Positions 1 to 64,000 of a stretch of 64,000 nt of DNA are shown in pieces (the first letter of the stretch is position 1; each line of letters begins with the position of its first letter). Source of the DNA: Clostridiales bacterium (GTDB taxonomy: Bacteria > Bacillota > Clostridia > Oscillospirales > Oscillospiraceae). The position numbers and the translations under genes were made by a program. The stretch covers positions 22,544-86,543 of the forward strand of contig JAJPXB010000019.1 of NCBI GenBank assembly GCA_021205695.1. Reading direction: 5' to 3'. The notes beneath the pieces were generated by a model that did no database searches, was not told the DNA's origin, and saw only the letters and a list, made by a program, of their open reading frames with translations.

Positions 1-75
1 TCCGCCGGACGAATCGGCTGTAAAGCAGTCAGCAGTGTCCAGCCCGCATCCCGCTGCCGCACGGGGAAGTCGTTT

Positions 76-116
76 CGGGATGCAACACCGTTTTTGCGGC
101 GGGCATCCCGTTTTTT
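76..116 (+). terminator. Intrinsic terminator / possible attenuator upstream of folT-like gene
   Basis: CGGGATGC(76-83)...GCATCCCG(103-110) followed by TTTTTT(111-116). Confidence 0.75.
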
Positions 117-143
117 GCTCTGTGTGGCCCTGCCAGAAAAGGA

Positions 144-767
144 GTGTCACCCGTGAGAGAGCATGAGAGAAAAGACGGCCTGTTCGCCGCCTCCGCCCGG
201 TGGCTGAGAGAGCCCAGAGCGTTGGCGCTCGCGGCCCTGTTTGTGGCCATCAGCGTCACTCTGGACCTGCTGAACATCCGCATCCAGATCACCCCACAGC
301 TCCGCATCACCTTCGGCTATCTGTGCGACGCCTCCATTGGGATGCTGTTCGGCCCGGTGGTGGGCATGGCGGCGGGGGTGTGTACCGACGTGCTGGGCTA
401 CCTGATGAACACCGGGGGCGGGGCCTATTTCCCCGGCTACACCCTGACGGCCATCGCCGGAGGACTGATTTACGGCGTGGTGCTCTGCCGCCCGTCAGAG
501 CGGAAGGGGTTCCGTCTGCTCCGGTGCTTTATCGCCAAAGGGCTGATCAATTTGCTGTGTAATATGCTGCTCAACACCTTCTGGCTCTCTCTGACCGGTG
601 GGGACGGGTTTTTGGCGCTGCTGCCCCTCCGGGCGGTGAAAAACGCCCTCCTGTGGCCGGTCGAGAGCGTGCTTCTCTATTTCGTGCTGGAGGCGGTGCT
701 CCGTATCAGCCTTCGGTTCCCCGCCCTCCGGCAGGCGCCCGGGGGAGGTGTCCGCCATGACCTATGA
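144..767 (+). CDS. folT: Folate-type ECF transporter S component (QueT/FolT-like membrane protein)
   Basis: ORF 207 aa; hydrophobic S-component-like sequence (LRITFGYLCDASIGMLFGPVVGMAAGVCTDVLGY); overlaps folC. Confidence 0.75.
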   Translation: MSPVREHERKDGLFAASARWLREPRALALAALFVAISVTLDLLNIRIQITPQLRITFGYLCDASIGMLFGPVVGMAAGVCTDVLGYLMNTGGGAYFPGYTLTAIAGGLIYGVVLCRPSERKGFRLLRCFIAKGLINLLCNMLLNTFWLSLTGGDGFLALLPLRAVKNALLWPVESVLLYFVLEAVLRISLRFPALRQAPGGGVRHDL

Positions 768-2031
768 GGAGGCGCTGGCCTACATCCACTCCACCCACTG
801 GCAGGGGAAGCGTCCTGGCCTGAACCGGGTGCGGGAACTGCTGGGGCGGCTGGGCGATCCCCAGCAGCGGCTCCGGTTCGTCCATGTGGCGGGCACCAAC
901 GGCAAGGGCTCCGTCTGCGCCTGTATGGCCTCCGTTTTGCAGGCGGCGGGCTACCGGACAGGGTGCTTCACCTCCCCCTTTCTGGAGCGGTTCAACGAGC
1001 GGTTCCAGATCGACGGCGTGCCCATCTCTGACGAGGCCCTGTGCCGCCTGACGGAGCGGGTCCGCCCCGCCGCCGACCAAATGGAGGACGCCCCCAACGA
1101 GTTCGACCTGATCACCGCCCTGGCCCTGGTCTGGTTTGCGGATGAGGGGTGCGACATCGTGGTGCTGGAGGTGGGCCTGGGGGGCACATTGGACCCCACC
1201 AACGTCATCGACTGCCCTGACCTGGCGGTGATCACCGCCCTGGGGCTGGACCACACCCGGCAGCTGGGAGACACCCTCCCGGAGATCGCCGGGGCCAAGG
1301 CGGGCATCATCAAGCCGGGGGGACAGGTGGTCTACTACGGCGGGGCGCCCGAGGCCGATGAGGTCGTCCGGCGGGTCTGCCGGGAGCAGGGGGCGGCGCT
1401 GACCGTTCCGGACTGGTCCCGGCTGGAGGTGCTGGCCTGGGAGCCGGACTGCACCCTGATGTCCTATGACGGGCTGGACGGACTCCGTCTCCCCCTGCTG
1501 GCGGCCTACCAGCCCCGGAACGCCGCCCTGGCGGTCACCGGGGCCAGGCTGCTCCGAGACCGGGGCTGGCACATCCCGGAAGCGGCCATCCGGCAGGGCA
1601 TCGAGACGGTGCGCTGGCCGGGGCGGTTCGAGCTGCTCCGACGGGAGCCCCCCTTTCTCCTGGACGGCGCTCACAATCCCCAGGGCGTCCGGGCCACGGC
1701 GGAGAGCCTGCGGCTCCGGTATCCGGGGCGGCGGTTCGTCTTTCTCATGGGGGTCATGGCGGACAAGGACGCCGCCTCCATGATCGCGCCCCTGGCGCCC
1801 CTGGCGGAGGAGTTCGTCACGGTGACGCCCCCCTCTCCCCGCTCTCTCCCGGCAGATACGCTGGCAGAGGAAATCCGACGCCGCACGGGATTGCCTGCAC
1901 GGGCCTGCGGCTCCATAGAGGAGGGGGTGGAGCTCGCTCTGGGCCGGTGCAGACCCGATACGGGGGTCTGCGCCCTGGGCAGCCTCTACTTCTCCGCCGC
2001 CATCCGTCAGGCGGCGAACGCACGGTTCTGA
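757..2031 (+). CDS. folC: Bifunctional folylpolyglutamate synthase/dihydrofolate synthase
   Basis: HVAGTNGKGSVCA P-loop, FTSPFLERFNERF, LDGAHNPQG motifs; start at 748 or 757. Confidence 0.93.
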   Translation: MTYEEALAYIHSTHWQGKRPGLNRVRELLGRLGDPQQRLRFVHVAGTNGKGSVCACMASVLQAAGYRTGCFTSPFLERFNERFQIDGVPISDEALCRLTERVRPAADQMEDAPNEFDLITALALVWFADEGCDIVVLEVGLGGTLDPTNVIDCPDLAVITALGLDHTRQLGDTLPEIAGAKAGIIKPGGQVVYYGGAPEADEVVRRVCREQGAALTVPDWSRLEVLAWEPDCTLMSYDGLDGLRLPLLAAYQPRNAALAVTGARLLRDRGWHIPEAAIRQGIETVRWPGRFELLRREPPFLLDGAHNPQGVRATAESLRLRYPGRRFVFLMGVMADKDAASMIAPLAPLAEEFVTVTPPSPRSLPADTLAEEIRRRTGLPARACGSIEEGVELALGRCRPDTGVCALGSLYFSAAIRQAANARF

Positions 2032-2080
2032 GGCCGCTGGCACAGCGCTGCCCGTTTTCAGCCTGATTTTAGCAGTCCTC

Positions 2081-2115
2081 CGGCCCGTCTGATATGTCAG
2101 ACGGGCCGCTTTTTT
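2081..2115 (+). terminator. Intrinsic terminator after folC
   Basis: CGGCCCGTCTGatatgtCAGACGGGCCG then TTTTTT. Confidence 0.85.
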
Positions 2116-2195
2116 GTGGGAAGCGCCGACCATTCCCTGTTTTTTCCTGGGTTTGGGCGGCTTTTTTGTTCACAAACTATTTATACTTTCTCCTA

Positions 2196-2224
2196 TTGAC
2201 AATCCGGACCCTGGGTGCTATAGT
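2196..2224 (+). promoter_or_regulatory. SigmaA-type promoter of hrcA operon
   Basis: TTGACA(2196-2201)-17 bp-TATAGT(2219-2224). Confidence 0.85.
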
Positions 2225-2228
2225 ATCA

Positions 2229-2255
2229 TTAGCACTCAGGGAAACGGAGTGCTAA
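2229..2255 (+). promoter_or_regulatory. CIRCE element (HrcA operator)
   Basis: Perfect TTAGCACTC-N9-GAGTGCTAA. Confidence 0.98.
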
Positions 2256-2282
2256 AACAAAAGACGAGCATTCAAATACGAG

Positions 2283-3398
2283 GTGAGACGATTGGCACTG
2301 ACGGAACGGCGCAGGAAGATCCTGCGGGTAGTGGTGGAAAACTACATCGAGACGGCGGAGCCCATCGGCTCCAAGGCCATTGCGGAAAAGGCTCAGCTCA
2401 CCTGCTCCTCCGCCACCATACGGAATGAGCTGGCAGCGCTGGAGCGGGAGGGCTACCTGGAGCAGCCCCATACCTCCGCCGGGCGCATCCCATCCCCGCA
2501 GGGCTACCGGCTCTACGTCAACGAGCTGATGGAGCAGCATAAGCTGTCCCTTCAGGAGACGGAGCGGATCAACGCGGCCCTGGACGGCAAGATGCAGGAG
2601 CTGGATCGGGTCATCGATCAGGCGGGCCGCCTGGTCAGCCAGATGACCAACTATCCGGCCTTCTCCCTGGCGGGGGGCGGCGATCAGATCACCATCACCC
2701 GGTTCGACCTGCTGATGGTGGACAAGAGCTCCTTTATCGCAGTGGTCATGGCCAGCAACAACGCCGTGAAGAACAAGCTGATCCATCTCCCCACCGACAT
2801 CACCGAGCCACAGCTCCAGCTGCTCAACACCCTGCTGAACACCACCTTTACAGGCAAGAGCCTCTCTGAGCTGAATCCGGAGCTGATGCGGGTGGCGGAG
2901 AAGGCCGCAGGCTCCTCCTACGGGCTGATCTCCCTGGTTGTATCCTTCGCCATGGATGTGCTGGAGGAGCTGGGACACAGCACCGTGCGCACCTCCGGCG
3001 TGGGACACCTGCTGGAGAGCCCGGAGTACCAGGACATCGATAAGGCGCATAAGCTGATGACCTATCTGTCCGACGAGCCGGAGTTCTCCAAGCTGTCCGC
3101 CCCCATGCTCCAGAGCGACGCGGACACCAAGATCCTCATCGGACCGGAGAACGTGGCGGAGGAGCTGAAGGATACCAGCGTGGTTTTGGCCAGCTACGAC
3201 ATCGGAGAGGGCATGAAGGGCGTCATCGGCGTCGTCGGCCCCACCCGGATGGATTACGCCAAGGTGACCGCCAAGCTGTCCTACCTGGCGGACAACCTGA
3301 GCAAGATGTTCAGCAGTCCGCAGCAGAGCCAGCTCCCCCAGAAGCGGGAGGCTCCGGCCCTGAATCCGCCAAAAGAACCGGCGGGCGAAGATCACTAG
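2283..3398 (+). CDS. hrcA: Heat-inducible transcriptional repressor HrcA
   Basis: RRRKILRVVVENYIETAEPIGSKAIAE N-terminus; downstream of CIRCE; GTG start. Confidence 0.96.
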   Translation: MRRLALTERRRKILRVVVENYIETAEPIGSKAIAEKAQLTCSSATIRNELAALEREGYLEQPHTSAGRIPSPQGYRLYVNELMEQHKLSLQETERINAALDGKMQELDRVIDQAGRLVSQMTNYPAFSLAGGGDQITITRFDLLMVDKSSFIAVVMASNNAVKNKLIHLPTDITEPQLQLLNTLLNTTFTGKSLSELNPELMRVAEKAAGSSYGLISLVVSFAMDVLEELGHSTVRTSGVGHLLESPEYQDIDKAHKLMTYLSDEPEFSKLSAPMLQSDADTKILIGPENVAEELKDTSVVLASYDIGEGMKGVIGVVGPTRMDYAKVTAKLSYLADNLSKMFSSPQQSQLPQKREAPALNPPKEPAGEDH

Positions 3399-3418
3399 TT
3401 TGAAGGAGACCGCAGCAT

Positions 3419-4009
3419 ATGAGCAAAAAGGAAAAAGAGTCTCAGACCACCGCCCCGGAGCAGGAGCCCCAGGAGGAGGTCAAGCAGGAGACTCCCACCG
3501 AGGAGACAGCCGGGCAGGAGGAAACCCCCAAGAAGGAGGAAGCTCCCAAAAAGGAGGAGGCCGCCGCCCCCGACCCGGTGGAGAGCCTGAAAAAGGATCT
3601 GGCCGCCAAAGAGGATCAGCTCCTCCGTCTGGCCGCCGAGTACGACAACTTCCGCCGCCGTTCCGTGCGGGAGAAGTCGGAGGCCTATGTCAAGGCCAAG
3701 GCGGACGCCGCGGAAAAGTTCCTCCCCGTCTACGACAACCTGGAGCGCGCCCTGAACCAGGGGACCGAGGACCAGGCGTTTCTGAAGGGGGTGGAGATGA
3801 CCATGAACCAGCTGGTCAAGGTGCTGGAGTCCCTGGACATCCACAAGATCGACGCCCTGGGCAAGCCCTTCGACCCCAACTTCCACGACGCCGTGATGCA
3901 CACGGAGGACGAGAGCGTGGGAGAAAATGTGGTCACGCAGGTGTTCCAGACCGGCTTTATCATGGGCGATCGGGTCATCCGCCACGCCATGGTCCAGGTG
4001 GCCAACTGA
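3419..4009 (+). CDS. grpE: Nucleotide exchange factor GrpE
   Basis: AAEYDNFRRR...KFLPVYDNLERAL, between hrcA and dnaK. Confidence 0.96.
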   Translation: MSKKEKESQTTAPEQEPQEEVKQETPTEETAGQEETPKKEEAPKKEEAAAPDPVESLKKDLAAKEDQLLRLAAEYDNFRRRSVREKSEAYVKAKADAAEKFLPVYDNLERALNQGTEDQAFLKGVEMTMNQLVKVLESLDIHKIDALGKPFDPNFHDAVMHTEDESVGENVVTQVFQTGFIMGDRVIRHAMVQVAN

Positions 4010-4047
4010 CAATACGCACCTTCGCCGCCAGGGGCGGCTGAGGATAG

Positions 4048-5979
<1,932 letters not shown>

Positions 5980-6006
5980 AGCGGAACCCCACAATGTAAA
6001 AGCGAA

Positions 6007-6037
6007 CCGGGCGTGGCAGATGACCTGTCACGCCCGG
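6007..6037 (+). other. dnaK-dnaJ intercistronic hairpin
   Basis: CCGGGCGTG(6007-6015)...CACGCCCGG(6029-6037) perfect 9-bp inverted repeat, no following T tract. Confidence 0.6.
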
Positions 6038-6088
6038 AACGACGGTATTATATAGTCGGTATATCAATGCCATTAGGAAGTGAACAGC

Positions 6089-7246
6089 ATGGCAGATAAA
6101 CAGGATTATTATGAGGCGCTGGGCCTGGATCGCTCCGCCTCCCAGGACGAGATTAAGCGGGCTTACCGGAAGCTGGCCCGGAAATATCACCCCGACATGA
6201 ACCCCGGCGACAAGGAAGCCGAGGCCAGGTTCAAGGAGGTCAACGAGGCATATGAGGTCCTCTCCGACGAGGACAAGAAGGCCCGGTATGACCAATACGG
6301 CTTCGCCGGAGTGGACCCCAACTACGGGGCCGGAGGCGCAGGCTATGGCGACTTCACCGGCGACGTGGATCTGGGAGATATCTTCAACTCCTTCTTTGGC
6401 GGCGGCTTCGGCGGCGGCTTTGGCGGCGGCAGCGGCTCTGCCCGGCGCAATGCGCCCCGAAAGGGGCAGAACCTCCGGGCCAGCGTTCGCCTGACCTTCG
6501 AGGAGGCCGCGTTCGGCTGTGAGAAGGACATCTCCTTCTCCCGGGTGGAGAGCTGCCCTGACTGTCATGGCTCCGGCTGTGCCAACGGCACCTCGCCGGA
6601 GACGTGCCCCAACTGCCGGGGCACCGGGACGGTGCAGGTGCAGCAGCGGACGCCCTTCGGCGTCATGTCCAGCACCCAGCCCTGCGGCCAGTGCGGCGGC
6701 ACGGGCAAGATCATCAAGAATCCCTGCCCCAAGTGCAAGGGCAAGGGCGCCATTCGCCGGAACCTGACCCGAAAATTCAAGGTGCCCAGAGGCATCGACG
6801 ACGGGCAGGCGTTCTCCGTCCCCAACGAGGGACACGCCGGACAGAACGGCGGCCCCAACGGCGATCTGCTGGTCAGCGTGGAGCTCATCCCCCATCCCTA
6901 CTTTGAGCGGGACGGCTACGACGTCTACTACACCCAGACCGTCTCCTATGCCCAGGCAGTCCTGGGCTCGGAGCTGGAGATCCCCACCATAGACGGCAAT
7001 GTGCGCTACACCCTCCCCGCCGGCTTCCAGCCGGAGCGGCCGATCCGCCTGCGGGGAAAAGGTATATACAAGGTCAACAGCGAAAACCGGGGCGACCAGT
7101 ATGTCACTGTCAAGGTTCAGATCCCCACCAACCTGAACCGGGAGCAGAAGGAGGCCCTCCGGGCCTTCGACGAGGCCATGACCGGAAAGAGCGGCGCAGA
7201 CGAGGAAAAGGAAAACTTCTTCTTCGGCAAGAAAAAGAAGCACTGA
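6089..7246 (+). CDS. dnaJ: Molecular chaperone DnaJ
   Basis: J domain with HPD; Gly-rich region; four CxxCxGxG-type repeats. Confidence 0.98.
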
Positions 7247-7276
7247 GCGCCACCCGAAAAACAGCATAAAAGCGTG

Positions 7277-7323
7277 ATTGCCCCCTCCGAAGCGGTTTCC
7301 CCTGTTTCGGAGGGGGCAATTTC
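7277..7323 (+). terminator. Intrinsic terminator after dnaJ
   Basis: ATTGCCCCCTCCGAA...TTCGGAGGGGGCAATTT. Confidence 0.8.
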
Positions 7324-7353
7324 TGTCCGGCCTCTTAAAATTGCCGGTTCCGA

Positions 7354-7392
7354 TTGACAGAAGGGCCAGATTGTATTATTATCTTAATACAA
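7354..7392 (+). promoter_or_regulatory. Promoter with overlapping palindromic operator for GntR/ABC operon
   Basis: TTGACA(7354-7359)-17-TATTAT(7377-7382); inverted repeat TTGTATTA(7371-7378)/TAATACAA(7385-7392). Confidence 0.7.
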
Positions 7393-7416
7393 TAACAGAA
7401 AAAGAGGGCGATATCC

Positions 7417-7812
7417 ATGCCGTGGAGGTTCCAAAGCGACACCCCCATCTATTTGCAGGCCGCGGAGGTCATCCGGCTGCGCATCCTCACCGGGGAATAT
7501 CCCCCGGGCAGCCACGTCCCCTCGGTTCGGGACCTGGCCCAGGAGGCCGCCGTCAACCCCAACACCATGCAGCGGGCGCTGAGCCTGCTGGAGGAACAGG
7601 GACTGCTCTGCACCCAGCGCACGGCGGGGCGAACGGTGACGGAGTGCGACGAGCGCATCCGTTTTCTCCGTCTGAAGCAGGCCCGCAGCTATGTGACTGC
7701 CTGCCGACGGCAGCTGGCCCGGCTGGGCTTCTCCTCGGAGGAGATACAGGCTATGCTTCGGGAATGGAACGACGGCGCCGCCCCGGACGGGGAGAACGAC
7801 AAGGAGGAGTGA
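7417..7812 (+). CDS. GntR-family transcriptional regulator (YtrA type)
   Basis: IYLQAAEVIRLRILTGEYPPGSHVPSVRDLAQEAAVNPNTMQRALSLLEEQGLL wHTH. Confidence 0.93.
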   Translation: MPWRFQSDTPIYLQAAEVIRLRILTGEYPPGSHVPSVRDLAQEAAVNPNTMQRALSLLEEQGLLCTQRTAGRTVTECDERIRFLRLKQARSYVTACRRQLARLGFSSEEIQAMLREWNDGAAPDGENDKEE

Positions 7813-7817
7813 CTGAC

Positions 7818-8522
7818 ATGACAGAACAACCCATCCTGACCTGCAAAGGGCTCGCCAAGCGCTACGGCAGGAGAGAGGTGCTCCGGGAGCTGGATCTGGC
7901 GCTGCCCCGGGGGCGCATTATCGGTCTGCTGGGGCCAAACGGGGCGGGCAAGACCACCCTCATCAAGCTGATCTGCGGGCTGCTGACCCCGGACGGCGGC
8001 AGCATCTCAGTGGCCGGGCATCCCGTGGGGCCGGAGAGCAAGGCGGTGGTGAGCTACCTCCCGGAGCGGCCTTTTTTGGGCAAGTGGATGACGGTGCGCG
8101 ACAGCCTCGGCCTGTTCCGGGACTTTTACGCCGACTTTGACCGGGCCAAAGCGGAGGATATGCTGGCCCGGCTGGGGGTGGACGCCGGAGCCCGGCTGAC
8201 CACCCTCTCCAAGGGGACGCTGGAAAAGGTGCATCTGGTGCTGGTGATGAGCCGGAACGCCCAGCTCTATGTGCTGGACGAGCCCATCGGCGGGGTGGAC
8301 CCGGCGGCCCGGGACTTTATCCTCTCCACGATCCTGACCAACTACAACGAGGCGGGGAGCATCCTCATCTCCACCCACCTCATCGCCGACGTGGAGACGG
8401 TGCTGGACGAGGTGCTGTTCCTGAAAGACGGTTCCATCGTCCTCCACGACACCGTGGACCACATTCGGGAGGAGCGGGGGACCAGCGTGGACGGACTGTT
8501 CCGGGAGGTGTTCAAATGCTGA
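7818..8522 (+). CDS. ABC transporter ATP-binding protein
   Basis: Walker A GPNGAGKTT; start MTEQPILTCKGL; listed ORF extends spuriously upstream. Confidence 0.93.
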   Translation: MTEQPILTCKGLAKRYGRREVLRELDLALPRGRIIGLLGPNGAGKTTLIKLICGLLTPDGGSISVAGHPVGPESKAVVSYLPERPFLGKWMTVRDSLGLFRDFYADFDRAKAEDMLARLGVDAGARLTTLSKGTLEKVHLVLVMSRNAQLYVLDEPIGGVDPAARDFILSTILTNYNEAGSILISTHLIADVETVLDEVLFLKDGSIVLHDTVDHIREERGTSVDGLFREVFKC

Positions 8523-9283
8523 GCAAGCTGTTAAAATATGAGTTCAAATCCACCTGCCGGATGTTCGGCCTGGTCTACGCGGTGCTGGTGCTGCTGTGCC
8601 TGCTGACCGGGACCTCGGACCACATCTTTGACGACATGGGCGGCGACGTCTCTGTCGTTCAGGTGCTGCTCCTCATCACCGTGCTGTTCTTCTGCGCCGT
8701 CATCCTCATCACCACCGTATTGAATATCCAGCGGTTTTACAGCGGCACCTTCCGGGAGGAGGGCTATCTCCTCCACACCCTGCCCGTTCGCCCCTGGCAG
8801 ATCCTGGCGGGGAAGTGCATCCCCGCCCTGCTGTGGACGATGGCCTCCGGAGCGGTCATGGTGTTCTCCCTGCTGTTGCTGCTCCTGACCAGCTCCGGCA
8901 TCTCCGGCGTGGACTGGAGCGAGGTGTACGACTTCCTGGCGGAGCTGTTCTCTGACGGGCAGAACGTGGCGACGATGGCGCGGGGCGGGATAATGCTGCT
9001 GGCCATGCTCCTGGCGGCCATACTCCAGGTCTACGCCAGCATCTCCCTGGGGCAGCTGCTGCCCGCCCACCGGACGGCGGGCGCGGTGGCGGTCTGGTTC
9101 GGGCTCAGCGTGGCGGAGAACTGGACGGCGGCCCTCACGCTCCAGACCTCCGTCACTGTGGAGAACGGAATCGTGTATATGAGAGCGGGAATCGTCTGGT
9201 ATACGGTCTTTTATCTGGTCTGGAGCGCGGTGTTCTGGGCGGCGACCCAGTGGGTGCTGACAGCGCGGCTCAACCTGGAGTGA
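8516..9283 (+). CDS. ABC transporter permease
   Basis: Multi-TM protein overlapping the ATPase gene. Confidence 0.75.
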   Translation: MLSKLLKYEFKSTCRMFGLVYAVLVLLCLLTGTSDHIFDDMGGDVSVVQVLLLITVLFFCAVILITTVLNIQRFYSGTFREEGYLLHTLPVRPWQILAGKCIPALLWTMASGAVMVFSLLLLLLTSSGISGVDWSEVYDFLAELFSDGQNVATMARGGIMLLAMLLAAILQVYASISLGQLLPAHRTAGAVAVWFGLSVAENWTAALTLQTSVTVENGIVYMRAGIVWYTVFYLVWSAVFWAATQWVLTARLNLE

Positions 9284-9310
9284 CCGGGCGGGGAAATCTC
9301 CCTTTCCCAT

Positions 9311-9339
9311 TTGACACCGCCGTTCCGCCGTGATACCAT
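9311..9339 (+). promoter_or_regulatory. Promoter of asnA
   Basis: TTGACA(9311-9316)-17-TACCAT(9334-9339). Confidence 0.65.
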
Positions 9340-9406
9340 AAGGGGCAGTAAGCGGGCAGAGGGATCTGCCCAAATGAGAGCGCAAAGAGAAACGGAGCTA
9401 TCTGCT

Positions 9407-10423
9407 ATGTCCAATCTGAACTGTATCCCCCAGGGTTATACCCCGATTTTGAATCTGTACGACACCCAGAAGGCCATCGGCCTTATCAAGCGGCTGTTTG
9501 AGGATCACCTCTGCGGCGCCCTGAATCTGCGGCGGGTTTCCGCCCCCCTGTTCGTGGAGGCCGCCTCCGGCCTGAACGACGATCTGAACGGGGTGGAGCG
9601 GCCCGTCTCCTTCGATATCCCCTTCACCGGGCGGGACGCCCAAGTGGTCCACTCCCTGGCCAAGTGGAAGCGGATGGCTCTGTACCGCTTCGGCTTCCAT
9701 GTGGGCACCGGCCTGGTCACTGACATGAACGCCATCCGCCGGGACGAGGAACTGGACAATCTCCACTCGGTCTATGTGGATCAGTGGGACTGGGAAAAGG
9801 TGATCGCTCCCCGGGACCGGACGGAGGAATATCTCCACACGGTGGTGCGCTCCATCGTCCGGGCCATATGCGACACCCAGAACATCCTGCGCAACGTCTA
9901 CGGCCAGATGTGCGCCGTGGCGCCCCTCTGCGACAAGGTGACCTTCATCTCCAGCCAGGAGCTGGAGGACCTCTACCCCGACCTGACCCCCAAGGAGCGG
10001 GAGAACCGGTTCGTCCGGCAGTATAAGACGGTGTTCGTCAGTCAGATCGGCGCGCCGCTCCGCTCCGGCAAGCCCCACGACGGCCGCGCCCCGGACTATG
10101 ACGACTGGAGCCTGAACGGGGATATCCTGTTCTGGAACGAGGTGCTGGGCTGCTCCTTCGAGGTGTCGTCCATGGGCATCCGGGTGGACCCGGAGGCGCT
10201 GGACCGCCAGCTCACCGCTGCAGGCTGTGACGACCGCCGGGAGCTGATGTTCCACAAAATGCTCTTAAACGGCGAGCTGCCCCAGACCATCGGCGGCGGC
10301 ATCGGCCAGTCCCGGCTGTGTATGCTCCTGCTGGGCAAGGCGCACATCGGCGAGGTGCAGTCCTCCGTCTGGGACCCGGAGACCGTCCAGGCTTGCCGGG
10401 AGGCGGCGGTGCCGCTGCTGTAA
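9407..10423 (+). CDS. asnA: Aspartate--ammonia ligase
   Basis: LRRVSAPLFVEAASGLNDDLNGVERPVSFDI; LPQTIGGGIGQSRLCMLLL. Confidence 0.97.
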   Translation: MSNLNCIPQGYTPILNLYDTQKAIGLIKRLFEDHLCGALNLRRVSAPLFVEAASGLNDDLNGVERPVSFDIPFTGRDAQVVHSLAKWKRMALYRFGFHVGTGLVTDMNAIRRDEELDNLHSVYVDQWDWEKVIAPRDRTEEYLHTVVRSIVRAICDTQNILRNVYGQMCAVAPLCDKVTFISSQELEDLYPDLTPKERENRFVRQYKTVFVSQIGAPLRSGKPHDGRAPDYDDWSLNGDILFWNEVLGCSFEVSSMGIRVDPEALDRQLTAAGCDDRRELMFHKMLLNGELPQTIGGGIGQSRLCMLLLGKAHIGEVQSSVWDPETVQACREAAVPLL

Positions 10424-10424
10424 G

Positions 10425-11117
10425 GTGGAGCCCATCACGGCCCAGCTGGGGGCCTGGTCGGAGATCGCCGCCCCCATGCTCCGGGAGGACTGGTGCAAGG
10501 CGCTCTTTGACCGGGTGGAGACGGCCTATGCCGGCGCCAAACCGGTCTATCCCCCCAGAGAGCAGCTGTTCACCGCCCTGCGCCTGACCCCGCCGGAGGC
10601 GGTGCGTTGCGTCATTCTGGGGCAGGACCCCTATCCCGGCCCGGGGCAGGCCCACGGCCTGGCCTTCTCCGTCCAGCCCGGAGTGGCGGTTCCCCGGTCG
10701 CTGCGGAACATCTATCTGGAGATGGAGTCCGACCTGGGCATCCCCCCCGCCGCCACCGGGAGCCTGCTCCCCTGGGCGGAGCGGGGCGTGCTGCTGCTCA
10801 ACAATGTCCTCACCGTCTACGGCGGCGAGGCGGACAGCCACAAGGGCTGGGGATGGGAGCGGTTCACCGCCGGGCTCCTCCTGGCCCTGCGGGAGCAGCC
10901 CCGGCCCATGGCCTTCGTTCTCTGGGGCCGAAACGCCCAGACCAAGGGGCGGGAGGCCCGCATTATGGAGAGCCCCTATCCCCGGCTGGTGCTCTCCTCC
11001 GCCCATCCCAGCCCTCTGTCCGCTCGGCGGGGCTTCTTCGGCTCCCGGCCCTTCAGCCAGGTAAACCGTTTTCTGGAGTCCCACGGAGAGCCGGGGATCG
11101 ACTGGCGGCTGGAATGA
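10425..11117 (+). CDS. ung: Uracil-DNA glycosylase family 1
   Basis: VILGQDPYPGPGQAHGLAFSV; SSAHPSPLSARRGFFGSRPFSQVN. Confidence 0.96.
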   Translation: MEPITAQLGAWSEIAAPMLREDWCKALFDRVETAYAGAKPVYPPREQLFTALRLTPPEAVRCVILGQDPYPGPGQAHGLAFSVQPGVAVPRSLRNIYLEMESDLGIPPAATGSLLPWAERGVLLLNNVLTVYGGEADSHKGWGWERFTAGLLLALREQPRPMAFVLWGRNAQTKGREARIMESPYPRLVLSSAHPSPLSARRGFFGSRPFSQVNRFLESHGEPGIDWRLE

Positions 11118-11135
11118 TTCCCTGTTAGTTTACAT

Positions 11136-11174
11136 AACTACGCCCTGGCGTTCATCGCCAGGGCGTAGTTTTTA
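11136..11174 (+). terminator. Intrinsic terminator after ung
   Basis: ACTACGCCCTGGCGttcatCGCCAGGGCGTAGTTTTTATT. Confidence 0.85.
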
Positions 11175-11234
11175 TTCGTTCTCCGGGCATCCAAACGCCT
11201 GCGCGCAGGCGCTTGGGGCGTCACGGGAATGTCC

Positions 11235-11984
11235 TCATCGCTCCTTCCGCTGGAGCTGCAGGCGGTCGGCGATCATGGCGATAAACTCGCTGTTGGTGGG
11301 CTTGCCCTTGGCGTTGGAGACGGTGTAGCCGAAATACTTTTGCAGCGTCTCCAGGTCTCCCCGGTCCCAGGCCACCTCGATGGCATGGCGGATGGCGCGC
11401 TCCACCCGGCTGGCGGTGGTGCCGTACCGCTTGGCCACCTCAGGGTAGAGCACCTTGGTGACGGCGTTGATGACATCCATATCGTCTACGGCGATGAGAA
11501 TGGCCTCCCGCAGATATTGATAGCCCTTGATGTGGGCGGGAACGCCGATCTCGTGGATGATGGAGGTGACCAGAGTTTCCATGTTCTGGTAGGCCTTGGG
11601 GGTCACGGTGGCGCTGTTGCGGAGCAGACGGACGCGCTCCACCACCGCCTGTCCCCGATTGGGCTTGGTCAGGAAGTAATCCGCCCCCAGCTCCGCCGAC
11701 CTGGCCGCCACGCCCCCGGCCACGAAGCTGGAATAGATCAGGATGCCCGGCTTTCGGGCCTCCTGGGTGTTGATCTGCTCCAGCAGCTCCAGGCCGTCCA
11801 TCCCGAACAGCACCAAGTCCATCACCAGCACCTCCGCCCCGGTCTCACGGAGCAGGCCGATGACCTTTCCCCCCTCGCCAGTGGCTCCGGCCACCTGGAT
11901 ATCCGGCTCTGCGCTCAGCTCCTTCACCAGGCCGGAGCGGGCGTCCTCATCTGCGTCAGCAATCACAACTTTGATGATATTCAT
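11235..11984 (-). CDS. spo0A: Sporulation transcription factor Spo0A
   Basis: Response-regulator receiver plus C-terminal [22 protein letters not shown]...[28 protein letters not shown]. Confidence 0.98.
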
Positions 11985-12377
11985 TTGTCTTCTTCCCCTT
12001 TGCCTTTGAATTTCAAAAATACAGCCTGTTGCCGGCCGTTTGATGTGTTCCTGTGAACCTCTATCCATAATTTAACACACTCCAACGCCGTTCGCAATCC
12101 TTTTCGGTGCAAAAAATTAACCTTTTTGTCGAGCGTTTCCGACCTTTTCTGACGATTCGACAAAACCGGTTCTTTTTCTCCACGGCGTTTCCCGTCCGTT
12201 CCTGCCGCTTCCCCTGTTTTTGGCAAAAATCTCCCTTCGTATGCGATTTGTCGGAAAAACGCCTGTTCTGTCGCAAACAGACTGTGATTTCCAGGTTCTC
12301 TCATTTCTGGGAATATTTGGAAATTACGGGCGGACGCGGTCCGACTGGATCCGACCCCAGGCCCCGCTGAAAAGGGC

Positions 12378-12408
12378 AAAAAAACGGAGCCACGCTGCCG
12401 TGGCTCCG
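12378..12408 (-). terminator. Intrinsic terminator of aquaporin gene
   Basis: Minus strand GGAGCCACGgcagCGTGGCTCC then TTTTTTT. Confidence 0.8.
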
Positions 12409-12438
12409 AATGTCGCTGTATGAGGTTCGATTTCCGTC

Positions 12439-13122
12439 TCAGGCCTTGTCGCCGCTCTTTTCCAGCCAGCCGTACACCACAGCCGCCAGCGCGCCGCCCA
12501 CCAGGGGGCCGACGATGAAGATCCAGACCTGTGCCAGCGCGTCGCCTCCGGCGAAGAGGGCGGGCATCAGGCTCCGGGCGGGGTTGACCGAGGTGCCGGT
12601 CAGGGCGATGCCCAGGATGTGTACCAGAGTCAGGGTCAGGCCGATGACCAGGCCGGAGACCGCCCCGTTCTCCACCTTGCTGGTGACGCCGATAATGGCC
12701 AGAACGAACACGAAGGTCAGCACGATCTCCGCCAGCAGCGCGCCGCCCACAGAGCCGTTTGTCCAGCCCTCCTGGATCTGGTTGGCGCCGAAGCCGCAGT
12801 CAAAGCCGAACAAAATGCCCAGGATCACGCAGCCCACGGCGGAACCCACCAGCTGGGAGACTACGTAGCCCACAAAGTCGGCGCCGGTGAGCTGTTTCCG
12901 GATGAGCATGGCCAGGGAAACGGCGGGATTGATGTGGCAGCCGGAGATGTTGCCGATGCTGTAGGCCATGGCGACGATGACCAGGCCAAACGCCAGGGCA
13001 GTCAGCAGATAGCCGCTGCCGGAGGCACTGTCGCAGCCCACTGCCACGGCAGTGCCGCAGCCAAAGGTGACCAGCACACAGGTGCCGATGGCCTCAGCCA
13101 CATACTTTTTGATGCTTTTCAT
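12439..13122 (-). CDS. MIP-family aquaporin
   Basis: SGCHINPAVSLA and GTSVNPARSLMPAL paired NPA motifs. Confidence 0.95.
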   Translation of the reverse strand: MKSIKKYVAEAIGTCVLVTFGCGTAVAVGCDSASGSGYLLTALAFGLVIVAMAYSIGNISGCHINPAVSLAMLIRKQLTGADFVGYVVSQLVGSAVGCVILGILFGFDCGFGANQIQEGWTNGSVGGALLAEIVLTFVFVLAIIGVTSKVENGAVSGLVIGLTLTLVHILGIALTGTSVNPARSLMPALFAGGDALAQVWIFIVGPLVGGALAAVVYGWLEKSGDKA

Positions 13123-13289
13123 AGGAAGAACTCCTTTCCGAGCAGCGATCTCGCTGCTTAATACTGTAATTATATCATCTCAGTATCGAGAAAGCAATTC
13201 ATCAAAGCAGTAAAAAGGGGAAACTTTCCCAATCTTTTACACGGGAGCCGTCCCATGGGTTCAGGGGAGCTGCGGCCCTGCGGGATGGC

Positions 13290-13769
13290 TCACCCCACAG
13301 GGGCCGTCCGCAGACGGCGGCTCCAGCGCCTGCTCAGGGCGGTCAGATCCAGCACCGCCACCAGGTCGTCCACCACGTTCACCAGCCAGGCCTCCCGGCT
13401 CCGGGGAAGGTATCGCCCGGCGGGCCACATGTGGGAGAGGATGATGTTCCGCTCCTGGTCGGTCAGATGCGTGACCTCGGCGGCGTTCTCCGCAGCCATC
13501 TCCGGGTGGTGGAGGCAGAGGGAGAGGCTGTTGTCCGACTCCTGGAAAAACAGGTCGTGGAGCAGGCCCGCCCGGGCCGCCGCCCGGCAGTCCCAGTGCC
13601 ATCGGCGGGCCAGAACAAAGGATAAGTAGGACACCAGCAGGGCGTGCTCATAGCGGTTCGTCCAGTGGTGGTGAGATATGGTGCGCAGACGGCAGACCCG
13701 GCTGTCCGCCGCCAGCGTGGAGATACAGTCGGAAAAGGCCCGTATCTCCTCGTCGGTAAACAGGTGCAT
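13290..13769 (-). CDS. HD-domain protein (putative phosphohydrolase)
   Basis: RYEHALLVSYLSF...AGLLHDLF HD-like motif. Confidence 0.65.
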   Translation of the reverse strand: MHLFTDEEIRAFSDCISTLAADSRVCRLRTISHHHWTNRYEHALLVSYLSFVLARRWHWDCRAAARAGLLHDLFFQESDNSLSLCLHHPEMAAENAAEVTHLTDQERNIILSHMWPAGRYLPRSREAWLVNVVDDLVAVLDLTALSRRWSRRLRTAPVG

Positions 13770-13921
13770 AAGACCACCTCCGTTTCGGGCCGCACCGGTT
13801 TCTTCCCGGAGAATATTCTAACACGGCGGAGACGGGATGTCATGTGGAAATGATCGGCAAAAATGTTAAATATCGTTCAATTTTCTGTAAAACCCGTATA
13901 AATTTCCCGTTTTATAATAAG

Positions 13922-13954
13922 AGCGCGCCGAAGCCGCGGGAGCTTCGGCGCGCT
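13922..13954. terminator. Hairpin terminator downstream of the PrsA-like lipoprotein gene
   Basis: AGCGCGCCGAAGC...GCTTCGGCGCGCT perfect 13-bp stem; TTTT on + side, CTTATTAT on - side. Confidence 0.6.
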
Positions 13955-13970
13955 TTTATCATGGTTGAGG

Positions 13971-15374
13971 TTAGCCCTCGTCGGTGTCCTCAGAGGCTTC
14001 CGTCTCATCGGCCTCGGTCTCCTCGGTGGCGTCGGCTTCCTCGGTCGCAGCCTCCTCGTCGGTGTCCGCGTCCTCAGCGGTATCGGCGTCCTCAGTGGTA
14101 TCGGCGTCCTCCGTGGTGTCCGCATCCTCGGTGGTGTCGGCGTCCTCAGATGCCTCTTCCTCTTCCGCGGCGGCCTCCTCCTCGGCGGCGATGGCGGTCT
14201 GGAGGGCGATGATCCTCTCGAAGCAGGCCTGCCAGTCCATGTTGTCCAGGGCGTCAGAGGTCTCGAAGGTGGCGGCGTTCATCCACTCGTCGATCTGAGA
14301 GTTGTAGAGATCGGAGATATAGTCGTCCTTGATGTCGGACAGGGTGTCCTCGCTGTTTTCCAGGCGGAGGATGACGAAGTAGCCGTAGCTCGTCTCCTCG
14401 GTGAGGCCGATCTCGCCCACCTCCAGGGAGGCGACCATCTCCCGGAAGCCGTCTACCAGGGAGTCGTCGTCGTCAAAGGTGTACTCGTCGGTGTTCCCGT
14501 CGTAGTTGCTCTCCGCCTGGTAATCGGCGAAGGTGTCCTCCAGCTCGTCGGCGCTGACGTCCTGAAGGGCGTCGTAGATGGCCTGGGCGGCCTCCTGCTG
14601 GGCGGCGCGGCCGTCGTCGTCGTCATCCTCCAGGTCGGCGGTGTACAGCAGGATATACCGGCAGGTGTAATAGCCCTGCTCCTCGGCGTAGTCGGCGATG
14701 GTGGCGTCGGAGGGCTCGTTCTCGCTGCCCTCACCGTAGAGATAGTCCTGGAGGTTGGTGGCCTGGCAGGACAGGCGATAGGCCTGCTCCAGACCCTCCG
14801 CGTTGGTGGTGTAGTACAGCAGCGCGTTGTCGTTGTAGTTCTCCAGCACCTCGGACAGGCTGCTCTTCTGATCCTCGGACAGGGTCAGGTTGTACTCCTC
14901 CGCCTTGTCGTTGAGCACGGCGTACATCTCGGAGATGTTGGTGGCCATATACACCAGGTTGTCGGCGACGGTGGTGCCGGAGTCCTCGTCCACCACCTCG
15001 GTCACATCAAAGGTGTAGCCGTAGTAGTAGTAATAGTAGTAGGAATAGTAATTGTAGTAGTAGGTCAGCCAGTAGAAATACAGGTTGGCGGGGACCTCGG
15101 TCCCGTCAGCGGTGATCACCGTGTCGCTGGCGGAGATGGCCCCGTCGGTGACATAGGCGATGGGGTCCGCCTTGGCCTCTTCCGGAACCTCGGTCAGGGT
15201 GGTGGTGTCCTCGGTGGAGTCGTCTGTGCTGTCGGTGGAATCGTCTGTGGTGTCGGAGGCGGTGGAGTCCGTGGTGTCCTCCGCATCCTCGGTAGAGCTG
15301 TCACCGCAGCCGGTGAGCATGCTCATGACCATCAGCAGTGCCAGCAGCAGTGCTCCGATACGTTTCTTCATCAT
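13971..15374 (-). CDS. Secreted lipoprotein, PrsA/SurA-like (peptidyl-prolyl isomerase type) with acidic tail
   Basis: Lipobox MLTGCG; overall foldase-like layout; acidic C-terminal tail. Confidence 0.6.
   Translation of the reverse strand: MMKKRIGALLLALLMVMSMLTGCGDSSTEDAEDTTDSTASDTTDDSTDSTDDSTEDTTTLTEVPEEAKADPIAYVTDGAISASDTVITADGTEVPANLYFYWLTYYYNYYSYYYYYYYGYTFDVTEVVDEDSGTTVADNLVYMATNISEMYAVLNDKAEEYNLTLSEDQKSSLSEVLENYNDNALLYYTTNAEGLEQAYRLSCQATNLQDYLYGEGSENEPSDATIADYAEEQGYYTCRYILLYTADLEDDDDDGRAAQQEAAQAIYDALQDVSADELEDTFADYQAESNYDGNTDEYTFDDDDSLVDGFREMVASLEVGEIGLTEETSYGYFVILRLENSEDTLSDIKDDYISDLYNSQIDEWMNAATFETSDALDNMDWQACFERIIALQTAIAAEEEAAAEEEEASEDADTTEDADTTEDADTTEDADTAEDADTDEEAATEEADATEETEADETEASEDTDEG
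14062..14151. repeat. Five tandem 18-bp units within the lipoprotein tail
   Basis: gtgtccgcgtcctcagcg / gtatcggcgtcctcagtg / gtatcggcgtcctccgtg / gtgtccgcatcctcggtg / gtgtcggcgtcctcagat, encoding (TTEDAD)n. Confidence 0.9.
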
Positions 15375-15560
15375 TCATCAAATCCTTTCCGCGAAACCCG
15401 GAGCAGATCCCTCCGGGGATATGTCCAGACGCTTTTATTATTGTAACAGAGCGACGGCAAAATTACAACCGTTCTTCTCAAAAAGTTCTTCGTTCGATTG
15501 CACGCCGTTTTTTTCGCGGTTTGCCGTGGTTTTGGACAGCCGCGCCGGGCGGAGGGGAGA

Positions 15561-15920
15561 TCATCGCGGCTCCGTATCCCTGTATGGCGTGTCGGGCACG
15601 CCCTCTGATTTCAGCCTCGCCACGAGCCGGTCCAGCCTTTTTCGCCAGAAGCGGCGAAAGCCCTCTTTTTCGCCGAATGCCGATACGAGCCTGGGGCTGA
15701 CAGCGTAGTAGAGACGTATGAACCATCGGCCGGGGACAGTCCGCGCCAGCTTCCCATCGCGAAAGCGGCGGAGCGTCCAGACCTGCGGGCAGTCGTAGGA
15801 GCCGTAAACGCAGGTCGCAATGTAGCAGGCGCTCCCGCGCTTTTGATCCTCATCCATCTCGTACATGAGGAACAACAGCTCGTCAGTGTCGAAATCGAGG
15901 GGATGATTGTGTTTGCCCAT
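15561..15920 (-). CDS. CFI-box-CTERM domain protein
   Basis: ACYIATCVYGSYDCPQVWTLRRFRDGKLARTVPGRWFIRLYYAVSPRLV. Confidence 0.8.
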   Translation of the reverse strand: MGKHNHPLDFDTDELLFLMYEMDEDQKRGSACYIATCVYGSYDCPQVWTLRRFRDGKLARTVPGRWFIRLYYAVSPRLVSAFGEKEGFRRFWRKRLDRLVARLKSEGVPDTPYRDTEPR

Positions 15921-16097
15921 GTTCTCATTTCCTCTCTCTGCCTGTCGTTGGGAGGGCGGAAGGATACGACCGTCCGTCACGGGCCCTCGGCTGCAACGGG
16001 CACAGCATATCTACGCTTATTTTAGCATCTGTCGCCTTGTTTTACAACCCTGCCCGGAGCGACGGAGACGCCACGGGGGCAAAATGCTCCGCCTCCC

Positions 16098-16125
16098 TTG
16101 ACAGCCGCCGCAGAATCGTTATAAT
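16098..16125 (+). promoter_or_regulatory. Promoter of MATE gene
   Basis: TTGACA(16098-16103)-16-TATAAT(16120-16125). Confidence 0.8.
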
Positions 16126-16142
16126 CTGTCGTGGAATGACGA

Positions 16143-16191
16143 CTCCGTCCCGCAGACGTGCCAAATGCCCTTGCCAATCTGCGGGACGGAG
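16143..16191 (+). promoter_or_regulatory. Long perfect hairpin in MATE 5' leader
   Basis: CTCCGTCCCGCAGA(16143-16156)/TCTGCGGGACGGAG(16178-16191), 21-nt loop, ending 9 nt before the AAGGAGG RBS. Confidence 0.75.
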
Positions 16192-16215
16192 CCTGGTGTG
16201 AAGGAGGAGAAACCT

Positions 16216-17583
16216 GTGCAACCATCCAGTGCGCTTCAAGAAAACAAAATGGGCACCATGCCGGTGAACCGGCTGCTGCTGACCATGGCGCTGCCCATGA
16301 TGCTGTCCATGCTGGTGCAGGCCTGTTATAACGTGGTAGACAGCATCTTTGTCTCCATGCTGGGGGAGGACGCCCTGACGGCGGTCTCTCTGGCGTTTCC
16401 GGCGCAGAATATTATGATCGCCGTGGGCACCGGCACCGGCGTCGGCATCAACGCCATGCTCTCCAAGTCTCTGGGAGAGGGCGACCAGGCCACCGCCGAT
16501 CGGGCGGCCAGCAACGGCATTTTCCTGGCCTTCTGCTCCATGGCCGTGTTTATGGTGCTGTCCCAGACGGTGGTGCGGCCCTTTTATGCCAGCCAGGTGG
16601 AGGAGGGCTCCGCCATCCTGGAGTACGGGGTGAGCTATCTCACCATCTGCGCCCTGCTGTGCCAGGGGATGTTCCTCCAGCTGGTCTTTGAGCGGCTGCT
16701 CCAGGCCACGGGACATACGGTGCTGAGCATGATCTCCCAGATGTCCGGCGCGGTGGTGAATATCATCATGGACCCGGTGCTCATCTTCGGCCTGGGGCCC
16801 TTCCCAGCGCTGGGGGTGGCGGGGGCCGCCGTCGCCACCGTTCTGGGCCAGTTCGTAGGAGCCGCGGTGGTGATCACTCTGAATTTCCGCTGCAACAGAG
16901 AGCTGCGCTTTACGGTGCGCAACTGGTTCCGGCCCCACGGCCCCACCATCCGGCGCATCTACACCGTGGGCGTCCCCTCCATCATCATGGCCTCCATCAG
17001 CTCGGTGATGACCTACGGCATGAACCTGATCCTGGGCGCCTTCTCCTCCACCGCCATGGCGGTCCTGGGGGTGTATTTCAAGCTCCAGTCCTTTGTCTTT
17101 ATGCCGGTCTTTGGCCTGAACGGGGCGCTGGTGCCCATTATCGCCTACAACTACGGCGCCCGGAAGCGGGAGCGAATGATACGGACCATCCAGCTGGGCA
17201 TTTTCTACGCCATGTGCTTTATGCTGGCGGGCATGGCCGTCTTTGAGCTGCTCCCCGCCCAGCTGCTGGGGCTGTTCAACGCCTCGGACTATATGCTGGA
17301 GATCGGCGTCCCCGCCCTGCGCATCATCGCCCTGAGCTTCGCCTTTGCGGGCTACTGCATCGCCTGCGGCACCGTGTTCCAGGCCCTGGGCAACGGCCTC
17401 TATTCCATGATTATCTCCATCGTCCGCCAGCTGGTGGTGCTGCTGCCCGTGGCCTGGCTGCTGGCCCAGACCGGCGTGCTGGACTATGTGTGGTGGGCCT
17501 TCCCCATTGCGGAGCTGGCCAGCCTGTGCCTGAGCACCGGGTACCTGGTGCAGATCAACCGGAAGATCATCTCCAAGGTGTGA
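16216..17583 (+). CDS. MATE family efflux transporter
   Basis: MPVNRLLLTMALPMMLSMLVQACYNVVDSIFVSMLGEDALTAVSLAFP; GTG start with AAGGAGGAG RBS. Confidence 0.95.
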   Translation: MQPSSALQENKMGTMPVNRLLLTMALPMMLSMLVQACYNVVDSIFVSMLGEDALTAVSLAFPAQNIMIAVGTGTGVGINAMLSKSLGEGDQATADRAASNGIFLAFCSMAVFMVLSQTVVRPFYASQVEEGSAILEYGVSYLTICALLCQGMFLQLVFERLLQATGHTVLSMISQMSGAVVNIIMDPVLIFGLGPFPALGVAGAAVATVLGQFVGAAVVITLNFRCNRELRFTVRNWFRPHGPTIRRIYTVGVPSIIMASISSVMTYGMNLILGAFSSTAMAVLGVYFKLQSFVFMPVFGLNGALVPIIAYNYGARKRERMIRTIQLGIFYAMCFMLAGMAVFELLPAQLLGLFNASDYMLEIGVPALRIIALSFAFAGYCIACGTVFQALGNGLYSMIISIVRQLVVLLPVAWLLAQTGVLDYVWWAFPIAELASLCLSTGYLVQINRKIISKV

Positions 17584-17594
17584 CAAAACGAGCT

Positions 17595-17632
17595 GCGCCC
17601 CCTGACGGCAGAGCCGTCGGGGGGCTTTTTCT
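17595..17632 (+). terminator. Intrinsic terminator after MATE gene
   Basis: GCCCCCTGACGGCagaGCCGTCGGGGGGCTTTTT. Confidence 0.85.
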
Positions 17633-17651
17633 GTCCTGGCGTCGTCCCGCC

Positions 17652-18220
17652 TTACAGGATGGGTTCGATCACAGCCCGGAAATACCGATCCAGCTCAACC
17701 GGCGTCTGCTTCATATGCCCCTTGATCCACCACTGCACCATTTCCACAAAGCTGCCCGAGATATGATTGACGAGAAAATCATCCGGCAACTCTGTCCTTT
17801 TCCTGTCAGGCCGGTCGATGAACTGGGTATAGACGAGTCCGTTCAGACTGTCCTTGAAGTAGCGCATGAAGATTTCACTGCTTTCACCGGACAGCAGCCC
17901 TAAAATATTGTAATCATTCTCCTGCAAATGCTGGAGGAGATGGCAAAATACAGGCTCCGGTGTGTTGCCGTCCATGGAAAGGCCGTGGGTGTGGGTACAG
18001 TCCATTGCGCTGTCAATGATATGCCCGAAAAGTTCCTCGCAGAGCGCTCGGAGCAAATCGTCTTTCGTCTCAAAGTGGGCATAAAAAGTCGTGCGCCCCA
18101 CATCCGCTTCGTCGATGATTTCCTGCACTGTGATACGACTGTAGTTTTTTTCTCTAAAAGTATCCCAAACGCCTGAAAGATCGCTGCTCTACCCGTTAAG
18201 TCAAGATTGGAGGAAATCAT
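17652..18220 (-). pseudogene. TetR-family regulator, frameshifted
   Basis: Frame 1 AAIFQAFGILLEKK, then after a 7-A tract the shifted frame reads [32 protein letters not shown]; both halves match one TetR HTH. Confidence 0.8.
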
Positions 18221-18221
18221 C

Positions 18222-19161
18222 ATGCTGAAAAAATGGCTGGACAACGACCCCAAACCCACGCTGGTGTGCGCCTGCATTTCTGTCGTCTCGCTGGTGTTCA
18301 GCCTCGGGGGATGGCTGAAAGATATGCTCCCCATCGACACCGCATGGGTCGCGATTGTGCTGTGCGGCATCCCGATTGTGGTGGGCGCAGTAACGGCGCT
18401 GATTACCGAACACGATGTAAAGGCCGATGTGCTGGTATCCATCCCCGTAGATAAAAAGGCCGGTGACCCGCTGACCAGCGGAACGGTGAACCAGCTCGGA
18501 GCTTTTCCGTGAAAACGGAATAGACCTGGTGGTTACAAAAGACCTTGAGGCGCAATATTATAACCAGGGCGCAACAGTCATTTTGGTATCCATGCGACAG
18601 GAAATCATCGGGCTCATTGCTCTGGCGGATACCGTCAGAGAAGCATCCGCGGATGCGATCAGCGGCCTGAAGGCGCTGGGCATCACGCCGATGCTCCTGA
18701 CCGGCGACAATGAGCAGGCGGCTTCCACCACTGCGGGTAAGGTCGGCATTTCTGAGGTAAAAGCGAACCTCATGCCGGAGGACAAAATGCAGATCATAAA
18801 AGACCATGCAGAACGGAAGATCTGCATGGTCGGGGACGGCGTCAACGATGCCCTGGCGCTCAGCACGGCGTATGCGGGAATTGCCATGGGCGGAATTGGG
18901 AGCGATATTGCAGTGGAATCCACAGACGCGGTGCTGGTCAGCGACGACATCCAGCGGCTGCCCTACCTGTTCAAAATCACCCAAAAGGCCATGCGCAAGG
19001 TGCGGCAGAATATCATCATCGGGCTTGCTATCAACTTTACGGCCATTATCCTCTCGGCAACGGGCCTCCTGGTTCCGACCACGGCGGCAATCGTCCACAA
19101 CTGCGGCTCCGTGTTCGTGGTCGTGAATGCGGCGATGATTCTGAGAGAGAAGGACACATGA
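18222..19161 (+). pseudogene. Heavy-metal P-type ATPase remnant with two internal deletions
   Basis: N-part MLKKWLDNDPKPTLV...KADVLVSI joins PVDKKAGDPLTSGTVNQLGAF then, out of frame, ELFRENGIDLVVTKDLEAQ...MLLTGDN...MVGDGVNDALALS; CPC and DKTGT region absent. Confidence 0.88.
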
Positions 19162-19244
19162 GGAGTCACAGCGGCGTGTCAAAAGGGATTATTGAAGGGG
19201 CTCGCTTCGGGGAAGCAGGCCCCTGTCGCAATCGTATTCCCACA

Positions 19245-20258
19245 TCACTGCCGGTCGGTCAGCTCCATCCCGTCCAGCTCGCTCCGGATGGCGGCCTTCA
19301 CCTGCTCCGAGGCGAAGGACATGGTAACGCCGCCCCGCACCAGGGCAAACGCATCCGCCCGGGTGCAGCCTCCTTCCTCCACCGCCCGGCGATACTCCCG
19401 GGTCAGGTCGGTGCGGCTCACCGTCCGGTTGTCGGTGTTCAGCGTCGCCAGCAGCCCGGCGTCCAGGTACTCCCGAAGGGGATAACCCGCCCAGCTTCGG
19501 GCGGCCCGGGTCTGGAAGTTGCTGGTGGGGCACAGCTCGATGCCCACGCCCGCCTCCCGGCACTGCCGCTGCAGCTCCCGGTCCCCGGCCATGGCGATAC
19601 CGTGGCCGATGCGGGCGGCCCCGTAGTCCAGGGCCAGATGCACGTTTTCCCGGACGCCGGTCTCCCCGGCGTGGACGGTGAAGGGGATGCCCAGCTGGTT
19701 CACCCGCCGGAAATAGTTCCTGGAATCCGCCATGGGATGCCCGTTTTCGTTCCCCGCCAGGTCAGCGGCGCAGAACAGCCGGGGGAACCAGTCCTTTGCC
19801 GCCTCCAGCATGGCGAGGTTGTTCTCCTCACTGTCTGTCCGCAGGGCGCAGGCGATGAACCGGCAACAGACTCCGGTGGCGGCCATCCCTTCCCGGCAGC
19901 CCCGCTCCACCGCCTGAAACACCTGGTCATAGGTCAGGCCTCCCGCCAGGTGGAGGTTGGGGGCAAACCGGATCTCCATATAGCGGATGTTCTCCCCCCC
20001 TGCGTCCTCCAGCAGGTCGATCACTGCCCGTTCCAGCCCCGCCTCCGTCTGGAGGAGCCGCAGGGGCAGGGTGAAGCACCGGAGATATTCCGTCAGGCTG
20101 GCGCACGCCTCTCCGGCGAACATCTGTCCCTCCAGGTCTGTCGGGACGGCCTCCCCCACGCTCTGGAGATAATCCAGCATCCGCCGGGGGTGGACGCTGC
20201 CATCCAGATGACAGTGCAGCTCCACCTTGGGGAGCCGGTCAATCCAGTCGTTCTTCAT
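19245..20258 (-). CDS. add: Adenosine deaminase
   Basis: LPKVELHCHLDGSV; VHAGE; HGI; LNTDNR motifs. Confidence 0.93.
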   Translation of the reverse strand: MKNDWIDRLPKVELHCHLDGSVHPRRMLDYLQSVGEAVPTDLEGQMFAGEACASLTEYLRCFTLPLRLLQTEAGLERAVIDLLEDAGGENIRYMEIRFAPNLHLAGGLTYDQVFQAVERGCREGMAATGVCCRFIACALRTDSEENNLAMLEAAKDWFPRLFCAADLAGNENGHPMADSRNYFRRVNQLGIPFTVHAGETGVRENVHLALDYGAARIGHGIAMAGDRELQRQCREAGVGIELCPTSNFQTRAARSWAGYPLREYLDAGLLATLNTDNRTVSRTDLTREYRRAVEEGGCTRADAFALVRGGVTMSFASEQVKAAIRSELDGMELTDRQ

Positions 20259-20946
20259 CTTTGATCCTCCGCAGCACGGACGCTGTGATCTGTATGGAGG
20301 TCTGGGCGGCCTGGGCGGCAAAGGCGGGAAAATCCGCCGGGGCGTTGCCGTCCGCGTCGTCCGAGATGGTACGGATCACGGCGAAGGGAATTTTGTTTAC
20401 ATAACACACCTGGCCGATGCTGCCCCCCTCCATCTCTCCGGCGATGCCGCCGAAGGTGTCGTGGATCCACTGCTTCCGCTCCCGCTGGCAGAGAAACTGA
20501 TCTCCCGTGGCGATGGTGCCGGTGACACACTTGTGGCCGCCCTCCAGCACCGCCGCCTCCACCAGGGCGGACAGGCGGCGTCCGGCGGGGATGTGGATAA
20601 TGTTCGGGCCGGAGAGCATCCCCAGGGGATCGCCCAGCCCGGCGGTGTCCATGTCGTGCTGCACCACGTCGGTGGCCACCGCCACGTCCCCGATGCCCAG
20701 CTCCCGGCACAGGGTACCGGCGCAGCCCGTATTGATGATCGCCCGGACAGGAAAGCGCAGTATCATGGTCTGTGCGCAGATGGCGGCGAACACCTTGCCG
20801 ATGCCGCAGACCGCCATGACCACCGGCTGCCCCTCCAGGCGGCCGGTGACAAATTCGATGCCGCTGACGGTGGTCGTCTCGGCCCCCTCCAGCATGGCCC
20901 GGAGCCCCTCGATCTCTACCTGCATGGCTCCAATGACGCCGATCAT
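20239..20946 (-). CDS. mtnN: 5'-methylthioadenosine/S-adenosylhomocysteine nucleosidase
   Basis: MIGVIGAMQVEIEGL...NTGCAGTL...ISDDAD. Confidence 0.95.
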   Translation of the reverse strand: MIGVIGAMQVEIEGLRAMLEGAETTTVSGIEFVTGRLEGQPVVMAVCGIGKVFAAICAQTMILRFPVRAIINTGCAGTLCRELGIGDVAVATDVVQHDMDTAGLGDPLGMLSGPNIIHIPAGRRLSALVEAAVLEGGHKCVTGTIATGDQFLCQRERKQWIHDTFGGIAGEMEGGSIGQVCYVNKIPFAVIRTISDDADGNAPADFPAFAAQAAQTSIQITASVLRRIKDEERLD

Positions 20947-20950
20947 GGAC

Positions 20951-21409
20951 TCACCCCTCCCGGTATTTAAAATCATTTGTCTTTCCCTCCAGCACCGCCA
21001 GATAGGCCCGGCACTCTGTTTTCGCCGCGGACAGGCTCAGGTTGCGATAGTTGCCGCACTCCTGGCGGCTGGCCCCGAATACCGGCCCCTCATAGGCCAG
21101 GATGTCCCGGAGGGTCTGCTTCACCGTCTCCAGCACCCGCTCGTTGTCTCCGTTGCGGATGAGCAGATAGAACCCGGTCTGACAGCCCATGGGGCCGAAA
21201 TAGATCACGTCCTCCCGCAGGGGAGAGTTGCGGATGAAGGTGGCGAACATATGCTCCACCGAGTGCATGGTCAAATCGTCCATGTAGTCTCCCCCGTTGG
21301 GGGTGCGGGTGCGCAGGTCGTAGGTGGTCACGTCGCCGTCGATGCGGGAGAGGTAGATCCCCGGCTCCAGCAGGTCGTGGTTCACAGTAAAGCTGGTGAT
21401 GCGCTCCAT
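20951..21409 (-). CDS. luxS: S-ribosylhomocysteine lyase
   Basis: HSVEHMFATFIRN; YFGPMGCQTGFYL; ECGNYRNL. Confidence 0.97.
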   Translation of the reverse strand: MERITSFTVNHDLLEPGIYLSRIDGDVTTYDLRTRTPNGGDYMDDLTMHSVEHMFATFIRNSPLREDVIYFGPMGCQTGFYLLIRNGDNERVLETVKQTLRDILAYEGPVFGASRQECGNYRNLSLSAAKTECRAYLAVLEGKTNDFKYREG

Positions 21410-21464
21410 GTCTGGCTTCCTTTCTCCCAGGCGCGGGCCGGATGGCCCGGGCAGCTTGATACAG

Positions 21465-21501
21465 ACACAGACCGGCGCCCGGAGGGGAGGCCGGTCTGTG
21501 T
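21465..21501. other. Perfect 12-bp inverted repeat between uxuA and luxS
   Basis: ACACAGACCGGC(21465-21476)/GCCGGTCTGTGT(21490-21501), 13-nt loop, no T tract on either side. Confidence 0.65.
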
Positions 21502-21532
21502 GTCATTGGCGGGGATTTGCTGTGGGCTGTGC

Positions 21533-22624
21533 TCAGGCTTTCTTGGCGGCCTCTTCCTTACAGATGGCCTCCCACAGGCCGTTGAGGTAGCAGACGCCCA
21601 GGGCACGGTCATACAGGCCATAGCCGGGACGGCCCACCTCGTCCCAAATCATCCGGCCGTGGTCGGGGCGGATGTAGGTGTCCGGGCAGGTGTCGTAGAT
21701 GGCCTTCATGATTTCGTACATATCCAGATCGCCGTCGGCGGACAGGTGGCTGGACTCCCGGAAACGCCGGTCGCTGCCCAGGTGCTTCACGTTGCGGACG
21801 TGGAGGCAGCCGATCCGGTCCATCTCGCCGAAGTGGCGGATGATGGCGGGGATGTCATTGTTCACATTGGAGCCGAGAGAGCCGGTGCAGAGGCAGAGGG
21901 TGTTGCAGGGGCTGTCGTGGAGCTGAACCATGCGGTCGAAGCCCGCCTGGTCGTGGGTGATGCGGGGCAGGCCAAAGATGGGCCAGCCGGGATCGTCCGG
22001 GTGGCAGGCCATGCGAACGCCTACCTCCTCGCAGGTGGGGATGATGCCGTCCAGGAAGTACTTGAAGTTCTCAAACAGCTTGTCCTCATCCACGCTCTTG
22101 TACATCTCCAGGGTGTGCTCCAGCTCGGCCAGACGCTCCGGCTCCCAGCCGGGGAGGGTGAAGCCGTTGGAGTTCTTGGCGGTGTTCTCCACGATCTCCA
22201 TGGGAGTCATGTTGCCCAGCTCTTCCTCGTCGTAGTACAGGCTGTTGGAGCCGTCCTCGGGGATGACCCGGGCCAGGTCGGTGCGCAGCCAGTCCAGCAC
22301 GGGCATGAAGTTGTAGACGATGACCTTGACGCCCACCTTGGCCAGATTGCGGATGCTCTCGCAATAGTTGGCGATGTACTGATCCCGGGTGGGCAGGCCC
22401 AGCTTGATGTCCTCGTGGACGTTGACGCTCTCGATGACCTCGCACTCCAGGCCGGCCTCGTGGACGTGGTCCACATAGGCCTTGCACTCCTCATAGGTCC
22501 AGACATCGCCCGCAGCCTTCTCGTCCAGGACGCCCATCAGGCCGCTCATGCCGGGAATCTGGCGGATCTGCTTCAAAGTGACGGAGTCACGGCCCTCGCC
22601 ATACCAGCGAAATGTCATTTTCAT
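21533..22624 (-). CDS. uxuA: Mannonate dehydratase
   Basis: [36 protein letters not shown]. Confidence 0.96.
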
Positions 22625-22989
22625 TGGGAAGCTCCCCCTTTTGTAATTATGTCCCCGCCCGCTCCGACCGGATGGGACGGCGATCACGATTTTTGACGGG
22701 GAGAAAATCTTTGTTCAATCTCCCCTTCATAATAGTATAGCATAGATCTTCCCATTCCGCCACAAGAATTTCACGTTTGAAGGAAAAAATTGTCGCAGGT
22801 GTCGCAACGATGCTGCGCAGACAGGCGGACAGGAGAGAGAAAAAACAGTGCGTGGACGATTTGCCTTTCTGTTTTGCCTTCCCAATGCGATCCCATCCCA
22901 GTCCGCGTCTGTCGCCGGCCCTTTTTCGCCCCGTATCACAGCGCTGCGACGCCTGCACAGTCGAAAAACCTTACAAATGCGGGAAAGCA

Positions 22990-23018
22990 TTGCATCAGTG
23001 GGGAATTTGTGTTATGAT
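22990..23018 (+). promoter_or_regulatory. Promoter of tagD / envelope glycan locus
   Basis: TTGCAT(22990-22995)-17-TATGAT(23013-23018). Confidence 0.65.
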
Positions 23019-23060
23019 AATGCGTGTTTTCATGGATATCAATCACGGAGGCATACAGAG

Positions 23061-23450
23061 ATGAAAAAAGTGATCACCTATGGCACCTTTGATCTGCTCC
23101 ACTACGGACATATCAACCTCCTCCGGCGGGCCAGGGCCCTGGGGGACTACCTCATTGTGGCGCTGTCCACGGATGAGTTCAACTGGAACGAGAAGCAGAA
23201 AAAGTGCTATTTCAGCTACGAGCAGCGCAAGCAGCTGCTGGAGGCGGTACGGTATGTAGACCTGGTCATTCCCGAGACCTGCTGGGAGCAGAAGGCTGCG
23301 GACGTGAAGGAGTTCCGGGTGGACACCTTTGTCATGGGGGACGACTGGAAGGGACAGTTTGACTTTCTCAGCGACCTTTGCCAGGTGGTCTATCTGCCCC
23401 GCACACCGGAGATCTCGTCCTCCCAGATCAAACAGGATCTGGGCCGGTAG
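23061..23450 (+). CDS. tagD: Glycerol-3-phosphate cytidylyltransferase
   Basis: MKKVITYGTFDLLHYGHINLLRRA; PRTPEISSSQIK. Confidence 0.96.
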   Translation: MKKVITYGTFDLLHYGHINLLRRARALGDYLIVALSTDEFNWNEKQKKCYFSYEQRKQLLEAVRYVDLVIPETCWEQKAADVKEFRVDTFVMGDDWKGQFDFLSDLCQVVYLPRTPEISSSQIKQDLGR

Positions 23451-23465
23451 GAGAGGGAGAAAGAG

Positions 23466-26400
23466 ATGAGTTCTGACGAGAGAATGAAGTGCAGGCAGCA
23501 CAATCTGGGCTGGCTGCTGTATCTGGCGTCGGCGTTCTTCTGGGTGATGAACCGCTACCGCACCAGGCGAATTGCCATGGCGGGGTATACCTTTGCCTCG
23601 GTCATCGTATTCCCCGGGATGCTGTTTCTCATAGGGCGGGAGTCCCGGGGAAAGAGCCGGCAGGAGCTGGTCTCCTCCGGCGTGGGCATGATCCTCCTGG
23701 GCTATGCGCAGAAGGTGCTGCTGTTCTGGTGCGAGACGCTGGCGGGGCGTGACCCGTCGTTTTATCCCTTCTCTACCACAGGCGCGCCCTGGCTGTTCCT
23801 GGTGGGCGGCGTCTGCCTGATCTTGGCGGGGGTGGTCCCCCAGAGAGAGTGGATGAAGAAATGGCTGCTGCCCCTGACAGTGGTCATCGGCCTGGCGGCG
23901 GGCCTGATCAAGCCCATCACCAACTTCCTGTGCCTGGCCCGGCTGGCGGTTTACCTGCCCTTCTTTGTGCTGGGCCGGAGCATGGAGACGGAGAAGCTGG
24001 CCCGCTGGTGCCGCTCCAGATGGAGCAAGCTGCCCTCTCTGCTGCTGGTCGGCGGCTGGGCGGTGGTATGTATCCTGCTCCGGGCCTATTGGAAGGACCT
24101 GCGCGCTTTTATTGACGGGAACACCTGGTATGACGGCGTGGCGGGCCTCTCCGGCGCATGGACAGGCATCCTGGCCCGGCTGGCCTTCTATGTGCTGGCG
24201 GCGGGCCTGATCTGTGCGATCTGGACGTTGACGCCGGACTGGAGAGTTCCCCTGTTTACCGACCAGGGAAAACGGTGGAAGTCCGGCTATTTCTGGTTCT
24301 CCCCCCTGGTCTATGTGCTGACCCTGCCCGGGGGAATCGTTGTGAGAGGGGCGCTGTGCGCCCTGGCCGGGCTGGCGGCGGCCAGCCGACTGGCAAACCG
24401 GCTCCCCGCCCTGTGCCTGAACGTCGTGAGCCGGCTGGACAGAGAGGAGCGCCCGGTCCGGGCGCTGGGACGGAAGCGGTTCTGGCAGCGGCACCGGTGG
24501 GGCCTGAAAATGACCGCCCTGTTTACCGTCCTCTTCCTGGTGGTGGCGGTGGCCTATGTCTACCCCTTCACCTCCAACGGGAAATCTCTGGTCTGGTCCG
24601 TCGACGGCCTGGGCCAGATGTACACGGGGATGCTCTATTTCAAAGAGTATGTCATGAGCGGGCTGAACAGCCTGCTGGAGACGGGCGTCCTCCGCTTCCC
24701 GCAGTGGGACTTCTCCCTGGGCTTCGGTATGTCGCCCCTGGACGCGATCCGGCGGGAGCCGTTCATGCTGCTGTGTCTCCTGGGCAATGAGGAGACCATG
24801 GAGCTCATCGCAGACATCACGGTGATCCTCCGGCTGTATGTCTGCGGCCTGGTGTTTATCTGGTTCTGTGCCACTCTGGGCAAACGGGAGAAGCTCCCCA
24901 TCCTGGCGGGCGCGCTGGCCTTTGTCTGCTCCGGCTTCGCCATCTTTGCCGCCGTCCGGCAGCCGTTCTTCACCACTGTCCTGATGACCTATGGGGTGCT
25001 GACCCTCATCGGGGCGGAACGGTTCCTCCGGCAGCGGAAGTACGGCGTGTTCGTGCTGGCGGCATTTCTGCAGTGCCTGACCGGATACTACTCCGCCTAT
25101 GTAAACGGCGTGATACTGGCGATCTATCTGCTCATCCGGCTGTTCTGCCTTCACGGGAAAAAGGTGGGGAAGATCCTCTCCGAGATCGTGAAGCTGGTGG
25201 GCTTCTATGCCTGGGGAGCGGCCATGGCAGCCTGCGCCCTCCTGCCCGGAATACTGAGCTTTTCCGGCTCTGCCCGGAGCGGGGAGGGGATCGAGTACAG
25301 TATCTTCTACAGCAACAGCTACTACTCCGGCCTGCTGGACGGCCTGAACCTGGAGTTCAGCTCCATCGGCTCCTGGACGCATGTGAGCATGGCAGCGCTG
25401 GCCTGGCTGGCCTGCATCCTGCTGTTCCGGCGCAAGCGGAAGGAGCTCCGCCCGCTGAAGGTGGGACTGGTCGTCTGCAGCGTAGGCATCTGCCTGCCCG
25501 CCTTCGGCCTGGCCGCCAACGGCTTTGCCTACGTCTGCAACCGCTGGGGATATGCCTTCTGTCTGCTGGTGGCCTATATCCTGGTGGAGATGCTGCCGGA
25601 GCTGACGACGCTGAACCGACGGGACAAGCTGGTGCTGACCGGGAGCACGGTGGCCTACTGCGCCGTCTGCGTCACCCAGGACGACGCCACAAAGCTGGTC
25701 GCTTTCGGCCTGGTGACCATGGCGGTGACCATGCTGGTGCTGATCCTCCTGGACGAGACAAAGCTGAAACGGGGACAGCGGATGGGCGTTCTGACCCTGG
25801 TCACGGTGTACACGGTCATGCTCAACGTGTCCAGCTCTCTGCTGCCTGGCGGCGGGGGCTATGCCACCCAGTTCGTGGCCTCCGGAGAGGTGTACGACAC
25901 CATGAGCGGTCAGATGGACGAGGCGCTGTCGACAAAGACGCTGTCAGAGGACGACTCCTTCTACCGCATCGACCAGGATTCGCCCCGCTATAACCAGGGC
26001 GGCGCCATGGACTTCTACAGCACCAACACCTATTACAGCGTCATCCCCTCCAGCATCAGCGAGTACTTTGCAGACGTCTGCCTCAGCAGCCAGAACCACA
26101 CCTACTGCATCCGAAATCTGGACGAGCGCTCCGTCCTGATGTCTCTGGCCGCAGTTAAGTACTATGTGACCGCAAATGAGAGCCGGATCCCCTATGGCTT
26201 TGAGGCGGTGGAATCGGTGGAGAGCGAGGACGGAGGGAGCACGGTGACGGTGTATGAAAACCGGAACGCCCTGCCTCTGGGCTACACCTATACCAGCTAT
26301 GTCACACAGGAGGAATATGAGGCCATGACTCCTCTGGAGCGGCAGCAGGTGATGCTGGAGAGCGCCGTGATCAGCGGGGACACCGATCTTCTGACGCACG

Positions 26401-27185
26401 ACGAGGACACCTACACTGAGACGAGAACGGAGGTCACAGTGAAGTCCTGCGATGACCTGGTCCTGGATCAGGAGGCGCTGACGATCTCCGCCAAGGAGGG
26501 CGGCAGCGTTACCCTGGAGTTCCAGGGAGAGGCCAACTGCGAGACGTATCTGGTGATCACGGGGCTGGAATATGCCAGCAAGAGCTCTTCCGGCACCTGC
26601 GATATCTCCTGCAAGGCAAAGGGCAGCAGCGAGACCCTCACCCTCCGGGGCCAGTCCCAGAGCTATTATTTCGAGACGGATGCGGCGGTATTCCATCTGG
26701 GCTACAGCGAGGAGAGCCAGTCCAGCTGCACCGTGACCTTCAACGATGCGGTGGAAGCCGTCTACGAGGATATCTATGTGGTCTGCGTCCCCATGGACGA
26801 GATGGACAGCCAGGTGGACGCCCTGCGGGAGGTCGTCCTGGAGAACGTGGAGGAGGACGGCGACCGGATCACCGGGACGATCTCTCTGGAGAACAGCCGC
26901 CTGCTGACCTTCTCCATCCCCTATGCCGAGGGCTGGAGCGTCTACGTCAACGGGCAGGAGGCCGAGCTGCTCCAGGTCGACGTTATGTATTGCGGCGTCC
27001 TGCTGGAACCGGGAGAGTATGAGATCGAGCTGCGGTATGAGCAGCCGGGGGCGTCCACGGGGATGCTGATCTCCGCCGTGGCGGTGATCGCCATCCTGCC
27101 GGTGGCCCTGGTGACCGGAGCGGTGAAGCGGCGGCGGAGACCGGCCAAAGCGAAGCATGACCCGGCGGGGAGCGACACGCCCTGA
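23466..27185 (+). CDS. 1239-aa polytopic protein: acyltransferase-like N-terminus fused to YfhO-family C-terminus
   Basis: C-terminal YFHO-like WSVDGLGQMYTGMLYFKEY...; N-terminal multi-TM segment with LARLAVYLPFFVLGR resembling acyltransferase_3/fucose-4-O-acetylase-type sequences. Confidence 0.75.
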   Translation: MSSDERMKCRQHNLGWLLYLASAFFWVMNRYRTRRIAMAGYTFASVIVFPGMLFLIGRESRGKSRQELVSSGVGMILLGYAQKVLLFWCETLAGRDPSFYPFSTTGAPWLFLVGGVCLILAGVVPQREWMKKWLLPLTVVIGLAAGLIKPITNFLCLARLAVYLPFFVLGRSMETEKLARWCRSRWSKLPSLLLVGGWAVVCILLRAYWKDLRAFIDGNTWYDGVAGLSGAWTGILARLAFYVLAAGLICAIWTLTPDWRVPLFTDQGKRWKSGYFWFSPLVYVLTLPGGIVVRGALCALAGLAAASRLANRLPALCLNVVSRLDREERPVRALGRKRFWQRHRWGLKMTALFTVLFLVVAVAYVYPFTSNGKSLVWSVDGLGQMYTGMLYFKEYVMSGLNSLLETGVLRFPQWDFSLGFGMSPLDAIRREPFMLLCLLGNEETMELIADITVILRLYVCGLVFIWFCATLGKREKLPILAGALAFVCSGFAIFAAVRQPFFTTVLMTYGVLTLIGAERFLRQRKYGVFVLAAFLQCLTGYYSAYVNGVILAIYLLIRLFCLHGKKVGKILSEIVKLVGFYAWGAAMAACALLPGILSFSGSARSGEGIEYSIFYSNSYYSGLLDGLNLEFSSIGSWTHVSMAALAWLACILLFRRKRKELRPLKVGLVVCSVGICLPAFGLAANGFAYVCNRWGYAFCLLVAYILVEMLPELTTLNRRDKLVLTGSTVAYCAVCVTQDDATKLVAFGLVTMAVTMLVLILLDETKLKRGQRMGVLTLVTVYTVMLNVSSSLLPGGGGYATQFVASGEVYDTMSGQMDEALSTKTLSEDDSFYRIDQDSPRYNQGGAMDFYSTNTYYSVIPSSISEYFADVCLSSQNHTYCIRNLDERSVLMSLAAVKYYVTANESRIPYGFEAVESVESEDGGSTVTVYENRNALPLGYTYTSYVTQEEYEAMTPLERQQVMLESAVISGDTDLLTHDEDTYTETRTEVTVKSCDDLVLDQEALTISAKEGGSVTLEFQGEANCETYLVITGLEYASKSSSGTCDISCKAKGSSETLTLRGQSQSYYFETDAAVFHLGYSEESQSSCTVTFNDAVEAVYEDIYVVCVPMDEMDSQVDALREVVLENVEEDGDRITGTISLENSRLLTFSIPYAEGWSVYVNGQEAELLQVDVMYCGVLLEPGEYEIELRYEQPGASTGMLISAVAVIAILPVALVTGAVKRRRRPAKAKHDPAGSDTP

Positions 27186-27266
27186 CGGACGGCGGCCTGC
27201 GCTGCGGAAACGGCGCAGAATGAGAGAATGAGATAGAGATAGAGAAGAGATATGGAGGTATGCGCA

Positions 27267-28392
27267 ATGATCCCCTTCAACCGTCCGCCCTATACGGGCA
27301 GAGAGCTGGACTATATGGCCCAGGCGGTGCTGGTCAACCACAAGCTGTGCGGCGACGGCCCGTTTACGCAAAAATGTCACGCGCTGCTGGAGCAGCAGAC
27401 GGGCAGCCCCAGGGTGCTGCTGACCACCTCCGGCTCCGACGCCCTAGAGATGGCCGCTCAGGCCGGGGGACGAGGTCATCATGCCCTCCTACACCTTCTG
27501 CTCCACCGCCAACGCCTTTGTGCTTCAGGGAGCGGTGCCGGTATTCGTGGACGTCCGGCCTGACACCATGAACATCGATGAGACTAAAATCGAGGCGGCC
27601 ATCACCGACCGGACCCGGGTCATCTGTGTTGTCCACTATGCGGGCATTGCCTGCGAGATGGACACCGTGATGGACATCGCCCGCCGCCACGGCCTGCTGG
27701 TGGTGGAGGACGCTGCCCAGGGGGTCATGGCCAGCTACAAGGGCCGCGCTCTGGGGAGCATCGGCGACTTCGGCTGCTATTCCTTCCACGAGACGAAGAA
27801 CTACTCCATGGGAGAGGGCGGCGCCGTCCTGGTGAACCATCCGGAGCTGATCGAAAAGGCGGAGACCATCCGGGAGAAGGGCACCAACCGCTCCCGCTTC
27901 CTCCGGGGCCAGGTGGACAAGTACACCTGGGTGGAGTACGGCTCCTCCTATCTTCCCAGCGACATCAACGCCGCCCATCTGTTGGCCCAGCTGGAGATGG
28001 CGGAGGAGATCAACCGGGATCGGCTGGCCTCCTGGCACTATTACGAGGAGGGCCTGGCCCCTCTGCGGGACGAGGGCAGGCTCCGTTTCCTGGAGCCTCC
28101 TGCCGAGTGCGCCCACAATGCCCATATGTTTGCCATCCGGCTGAAGGACCTGGAGGAACGGACTGCTTTGACTGCATTCCTCAGAGAGCGGGATATCGTC
28201 GTCTCCTTCCACTATGTGCCCCTGCACAGCTCTCCTGCCGGGCGGAAGTTCGGCCGTTTCCACGGGGAAAACGTCTATACCGACCGGGAGAGCGACCGCC
28301 TGACCCGTCTGCCCATGTATTACGGTCTGAGCCGGACGGAGCAGGACCAGGTGATCGACGCGATTTTCGACTTCTTCGGACAGCGGCGGTAA
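27267..28392 (+). pseudogene. wecE: dTDP-4-amino-4,6-dideoxygalactose transaminase (WecE/RffA-type DegT aminotransferase), frameshifted
   Basis: MIPFNRPPYTGRELDYM...LLTTSGSDALEMAAQ in one frame; GDEVIMPSYTFCSTANAFVL...FHETKNYSMGEGGA...EKGTNRSRFLRGQVDKYTWVEYGSSY in another. Confidence 0.85.
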
Positions 28393-28410
28393 CGGAAACG
28401 GGGGAAAGAG

Positions 28411-29649
28411 ATGGAAGAGACTGCGGGAATGCGTATTTCCCAAAAGGAGCAGGAGCGGCGGCTGGGGCTGATGCTCGCCTGTGTGCTTGGGGTGCTGCTC
28501 TTCTTTATGGCCTTTGCGTCTACCTATCATCTGCTGGCAGAGGTGAACGCCAGCGACCTGACGGTCCATCTGGCCTGGGCGGACGAATACAACAAGGGGA
28601 CGCTGCTGCAGGCGCTGCTCACAGGCAACGACCGGCTGTGGCACGCCTGTGTCTGGCTGCTGAACCGGCTGGGGGTGAGCCTGGTCTATGCGGGCTGCCT
28701 GGTGACGGCCGGCTCCGTCGCAGCGGTCTATGTCATCTACAATGCCCTGTTCAAAAGGATGCTTCAGTGGATTGACCGCCGGCTGATCCCGGTTGCGTCT
28801 CTGATTCTGTGTCTGGTGACGGCGATTTATATGCCCTGGTTTAAGACACAGATATACTGGGGACAGGACTCCCCCAATATCTGGCACAATCCCACCCAGA
28901 TGATGGTACGGCCCTTCGCTCTGATCGCCTTCTGGATGACGGTGCGTATCTATCGCCGTCTGCGGGAAGGAGGCGGTTGGCCGACACGGGCCTTTGAGAG
29001 CAAGGGGGAGATCGCAGCCTATGCCTTCGTCCTGATGCTGACGGTGTGGGCCAAGCCCTGCTTCGTCCAGGCATTCATCCCCGGCCTGGCAATTTTGATG
29101 ATCGTGGATCTGATCCGCAGCCGGGGAAAGGCGTTCCTGTTCTGCTTCAAGGTGGCCTGCGCCTATATCCCCGCGGCGATACTGATGCTGATGAAGCTGA
29201 TTTCCGAGTTCGGGACAGGTTCTGAGAGCGGTATCGAGATCGATTTTCTGGGTGTGTGGTCTTACAGCTCGACAAACATCCCCCTCTCCATGCTGTTGCT
29301 GTATGCCTTCCCCCTGTTCGTGTTCATCGTGGACTGGAGACGGCTGGCGTCCAGTGTGGAGGGCCAGCTCTCCCTGTCCAATCTGGCGGTGGCGGTGGTG
29401 ATGAAGACGACTCTGGCGGAGGTCGGAGAGAGCCGGTATCACGGCAACCTGAGCTGGAGCTACGGTCTGGCGGCGGTCTTTGTCTGGTTCCTCGCCACGC
29501 GGAGCTTCCTGGATCTGATGCTCGGCAACCGGCTGACCGGGAGAAAGTACACGGTGGTGGCCATAGTGGGCTGGACGCTGCTGGCTCTGCATCTGTTCAC
29601 CGGCATCGTCTACTACATTAAAATCGTCTCCGGGGCAACTCTGTTCTGA
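28411..29649 (+). CDS. Polytopic membrane protein (GT-C-like; tandem paralog 1)
   Basis: 412-aa multi-TM ORF, closely similar to the next ORF. Confidence 0.75.
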   Translation: MEETAGMRISQKEQERRLGLMLACVLGVLLFFMAFASTYHLLAEVNASDLTVHLAWADEYNKGTLLQALLTGNDRLWHACVWLLNRLGVSLVYAGCLVTAGSVAAVYVIYNALFKRMLQWIDRRLIPVASLILCLVTAIYMPWFKTQIYWGQDSPNIWHNPTQMMVRPFALIAFWMTVRIYRRLREGGGWPTRAFESKGEIAAYAFVLMLTVWAKPCFVQAFIPGLAILMIVDLIRSRGKAFLFCFKVACAYIPAAILMLMKLISEFGTGSESGIEIDFLGVWSYSSTNIPLSMLLLYAFPLFVFIVDWRRLASSVEGQLSLSNLAVAVVMKTTLAEVGESRYHGNLSWSYGLAAVFVWFLATRSFLDLMLGNRLTGRKYTVVAIVGWTLLALHLFTGIVYYIKIVSGATLF

Positions 29650-29678
29650 GAGTGATAGAGAAGAGAGAGTGTGATTCC

Positions 29679-30917
29679 ATGGAAGAGACTACCGGGAAGA
29701 CCATTATGGGACGGGAACAGGAGAGACGGTCGGCGCTGATGATCACCTGTCTGTTGGGAGTGCTGCTGTTTTTTATGGCGTTTTATTCCACTTATCATCT
29801 GCTGGCAGAGGTGGAGGAGAGCGACCTGACGGTACACCTGGACTGGGTGAAGGAGCAGGACAAGTGGAGTATGCTGACAGCATTGCTCTCGGGCAGAGAG
29901 CGGCTGTGGCACGCATGCGTGTGGCTGCTGAACCGGCTGGGCGTAAGCATGGTCTATGCGGGCTGTCTGGTGACAGCGGGCGCCATTGAGGCGGTCTACA
30001 TTATCTACAACGTCCTGTTTCGGGGAATGCTCCAATGGCTGGATCAGCGGCTGATACCCTTTGCCTCCCTGACCCTGTGCCTGGTGTCGGCGATCTATAT
30101 GCCCTGGTATACGACGAAAATATACCGGGGACAGGATTCTCCCAATGCCTGGCACAATCCCACTCAGATTATGGTTCGGGCCTTTGCCCTGATCGCCTTC
30201 TGGATGACGGTGCGTATCTATCGCCGTCTGCGGGAGGGAGGCGGTTGGCCGACCCGGGCTTTTGAGAGCAAGAGGGAGATCGCAGCCTATGCCTTCGTCC
30301 TGATGCTGACGGTGTGGGCCAAGCCCTGCTTTGTTCAGGCATTCATCCCCGGCCTGGCGATTCTGATGATCGTGGATCTGATCCGCAGTCGGGGAAAGGC
30401 GTTTCTGTTCTGCTTTAAGGTGGCCTGCGCCTATATCCCGGCGGCAGTCCTGCTGCTGGTGAATCTCCTGACCAACTTCGGCTCGGACTCCGCCAGCGGT
30501 ATCGAGATCGCATTCCTGGATGTGTGGCTGCATAGCACCAACAGCATTCCCATCTCGTTCCTGCTGCTGTTTGCCTTCCCGCTGTTTGTGTTCATCGTGG
30601 ACTGGAGACGGCTGCTGTCCAGCGTGGAGGGCCAGCTCTCTCTGTCCAATCTGGCGGTAGCGGTGGTGATGAAGGCGGCCCTGGCGGAGACCGGGAAACG
30701 CCGGTATCACGGCAACCTGAGCTGGAGCTACGGCCTGGCGGCGGTCTTTGTCTGGTTCCTCGCCATGCGGAGCTTCCTGGATCTGATGTTCGGCAACCGG
30801 CTGACCGGGAGAAAGTACACGGTGGTGGCCGTGGTGGGCTGGACGCTGCTGGCGATGCACCTGCTCACCGGTATTATCTATTACATTAAAATCGTCTCCG
30901 GTGAGATTTTGTTCTGA
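29679..30917 (+). CDS. Polytopic membrane protein (GT-C-like; tandem paralog 2)
   Basis: Near-identical central block with paralog 1; MEETTGKT start. Confidence 0.75.
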   Translation: MEETTGKTIMGREQERRSALMITCLLGVLLFFMAFYSTYHLLAEVEESDLTVHLDWVKEQDKWSMLTALLSGRERLWHACVWLLNRLGVSMVYAGCLVTAGAIEAVYIIYNVLFRGMLQWLDQRLIPFASLTLCLVSAIYMPWYTTKIYRGQDSPNAWHNPTQIMVRAFALIAFWMTVRIYRRLREGGGWPTRAFESKREIAAYAFVLMLTVWAKPCFVQAFIPGLAILMIVDLIRSRGKAFLFCFKVACAYIPAAVLLLVNLLTNFGSDSASGIEIAFLDVWLHSTNSIPISFLLLFAFPLFVFIVDWRRLLSSVEGQLSLSNLAVAVVMKAALAETGKRRYHGNLSWSYGLAAVFVWFLAMRSFLDLMFGNRLTGRKYTVVAVVGWTLLAMHLLTGIIYYIKIVSGEILF

Positions 30918-30946
30918 GCGCACCGGAGGAGAGTGAGCGTGATTTG

Positions 30947-31912
30947 ATGGAAGAAGTTCAACTGATCAGCTTTGTCATCCCCTGCTACAACAGCGAGAGA
31001 TCTGTCTCCCTGGTCATTCAGGAGATTCGGGACGTGGTGGCCCAGCGACCGGAGTACGACTATGAGGTGGTGGCGGTAAACGACTGCTCCCCCGACCATG
31101 TGCTGGACGTGCTGATCGACGAGGCCCGGGCGGACAAAAGGGTAAAGGTGATCGACCTGGCCAAAAACGGCGGCCGCCACAATGCGCTGATGGCCGGTTA
31201 TCATGTGGCGGAGGGGGAATTTGTGGTCTGTGTGGACGACGACTGCCAGTGCCCTCTGGACCGGTTCTGGGATCTGCTGGCTCCCCTGGAGCGGGGGGAG
31301 GCGGACGTGGCCTTTGCCAAATATGTGAAAAAGCAGCAGAGCGGTCTGAAAAACCTGGGGAGTTGGTTCAATGACGTGGGCTCCACCTGGCTGATGGACA
31401 AGCCAAAGGATCTGCATTTCTCCAACTTTGCGGTGATGCGCCGGTTCATCCGGGATGAGGTCATTCGCTATGACAACCCCTATGCCTATGTCTCCGGACT
31501 GATGTTCCGGGCCTCCTCCCGGGTGGTGAACGTGACCATGGAGGACAGAGCGCGTACCATCGGCACCAGCAACTACACCCTGCGCAAGTCCATTCAGCTG
31601 CTGGTCAACTCCTTCACCTCCTTCTCCATCAAGCCCCTGCGGCTGGCCACCTCGGTGGGCGTCCTCTGTGCGCTGATCGGCTTTCTCTACGGGGTGGTCA
31701 TCATTATCCAGCGGCTGGTCCGGCCCATTTATGCGGCGGGCTACAGCTCCATCATGGCTGGGATGCTGTTCATCGGCGGCATGATCATGATCATGCTGGG
31801 CATCATCGGGGAGTATATCGGACGTATCTATATCTGCATCAACAAATCGCCCCAGTATGTGGTGCGAAAGACCTATAACGTGGAAAAAGAGACTCCATCG
31901 GAGGTTCACTGA
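30947..31912 (+). CDS. Glycosyltransferase family 2, ArnC/DPMS-like with C-terminal TMs
   Basis: FVIPCYNSERSVSLVIQEI; AVNDCSPD; VDDDCQCPLD; C-terminal TM pair. Confidence 0.9.
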   Translation: MEEVQLISFVIPCYNSERSVSLVIQEIRDVVAQRPEYDYEVVAVNDCSPDHVLDVLIDEARADKRVKVIDLAKNGGRHNALMAGYHVAEGEFVVCVDDDCQCPLDRFWDLLAPLERGEADVAFAKYVKKQQSGLKNLGSWFNDVGSTWLMDKPKDLHFSNFAVMRRFIRDEVIRYDNPYAYVSGLMFRASSRVVNVTMEDRARTIGTSNYTLRKSIQLLVNSFTSFSIKPLRLATSVGVLCALIGFLYGVVIIIQRLVRPIYAAGYSSIMAGMLFIGGMIMIMLGIIGEYIGRIYICINKSPQYVVRKTYNVEKETPSEVH

Positions 31913-31913
31913 G

Positions 31914-33101
31914 ATGAAAAAAGTCTTGATTTTAGGCGCCGGCATCTATCAGGTGCCCCTGATCGCAAAGGCCAGAGAGATGGGCTATTACACCATCGTG
32001 GCCAGCATCCCGGGCAATTATCCGGGCTTCCAGTATGCGGATAAAGTGTATTATGTCAACACAACAGACCAGGAAAGGCTGCTGGAGATCGCCCGTGAGG
32101 AGGGGATCAGCGGCGTCTGTGTCAGCGGTACCGACGTATGCGTCCCCGCCCAGGGCTACCTCTGCGACCGGCTGGGGCTCACCGGCCCCACGGAGGAGGC
32201 CGCCCGCCGGGCCCAGGACAAGCGCCTGATGAAGCAGGCTTTCCTGGCCCACGGGGTGCGCACCGCCCGGTGCGCCTATGTGGACATCGACAACAGTGAC
32301 CCGGCGGACATCTGTGAGGAGATCGGCTATCCGGTGATCTTCAAGTCGGTGGACTCCTCCGGCAGCCGGGGCATCACCCGGGTGAACGGCCCGGCGGACA
32401 TCCCCTACGCCTGGCAGGAGGCGAAGAGCAATACCCACGCGGACAAGTACCTCATCGAGAAGTATCTGGTGGGCCGGGAGTTCGGCGCCCAGGCCTGCGT
32501 CTGGCACGGAGAGATCCAGTTCGTGTTGCCCCACGGGGACTATGTGTTCCAGGGGGACACCGGGGTGCCCATCGGTCACTTCGCCCCCTATGAGATCGAC
32601 GAGGAGATCATCGCCGACTGCAAGGAGCAGACCCGTCTGGCAATTCAGGCCCTGGGCATCGACAACTGCGCCATCAACGCGGACTTCATCCTCTGCGACG
32701 GCAAGACCTATGTGCTGGAGATCGGCGCCCGGGCGGGCGCCACCGGCCTGGTGGAGCTGACCAGCCTGTACTACGGCTTTGACTACAACGAGAAGATCCT
32801 CCGGATCAATATGGGAGAGGATGTGGACTTCACCCCGGTGCTGGAGCGGCCCCAGGCCAACGTGGAGATGGTGTTCTGCGCGGAAAAGACCGGCGTGGTC
32901 CAGTCTATCGACACCAGCGGCGTCACGCCCGACCCCCGTATCATCAGCCTGTCCTTCGACGTCAAGTCGGGAGAAAGGGTGCGGAAATTCCGCAAGGGCC
33001 CGGATCGGTTCGGCATGATCATCACCGTGGGGGACACAGTGGACGAGGCCAAGGCGGTCATGGAGCGGGCCATGTCCCAGGTAAAGGTCACGATTGCGTG
33101 A
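31914..33101 (+). CDS. ATP-grasp domain ligase
   Basis: MKKVLILGAGIYQVPLIAKAREMGY; YPVIFKSVDSSGSRGITRV; EIGARAGATG. Confidence 0.85.
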   Translation: MKKVLILGAGIYQVPLIAKAREMGYYTIVASIPGNYPGFQYADKVYYVNTTDQERLLEIAREEGISGVCVSGTDVCVPAQGYLCDRLGLTGPTEEAARRAQDKRLMKQAFLAHGVRTARCAYVDIDNSDPADICEEIGYPVIFKSVDSSGSRGITRVNGPADIPYAWQEAKSNTHADKYLIEKYLVGREFGAQACVWHGEIQFVLPHGDYVFQGDTGVPIGHFAPYEIDEEIIADCKEQTRLAIQALGIDNCAINADFILCDGKTYVLEIGARAGATGLVELTSLYYGFDYNEKILRINMGEDVDFTPVLERPQANVEMVFCAEKTGVVQSIDTSGVTPDPRIISLSFDVKSGERVRKFRKGPDRFGMIITVGDTVDEAKAVMERAMSQVKVTIA

Positions 33102-33117
33102 CGGAGGGGGAGAGAGA

Positions 33118-34431
33118 ATGTCTTACGCCACCGACCGAAAGATCGAGCCGCTGCTCATGCTGGGCGACCTGGCGACTCTGGAAAAGAAGCCGCCTCGGGA
33201 TCTGAAAAAGACGAAGGCCAGGCAGGACGAGCGCATCCATGCGCTGATGGTTCGGGCCTGGGAGATCCCCTTTTACCGGGCCCGGTTCGAGGCCACCGGC
33301 ACTACGCCTGAGGACTACCACACCGCCGCCGACCTGTACAGGTTCCCCCTCCTGACCAAGGAAGAGCTGCGGGACTGGACAGACCGGGAGCTGGCGGAGC
33401 ACCCGGAGAAATATCGGGACTGGCACGTCAATCCCACCAGCGGTTCCACCGGCCTGCCCCTCAAGACGCTGTTCTCCCCCCGGGAGAACGCCGCCGCCCA
33501 GGCCAACTGGATGCGGGTGCTGATGATGGGGGGCTTTATCCCCATCGTCCACAAAAACCTCCACCGGCCCAACTCCCTCCACACCACCACCGGGGGCAAA
33601 AAGTCCCTGATGGCCAGGCTGCTGGATACCCGGTGGAAGGAGATGTCCGACTCCATCAAGAACCGCATCCCCAGCGAACAGCTGCTCCGGGAGATCAACG
33701 ACTACAAGCCCTATTTTCTCTATACCCACAAAAACGTCCTGGTGCGTGTGGCAAAGTACGCCAAGGAGAACCATCTCTACCTGTGGCAGCCCAAGCTGTA
33801 CGCCCCCATCAGCGAGATGCTGGACAGCCAGTCTGAGCGGCTGCTGCTGGAGATGTTCGGCCCCGGCCTGCTCAACGCCTACGGCCTCTCCGAGGTGGGC
33901 AGCTGCGCCACCCGGCTTCCGGGCAGCAGGGAGTTCGTAGTCAACAACGACACCCATGTCATCAACATCTATGACGACGACGGCAACCCCTCGGATAACG
34001 GCATGGCGGCGGTGACGCCCCTGTTCAAGACCGACCTGCCCATCATCAACTACACCACCCGGGACCGGATGGAGAGCTACCAGAAGGAGGGTATCCGCTT
34101 CATCACCGCCATTCTGGGCCGGATGAACGACGTCATCCGCCACAAAGACGGGTCTGTGACCGAATGGGGCAACATCGAGGTGGTGGTGAACTACGCCACC
34201 AACCTGGACATCGTCCAGAGCCGGTTCATCCAGGAGAGCTACGACCGGATCCGCATCCAGCTGGTCAAGGACCCGGCCTCCGACCTGAGCAACGAGGAGA
34301 TCGAGCGGCGGTACACCGAGCTGTTTGCCCCGGTGCTGAACCATGAGTTCCGGTTTGAGTATGAGTGGCTGGAGGAGATCCCCGCCGACCCCAACGGCAA
34401 GCTGCGGATGATCGTGTGTAATGTGAAGTGA
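33118..34431 (+). CDS. Phenylacetate-CoA ligase (PaaK/CapK)-like adenylate-forming enzyme
   Basis: NPTSGSTGLPLKT A3-like motif; YGLSEVG; YTTRDR. Confidence 0.85.
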   Translation: MSYATDRKIEPLLMLGDLATLEKKPPRDLKKTKARQDERIHALMVRAWEIPFYRARFEATGTTPEDYHTAADLYRFPLLTKEELRDWTDRELAEHPEKYRDWHVNPTSGSTGLPLKTLFSPRENAAAQANWMRVLMMGGFIPIVHKNLHRPNSLHTTTGGKKSLMARLLDTRWKEMSDSIKNRIPSEQLLREINDYKPYFLYTHKNVLVRVAKYAKENHLYLWQPKLYAPISEMLDSQSERLLLEMFGPGLLNAYGLSEVGSCATRLPGSREFVVNNDTHVINIYDDDGNPSDNGMAAVTPLFKTDLPIINYTTRDRMESYQKEGIRFITAILGRMNDVIRHKDGSVTEWGNIEVVVNYATNLDIVQSRFIQESYDRIRIQLVKDPASDLSNEEIERRYTELFAPVLNHEFRFEYEWLEEIPADPNGKLRMIVCNVK

Positions 34432-34450
34432 CGACGGGAGGCATCCAATC

Positions 34451-34810
34451 TTGATCGATCAATTCTTATCCAAAAAGCGAAATCTGTACCTGATGGTGGC
34501 CTTTGTCATCTTTATCGAGAGCCTGAGCACAGCGCTGCTCAAGATGGCGGGCCAATATCCCACCCTGTCCTTCGAGTTCTGTATGTTCTACCTGGTTTCG
34601 GTGGCCATCTTCGGTGTGGACGCCATCTGCTGGCAGCTGATGCTGGAGCGGATGCCCCTGGGAACTGCCTATATGCGAAAGGGCGGGACCTACGTTCTGT
34701 TCTTCTTCTGGGCGGTGGCGCTGTTCCACGAGACAATCACCGTTCAGAATATCATTGGCATGGCAATTATCATTTTGGGAATGGTGGTGAGTATGTCCGA
34801 TGACCATTAG
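34451..34810 (+). CDS. SMR/EamA-type small membrane protein (ArnE-like)
   Basis: 119 aa, 4 TM, PLGTAYMRKGGTYVLFFFWAVALFHE; TTG start. Confidence 0.8.
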   Translation: MIDQFLSKKRNLYLMVAFVIFIESLSTALLKMAGQYPTLSFEFCMFYLVSVAIFGVDAICWQLMLERMPLGTAYMRKGGTYVLFFFWAVALFHETITVQNIIGMAIIILGMVVSMSDDH

Positions 34811-35186
34811 CTATCTGTATGCCGTAGCCTCCGTGCTGGTGGCCGTCGTGGGGCAGCTCCTGCTGAAATCCGAGGCGGGCCGGGAGCACAGCTCCTTCCT
34901 CGGAAAGTACCTGAATGTCCGGGTCATTACCGCCTATGTGCTGATGGTGGTGTCCCTCTTTTTTAACGCATTGGCCCTGCGGGATCTGCCCCTGTCGGTG
35001 CTGCCCTGCATCACCTCCACCAGCTTTATCTGGATCATTATCCTGTCCGCCGTCTGCTTCAAGGAGAAGCCCACTGTGAAAAAGGTGGTGGGCGCGCTGC
35101 TCATTATCGTGGGCATCATCGTCTCCCGGGTAGATTTCCAGGAGCTCTCGGCGGCGATCGGCCTGACGGCGGTATTGGGAGGCTGA
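34800..35186 (+). CDS. SMR/EamA-type small membrane protein (ArnF-like)
   Basis: 128 aa, 4 TM, overlapping previous gene. Confidence 0.8.
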   Translation: MTISYLYAVASVLVAVVGQLLLKSEAGREHSSFLGKYLNVRVITAYVLMVVSLFFNALALRDLPLSVLPCITSTSFIWIIILSAVCFKEKPTVKKVVGALLIIVGIIVSRVDFQELSAAIGLTAVLGG

Positions 35187-35190
35187 GAAA

Positions 35191-35763
35191 ATGAAAAATG
35201 CCCTGCAACGGCTGGTGCAGATGATCTTCGGACTGACCCTGTTCGAGCTGCCCGGCCTGAACAAGCTGCGGATCTGGGCCTATCGGGCGGTGTTCGACAT
35301 CGGCCCCAATCCCAGCTACATCTCTAACCATGTCACCATCCTCCTGGGCCATCGCCGGACAGGGGAGAGCAAGACCCCGGATACGACGCCCCATACCATC
35401 AGGATCGGCGCCCGGGTGGGCCTGTCTGCCAACGTGCAGATCGACTATGTGGGCGGCGTGGTCATCGGGGACGACGTGTGGTTCTCCGAGGGGGCCAAGG
35501 TGCTGACCCACGACCACAACTTAGGCCCGGAGCGGGTGAAGCTGACGCCGGAGAGCATGCCGGTCTCCCATCTGATCGTGGGGGACGGGGCGTGGATCGC
35601 GGCCCGGGCGGTCATCCTGCCCAGCTGCAACTATATCGGGAAGAACGCCATCGTAGGCTCCGGCAGCATCGTGACCCACGATGTGCCGGACAATACGGTG
35701 GTGGCGGGCAATCCCGCCCGGGTGCTGCGGGTGCTTCAGCCCGAGGAGTATACCGTGCCCTGA
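35191..35763 (+). CDS. Left-handed beta-helix acyltransferase (maltose/galactoside acetyltransferase-like)
   Basis: Hexapeptide repeats IGDDVWFSEGAKVLTHDHN...IAARAVILPSCNYIGKNAIVGSGSIVTHDVPDNTVVAGNPARVL. Confidence 0.9.
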   Translation: MKNALQRLVQMIFGLTLFELPGLNKLRIWAYRAVFDIGPNPSYISNHVTILLGHRRTGESKTPDTTPHTIRIGARVGLSANVQIDYVGGVVIGDDVWFSEGAKVLTHDHNLGPERVKLTPESMPVSHLIVGDGAWIAARAVILPSCNYIGKNAIVGSGSIVTHDVPDNTVVAGNPARVLRVLQPEEYTVP

Positions 35764-35814
35764 CGAGAGACGGCACAGAGAAAACAGACCGAAAGAGACA
35801 AAGGAGGCCCTGAG

Positions 35815-36738
35815 ATGAAAGGAATCATTCTGGCCGGCGGCTCCGGTACCCGGCTGTATCCCCTGGCCCGGGTCACATCCAAGCAGCTGCTCCCGGTGTA
35901 TGACAAGCCCATGATCTACTATCCCCTCTCCACCCTGATGCTGGCAGGGATACGGGATATCCTCATCATATCCACGCCCCAGGACATCCCCCGGTTCCGG
36001 GAGCTGATGGAGGACGGGAGCCAGTTCGGCGTCAACCTCTCCTATGCGGTGCAGCCCAAACCGGAGGGGCTGGCCCAGGCGTTCCTCATCGGAGAGGAGT
36101 TCATCGGGGACGACAGCTGCGCCATGATATTGGGAGATAACATCTTTTACGGCAGCGGCTTCTCCCACACCCTCCGCTCTGCAACGCGGGCGGCCCGGCG
36201 GGGCAAGGCCACCGTCTTTGGCTACTACGTCAACGACCCGGAGCGGTTTGGCGTGGTGGAATTCGACGGGGACGGCAAGGTGATCTCCGTGGAGGAAAAG
36301 CCGGAGCATCCCAAGAGCAACTACGCCATCACCGGCCTGTATTTCTATCCCGCCGGGGTGGCGGAAAAGGCCAGACAGGTGAAATTCTCTCCCCGGGGAG
36401 AGCTGGAGATCACCTCCCTCAATGAGCTCTATCTGAACGAGGGGAATCTGTCGGTGGAGCTGCTGGGCCGGGGCTATGCCTGGCTGGATACCGGTACCAT
36501 GGACAGTCTAGTGGAGGCCGCCCTGTTCGTGCGCATGGTGGAGCAGCGCCAGGGCATCAAGATCTCCGCCCCGGAGGAGATCGCCTACCGCTATGACTGG
36601 ATCGACCGGGACGCCCTGATGGCCTCCGCCGAGAAATATGGGAAATCCCCCTACGGCCACCACCTGAAAAACGTGGCGGACAGCAAGGTGATCAGCTCGG
36701 TGCGAAGAAGAGACGACGGGAGGAAGTCGCTGAGATGA
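35815..36738 (+). CDS. rfbA: Glucose-1-phosphate thymidylyltransferase
   Basis: [46 protein letters not shown]. Confidence 0.98.
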
Positions 36739-37754
36739 CATACATCGTGACCGGCGGGGCCGGGTTTATCGGCTCCAACTTTATCTTCTATATGCGGAAG
36801 CAGCACCCGGAGGATCGGATCGTCTGCCTGGATAAGCTGACCTATGCGGGCAACCTCTCCACCCTGGCTCCGGTGATGGACGACCCCGGCTTCCGGTTTG
36901 TCCGGGGCGACATCTGCGACAGGGCGGCGGTGGAGCGGCTCTTCGAGGAGGAGCATCCCGACGTGGTGGTGAACTTCGCCGCGGAGAGCCATGTGGACCG
37001 CTCCATCGAGGACCCGGGCATCTTCCTCCAGACCAACATCATCGGCACCGCCACTCTGATGGACGCCTGCCGGAAATACGGCATCACCCGGTATCACCAG
37101 GTCTCCACCGACGAGGTCTACGGCGACCTGCCCCTGGACCGGCCCGACCTGTTCTTCACCGAGGAGACGCCCATCCACACCAGCTCTCCCTACAGCTCCT
37201 CCAAGGCGGGGGCTGACCTGCTGGTGCTGGCCTATCATCGCACCTACGGTCTGCCGGTGACGGTGAGTCGTTGCTCCAACAACTACGGCCCCTACCATTT
37301 CCCGGAGAAGCTCATCCCCCTGATGATCGCCAACGCGCTGAACGACAAGCCCCTGCCCGTCTACGGCGAGGGAAAAAACGTCCGGGATTGGCTGTATGTG
37401 GAGGATCACTGCAAGGCCATCGACCTGGTGGTGCGCCAGGGCCGGGTGGGCGAGGTGTACAACATCGGCGGCCACAACGAGATGGCGAACATCGACATCG
37501 TAAAGCTCATCTGTCACGAGCTGGGCAAGCCGGAGAGCCTCATCACCTTTGTCACCGACCGGAAGGGCCACGATATGCGCTACGCCATCGACCCCACCAA
37601 GATCCACGACGAGCTGGGCTGGCTGCCGGAGACAAAGTTCCGGGACGGCATCAAAAAGACCATCCGGTGGTATCTGGACAACCGGGAGTGGTGGGAGACG
37701 ATCATCTCCGGAGAGTACCAGAACTATTACGAGAAAATGTACGGAAACCGGTGA
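36735..37754 (+). CDS. rfbB: dTDP-glucose 4,6-dehydratase
   Basis: [53 protein letters not shown]. Confidence 0.98.
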
Positions 37755-37765
37755 CGGAGCGGATG

Positions 37766-37802
37766 CGCCTCTCTGCGGCCTTTTGTCGGCCACAGAGAGG
37801 CG
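37766..37802 (+). terminator. Hairpin terminator-like structure after rfbB
   Basis: CGCCTCTCTGcGGCC...GGCCaCAGAGAGGCG then TATTT. Confidence 0.5.
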
Positions 37803-37885
37803 TATTTCCATATTTATCTGGCAAAACAGCCCGCCCTCTGGTATAATGGCAGCAGGAAGAACAGACAGCAAAGGAGGCAACGCCC

Positions 37886-38767
37886 ATGGAGATCCCCATC
37901 ACCGGCCACACCGGGCTGATCGCTCTGCTGGCCCATCCCGCCGCCCACTCCAAATCCCCCCTGATGCACAACGCCGCATTCCGGCTGCTGGGGTTGGATT
38001 ATGTCTACCTGGCCTTTGATGTGGACGAGCCCGCCGTGGGCGATGCCGTCGCCGCCATCCGCACCTTCGGAATGCGGGGGGCCAACCTCTCCATGCCCAA
38101 CAAGCAGCGGGTGATGGACTATCTGGACGAGATCGCCCCGGAGGCCCAGCTGGCGGGGGCGGTGAACACCATCGTCAACGACGGGGGCTGCCTCACCGGC
38201 CACAACACCGACGGGGCGGGCTGGGCCAGAGGGCTGGCCGACCTGGGCGTCTCCCTGTCCGGGGAGAAGATCACCGTCCTGGGCACCGGCGGCGCGGCCA
38301 AGGCGATCCTGGCCCAGGCGGCGCTGAACGGCGTCCGGGAGATCGCCGTATTCAACCGGAGAAGCCCCCGGTGGCCCCAGGCGGAGGCGCTGACCGCCCA
38401 GATCCAGGCCCGGACAGGCTGTCGGGTGCGGCTGTGGGAGCTGAACAACGACGACCCGGTCTGCCGGGAGCGGCTGCGGGAGGAGATACAAAGCTCCTGC
38501 CTCCTGTCCAACGCCACCAACGTGGGCATGGGCCGCCTGGAGGGACAGAGCTGCGTCCCGGACGGGAGCTTTTTCTATCCCGGTCTGGCGGTCACGGATG
38601 CCATCTATGCCCCCAGGGAGACGGAGCTGCTCCGTATGGCCCGGGCGGCGGGCTGCCGCACCCAGAACGGAGACCGGATGGTGCTCTACCAGGGAGCGGA
38701 GTCCTTTCGCTACTGGACGGGACAGGAGATGCCCGTAGAGCAGATTATGCCCCTGCTGGGGCTGTGA
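37886..38767 (+). CDS. aroE: Shikimate dehydrogenase
   Basis: HPAAHSKSPLMHNAAF; NVTMP-equivalent NLSMPNKQ; GTGGAAKAI. Confidence 0.95.
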   Translation: MEIPITGHTGLIALLAHPAAHSKSPLMHNAAFRLLGLDYVYLAFDVDEPAVGDAVAAIRTFGMRGANLSMPNKQRVMDYLDEIAPEAQLAGAVNTIVNDGGCLTGHNTDGAGWARGLADLGVSLSGEKITVLGTGGAAKAILAQAALNGVREIAVFNRRSPRWPQAEALTAQIQARTGCRVRLWELNNDDPVCRERLREEIQSSCLLSNATNVGMGRLEGQSCVPDGSFFYPGLAVTDAIYAPRETELLRMARAAGCRTQNGDRMVLYQGAESFRYWTGQEMPVEQIMPLLGL

Positions 38768-38779
38768 GGAGGGAACACC

Positions 38780-39553
38780 GTGGAGCCTGTCACAGTGAGG
38801 GGACTGACCATCGGGACGGGTCGGCCCAAGATCGCCGTCCCCGTCCTGGGGGAGACGCAAGAGGCGCTGCTGGCCGAGGCGGAGCAGGTGAAGGCCGTCC
38901 CCGCCGACCTGGCGGAGTGGCGGGTGGACTGGTTCGCCCGCTGGTCAGACCGGACGGCTCTGCTGGAGGCGGGAACGGCCCTTCGCGCCGCCCTGGGAGA
39001 GCTGCCCATCCTGGCCACCTTCCGCACGGCGAAGGAGGGGGGACGGCGGGAGATCCCACAAAAAGATTATGTCAACTTAATTCGAGCCCTGGCGTCCTCC
39101 GGTCTGGCGGACATGGTGGACATCGAGGCGTTCACCGCCGGGGAGGCAATTTCTTCTCTCATCGGGAGCTGCCACCGGGCGGGCGTTCTGGCCCTGCTCT
39201 CCAGCCACGATTTTGAACGCACGCCGGAGGAGAGCGAGATGGTGCGCCGTCTGACCTGGATGGACGGCCTGGGGGCGGATATCTCCAAGCTGGCGGTGAT
39301 GCCCCGCAGCCGGTCGGATGTGCTGGCCCTCCTCTCCGCCACCGGTCGGGCGGCGGAGCAGGCGAGACGGCCGGTGGTCACCATGAGCATGGGCGGGCTG
39401 GGCGCGGTGAGCCGCCTGGCGGGAGAGGTGTTTGGCTCCGCCATCACCTTCGGCTCCGCCGCCCGGGCCTCCGCTCCCGGCCAGATACCGGCCGGACAGC
39501 TGGCGGAGATACTGGCCCTGTTGGAGCCGGGGGAACCGTTTTTTGCCGGATAG
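38780..39553 (+). CDS. aroD: 3-dehydroquinate dehydratase type I
   Basis: ADLAEWRVDWF; TFRTAKEGG; SSHDFERTP; SMGGLGAVSRLAGEVFGS. Confidence 0.95.
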   Translation: MEPVTVRGLTIGTGRPKIAVPVLGETQEALLAEAEQVKAVPADLAEWRVDWFARWSDRTALLEAGTALRAALGELPILATFRTAKEGGRREIPQKDYVNLIRALASSGLADMVDIEAFTAGEAISSLIGSCHRAGVLALLSSHDFERTPEESEMVRRLTWMDGLGADISKLAVMPRSRSDVLALLSATGRAAEQARRPVVTMSMGGLGAVSRLAGEVFGSAITFGSAARASAPGQIPAGQLAEILALLEPGEPFFAG

Positions 39554-39576
39554 GGAAAAATGTGAGGAGGGAAAAT

Positions 39577-40143
39577 ATGACCGACTGGGAAAACCTTCGG
39601 CGGGAATGTGAGCGCTGCCGCCAGTGTTCTCTGGGGGAGACGCGAACGAACCTGGTCTTTGGAGACGGCAGCACCTCGGCGAAGCTCCTGCTGGTGGGGG
39701 AGGGCCCCGGCCAGCAGGAGGATCTCACCGGCATCCCCTTTGTGGGCCCGGCGGGGCAGCTGCTGGATCAGATGATGGCGATCATCGACCTGGACCGCAC
39801 ACAGTACTACATCACCAACATCGTAAAGTGCCGTCCGCCCCGGAACCGCGACCCGCTGGCGGCGGAGCAGGAGGCGTGCATCGGCTATCTCCGGGAGCAG
39901 ACCCGGCTGCTCCAGCCCCGGGTCATCGTCTGCCTGGGCCGCATTGCCGCCATGCGCCTGATCCGGTCGGACTACCGCATCACCCGGGAGCACGGCCAGT
40001 GGGTGCAGCGGGGCGACGTGTGGATGACCGCCATTTACCACCCCTCCGCCCTCCTGCGGGACGAGAGCAAGCGCCCGGAGACCTTCGACGACCTGATGTC
40101 CATCCGGGACAAGCTGGCGGAGCTGTTTCCGGAGGGAGTGTGA
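39577..40143 (+). CDS. Uracil-DNA glycosylase family 4 (Fe-S)
   Basis: CERCRQCSLGETRTNLVFGDG; GEGPGQQEDLTGIPFVGPAGQLLD; YHPSALLR. Confidence 0.92.
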   Translation: MTDWENLRRECERCRQCSLGETRTNLVFGDGSTSAKLLLVGEGPGQQEDLTGIPFVGPAGQLLDQMMAIIDLDRTQYYITNIVKCRPPRNRDPLAAEQEACIGYLREQTRLLQPRVIVCLGRIAAMRLIRSDYRITREHGQWVQRGDVWMTAIYHPSALLRDESKRPETFDDLMSIRDKLAELFPEGV

Positions 40144-40160
40144 TTTTCCACATAACCCCC

Positions 40161-40189
40161 TTGTGCTTTTCCCCGGTTTATGCTACCAT
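40161..40189 (+). promoter_or_regulatory. Putative promoter of ABC-transporter leader
   Basis: TTGTGC(40161-40166)-17-TACCAT(40184-40189). Confidence 0.5.
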
Positions 40190-40257
40190 ATCACCGACAT
40201 CAGACTCTGACGCCAAAGCAGTGCTGCGGGGGAAGACGGATGCTGCAAGGCCGCAGT

Positions 40258-40286
40258 ACGTCCATGCCCCGGGCATGGACGTTTTT
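40258..40286 (+). terminator. Intrinsic terminator in the leader of the ABC transporter operon
   Basis: ACGTCCATGC cccgg GCATGGACGT followed by TTTT. Confidence 0.8.
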
Positions 40287-40319
40287 GCGTCTGGGGGACA
40301 AAACAGGAGGATATTCACC

Positions 40320-41426
40320 ATGAAAAAGAGACTGCTTGCCCTGCTCATGGCCCTGGCCATGACGCTTGCCCTGGCCGCCTGCGGCAGCACAGAGACAGAG
40401 ACGGCCACGGCGGAGGATGCCGCCGACACCGCCGCAGAGGACGCAACGGAGGAGGAAAACGGAGAGACCGCCGAGCCGGAGGAGACGGAGACGGAGCCTG
40501 AGGCCGCCGAGCCAGAGGAAACAGAAGATTCCGGGGAGGAGAGCGGGGCCGAAACCGTCGTCACCCGCATCGGCTCCCTGAAGGGCCCCACCTCCATCGG
40601 CCTGGTGGAGATGATGAGCTGGGACTCCGCCGACTACAGCTATACCATGGAGACGGACGCCTCCGCCCTGCTGACGGAGATGGTCTCCGGTGAGCTGGAC
40701 ATCGCCCTCATCCCCGCCAACGCCGCCGCCATCTGGAACACCAAGATTGAAGGCGGCGTCACCTGCATCAATGTGAACACCCTGGGGGTGCTGTACGTCA
40801 TCAGTGCGGACGACTCCATCTCCTCCATTGAGGACCTGGCGGGCCGGACGATCTACCTCCCCGGACAGGGGACGTCCCCCGACTATGTGCTCCAGTACCT
40901 TCTGGCCCAGCATGACATGAGCCTGGACGATGTGACGGTGGAATATCAGTCCGAGGCCACAGAGGTCATCGCCGCCCTCACCGCCGACCCGGAGGGGGTG
41001 GGCCTGCTGCCCCAGCCGTCTGTCACCGCCGCCCTGAACAAGCTGGAGGGCTTCTCCATCGTGCTCGACCTCACCGAGGAGTGGGGCAAGGTGTCCGACA
41101 CCGATCTGATCACCGGCGTCACCGTGGTGCGCACCGCCTTCCTGGAGGAGTACCCGGAGGCGGTGGCCCAGTTCCTGGCCGACCACCTGACCAGCACCAC
41201 CGCCGCCAACGAGGATGTGAGCGCCACCGCCCAGCGCATGGTCGATCTGGGCATCATGGACAGCGTCGCCGTGGCGGAAACCGCCATCCCCTACTGCAAC
41301 GTCACCTGCGTCACCGGACAGGATATGAAGGATATGGTCTCCGCCTATCTCCAGGTGCTGTACGACCTGGAGCCCTCCTCCGTGGGCGGGGAGCTGCCGG
41401 GGGACGCATTCTATTACCTTGGGTAA
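40320..41426 (+). CDS. ABC transporter substrate-binding lipoprotein (SsuA/THI5-like)
   Basis: Lipobox ALAACG; GSLKGPTSIGLVEMM; acidic linker. Confidence 0.85.
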   Translation: MKKRLLALLMALAMTLALAACGSTETETATAEDAADTAAEDATEEENGETAEPEETETEPEAAEPEETEDSGEESGAETVVTRIGSLKGPTSIGLVEMMSWDSADYSYTMETDASALLTEMVSGELDIALIPANAAAIWNTKIEGGVTCINVNTLGVLYVISADDSISSIEDLAGRTIYLPGQGTSPDYVLQYLLAQHDMSLDDVTVEYQSEATEVIAALTADPEGVGLLPQPSVTAALNKLEGFSIVLDLTEEWGKVSDTDLITGVTVVRTAFLEEYPEAVAQFLADHLTSTTAANEDVSATAQRMVDLGIMDSVAVAETAIPYCNVTCVTGQDMKDMVSAYLQVLYDLEPSSVGGELPGDAFYYLG

Positions 41427-42183
41427 GCCGGGGTTGAAGAAGCTGCTCATCGCCCTGGGATGGCTGGCCCTCTGGCAGCTGGCCAGCCTCTGGGTGAACC
41501 AGAGCGTCATTCTCGCCGGTCCGGCGGAGGCGTTCCGGGCGCTGCTGGAGCTGATCGTCACCGCCGCGTTCTGGCAGACGGTGCTGTTCACCTTCCTGCG
41601 CATCCTGGGGGGATTCCTCCTGGCCTTTGCCGCCGGGCTGGCCGCCGGGGGACTGGCCCACCGGGTCCCCCTGGTGGGGGACATCCTGGCCCCGGCGGTG
41701 ACGGCCATGAAGTCGGTGCCCGTGGCCTGCTTCGTCATTCTGGCCCTGGTGTGGGTGGGCTCCCAGAATCTGACCTTTCTCATCGTCTTTCTGGTGGCCT
41801 TCCCCATCCTCTACCTCCAGACGAGGGAGGGTCTGGAGCGGGCAGACCGGCAGCTGCTGGAGATGAGCCGGGTGTTCCGCATCTCCCCCTGGCGGCGGTT
41901 CCGGTATGTCTATCTCCCCGCCCTGCTGCCCTCGCTGACCAGCGGGTGCCAGCTGGCCCTGGGGATGAGCTGGAAGTCCGGGGTGGCGGCGGAGGTCATC
42001 GGCACGCCGCTCCACTCCATCGGGCAGCAGCTCTACTTCGCCAAGATCTACCTGGAGATCGACGACCTGTTTGCCTGGACCTTCGTGATCCTGGCCCTGA
42101 GCGCCCTGTTTGAGCGGGCGTTTCTCTGGCTGCTGGGCCAAGCCGCCCGGAGATTGGAGGGGACCGATGATCTACGGCTGTGA
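41419..42183 (+). CDS. ABC transporter permease (SsuC-like)
   Basis: BPD-type TM protein with EAA-like loop ADRQLLEMSRVFRISPWRRFRYVYLPALLP. Confidence 0.9.
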   Translation: MGKPGLKKLLIALGWLALWQLASLWVNQSVILAGPAEAFRALLELIVTAAFWQTVLFTFLRILGGFLLAFAAGLAAGGLAHRVPLVGDILAPAVTAMKSVPVACFVILALVWVGSQNLTFLIVFLVAFPILYLQTREGLERADRQLLEMSRVFRISPWRRFRYVYLPALLPSLTSGCQLALGMSWKSGVAAEVIGTPLHSIGQQLYFAKIYLEIDDLFAWTFVILALSALFERAFLWLLGQAARRLEGTDDLRL

Positions 42184-42736
42184 GGGATTGACCAAGCGCT
42201 ACGGCCCGCTGACCGTGCTGGACGGGGTGAGCCTGTCCTTCCCCGCCGGGGCCTGCGTGGCGGTCATGGCCCCCTCCGGCGGGGGAAAGACCACCCTGTT
42301 CCGTCTGCTGGCGGGGCTGGAAACCCCGGACGAGGGGCGTATTCTGGGCTTTGACCGGGCGAGGGTCTCCATGGTCTTTCAGGAGGACCGGCTGTGCGAG
42401 CACCTCTCCCCGGTGACCAACGTGGCTCTGGTGCAGGCAAAGCCGGACAGAGCGGCCGTTCGACGGGAGCTGGCGTCCGTTCTCCCGTCCGACTGCCTGG
42501 ACAGGCCGGTCAGCACCCTCTCCGGAGGGATGAAACGGCGGACGGCCATCGTCCGGGCGGTGCTGGCCCCCTCGGACGTGCTGCTCCTGGACGAGCCGTT
42601 CACCGGCCTGGACGAGGAGACGAGAGGCCGGGTCATCCGGTATGTGCGCCAGCGGCAGAACGGTCGCCTGCTGCTCATGACCACCCACATCCGGGAGGAG
42701 GCCCTGGCCCTGGGGGCGGAGATCATCGGCCTTTAG
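42167..42736 (+). CDS. ABC transporter ATP-binding protein (SsuB-like)
   Basis: APSGGGKTTLFRLLAGLE; VFQEDRL; STLSGGMKRR. Confidence 0.92.
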   Translation: MIYGCEGLTKRYGPLTVLDGVSLSFPAGACVAVMAPSGGGKTTLFRLLAGLETPDEGRILGFDRARVSMVFQEDRLCEHLSPVTNVALVQAKPDRAAVRRELASVLPSDCLDRPVSTLSGGMKRRTAIVRAVLAPSDVLLLDEPFTGLDEETRGRVIRYVRQRQNGRLLLMTTHIREEALALGAEIIGL

Positions 42737-42748
42737 AGGATGCCCTGC

Positions 42749-42794
42749 AAAAAAGCTGCACCCCACCGGGAGCCCCGGCAGGGTGCAGCTTTTA
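42749..42794. terminator. Bidirectional intrinsic terminator
   Basis: AAAAAAGCTGCACCC...GGGTGCAGCTTTTAT between convergent genes. Confidence 0.8.
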
Positions 42795-42813
42795 TCCGGT
42801 TATAAGCCGCCGA

Positions 42814-44418
42814 CTACGAATCGCCGGCCTCGTCCTCCGCCTCAGGGAGAGAGGAAACGCCTCCCTGATACTCGCTCTCGCTCTGGTCGATGACCCACTC
42901 GTGGTTGAAGAAGGTGAACACGGTGGTCTCCGTCACCCGGGAGGCGACCACCACCTCGTCTCCCGCCTCCACGCCCCAGAGGATCTGGACCTGATCCTGA
43001 CTGGTCAGGCCCACCTCCACGGAGACGGCGCTGGTCAGGCCGTCGCCGTAGGCGATCTCCACGGAACGGGTGCCGTCGGACTGAATGGTCAGAGCCTGGA
43101 TGGGGATGAGTACGGCGTTCTCCGCCTCGTCCAGGATGATGACGGCGTCGCAGGCGTCTCCCACCTGGAGGCCCTGGGCATTTTCCAGGGAGACGGTGAC
43201 GGCACAGACCGTCTCATCATCCGAGTCCCCGGCGGTATCGGCGACCTCAGTCACCTGGCCGGTGTAGGTGGCGTCCACCTCGTCGGCCTCGTTGGCGAAG
43301 GTCAGCTCCGCGTCCTGGCCCGCCTGAACCTGCTTAATCTCCTGCTCCGAGACCAGCAGCTGAACCTGGAAGGAGCTGGTGGAGGTGATGGAGCAGACCT
43401 GCGCCTCCGCCTCCACGGTCTGACCCACGGTCAGGGTCAGATCGGTGACGATGCCGCTGGCCTTCGCCGTCAGCTCCGGCTTCTCCCGGAACTGGCGGAG
43501 GCGATACAGCTCCGCCGCCAGGGACTCCCGCTGCTCCGTCAGGGAGCTCCAGGTCTCGTCATAGGTCTCGTCCACGCAGCGGACGAGAGGGTCGCCCTCG
43601 GCGACCTCGTCTCCGACCGCTACCAGAATGGCAGAGACGATGCCGCTCTCCCATGCGATGAGCGCCGGACTATTGGAGGCGACGGTCCCGCTGCCCAGCG
43701 CGGCCCCGTCCGCTCCGGTGACGGCGGCAGTCTCCCCGATGGGACGGCTGGCGCTGTCCGGGAAGGTGACGACGGCGACGCCGGCCTCGGCGTTCACCGA
43801 GTCCACCGAACCCTCGATCTCCTCATCTCCCAGCGTGACGGTGACGGCATCTCCCGCCCGGAGGTCGACGTCCTCCCCCAGGGTCAGCTCCACCCGGAGC
43901 AGACCGTCGGTGGACAGCTCCAGCAGGCCGCCGTATGCGGCGGTCACCTCTTTGGCCAGGTCGCCCCGGTCGGCGTAGATCGCCTTGACCAGACCGGCGG
44001 TCTCGGCGGTGAGCTGCGCCCCGCCGCCCTGCTCCGTCTCCGCCAGCTGAGCGTCCAGCGCCTCCAGCTGATCCAGCAGGGACTCGATCTGTGCGGTCAG
44101 GTCGTCGGTGTCATAGGTGGCCAGCACGTCCCCGGCCTCCACCACGTCTCCCTCGCTGACGTCCACCGAGGCGATCACGCCGCTGTATGTGGCGGTCACC
44201 GGTTCGCTGCTGGCGGACTGGACGTTGCCGGAGGCGGACACCGTCTCCCGAATGGTTCCGGTGACGGCAGTTTCGGTATCCACCTCTACTGTGGTGTCCA
44301 CCCTGGCCCCGCCGCCCTGGATAAAGGGGATCAGGAAAATCAGGGCGACCAAAAGGATCGCCCCCAGCACCAGCCACCGTTTTTGCAGCGCTGGGCGCTT
44401 TTCGCCTGATTCCGTCAT
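42814..44418 (-). CDS. HlyD/MacA-like efflux periplasmic adaptor
   Basis: N-terminal TM; VTATYSGVIASVDVSEGDVVEAGDVLATYD lipoyl-like motif. Confidence 0.85.
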   Translation of the reverse strand: MTESGEKRPALQKRWLVLGAILLVALIFLIPFIQGGGARVDTTVEVDTETAVTGTIRETVSASGNVQSASSEPVTATYSGVIASVDVSEGDVVEAGDVLATYDTDDLTAQIESLLDQLEALDAQLAETEQGGGAQLTAETAGLVKAIYADRGDLAKEVTAAYGGLLELSTDGLLRVELTLGEDVDLRAGDAVTVTLGDEEIEGSVDSVNAEAGVAVVTFPDSASRPIGETAAVTGADGAALGSGTVASNSPALIAWESGIVSAILVAVGDEVAEGDPLVRCVDETYDETWSSLTEQRESLAAELYRLRQFREKPELTAKASGIVTDLTLTVGQTVEAEAQVCSITSTSSFQVQLLVSEQEIKQVQAGQDAELTFANEADEVDATYTGQVTEVADTAGDSDDETVCAVTVSLENAQGLQVGDACDAVIILDEAENAVLIPIQALTIQSDGTRSVEIAYGDGLTSAVSVEVGLTSQDQVQILWGVEAGDEVVVASRVTETTVFTFFNHEWVIDQSESEYQGGVSSLPEAEDEAGDS

Positions 44419-44561
44419 GTTGATTCCTCCTGCATCCGCCGGGGACTCAACTCCGGCGGCCTGTCTCTGTGTTCGTTGGCAGTATCATACTGCGTTTGCC
44501 CCAAAAAAGCATGAACAAAGGTTAAAAATTGAGAAAGCTGTCAGGTTTGCCGTTGCCCCTG

Positions 44562-46334
44562 TCACATCCGGTCGGGGGCGGAGAAGCCCAGCAGGTCGAT
44601 GGCCGTCTCCAGCACATGAAGCACCAGCCGGATGAGGGCGATATACCCCGCCTGGCGCCTTGCGTCCGGCTCCTTCATAATGTTGTGCTCCACATAGAAC
44701 TGGTTCAGAGCGCCCGTCAGGTCGTAGATATAGCGGCACAGGCGGCTGGGGGATTTCTGGTCGTATGCCTCGTACACCGCCTCGTTGAAGCGGCAGAGGG
44801 CCAGGGCCAGGCCGGTCTCGCTCCGGCTCTCCGGGGGCAGGATGCGTCCGGCCTCCGCCTCCGGGAAGGCGGCGGCATATTTGGCGAGGATGGACTTGAT
44901 CCGCACCATGGTGTACATGATATACGGGCCGGTGTTCCCTTCAAAGGCGGTGAACTTCTCGATGTCGAAGATATAGTCCTTGGCGGGCTGGTTGGACAGG
45001 TCGCCGTATTTGATGGCGGCCAACCCCACCTTGTCGGCGATCTCCCGCAGCTCCTCCTCGGCCAGGCTGGGGTTGGCGGCCCTGGACTTGTCATAGACCG
45101 CCTGGCTCACGTCCTCCAACAGATATTCCAGCCGGAGCACGCCCCCCTCCCGGGTCTTGAAGGGCTTGCCGTCCTTGCCGTTCATGGTGCCGAAGCCCAC
45201 ATATTCCAGACTGCATTTGTCCCGATCCACCAGCCCCGTCTTGTAGGCGCAGCGGAACACCCGGACGTAGTGAAGCTCCTGGCGCTTGTCCGCCAGATAG
45301 ATCATCCGGTCGGGGTGGAAGTCCGCCTCCCGCTGGACGATGGTGGCCAGGTCGGTAGTCTCGTACTGGGCGGCCCCGTCGGACTTCAGGATGAGGCAGG
45401 GAGGGACCTCCCGGGTGTCGCTCTCCTCCTGCACGTCCACCACAAGGGCGCCGTCACTGAGGTAGGCGTAGCCCCCCCTCTTCATGGCGTCCACCATGGG
45501 AGGGATATAGGGCTGCGCGTCGCTCTCCCCATACCACAGGTCAAAATCCACGTCCAGCCGCCGATAGTTCCGCTTCAAATCGGCCACGGAGACGTCGACG
45601 ATGTGCCGCCACAGGGCGCGATAGCCGGGGCGGCCGCTTTGCAGCTCCCAGGTGGCGTTCTGGGCCGCCTTCCGGTAGTCCTCATCCACCTTGCACCGAG
45701 CGCTGGCGGCGGGGTAGATCTCCTCCAGGTCGGAGATGGTGAAGGGGGCCTCCTGGGGATACGGCCCCGTGAAGCTCTCATCAAAATAGGGCAGCTCCGG
45801 CTGACGGCAGCGCAGCTCGGTGATGATCTGGCCCATCTGGAGGCCCCAGTCCCCCAGATGTACGTCTCCGATGACCCTGTGGCCCAGGAAACGGCAGGTG
45901 CGCTTGATGCTCTCCCCGATGATGGCGGAGCGGAGATGCCCCACATGGAGGGGCTTTGCCACGTTGGGGCCGCCGTAGTCCACCACGATGGTCAGGGGAT
46001 GCTCCGCCTGCTCCACCCCCCGGAGGGGGTCGGCATCCAGCTCGGCCAGACGATCTGCCAGGAAGTCGGGGCTGAGATTCAGGTTGAGAAAGCCGGGGCG
46101 GACGGCCTCCAGCATGGAGAACATGGGATTGACGCCCACTGCCGCCGCCACCTCCTGGGCGATGACCAGAGGGGCCTTGTGGTACTGTTTGGCCCCGGCC
46201 ATGGCGCCGTTGCACTGGTATTGGCACAGGTCGGGACGGTTGGAGACGGTGGCCCGGCCCAGGGCGGGGTCGTACCCGGCGTCGGCAAAGCCCTGGGCCA
46301 GGACAGCGGAGATTTGATCGATCAAGGTTTTCAT
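44562..46334 (-). CDS. argS: Arginine--tRNA ligase
   Basis: DYGGPNVAKPLHVGHLRSAIIGESI; GDVHLGDWGLQMG. Confidence 0.98.
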   Translation of the reverse strand: MKTLIDQISAVLAQGFADAGYDPALGRATVSNRPDLCQYQCNGAMAGAKQYHKAPLVIAQEVAAAVGVNPMFSMLEAVRPGFLNLNLSPDFLADRLAELDADPLRGVEQAEHPLTIVVDYGGPNVAKPLHVGHLRSAIIGESIKRTCRFLGHRVIGDVHLGDWGLQMGQIITELRCRQPELPYFDESFTGPYPQEAPFTISDLEEIYPAASARCKVDEDYRKAAQNATWELQSGRPGYRALWRHIVDVSVADLKRNYRRLDVDFDLWYGESDAQPYIPPMVDAMKRGGYAYLSDGALVVDVQEESDTREVPPCLILKSDGAAQYETTDLATIVQREADFHPDRMIYLADKRQELHYVRVFRCAYKTGLVDRDKCSLEYVGFGTMNGKDGKPFKTREGGVLRLEYLLEDVSQAVYDKSRAANPSLAEEELREIADKVGLAAIKYGDLSNQPAKDYIFDIEKFTAFEGNTGPYIMYTMVRIKSILAKYAAAFPEAEAGRILPPESRSETGLALALCRFNEAVYEAYDQKSPSRLCRYIYDLTGALNQFYVEHNIMKEPDARRQAGYIALIRLVLHVLETAIDLLGFSAPDRM

Positions 46335-46631
46335 GTACAGCTTCCCTCTCGGCGTCTCCGGCGGGACGATCGCCGCAGAACGCAAATTTCACTGTCCGTC
46401 ATTTTAGCACAACTCCCATTGCCCGGTCAACCGGTCTTGCCGCCGGTTTCGGGACAAAAACGGGGATTTACGGGGATTTTTTCACCGGCAAGGACACGCT
46501 GAGGGCAGACGTTCCCGCAAAGAGATGCGCCGTCTGCCCCAAATGCCCGATTGCCATTTGCGGCGGAATATGGTATACTTCACACATTAAAGCGGCAAAG
46601 CTAAACAATCCTTTCATTGTCAGGCTGGCCC

Positions 46632-46660
46632 TTGACAATCTCCCGGGGAGACGGTAGCAT
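46632..46660 (+). promoter_or_regulatory. Promoter of HExxH lipoprotein gene
   Basis: TTGACA(46632-46637)-17-TAGCAT(46655-46660). Confidence 0.65.
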
Positions 46661-46701
46661 AGGGGAAGAAAACAACCTTTCCAAAAGGGGGGATTCCCCA
46701 T

Positions 46702-48615
46702 ATGAAAAAGACCGTTCTCGCCGTTCTGCTGGCGCTGGCCGTGACCCTCTCCGGCTGCGCGCTCCCACAGGAGACGGACAACGGGGCGGAGATCGCCCCA
46801 AACGTCTCGGCGGACGAGGGGACAGAGCGCCCGGCCTCGGAGCCGGAGGCCTCCGCGGAGGAGGCGTTCGACCTGTCCGATGCGGCCGTCCCCGGGGCGG
46901 AGGGCTTTTATGAGCTGAGTCTGCTGCCCCAGCTCGCTGAGCTGGACATTGCGGACATGGCCCTGCTGGACGAGAACACCGTCCTGTTCCTCACCGGAGC
47001 GCAGCAGGACACCCTGCTCACTCTGGATTTGGAGACCGGAGCGGTAGAAACATTATGTCAACTGAACTGGTCGGAGAGCATCTCCGCCGACAGCGCCGAC
47101 CCGGCGGAGGACTGGAGCTGGTGCAGCCGGTATCTCATTTCGGCGGAACCCATCGTCGTCGTCAGCTCCGGCCAGGAGGAGCAGTGCTTTCTGGTGCGGG
47201 AGGACGGGACGGCGCAGGAGCTTCCCGTCTCCTATGACGACGGCGCCCCCGACTACTACAGCGGGGTATATACGAAAGACGCCCTCTACTGGTACGTCTC
47301 CGGCAGCTATGGCCTCCGGCGGATGGATCTGGACACCCTGGAGATCGCCCAGGTGGGCGCCGTCCCGGTGAGCTATCTCTATATCTGGCTGGAGGGGCTG
47401 ACCGCGGAGGGGGAGGCGGTGCTGTCCGCCGACACCGCCGACGGACAGGCGGTGACTCTGGTGATGAGTCTGGAGACCGGGGAACTGCGCAGGGTCTATG
47501 ACGGCGCCTGCGCCGAGGCCCTCGCCTGCCGGTGGGAGGTCATGACGGATGCGGCGGAGCGTTCCGTGACCGATTTCACCCTGACCGCCTGTGCCGGAAC
47601 ACAGCAGGCGGAAGGGAGATTTTCCGCCTCTCTGCTCTCCCGATACCCGGATACGATTTCGGCTGAGGAGTATGTGGGCTGGCTCTGCCCGGCCCGGCAG
47701 GGCCAGGTCTCCGGCAGGAGCCTGCTCTATATGGAGTGGGCGGACGGCGTCCAGACCCCGATCCTCTGGGATTACGGGACAGGAAATCTGACGGACGGGG
47801 AGACGGAGGAGCTGACCTCGCTCCGGCCGGAGAGCTACAGCGACACGACGGAGCGGGCGGTCCGGCTGTCGGAGCAGTACGGCGTGTACATCTACACGGG
47901 GGAGGCGGTGCTGGACGTCGCCTTCCCGGACTATACCCTGTCCGTCTGCGCCGACGCCGCCAGCATCGACGCCGCCCTGGACGCCCTGGAGGCGGCCTTT
48001 TCCCGCTATCCGGAGGGCTATCTGGAGCAGCTGGGGGGCAGCGACACCCGGGGGATCTGCTTCTACCTCTCCGGGACCATGACCCCCAACGACCCTGGCC
48101 AGAATATCGCCAATCCCGGCGGGCTGTCCTGCCAGGTGGGGGATCTGGAGCTGATCGCGCTGGACGCCAGCGGGTATGTCCGCGCCCAGGATGTGATCCA
48201 TGAGCTGACTCATATCCTGGATCACCAGCTCTGGCTGGCTCTGGACGAGGAGATTTGGAACGCCATGAACCCGGAGGGGTTTGAATACCACTACGCCTAC
48301 ATCGACGAGGACGGCGTGAGCTACGAGTGGGGGGACACCACCTATACCGCCGACGGCTCGGCCTACTACAACGGGGACGTGGAGAGCGTCTATTTTGTGG
48401 ACGCCTACTCCACCACCTACCCCACGGAGGACCGGGCCAGACTGATGGAATATCTGCTGGCCGACCCGGACAGCGGGCCGAACAGATGGTTCTCCAGCTC
48501 CCATATCCAGGAAAAGCTGACCTGGCACTTCTCTCTCATCCGGTCAGAGTTTGACACTGCCGGCTGGCCGGAGCAGACCGTCTGGGAGGCGGAGCTGGCG
48601 GAAGCGGCGGGGTGA
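46702..48615 (+). CDS. Lipoprotein with C-terminal HExxH putative zinc-metallopeptidase domain
   Basis: Lipobox TLSGCA; DVIHELTHILDHQLW. Confidence 0.7.
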   Translation: MKKTVLAVLLALAVTLSGCALPQETDNGAEIAPNVSADEGTERPASEPEASAEEAFDLSDAAVPGAEGFYELSLLPQLAELDIADMALLDENTVLFLTGAQQDTLLTLDLETGAVETLCQLNWSESISADSADPAEDWSWCSRYLISAEPIVVVSSGQEEQCFLVREDGTAQELPVSYDDGAPDYYSGVYTKDALYWYVSGSYGLRRMDLDTLEIAQVGAVPVSYLYIWLEGLTAEGEAVLSADTADGQAVTLVMSLETGELRRVYDGACAEALACRWEVMTDAAERSVTDFTLTACAGTQQAEGRFSASLLSRYPDTISAEEYVGWLCPARQGQVSGRSLLYMEWADGVQTPILWDYGTGNLTDGETEELTSLRPESYSDTTERAVRLSEQYGVYIYTGEAVLDVAFPDYTLSVCADAASIDAALDALEAAFSRYPEGYLEQLGGSDTRGICFYLSGTMTPNDPGQNIANPGGLSCQVGDLELIALDASGYVRAQDVIHELTHILDHQLWLALDEEIWNAMNPEGFEYHYAYIDEDGVSYEWGDTTYTADGSAYYNGDVESVYFVDAYSTTYPTEDRARLMEYLLADPDSGPNRWFSSSHIQEKLTWHFSLIRSEFDTAGWPEQTVWEAELAEAAG

Positions 48616-48679
48616 GGGACGCACCACAGGATCAAAATCACCGGGGCTGATACGCTCCGGAAAAAAGAGGCGACCATAC

Positions 48680-49870
48680 ATGAATGAACAGATGCTGCAA
48701 TATGGCCGGGAGCGGTCGGTGATCCGGGAGCTGTTTGAGTACGGCAACCGGCGGGCCGCCGTGGTGGGCCGGGAGAAGGTGTACGACTTCTCCCTGGGCA
48801 ACCCCAGCGTGGCCCCGCCTCCCCAGGTGAACGAGACGATCCGCCGGCTGCTGGACGAGACGGATCCCTGCGCCCTCCACGGCTACACCAGCGCGCCGGG
48901 AGACCCGGTGGCCCGGGGCCAGATCGCCGCCTCTATCCGGCGGCGCTTCGGGGTGGACTGCACGGCGGAGCAGCTCTACCTCACCGCAGGAGCCGCCGCC
49001 GCCCTCAGCTGCTGCCTTGCAGGTCTGTGCGAGCCGGGGGACGAGGTGGTGGTTTTCGCCCCTTATTTTCCGGAGTACCAGGTGTTCATCCAGGGCGCCG
49101 GTGCGGTGATGAAGCTGGTGCCCCCGGAGACGGAGCGCTTCCAGATCGACTTTGACGCGCTGGAGGGGCTGCTGTCCCACAAAACCCGGGCGGTGATCGT
49201 GAACTCCCCCAACAACCCCTCCGGCGCGGTGTATACCCAGGCGACGCTGAAGCGCCTGGCCGCTCTGCTGGAGGCGGCACAGAACCGGTGGGGCCATCCC
49301 ATCTACCTCCTCAGCGACGAGCCCTATCGGGAGATCGCCTTTGCCGAGGTGGAGGTGCCCTATATCCCCAAACTCTATGGGAATACGCTGGTGTGCTATT
49401 CCTGGTCCAAATCCCTGTCCCTCCCCGGGGAGCGTATCGGCTACGTCTACGTCCCCGGCAGCGTGGAGGACAGCGACGCGGTCTATGCCGCCGTGGCCGG
49501 GGCGGGCCGGGCGCTGGGCTACGTCTGCGCCCCCAGCCTGATCCAGCGGGTGGCGGGGGCCTGCTGTGACCTGACCGCCGACCTGTCGGTGTATGAGAAA
49601 AACGCCAGACTGCTGGTCGACGAGCTGACCGGAATGGGCTACCGCTGCCCGGTGCCCGGAGGCACCTTCTATCTGTTCCCCCAGTCCCTGGAGCCGGACG
49701 ACGAGGCGTTCTCCCAGGCGGCCCGGGAGCTGGATCTGCTGCTGGTGCCCGGACGGGGCTTCGGCTGCCCGGGGCACGTCCGCATCGCCTTCTGCGTGCC
49801 CACAGAGCGCATCGAGCGGTCGCTGCCGGTGTTTGCGAAGCTGGCAGAGCGGTACGGACGGAAGGGCTGA
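48680..49870 (+). CDS. Class I/II PLP-dependent aminotransferase
   Basis: VNSPNNPSGAVY; SDEPYREI; SWSKSLSLPGERIGY. Confidence 0.94.
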   Translation: MNEQMLQYGRERSVIRELFEYGNRRAAVVGREKVYDFSLGNPSVAPPPQVNETIRRLLDETDPCALHGYTSAPGDPVARGQIAASIRRRFGVDCTAEQLYLTAGAAAALSCCLAGLCEPGDEVVVFAPYFPEYQVFIQGAGAVMKLVPPETERFQIDFDALEGLLSHKTRAVIVNSPNNPSGAVYTQATLKRLAALLEAAQNRWGHPIYLLSDEPYREIAFAEVEVPYIPKLYGNTLVCYSWSKSLSLPGERIGYVYVPGSVEDSDAVYAAVAGAGRALGYVCAPSLIQRVAGACCDLTADLSVYEKNARLLVDELTGMGYRCPVPGGTFYLFPQSLEPDDEAFSQAARELDLLLVPGRGFGCPGHVRIAFCVPTERIERSLPVFAKLAERYGRKG

Positions 49871-49873
49871 CGT

Positions 49874-50329
49874 ATGCGGATACTGGCCATCGACTACGGC
49901 GACGCCCGGACAGGGGTCGCCATCTCCGACGCCCTGGGGATGCTGGCGGGATATACCACCGTCATCCACAGCAGAGATCAGGATCAGGTGGTGGAATCGC
50001 TGAAAGCCCTCATCCGGGATCATCAGGTGGAGGAGCTGGTGCTGGGTCTGCCCAAGAACATGAATGACACCCTGGGCGACCGGGCGGAAAAGAGCCAGGC
50101 CCTGGCCCGGCGGCTGCGGGAGGAGACGGGCCTCCCCGTCACCCTCTGGGACGAGCGGCGCACCACGGTGGACGCCCACCGCATCCTGTCGGAAAACGGG
50201 CGGCACGGAAAAAAACGGAAAAATACGGTGGACGCCGTGGCGGCCTCTCTCATCCTGGAGGGATTTCTGACCTATCGGCGGATCCACCCTTTGGAGAAGG
50301 GGGAGAACAGCGGTGTTCCTGGACTCTGA
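49874..50329 (+). CDS. ruvX: Holliday junction resolvase-like RuvX (YqgF)
   Basis: MRILAIDYGDARTGVAISDALGMLA; LVLGLPKNM; WDERRTTVDA. Confidence 0.95.
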   Translation: MRILAIDYGDARTGVAISDALGMLAGYTTVIHSRDQDQVVESLKALIRDHQVEELVLGLPKNMNDTLGDRAEKSQALARRLREETGLPVTLWDERRTTVDAHRILSENGRHGKKRKNTVDAVAASLILEGFLTYRRIHPLEKGENSGVPGL

Positions 50330-50618
50330 CGAGAAGCGGGTGCTCATCCCGGTGGAAAACGAGGACGGCAGCGAGACGGTCTACGAGCTGGACGATCTGG
50401 TGGAGGTGATGGACGACACCTTCGGCATCTTCCTCCCCACGAAGGGGGCGGAGGGAGACGCCCTGGTGCTCCGCCTGGTGGGGGACGACGAGGAAAAGGC
50501 GGAGAGCTACGAGTCCACAGAGGACGAGGCGCTGGAGCAAACCGCCTTTGACCTGTACCGGGCGAAATGCCTGACTTTGGACGACACGGACGGGGGCCTT
50601 TGGGATCTGATCGTGTGA
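50313..50618 (+). CDS. DUF1292 family protein
   Basis: Short acidic protein after ruvX; GTG start. Confidence 0.65.
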   Translation: MFLDSDEKRVLIPVENEDGSETVYELDDLVEVMDDTFGIFLPTKGAEGDALVLRLVGDDEEKAESYESTEDEALEQTAFDLYRAKCLTLDDTDGGLWDLIV

Positions 50619-50645
50619 CCGCGGCCCGGGCCACTTTACAAAAGG

Positions 50646-50674
50646 TTGACAATCCGGCCTTGTCTCGTTACAAT
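50646..50674 (+). promoter_or_regulatory. Promoter of CDP-glycerol glycerophosphotransferase genes
   Basis: TTGACA(50646-50651)-17-TACAAT(50669-50674). Confidence 0.8.
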
Positions 50675-50739
50675 AATCATGCCTGAGGGACGCTTCCGGC
50701 GTCCCTCAAATCATGAGAGGAATCGAAAGGGGCGGTACC

Positions 50740-51999
50740 ATGCCGGAGGGCGGCGTCAAAAGGGCGGCCTACGACCTCATCAAGCGGTTCCCCGGTCTGC
50801 GGCTGCTGGTGCGGCGCTGCCTCCGGGTGCTGCGGGGAGCGGCCTATCGGCTGCGCACCTGGGGCGTCGAGCCCGACCCCAAAACCGTGCTGTTCTGCTC
50901 CTATCACGGAAAAAGCTGCTCATGCAGCCCCAGGGCTATCTACGACTATATGCTTGCCTCCCCCGCCTACGGAGAGTACCGGTTCCTCTGGGCGGCGGAG
51001 CCGTCCGGGGAGACGGCTCTGGCGGCTGACCCCAGGACCCAGGTGATCCCCTTCGGCGGCAGGGCCTTTGAACGGGCCATGGCCGGGGCGGGCTACTGGG
51101 TGTTCAACTCCACCCTCCCGGAGCATATCAGCCCCCGCCGGGGGCAGATTTATCTCCAATGCTGGCACGGCACCCCCCTGAAGCGCCTGGGCTGCGACAT
51201 CCGGGAGGAGGGCAACGCCATGAACTCCCTGACGGAGATCCGGCGGAAATACCGGCTGGAGGGGGAGAAGGTGGACTTTTTCCTCTCCCCGTCCCCCTTT
51301 GCCTCGGAATGCTTCCGCTCCGCCTGGCAGCTGGGCCGCCGGGGGAGGGCGGGGACCGTCCTGGAGCTGGGCTATCCCCGGAACGACCGCCTGGCCGACG
51401 CCACAGCGGAGGAATGTCAGGCCATGCGGCGCAGGCTGGGCATCCCCCAGGGGAAGCGGGTCGTCCTCTACGCCCCCACCTTCCGGGACGACCAGCACAT
51501 CTCCGGGACGGGGTATGCCTACCGTCCGGCGGTGGATTTCTCCGCGCTCCGGGCGGCGCTGGGGGAGGATTATGTCATCCTGTTCCGCGCCCACTATCTG
51601 GTGGCCACCGCCTGCGATTTCTCCGCATGGAACGGCTTTGTGCTGGATGTGTCCGGGGCGGAGGAGATCAACGACCTGTATCTGGCCGCCGACCTGATGA
51701 TCACCGACTATTCCAGCACCATGTTCGATTACGTTGTGCTCCGCCGACCCATCCTGTTTTATATGTACGACCTGGAGCAGTATCGGGACCGGCTGCGGGG
51801 CTTTTACTTTGACCCGGACGAGCTGCCCGGCCCCATTCTGACAGAGGAGGCCCAGCTGGCCCCCGCCATCCGGGCCGCGGAGCATTTTGTCTGGGACGGG
51901 CAATGGGAGGCTTTCCGGCAGCGGTTCGCCCCCCTGGACGACGGAGGAGCCGCCCGCCGGGTCACAGAGGCGGTCATGGGAAAGGGGAGAGAGAAATGA
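50740..51999 (+). CDS. CDP-glycerol:poly(glycerophosphate) glycerophosphotransferase family (TagB/TagF-like)
   Basis: QCWHGTPLKRLGCD; YAPTFRDD; LMITDYSSTMFDYVVLRRPILFYMYDLEQY. Confidence 0.92.
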   Translation: MPEGGVKRAAYDLIKRFPGLRLLVRRCLRVLRGAAYRLRTWGVEPDPKTVLFCSYHGKSCSCSPRAIYDYMLASPAYGEYRFLWAAEPSGETALAADPRTQVIPFGGRAFERAMAGAGYWVFNSTLPEHISPRRGQIYLQCWHGTPLKRLGCDIREEGNAMNSLTEIRRKYRLEGEKVDFFLSPSPFASECFRSAWQLGRRGRAGTVLELGYPRNDRLADATAEECQAMRRRLGIPQGKRVVLYAPTFRDDQHISGTGYAYRPAVDFSALRAALGEDYVILFRAHYLVATACDFSAWNGFVLDVSGAEEINDLYLAADLMITDYSSTMFDYVVLRRPILFYMYDLEQYRDRLRGFYFDPDELPGPILTEEAQLAPAIRAAEHFVWDGQWEAFRQRFAPLDDGGAARRVTEAVMGKGREK

Positions 52000-53249
52000 G
52001 CGTAAAGCGTTTTATTCGGAGCCATATCGACCGGGAATCGCCGCTGTTTCAGCTGCTGCACCGGTTTTACCGCTGGCTGGTGAGCATTCTGTACCTCATC
52101 GCCAGGTGGGTCCTGCCGCTGGACGAGCATCTGGTGGTGTTTGACGCCTTTCAGGGGCGGCAGTATACCTGCAGCCCCAAGGCCCTGTATCTGGAAATGC
52201 TGTCCGACCCGGCCTATCAGGACTACCGCTTTATCTGGGCCTTTACCAAGGGGGCAGGGCGGCGCAACCGGATCGCCGGGCCGCGGACGCAGGTGGTGCG
52301 GTACAACGCCCGGAGGCACAAGATAGCCTGTGCCCGGGCCAAGTATATCGTCACCAACTCCATGCCGCTGGGGTTTTTCAAACTCCGGAAGGGGCAGGAG
52401 CTGATCGAGACCTGGCACGGCACCCCCCTGAAGCGGCTGGGCTGTGACATCCAGGTGGACGCCAACAGCGTCAACACCGCCGAGGAGATTCACCAGCGCT
52501 ACCGGGAGCGGGTGCAGAAGATGACGGTCATGCTCTCCCCCTCCGATTTCTACACGGAGAAGCTGACCTCCGCCTTCGCCCTGAAGGACTACGGAAAGCA
52601 CGTCCGCATGATCCAGCAGGGCTATCCCCGCAACGATTTCCTCTCCCGGTACACTCCGGAGGACGCCGCCGCTGTCCGGGAGCGGCTGGGGGTGCCGGAG
52701 GGGAAGAAGGTCATCCTCTACGCCCCCACCTACCGGGACGACGAGAAGCTGGCCAAGGCCTATTCCTACGGGTTCCACCTGGAGATGGACTTCGACCGGC
52801 TGCTGGAGACGCTGGGGGAGGAGTACGTCGTCCTGTTCCGGCCCCACTATTTTATCGCGGACCAGTTCGACTTTGCGCGGTATGAGGGCCGGGTGTTCAA
52901 CGTGGCGAACGTGGACGATGTGAACGAGGTCTATATCATCTCCAATATGCTCATCACCGACTATTCCAGCGTCTTTTTCGACTATGCCATTCTCCGCCGA
53001 CCCATCCTGCTGTTCATGTATGACCTGGAGCGCTATCAGAACCAGCTCCGGGACTTCTACATCGACCTGTCCGAGCTGCCCTTCCCCATCCTCCGCACCC
53101 AGGAGGCGCTGGAGACGGCCATCCTGGAGCAGTTCAACGGGGGCTTCCGGTATGCCGAGGCCTATGAGCGCTTCAACCGGACCTACACTCCCATGGACGA
53201 CGGACAGGCCAGCCATCGGGTGCTGCGGGAGATCTTCCCGCAGCCATAA
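51996..53249 (+). CDS. CDP-glycerol glycerophosphotransferase family (TagB/TagF-like)
   Basis: ETWHGTPLKRLGCDIQ; YAPTYRDDEK; LITDYSSVFFDYAILRRPILLFMYDLERY; ATGA overlap with previous gene. Confidence 0.93.
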   Translation: MSVKRFIRSHIDRESPLFQLLHRFYRWLVSILYLIARWVLPLDEHLVVFDAFQGRQYTCSPKALYLEMLSDPAYQDYRFIWAFTKGAGRRNRIAGPRTQVVRYNARRHKIACARAKYIVTNSMPLGFFKLRKGQELIETWHGTPLKRLGCDIQVDANSVNTAEEIHQRYRERVQKMTVMLSPSDFYTEKLTSAFALKDYGKHVRMIQQGYPRNDFLSRYTPEDAAAVRERLGVPEGKKVILYAPTYRDDEKLAKAYSYGFHLEMDFDRLLETLGEEYVVLFRPHYFIADQFDFARYEGRVFNVANVDDVNEVYIISNMLITDYSSVFFDYAILRRPILLFMYDLERYQNQLRDFYIDLSELPFPILRTQEALETAILEQFNGGFRYAEAYERFNRTYTPMDDGQASHRVLREIFPQP

Positions 53250-53310
53250 GCGGGTGCATTCGCCCGGCAGGCTTTTCCCCATCGCGGCCCCTCACAGTCT
53301 GGAGGTATCC

Positions 53311-53667
53311 ATGAAACGCACAACGTTACAGCGGCTGAACCGCACCGCCTTTATCGCCTTTCCTCTGGCCACCGGCCTGCTCATCCTGTCCTGGCTCCTG
53401 GACGGGATGTCCACCATTATGATTTTGATCTGGGCCATCTCTCTGGGCCTGCTGGCGGTGGTGCTGGTGGCCTGCATCAGCCGGAACGTGGTGCAGCGGT
53501 GGCAGGCGGGCACCTTCAGGGCCCTGCTCCTCCGCTGGTGCGTCGTGGCGGCAGCGGTCCTCGTGATCCTGGTGCTGCTGGATCTCACCACGGACCGCAT
53601 CTTCTGGTCTGCCGATATCGCTGTGGCCGTGCTGGCTGGGTTCATCTCCTGGTACAGCAAGCCCTGA
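53311..53667 (+). CDS. Small membrane protein of unknown function
   Basis: 119-aa ORF with 4 predicted TMs, GGAGG RBS. Confidence 0.6.
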   Translation: MKRTTLQRLNRTAFIAFPLATGLLILSWLLDGMSTIMILIWAISLGLLAVVLVACISRNVVQRWQAGTFRALLLRWCVVAAAVLVILVLLDLTTDRIFWSADIAVAVLAGFISWYSKP

Positions 53668-53669
53668 CA

Positions 53670-54557
53670 TCACGAGAGAAACAGATCCACATCCTCCACT
53701 GTCAGCCCTTCCTGGAGGGTCAGGTCGATGCCGTAGCCGATGACCTTGGCGATGTCCGACACCAGCACGTCGATGTCCTTGGGCGTCACCAGCATGCCGG
53801 AAAGACCCCCGTCTGCGGATGGCCCCGGCTGTTCGCCGGTGAGGTCGGCGGCCAGGGTGGCGGCGTCCACCACCGTGGGGACGCCCAGGGCGACGACGGG
53901 GACGCCCAGCGTCTCCCGGTTCAGGGCCTGCCGGGCGTTGCCCACCCCGGAGCCGGGGATGATGCCGGTGTCTGCGATCTGCACCGTGGAGCACAGCCGC
54001 CGGACAGACCGGGCGGCCAGGGCGTCCACGGCGATGACCAGGCCCGGCCGAAGCCGATCGGCCAGCGCACGAACCACCTCGCCGCTCTCCACGCCGGTGG
54101 TGCCCAGTACCCCGGCGGCCAGAGCCGCCACCGGGCGGAAAGGGGCGAACCGTTCCGGCTCCTGCGCCACCAGATGGCGGGTGACCATGGTGTGATCCAC
54201 CGCCCGGGGGCCCACGGCGTCCGGCGTGACCAGCCGGTTGCCCAGCCCCACCACCAGGACGGAGGGCTCCTCCGGCTCACGGGGCAGAAGGCTGCCCAGC
54301 TCACTCGCCACCGCCCGGGCTGCCCGGGGAAAGGCGTCTGACTCCCGGCGGAGCAGCCCCTCCAGATCCAGGGTCAGATAGCGTCCCTGGGGCTTGCCCA
54401 CCGCCTTTGCCCCCTCCGGGCTGGTGATGTCCACCCGGGTCACCTGGTAGCCCTGGTCGGTGTAGACCTGCTCTCTCACTCCGGGGAGGGGCGGCCTCCC
54501 CTGACGGGCGAGCTGTCGGGCGGCTTCTACCGCCAGGTCGGTGCGCGGAACAGCCAT
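53670..54557 (-). CDS. gpr: Germination protease (spore protease)
   Basis: RTDLAVEA; VVGLGNRLVTPDAVGPRAV; IAVDALAARSVRRL; TGIIPGSGVGNAR. Confidence 0.97.
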   Translation of the reverse strand: MAVPRTDLAVEAARQLARQGRPPLPGVREQVYTDQGYQVTRVDITSPEGAKAVGKPQGRYLTLDLEGLLRRESDAFPRAARAVASELGSLLPREPEEPSVLVVGLGNRLVTPDAVGPRAVDHTMVTRHLVAQEPERFAPFRPVAALAAGVLGTTGVESGEVVRALADRLRPGLVIAVDALAARSVRRLCSTVQIADTGIIPGSGVGNARQALNRETLGVPVVALGVPTVVDAATLAADLTGEQPGPSADGGLSGMLVTPKDIDVLVSDIAKVIGYGIDLTLQEGLTVEDVDLFLS

Positions 54558-54654
54558 TTTTATCCCTCCCAAACCGCATAGGCGCTTGCGTTCAGTGTCC
54601 CCGGTCACGGGACGGTTATCCCTGGCGGACGCCTAAATTTTTTTGGAAAAACAG

Positions 54655-54683
54655 TTGCTTTTTTCCGGGAGAGATGATAGAAT
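54655..54683 (+). promoter_or_regulatory. Promoter of rpsT
   Basis: TTGCTT(54655-54660)-17-TAGAAT(54678-54683). Confidence 0.7.
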
Positions 54684-54735
54684 ACATAATCGCACAGGAT
54701 TCGTGTACAACTTGCTATTAGAGGAGGTGTTTGGT

Positions 54736-55002
54736 TTGCCGAATATTAAGTCTGCCAAGAAGCGTGTCAAGGTGAATGCGGCCAAGGCCCTGCAGAACAA
54801 GGCTGCGAAATCCGCCATGAAGACTTCCCTGAAAAAGTTTGATGCCGCCGTGGCCGATGGCAACCGCAGCGAGGCTGATAGCGCCTACAAAGCTGCCGTG
54901 AAGACTGTGGACAAGGCTGCCGCCAAGGGCCTGATCCACAAGAACAAGGCTGCAAACAAAAAGAGCCAGATGACTATCAAGCTGAATGCTGTTCAGGGCT
55001 GA
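54736..55002 (+). CDS. rpsT: 30S ribosomal protein S20
   Basis: LPNIKSAKKRVKVNAAKALQNKAAKSAMKTSLKKF; TTG start after GAGGAGG. Confidence 0.97.
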   Translation: MPNIKSAKKRVKVNAAKALQNKAAKSAMKTSLKKFDAAVADGNRSEADSAYKAAVKTVDKAAAKGLIHKNKAANKKSQMTIKLNAVQG

Positions 55003-55024
55003 TTGTGATAAACTGGTACTGCAC

Positions 55025-55056
55025 CAAACCGTCTGCCAAAAGCAGACGGTTTTTTG
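55025..55056 (+). terminator. Intrinsic terminator of rpsT
   Basis: AACCGTCTGCcaaaaGCAGACGGTTTTTT. Confidence 0.9.
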
Positions 55057-55118
55057 GTAAACAGGCGGCATATACTGGGACGGAGCAGACGACCGCCCGG
55101 AAAGGGGAGAAGAACGCA

Positions 55119-55994
55119 TTGAACAAGTGGAAGGACAAAACCGCGGTACAGTTCAGCCTGGAGCTGGTGCGGATCTATCTGGACAAGCGCATCTCCCGGG
55201 CCAGTGCGCAGCTGGCCTACTATATGCTGCTGAGCGTCTTTCCGGTGCTGATGGTGATCTCTACCATTCTTGGTATGCTGCCCATCGAAGACTCTGACGT
55301 GCTCAACCGCATTTTAACCGCAGTCCCCTCCACCATAGGCGCCATTTTGGAGGACTATCTGGCCTATGTGACGGAAAATCAGAGCGCAGCGCTCCTCAGC
55401 GGCGGCGTTGTCATGACCCTGACCGCCTCCTCGGCGGCCTTCCGGGGGCTGATGGACATCTTCGGCGAGATCTTCGGCGAGCGCGTCCGGGGCGGCGCCC
55501 TGGGCGTGGTGTTCTCCGTTCTCATGTCGCTGGGTATGCTCATTATGATCTATGGCGCGCTGCTCACCGTGCTGCTGGGCGACTGGCTGCTGGACGCCGT
55601 CCGGGTGCTGCTGGATATTCCGGTGCTTCACTATGGCTGGCGGCTGATCCAGATCGTGATGCCCTTTGCCGTCATCTTTCTGTTCCTGACCCTGATCTAC
55701 CGGATCACTGCCCGCACGCCCCGGCACAAGCGCACCATCTGCCCCGGCGCCCTGCTGACCTCTGTCATCCTGGTGGTGGCCACCATTATCTTCTCGCAGT
55801 TCATCACCGCCTCCGGCCGATACACCACGGTGTACGGCTCTCTGGCATCGGTGATCATTTTGATGGTCTGGCTGTTTCTGTGCGGCAATATTGTCATTAT
55901 GGGGAATGTGTTCAATTTCGTCTGGGCCAACTTTGAGGACAAGTACGGCACCGGAAGGCTGCCCCATCTCCACCTCTCCAAAAAAGAGAAGTGA
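55119..55994 (+). CDS. YihY/BrkB family membrane protein
   Basis: RISRASAQLAYYMLLSVFPVLMV; TTG start. Confidence 0.92.
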   Translation: MNKWKDKTAVQFSLELVRIYLDKRISRASAQLAYYMLLSVFPVLMVISTILGMLPIEDSDVLNRILTAVPSTIGAILEDYLAYVTENQSAALLSGGVVMTLTASSAAFRGLMDIFGEIFGERVRGGALGVVFSVLMSLGMLIMIYGALLTVLLGDWLLDAVRVLLDIPVLHYGWRLIQIVMPFAVIFLFLTLIYRITARTPRHKRTICPGALLTSVILVVATIIFSQFITASGRYTTVYGSLASVIILMVWLFLCGNIVIMGNVFNFVWANFEDKYGTGRLPHLHLSKKEK

Positions 55995-56017
55995 CAGCGC
56001 CAGCGCTGAGACATCAA

Positions 56018-56055
56018 AACGGCCCCCGTACGCTGCTGTACGGAGGCCGTTTTGA
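56018..56055. terminator. Bidirectional terminator between convergent genes
   Basis: AAACGGCCcCCGTAC...GTACGGaGGCCGTTTTG. Confidence 0.75.
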
Positions 56056-56061
56056 TGTATG

Positions 56062-57051
56062 CTACTGCGTGTCGGCGACGACGGCTTCCTCCTGGACCTC
56101 CGCCTCGTCGCCGGATACGGCCACGCCCTGAGCGGCAAAGTAGGCGTCTATGCCGTCGGCGATGCCGGAGGCGATCTTCTCCTGGTAAGCATCGGTGGCC
56201 ATGAGCTGATCCTCCGTGGGATTGGTCATGTAGCCCACCTCCACGATGGTCACGGGCACCTGGCACCAGTTGATGCCGGTCATGGTGTCCGTCTCCCAGA
56301 CGTACTCCTTTTTGCAGCCGGTGGCGGCCACCAGAGCGTCCAGCACCGCCTCAGACAGTGCCCGGGACTGCTCGTACAGGTCGCCGTTATAGGGGTTGGA
56401 GGCGGTCTGGCAGATGGTCATGGCGCCGTTGGCAGAGCTGTCCTCCGAGCCGTTGGCGTGTACCCGGATAAAGGCGTCTGCCCCGGCCTCGTTGGCGATC
56501 TGGCTCCGCTCGGCGTTGCTGATGTCCACGTCGTTTTCCGTCCGCACCATCAGGACCTCATAGCCCCGGCTCTCCAGCTCGGCCTGGAGCTTCAGGGAGA
56601 TTTCCAGGGTCAGCTCGTATTCGTAAAGCCCGGTGGTGGTCCCGTGCGTCCCTCCCGCTACCTTGGCCTTTGTGGTGGAGGAGCCGGGGCCGATGGGCTC
56701 TTTTTCCGTGTTGGCCTTGCTCTGATGCCCTGCGTCGATACAGATCAGGAGCGGCTCTGTATCCGCCCCGTCCCCGTCGTCCTGGGCCGTTTCCCCGTCC
56801 TCCTCCGGGTCAGAGTCCGCTTCCTCTGGGGCGGCGTCCTCCTCCGCAGCCTGGGCCGCCTCCTGGGCGGCCTGATTTGCCTGCTCCTGGGCGTCGGCGT
56901 CCTCCGCCGGGACGATCTCCTCCCCGGCGGCATCCGCTTCGTCGGCGGCGGAGGCCGAATCCTCCTCGGCCTGTCCCTGATCGGCTGCCCCCTGGCTGCA
57001 GCCGACGCATACCAGCAGCACCACAAGCAGCAGCATCAGTATTTTCCTCAT
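56062..57051 (-). CDS. N-acetylmuramoyl-L-alanine amidase (Amidase_3) lipoprotein
   Basis: Lipobox [32 protein letters not shown]. Confidence 0.93.
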
Positions 57052-57325
57052 CTCAATTCCTCCCTCTCCGGACCGGCACGGCCTTTTCGTATGTATTGTA
57101 CCATTTTTTGTCCCGGGGAGCAATCCATTCTCTGTTCCGAAAGAATATCGCTGTTTCTGAATACCTTTTCAGGAGAACGGCCCCTATCGTCACCGGCAAT
57201 TATGAAATTTCCCGGGAGAGGCGAAAAAAACGGGGCGGAATCCTTGCAATTTCTGCCCCGAACCGCTATACTGTTATTATCTCACCCAGCGCCCTGCCGG
57301 GACAGGGGAGAAACGGAGGCCGCTC

Positions 57326-58117
57326 ATGTACTTCGACACCCACGCCCACTACGACAGCAGCGCGTTCCGCTCTGACCGGGAGACGCTGCTGAATACTCTG
57401 CCGGAGGCGGGGGTAGAGCTGGTGCTGAACCCCGGCTGCGAGTTGGAGAGCTCTCAGGCGGCGGTGTCCTATGCCCACACCTGGCCCCATGTCTATGCCG
57501 CCGTGGGCTTTCACCCCTCTGACATTGAAAAGCTCACCGACAGCAGTCTGGAGGCGCTCCGCAGCCTGGCCGCCGACCCGAAGGTGAAGGCCATCGGCGA
57601 GGTGGGGCTGGACTACTACTGGGAGGACTACGCCAGCCACGAGACGCAAAAAGCGGGGCTGGCCCGCCAGATGGCTCTGGCGGAGGAGCTGGATCTCCCC
57701 ATCATTTTTCACGACCGGGAGGCCCATGGGGACGCCATGGAGATGGTGCGGGCCTTTCCCAATGTCCGGGGCGTCTTTCACTGCTACTCCGGCAGCGTGG
57801 AACAGGCCAGAGAGCTGGTCGACCGGGGCTGGATGATCTCCTTTACCGGCGCGCTGACCTTTCCCAATGCGAAACGTCCCCCGGAGGTGGCGGCCGCCAT
57901 CCCTCTGGAATCCATCATGATCGAGACAGACGCTCCCTATATGATTCCCTATCCCCGCCGACCGGAGGACAAACAGCTCCGGCGAAACTCGTCCCTCCGG
58001 GTGTATCAGGTGGCCCAACGGCTGGCGGAGATCAGGGGCCTGCCCCTGGAGGAGGTCGCCCGGATCACCACGGAAAACGGGAAGCGGTTCTTCCGCATCG
58101 ACGGCCCCTCTCTGTGA
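57326..58117 (+). CDS. TatD family metal-dependent hydrolase
   Basis: MYFDTHAHYDSSAF; AIGEVGLDYY; IIFHDREAH; IETDAPYM. Confidence 0.95.
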   Translation: MYFDTHAHYDSSAFRSDRETLLNTLPEAGVELVLNPGCELESSQAAVSYAHTWPHVYAAVGFHPSDIEKLTDSSLEALRSLAADPKVKAIGEVGLDYYWEDYASHETQKAGLARQMALAEELDLPIIFHDREAHGDAMEMVRAFPNVRGVFHCYSGSVEQARELVDRGWMISFTGALTFPNAKRPPEVAAAIPLESIMIETDAPYMIPYPRRPEDKQLRRNSSLRVYQVAQRLAEIRGLPLEEVARITTENGKRFFRIDGPSL

Positions 58118-58195
58118 CCAGGGGAAACAGGGAATAAACGATTTCATTATCTGCGGCTAAAGAAAATCTGAAGAACAGAAGAAGGAGTATCTATT

Positions 58196-61100
58196 ATGAA
58201 GCATCCCATATTGACCCGTTTTGTCTGCCTGCTTCTGACGTCGGTCATGCTGCTCACCTATCCGGCCTCAGCTGCAGAGGTCGCTGCGCTGACGGATACG
58301 GAAACGGCCACCGCCGATTCCTCCAATCCCTTCGACGACAGCTCCATTGAGGAGGCCTCCGACGGGGCCGCCGTGGAGGATGGGCTGGAGACTGCCGAAG
58401 AATCCGCCTCTGATGCGGAGACAGAGGGAGCAGAAGAGGAGCCTGTCTATCTGGACAGCGACGGGAACTATCTGGCCCCTGAGGAGCTGGTGGTCTATGT
58501 GACCAGCTATCTGACCGAGGGCAAGAATGCCCGGACCGACACCTCCTATACCGGCATCGTGGCCTTCTATGACTACAACGAGACGGATGAGGAGGAGATG
58601 CTGGACAATCCCTATTTCTTCTACTATAAGGACGGCGTACTCCAGGACGAGGAGGAGCTGTACATCTCCTCCGACCGGTTCCTGAATCTCACCAGCGCGC
58701 CCACCACTGCGGCGGCGGCCTCTGTCAGCGACCTGGATGAGGACACCGCGGTGTACTCCGCCGAGGAGGTCTATGTGGACTACCTGGACGAGGAGATCAC
58801 CGAGCATCCGGACTATCTTTTTGCCTTTAATGTGGAGGGCCAGGAAAACGGCCTCTACACCGGCTACAGCGAGGCAATGACCGCCGTCTATGAGGCGGGA
58901 GAGACTGTGGTCGTGACCGGCGTCACCCTGACCCAGGGCACGGACGGCAAGACGCCCACCCTCACCTGGTCTGCCGTATCCGGCGCTGCCAGCTACAAGA
59001 TCTATCGCAAGACTGGATCGGGGAGCTGGTCCGTCCTGTCCTCCAACATCAGCTCTACCAGCTATACCGACGCCAAGGCCACTACCAGTGGCACCACATA
59101 TTCCTACTATGTGACCGCCGTCTTGTCTGACAGTTCCGAGACGTCTGCCAGCGACACCGTGACCTACACCTATTACAAGACGCCGACGAACGTCAAGGCG
59201 GCCAACGCCGCAGGTGGGGTCAAGGTTTCCTGGAGCAGCGTCAGCGGCGCCACCGGCTACCGCATCCTTCGTCAGGCCTCCGGCAGCTCCACCTGGACGA
59301 CGGTGGGCGACGTCTCCGGCGCCACCTCCTATGTGGACACCAGCGCCTCCAGCAACAAGACCTACAGCTATACCGTCCGGGCCTACTTTGGCTCCAAGTC
59401 CTCCAGCAGGGAGGACTATACCGTCAATGTCTGGAGCGGTGTCTCCTCCTCTGTCAGCGTGTACTATCTGGCTGCGCCGGTGATTTCCGATGTCTCCAGC
59501 TCTTCGGAAGGCCTGGTCATCAGTTGGTCGAGTGTTGCCGGAGCGACCTCCTACCGGGTGTATTATCGGGTTGTCGGTGATTCCAGCTGGGCGGGTCATG
59601 TGACAGTCAAGGGCACCAGTTATACCTATACCAAGGCGGTTGCCGGAACATCCTATTACTTTACGGTGATTGCAGATAACGCGAACAATGGCAGCTACAG
59701 CTCTTATTATGACCCGGTCGGCGATACCGCCCAGTCGATCACCTACCATGGTATCCCCAGTGTTACCCTGAAGACGGTGGAAAAGGGCGTTCAGGTTACC
59801 TGGACGAAGGATGCCGCCGCCACAAAATACCGCATTTGGCGCAAGACCGGCAGTTCTACATGGACTGTGATTACAACAGTTACCGGTAGCACCTCCTCTT
59901 ATGTGGATACAACAGCAGTCTCCGGGACGACCTATTACTATACGGTTCGAGCTTATTATGGAAATGATACCAATTATAGCTCCAATAGCTGGAGCAGTTA
60001 TCGAAGCTCCTCTGCGCTGACTTTTTTGAGTGCCCCTAAATTGGGTACGCCAGACTCTGAAAGCGGTGGCATGCGGATCAGCTGGGAGAAGGTTTCCGGT
60101 GCCAGCGGATATATTATTTATCGCAAGGGCACCTCTGACACCAGTTGGACCCGAATTGCCACTGTCTCCGGAGGCTCCACCACCAGCTACCTCTATACAG
60201 GGGTTAAGGACGACAGTACATACTATTATACCGTCAAGGCATATACAACAGATTCCAAGGGCAATACTTTTGATAGCTACTGGCAGACGCCTTCGACAGC
60301 CTATACCTATCATGCTGCACCAAGCGTCAGCATGGCTTGCGCAAATAACGGTATAAAAATCACGTGGACGCTCTCATCTGGCGCTACTGGTTATCGAATT
60401 TATCGGGAACAAAGCGGTAAGAGGACGATTGTTGCCAACATTTCAGCCAAATCGCTTTCCTCTGGGGCTACCACTGGCTCTTATGTAGATTCCAGCGCCA
60501 ATCTCAGCAGCGGAACGACCTACCAGTACACCGTCCGCGCCTATTACGGCAATGGAGACATTGCGTCGGTCGCTGTTGATAAGCTGAACAATTGGAGTGC
60601 ATACATCTACAAGAGCTTCACCTATCTGGCTACCCCGGTTATTCCCACTACAGTGGAAAATAATACATCTGACACCAACGGTATTAAAGTCACATGGAGC
60701 AAGGTGACCGGAGCGGCAGGATATTTCATCTATCGGAAGACCTCTGCTTCCGGCAGTTGGACTCGGATCGCTACCGTAAGTAGCGGCTCCACCACTGTCT
60801 ACCTGGATACTTCGGTGAGCAGTCTGTCCGCGGGTACGACCTGTTACTACACCGTGCGCGCCTTTGACTCCACTAAGAACTGTTGGAGCTACTATAACAA
60901 CACAGGCAGCGTGTGTGTCTATCTGCCTATGGTGGAGAATTTGACTGTCGGCACCCCCTCCTCCAGTGGGACGAAGATTACCTGGAGCAAGGTCAGCGGG
61001 GCCAGCTCCTATGTCGTGTACCGCCGGAAGAGCAGCAGCAGCTCATGGTCCCGGCTGGGAACGGTCACAACCAACAGCTACACCGATACGACGGTCACCA

Positions 61101-62020
61101 GCAAGAGCACGCTCTATTTTTACACGATTGTGGCAGTCGGCACCGCCTCGGTCAGTGGCAAAACGGTTAGTTTCCGGGGCACCTACGATAAGACCGGCAG
61201 TTCCTTTGCCATCAGCTGGTCCGGCAGCGAGCGGAACACCTGGGTAAAAAAGGACGGCAAGCAGTACTATGTGGAGTCCAACGGCACCCTGGCTACCGGC
61301 TGGCAGTACAAGACCCGTAACGGCAGCACCTATAAGTATTATTTCGATGTTGAGACCGGTGAGCTGGTGACCAATCTTTACGCCTATTTCGGAAAGAGCT
61401 ACCGGGATGTGAAGTTCCGGATTGTCACCTGTGTCTGCTCAAACAACAGCACGCCCAGCTATACGGCGATCTACCTCTACAACAGCGACACAGGAGCCTA
61501 TGACACTCCGGCGGCGGCGTGGCGCAGCGTCGGAAGCATCAGCAAGACGGTAGCCCGCTGGAGCAGTCTGTATCTGGCTGCCAACGGCGGACAGAGGTGG
61601 CTGCACGGCGATTTCGAGGGAGCTTCCTATGAGCAGTACGCAGTGTATATTCACGGAACGCCCAGTTGGTTCCACTCGATTCTGTACAGAACGGAGAGCA
61701 ACCGGAATATGTCGGCCTCCACATACAATGGCCTGGAGAACAATAACAATAGCACCGGCGCCTGTATTCGTATGCAGTCAATCTACGCGTTCCTGATTTC
61801 CGATCTGACAAAGAACGGTTACGGAAAGACACACCGTACGCCGGTGATCCTTTATAAGACCAGCTCGGTCAGCGCGTTTGGCGTACCTCATCTGAACAAG
61901 ATCTCCACCAGCAGAAAGACCGACCCCACCGATCCGGACATCACCGGCAAGTTCTTCTATGCGACCACCCTCTATGGCATCAGTACGACCGCCAGCTCCA
62001 CGACCTGGGTCTACTATTGA
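58196..62020 (+). CDS. Secreted 1274-aa protein: about 8 tandem FN3-like domains, wall-binding-like repeat, YkuD-like L,D-transpeptidase C-terminus
   Basis: Signal peptide; repeated ITWSKVSGASSYVVYRRKS..YTVRAYYG units; KDGKQYYVESNGTLATGWQ; HGT...STGACIRM. Confidence 0.82.
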   Translation: MKHPILTRFVCLLLTSVMLLTYPASAAEVAALTDTETATADSSNPFDDSSIEEASDGAAVEDGLETAEESASDAETEGAEEEPVYLDSDGNYLAPEELVVYVTSYLTEGKNARTDTSYTGIVAFYDYNETDEEEMLDNPYFFYYKDGVLQDEEELYISSDRFLNLTSAPTTAAAASVSDLDEDTAVYSAEEVYVDYLDEEITEHPDYLFAFNVEGQENGLYTGYSEAMTAVYEAGETVVVTGVTLTQGTDGKTPTLTWSAVSGAASYKIYRKTGSGSWSVLSSNISSTSYTDAKATTSGTTYSYYVTAVLSDSSETSASDTVTYTYYKTPTNVKAANAAGGVKVSWSSVSGATGYRILRQASGSSTWTTVGDVSGATSYVDTSASSNKTYSYTVRAYFGSKSSSREDYTVNVWSGVSSSVSVYYLAAPVISDVSSSSEGLVISWSSVAGATSYRVYYRVVGDSSWAGHVTVKGTSYTYTKAVAGTSYYFTVIADNANNGSYSSYYDPVGDTAQSITYHGIPSVTLKTVEKGVQVTWTKDAAATKYRIWRKTGSSTWTVITTVTGSTSSYVDTTAVSGTTYYYTVRAYYGNDTNYSSNSWSSYRSSSALTFLSAPKLGTPDSESGGMRISWEKVSGASGYIIYRKGTSDTSWTRIATVSGGSTTSYLYTGVKDDSTYYYTVKAYTTDSKGNTFDSYWQTPSTAYTYHAAPSVSMACANNGIKITWTLSSGATGYRIYREQSGKRTIVANISAKSLSSGATTGSYVDSSANLSSGTTYQYTVRAYYGNGDIASVAVDKLNNWSAYIYKSFTYLATPVIPTTVENNTSDTNGIKVTWSKVTGAAGYFIYRKTSASGSWTRIATVSSGSTTVYLDTSVSSLSAGTTCYYTVRAFDSTKNCWSYYNNTGSVCVYLPMVENLTVGTPSSSGTKITWSKVSGASSYVVYRRKSSSSSWSRLGTVTTNSYTDTTVTSKSTLYFYTIVAVGTASVSGKTVSFRGTYDKTGSSFAISWSGSERNTWVKKDGKQYYVESNGTLATGWQYKTRNGSTYKYYFDVETGELVTNLYAYFGKSYRDVKFRIVTCVCSNNSTPSYTAIYLYNSDTGAYDTPAAAWRSVGSISKTVARWSSLYLAANGGQRWLHGDFEGASYEQYAVYIHGTPSWFHSILYRTESNRNMSASTYNGLENNNNSTGACIRMQSIYAFLISDLTKNGYGKTHRTPVILYKTSSVSAFGVPHLNKISTSRKTDPTDPDITGKFFYATTLYGISTTASSTTWVYY

Positions 62021-62053
62021 TCCCTCGAGCGGGTGAACGGAAACCGTTATCTG

Positions 62054-62086
62054 AAAAGCCCTGCGCATTGCTGCGCAGGGCTTTTT
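62054..62086 (+). terminator. Intrinsic terminator after the FN3/YkuD gene
   Basis: AAAAGCCCTGCGCattGCTGCGCAGGGCTTTTT. Confidence 0.88.
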
Positions 62087-62364
62087 CCCGACAGGCGGCC
62101 CCGCGCCGCCGGACGAAACAACAACGGGCGGCAACTGAAAACAGGAACGTGTAAGAGCACTATGATTGCCGCCCTTTGCCCTGGATTATCTACGGTTCAA
62201 ACTGATACCCTGGGAGCGAAGCATGCCAGAGCATAGGGGGTCCGCTCCCGGACCAGGCGTCGGTACGATCCCCGTCAACCCATCGGCAGAGGAATTTGAA
62301 TCACGACGAAACCGCACCTCCCTGCCCGCTCCGGCATAGGCTGGAGCAGCAAGGAGGTCTGCAT

Positions 62365-64000
62365 ATGTGCGGCATTGCCGGTTTTTGTGATTTTACCCAG
62401 GACATCCGAGGCCCGGAGTGGCAGGTGGTGGGCTGGAGCATGGCCCGGACGATGGAGCGCCGGGGGCCGGACGACGGCGGCCAGTGGCGGGCGCCCCACT
62501 GCCTGATGGCCCACCGCCGCCTGGCGGTCATCGACCCGGAGCAGGGACAGCAGCCGATGACGGTTTCGCTGGAGGGGCGCACTTTCGCCCTGTGCTACAA
62601 TGGGGAGCTCTACAACACGGACGCCCTCCGCGCCCGTCTCTCCGCTCTGGGGCACCGTTTCCGCACCCGGTCGGATACGGAGGTGGTGCTCCACGCCTGC
62701 ATTCAGTACGGGCCGGAGGTGGGGGAGCAGCTGGAGGGCATTTTCGCCTTCGCCTTCTGGGACGGGGCGTCTCTGCTGCTGGTGCGGGACCGGTTCGGAG
62801 TGAAGCCCCTCTTTTACGCCCGGATGGGGGACGCGCTGGTATTCGCCTCCGAGCCGAAGGCCCTGTTCCGCTATCCCGGCCTGATCCCCAGGGCGGATCG
62901 GGAGACCTGGCAGGAGGTGCTGGCCATCAACCCCGCCCGGACGCCGGGACACGGGGTGTTTGCCGGAGTGCGGGAGCTGCCGCCGGGACATCTGCTCCGC
63001 ATGACCCGGGACGGCGTCGCCCAGGCCCGGTGGTGGAACCTGCTCAGCCTCCCCCACCGGGAGAGCTACGAGGACACGGTGGCCCACCTCCGGGAGCTGC
63101 TGGTGGGGGCCATCCGGCGGCAGCTGGTCAGCGACGTGCCCCTGTGCACCCTGCTCTCCGGAGGGCTGGACTCCTCCATCATCACCGCCGTGGCCGCCCG
63201 AACCTACGAGGCGGAGGGCCGGGAGCCGCTGGAGACCTATTCCTTCGACTACACCGGGAACCGTGCGTACTTCCGCCCCAGCGCCTTCCAGCCCGACGCC
63301 GACTGGCCCTGGGTGGAGCGGATGCAGCGGGAATTTGGCACCCGGCACCGGGTACTCACCTGTCCCCAGGAGCCGCTGGTGGAGCTGCTGGAACCGGCCA
63401 TGGAGGCCCGGGATATGCCGGGGATGGCGGACGTGGACTCCTCTCTCCTCTATTTCTGCCGGGAGATCCGGAAAAACCACACGGTGGCCCTCTCCGGCGA
63501 GTGCTCGGATGAGATCTTCGGAGGCTATCCCTGGTTCCACCGAAAGGATATGCTGGAGAGCGACACCTTCCCCTGGTGTATGGACTTCTCCGCCCGCTCC
63601 GCCGTGCTGAACCCCGAGCTGGTCGCTTCCCTGGAGCTGGAGGACTACGCCCGCTCCCGCTGCCAGGAGAGCCGCCGGGCCACGCCCCGGCTGGAGGGAG
63701 AGACGGGAGAGGCCGCCCGCCGTCGGGAGGTGGGCTGGCTCAATCTGAACTGGTTCATGACCGGGCTGCTGGATCGAAAGGATCGGATGAGTATGTATTC
63801 CGGCCTGGAGGTGCGGGTGCCCTTCTGTGACCATCATCTGGTGGAGTACGTCTGGAACGTCCCCTGGGAGATGAAGAGCAGGGACGGGGTGCGCAAGCAG
63901 GTGCTCCGGGATGCCGCAGCCGGCCTGCTGCCGGAGGATGTGCGCAACCGCCCCAAGGCGCGCGGCCCCCCGGCCCCCCACCCCCCCAGCCAGGCCCGGG
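62365..64000 (+). CDS. asnB: Asparagine synthase (glutamine-hydrolysing), 3'-truncated by window end
   Basis: MCGIAGFCDF; RRGPDDGG; LSGGLDSSIITAVA; SGECSDEIFGGYPWF; open to window end. Confidence 0.96.
   Translation, partial: MCGIAGFCDFTQDIRGPEWQVVGWSMARTMERRGPDDGGQWRAPHCLMAHRRLAVIDPEQGQQPMTVSLEGRTFALCYNGELYNTDALRARLSALGHRFRTRSDTEVVLHACIQYGPEVGEQLEGIFAFAFWDGASLLLVRDRFGVKPLFYARMGDALVFASEPKALFRYPGLIPRADRETWQEVLAINPARTPGHGVFAGVRELPPGHLLRMTRDGVAQARWWNLLSLPHRESYEDTVAHLRELLVGAIRRQLVSDVPLCTLLSGGLDSSIITAVAARTYEAEGREPLETYSFDYTGNRAYFRPSAFQPDADWPWVERMQREFGTRHRVLTCPQEPLVELLEPAMEARDMPGMADVDSSLLYFCREIRKNHTVALSGECSDEIFGGYPWFHRKDMLESDTFPWCMDFSARSAVLNPELVASLELEDYARSRCQESRRATPRLEGETGEAARRREVGWLNLNWFMTGLLDRKDRMSMYSGLEVRVPFCDHHLVEYVWNVPWEMKSRDGVRKQVLRDAAAGLLPEDVRNRPKARGPPAPHPPSQAR

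Follow-up and report, generated by a model that had tools for sequence, protein, structure and literature searches.

The window, i.e. the whole 64-kb stretch of DNA submitted to analysis (G000:C41:22544-86543), opens within the leader of two overlapping genes, folT and folC (Table 1). We worked on an extended locus, L002, that includes the upstream DNA and in which the window position equals the L002 position minus 4000. A promoter-like TTGTAA-16-TATAAT is found at L002:3862-3889, just 5' of the riboswitch aptamer described below. The reading frame of folT opens at GTG 144 and its start is probably GTG 153 rather than GTG 144, since relatives have an ATG at the equivalent position. Further downstream, a CIRCE operator of textbook form (TTAGCACTC-N9-GAGTGCTAA) is located at 2229-2255, directly 5' of hrcA (2283-3398), with a promoter-like TTGACA-17-TATAGT nearby at 2196-2224.

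Table 1. Features of the folT-folC leader and its neighbourhood (window positions unless L002 is indicated).
Feature	Position	Strand	Remarks
malQ	L002:2231-3724	-	Upstream neighbour, divergent
THF-I riboswitch aptamer	L002:3935-4058 (window -65 to 58)	+	Rfam RF01831; window part 1-58 is the 3' part
J2/1 joining strand GCATCCCG	46-53	+	Also antiterminator 5' arm; aligned to RF01831 consensus GCAUcCg
P1 3' strand CTGCC	54-58	+	Pairs with GGCAG at L002:3935-3939 (alignment; pairs checked)
Helix A 5' arm GCCGCACGGGG	56-66	+	Overlaps P1 3' strand, pairs with 118-128; proposed remnant anti-sequesterer
Switching strand CGGGATGC	76-83	+	Antiterminator 3' arm or terminator 5' arm
Intrinsic terminator	76-116	+	Stem 76-83/103-110, T6 at 111-116
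Helix B, SD-pairing hairpin	117-145	+	GCTCT...TGGC/GCCA...GGAGT; weak in this species
Helix A 3' arm CTCTGTGTGGC	118-128	+	Doubles as 5' side of helix B
folT Shine-Dalgarno (SD) AGGAG	140-144	+	From the sequence; conserved in relatives
folT, folate-family ECF transporter S component	153-767	+	TIGR04518, 116.9 bits (cut-off 60)
folC, folylpolyglutamate/dihydrofolate synthase	748-2031	+	TIGR01499, 369 bits (cut-off 162.65); overlaps folT
Terminator 3' of folC	2081-2115	+	12-bp stem, 9 GC pairs, then CTTTTTTG

The original prediction was built on three 8-mers followed by a T-run. These are exact in the sequence, with GCATCCCG at 46-53, CGGGATGC at 76-83, GCATCCCG again at 103-110 and T6 at 111-116. 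Both strands of the window were scanned for the pattern 'A ... rc(A) ... A + T-run' with k=8; this arrangement was the single match on the + strand and none was obtained on the - strand. When 64 kb were simulated 60 times with a first-order Markov model, no arrangement with a T-run appeared, and dropping the T-run requirement yielded 0.12 arrangements per 64 kb. A chance repeat is thus ruled out. The terminator hairpin (76-110) has a predicted energy of -20.8 kcal/mol (z = -5.5), equalled by 0/200 shuffles. For the antiterminator hairpin (44-86), the value is -16.9 kcal/mol and is equalled by 13/200 shuffles, so that energy alone is no proof of this helix.

An Rfam search of the window sequence alone returned no known RNA family, because the window edge cuts off more than half of the aptamer. 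The original prediction recognized no THF aptamer in the visible part and cautioned that the upstream portion was missing. This caution was well founded: with the upstream DNA, the leader matches RF01831 with 62.8 bits (cut-off 36, E ~1e-13) over the full model (1-99 of 99), and the genome contains no other THF match. In the RF01831 alignment, the core motifs GAGUAG, ACGGGGAGUUG, GACGAA and GCAUCCCG are intact, and strand 46-53 sits immediately 5' of the P1 3' strand. The J2/1-L3 pseudoknot has been described as the functionally important ligand site of THF-I (PMC9881143), and its J2/1 and L3 motifs are both present here at the sequence level. The original prediction overlooked two points: 46-53 belongs to the aptamer, and the terminator is enclosed by another platform, of the translational type.

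The leader thus shares with THF-I the aptamer core, P1-P4, the conserved J2/1 GCAUCC and L3, as well as a position before folT-folC and a Firmicutes-type host (Clostridiales MAG relatives). In Firmicutes, folC, folE and folT are under THF-I control (PMC9881143), and the genes downstream of this leader are of the same folate context. It differs from THF-I by an added hairpin at the three-way junction and by a terminator platform nested in helices that form a translational platform in related genera. RF01831 was the only folate-riboswitch family matched in the leader, Rfam giving no match to THF-II or any other class, and a THF-II identity is accordingly ruled out. THF-II (the folE motif) also senses reduced folate, but has another fold, Gram-negative hosts and an RBS located within P1 (PMC9881143).

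We then compared the leader with those of the same genus. Among 32 genomes, 14 have a folT match and 13 a THF aptamer, in each case beside folT. The fourteenth folT, in G005, has ~140 nt of contig on its 5' side, the contig being apparently L030 (JAJQHP010000099.1). None of the 32 genomes carries the switch without folT, which suggests that the two have been gained or lost together. In all 13 leaders, the aptamer is followed after some 17-21 nt by a complement of J2/1, and then by a terminator; L008 is included in this count, since its stem is followed by TTTCCC, although it falls below the T-count of the automatic scan. Pairing of 76-83 with either the upstream or the downstream copy, as originally proposed, is kept in the 13 leaders. 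A covariation check on homologous folT leaders had been suggested, and the terminator stem does covary: 93.2% of its cells are paired, and both partners are altered in three pairs, for example from CG to UA in L024 and from AU to GC in L008 and L009. None of 500 shuffles reaches the covariation score of this stem, which also lies above that of all slid versions. The antiterminator has 98.1% of its cells paired. It cannot covary, as segment 46-53, invariant in the 13 leaders, is fixed by the aptamer, and its evidence therefore consists of the conservation of the partner strand only.

Strand 76-83 can pair with 46-53, inside the aptamer, or with 103-110, as in a terminating platform. In stepwise folding, the optimal structure of an RNA ending at 83-95 consists of the aptamer core and the antiterminator, with P1 absent; from 110 onward, the terminator prevails. 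The fold combining P1 and the terminator (-96.1) is less than 1 kcal/mol apart from the overall optimum (-97.0), and the fold with the antiterminator forced reaches -94.0. Since these folds leave out the pseudoknot and the ligand, we infer the direction of the response, as we do the identity of the ligand and termination itself.

The aptamer match, the two exclusive helices, the operon and their conservation support the attenuation originally proposed before a folT/folC pair, both genes matching their families above cut-offs. We thus consider it very probable, on sequence grounds, that a THF-I (RF01831) riboswitch controls folT-folC by transcription attenuation and is off with ligand. Since 46-53 is J2/1, next to P1, and the published ligand site is at J2/1-L3, the bound aptamer should retain this strand. 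Binding of a reduced folate would stabilize J2/1 and P1 and keep 46-53 occupied; 76-83 would then pair with 103-110 to form the terminator, and RNA polymerase would halt at 111-116. When the ligand is absent, 46-53 would leave the aptamer to pair with 76-83 as the antiterminator, allowing read-through into folT-folC. The leader therefore belongs to a riboswitch class already known, and its expression platform is slightly unusual; we regard the nesting of platforms and the hairpin at the junction as modest departures.

One could object that a hairpin followed by a T-run at 76-116 makes a good terminator in itself, and that it could be the ordinary intrinsic terminator of the upstream gene, the copy at 46-53 being coincidental. 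The original prediction would have been refuted by such a gene ending close to position 46, together with a 46-53 segment not conserved in related genomes. But malQ, on the minus strand, points the other way, and 46-53 is a fixed part of the THF aptamer, invariant as reported above; we reject this explanation, to which we grant practically no chance.

Another objection comes from the 19-nt hairpin that the RF01831 alignment places between P2 and P3, at L002:3957-3977, upstream of the window, and which likely turns the three-way junction into a four-way junction. A hairpin of varying sequence occupies this place in 8 of the 13 genus members, is missing in the other 5, and is seen in several other genera too. 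Between relatives, a change on one side of the added stem is accompanied by one on the other (GGCAGC/GCTGCC, GGCGGC/GCCGTC and GACGGC/GCCGTC in different species). It could be argued from this insertion that the aptamer is degenerate or re-targeted, the hairpin altering its ligand or its mode. This seems to us very improbable: the core motifs are intact, the gene context is that of folate, and close relatives lacking the hairpin have the same switch before folT. The extra hairpin might alter the affinity of the aptamer. We also note that it adjoins the reported FA3WJ ligand site, and that it recurs in L002, L017, L019-L022, L024, L026, L023, L067-L069, L071 and L073.

The THF aptamer was found in 220/301 genomes of the family. 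Most of the leaders examined from other genera have no such terminator. What these leaders have is a C/U-rich strand with TGTGGC at its end and two alternative partners, either the SD region (helix B) or residues at and just after the P1 3' strand (helix A). When 24 distinct leaders of these other genera were tested, a leader's own partners were favoured over swapped ones (z -5.1 for A and -6.8 for B; 0/5000 permutations each), so that the translational platform is real in these genera. In the genus of the window, the terminator is located in the loop of helix A. We infer from its wider spread that the translational form is ancestral, the terminator of the genus having been set inside an older platform.

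Other arrangements were observed in the family. Different terminator-like hairpins occur in a few members beyond the genus (L040, L049). In L038, L046, L050, L051 and L058, the P1 3' strand continues straight into CTGGAGGT, with a start codon ~10 nt on; the SD would apparently lie in or beside P1, and a direct occlusion of the RBS, dispensing with a separate platform, is possible there. Several genomes of the family (G250, G129, G176, G182, G339, G079 and others) contain two or three THF riboswitches.

One would also wonder whether the older platform still works in the present species. This would add to control by attenuation rather than replace it: a single THF-I aptamer would drive two stacked switches, a new terminator reusing J2/1 in the loop of the anti-sequesterer and a working SD-sequestering switch. 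In read-through RNA with P1 broken, helix A (56-66/118-128) would keep the SD accessible, while P1 held by the ligand would release 118-128 and the SD would be hidden by helix B. Besides the test in other genera, this idea is favoured by the presence of helix A and a comparable SD-pairing hairpin B in 13/13 same-genus leaders, and by the covariation of helix A (88.8% of cells paired, three pairs with double-sided changes, a score that none of the 500 shuffles and no slid version attains). On the other hand, helix A in this species is strong, at -19.2, against -7.3 for the weak helix B, so that losing just the three pairs overlapping P1 may leave helix A closed. The helix B hairpin of the window is ordinary (-9.9 kcal/mol, z -1.6, equalled by 18/200 shuffles), and the swap test within the genus (6 distinct leaders) is not significant, ~13-14% of permutations being as good. 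We therefore put forward this dual control as a tentative proposal, possible but somewhat doubtful.

A parallel can be drawn with the dual-expression-platform riboswitches (PMC2258182), where one aptamer also governs elements able to stop transcription and then to block translation. In the case described, the RBS falls inside the 3' arm of the terminator, whereas in the present leader the SD hairpin is distinct from the terminator and the latter sits in the loop of the anti-sequesterer helix. A literature search found no report of a dual platform for THF-I, a weak negative given its incomplete coverage of subscription journals.

Altogether, this analysis would place folT-folC of this Clostridiales lineage under a clear folate-dependent control. 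It also offers good sampling of a riboswitch class that relies on SD sequestration in most relatives and, in one genus, on a terminator. If the dual control is true, the stacked switches would make visible an intermediate stage in an evolution from translational control to control of transcription. As the older helices remain, this route is directly testable.
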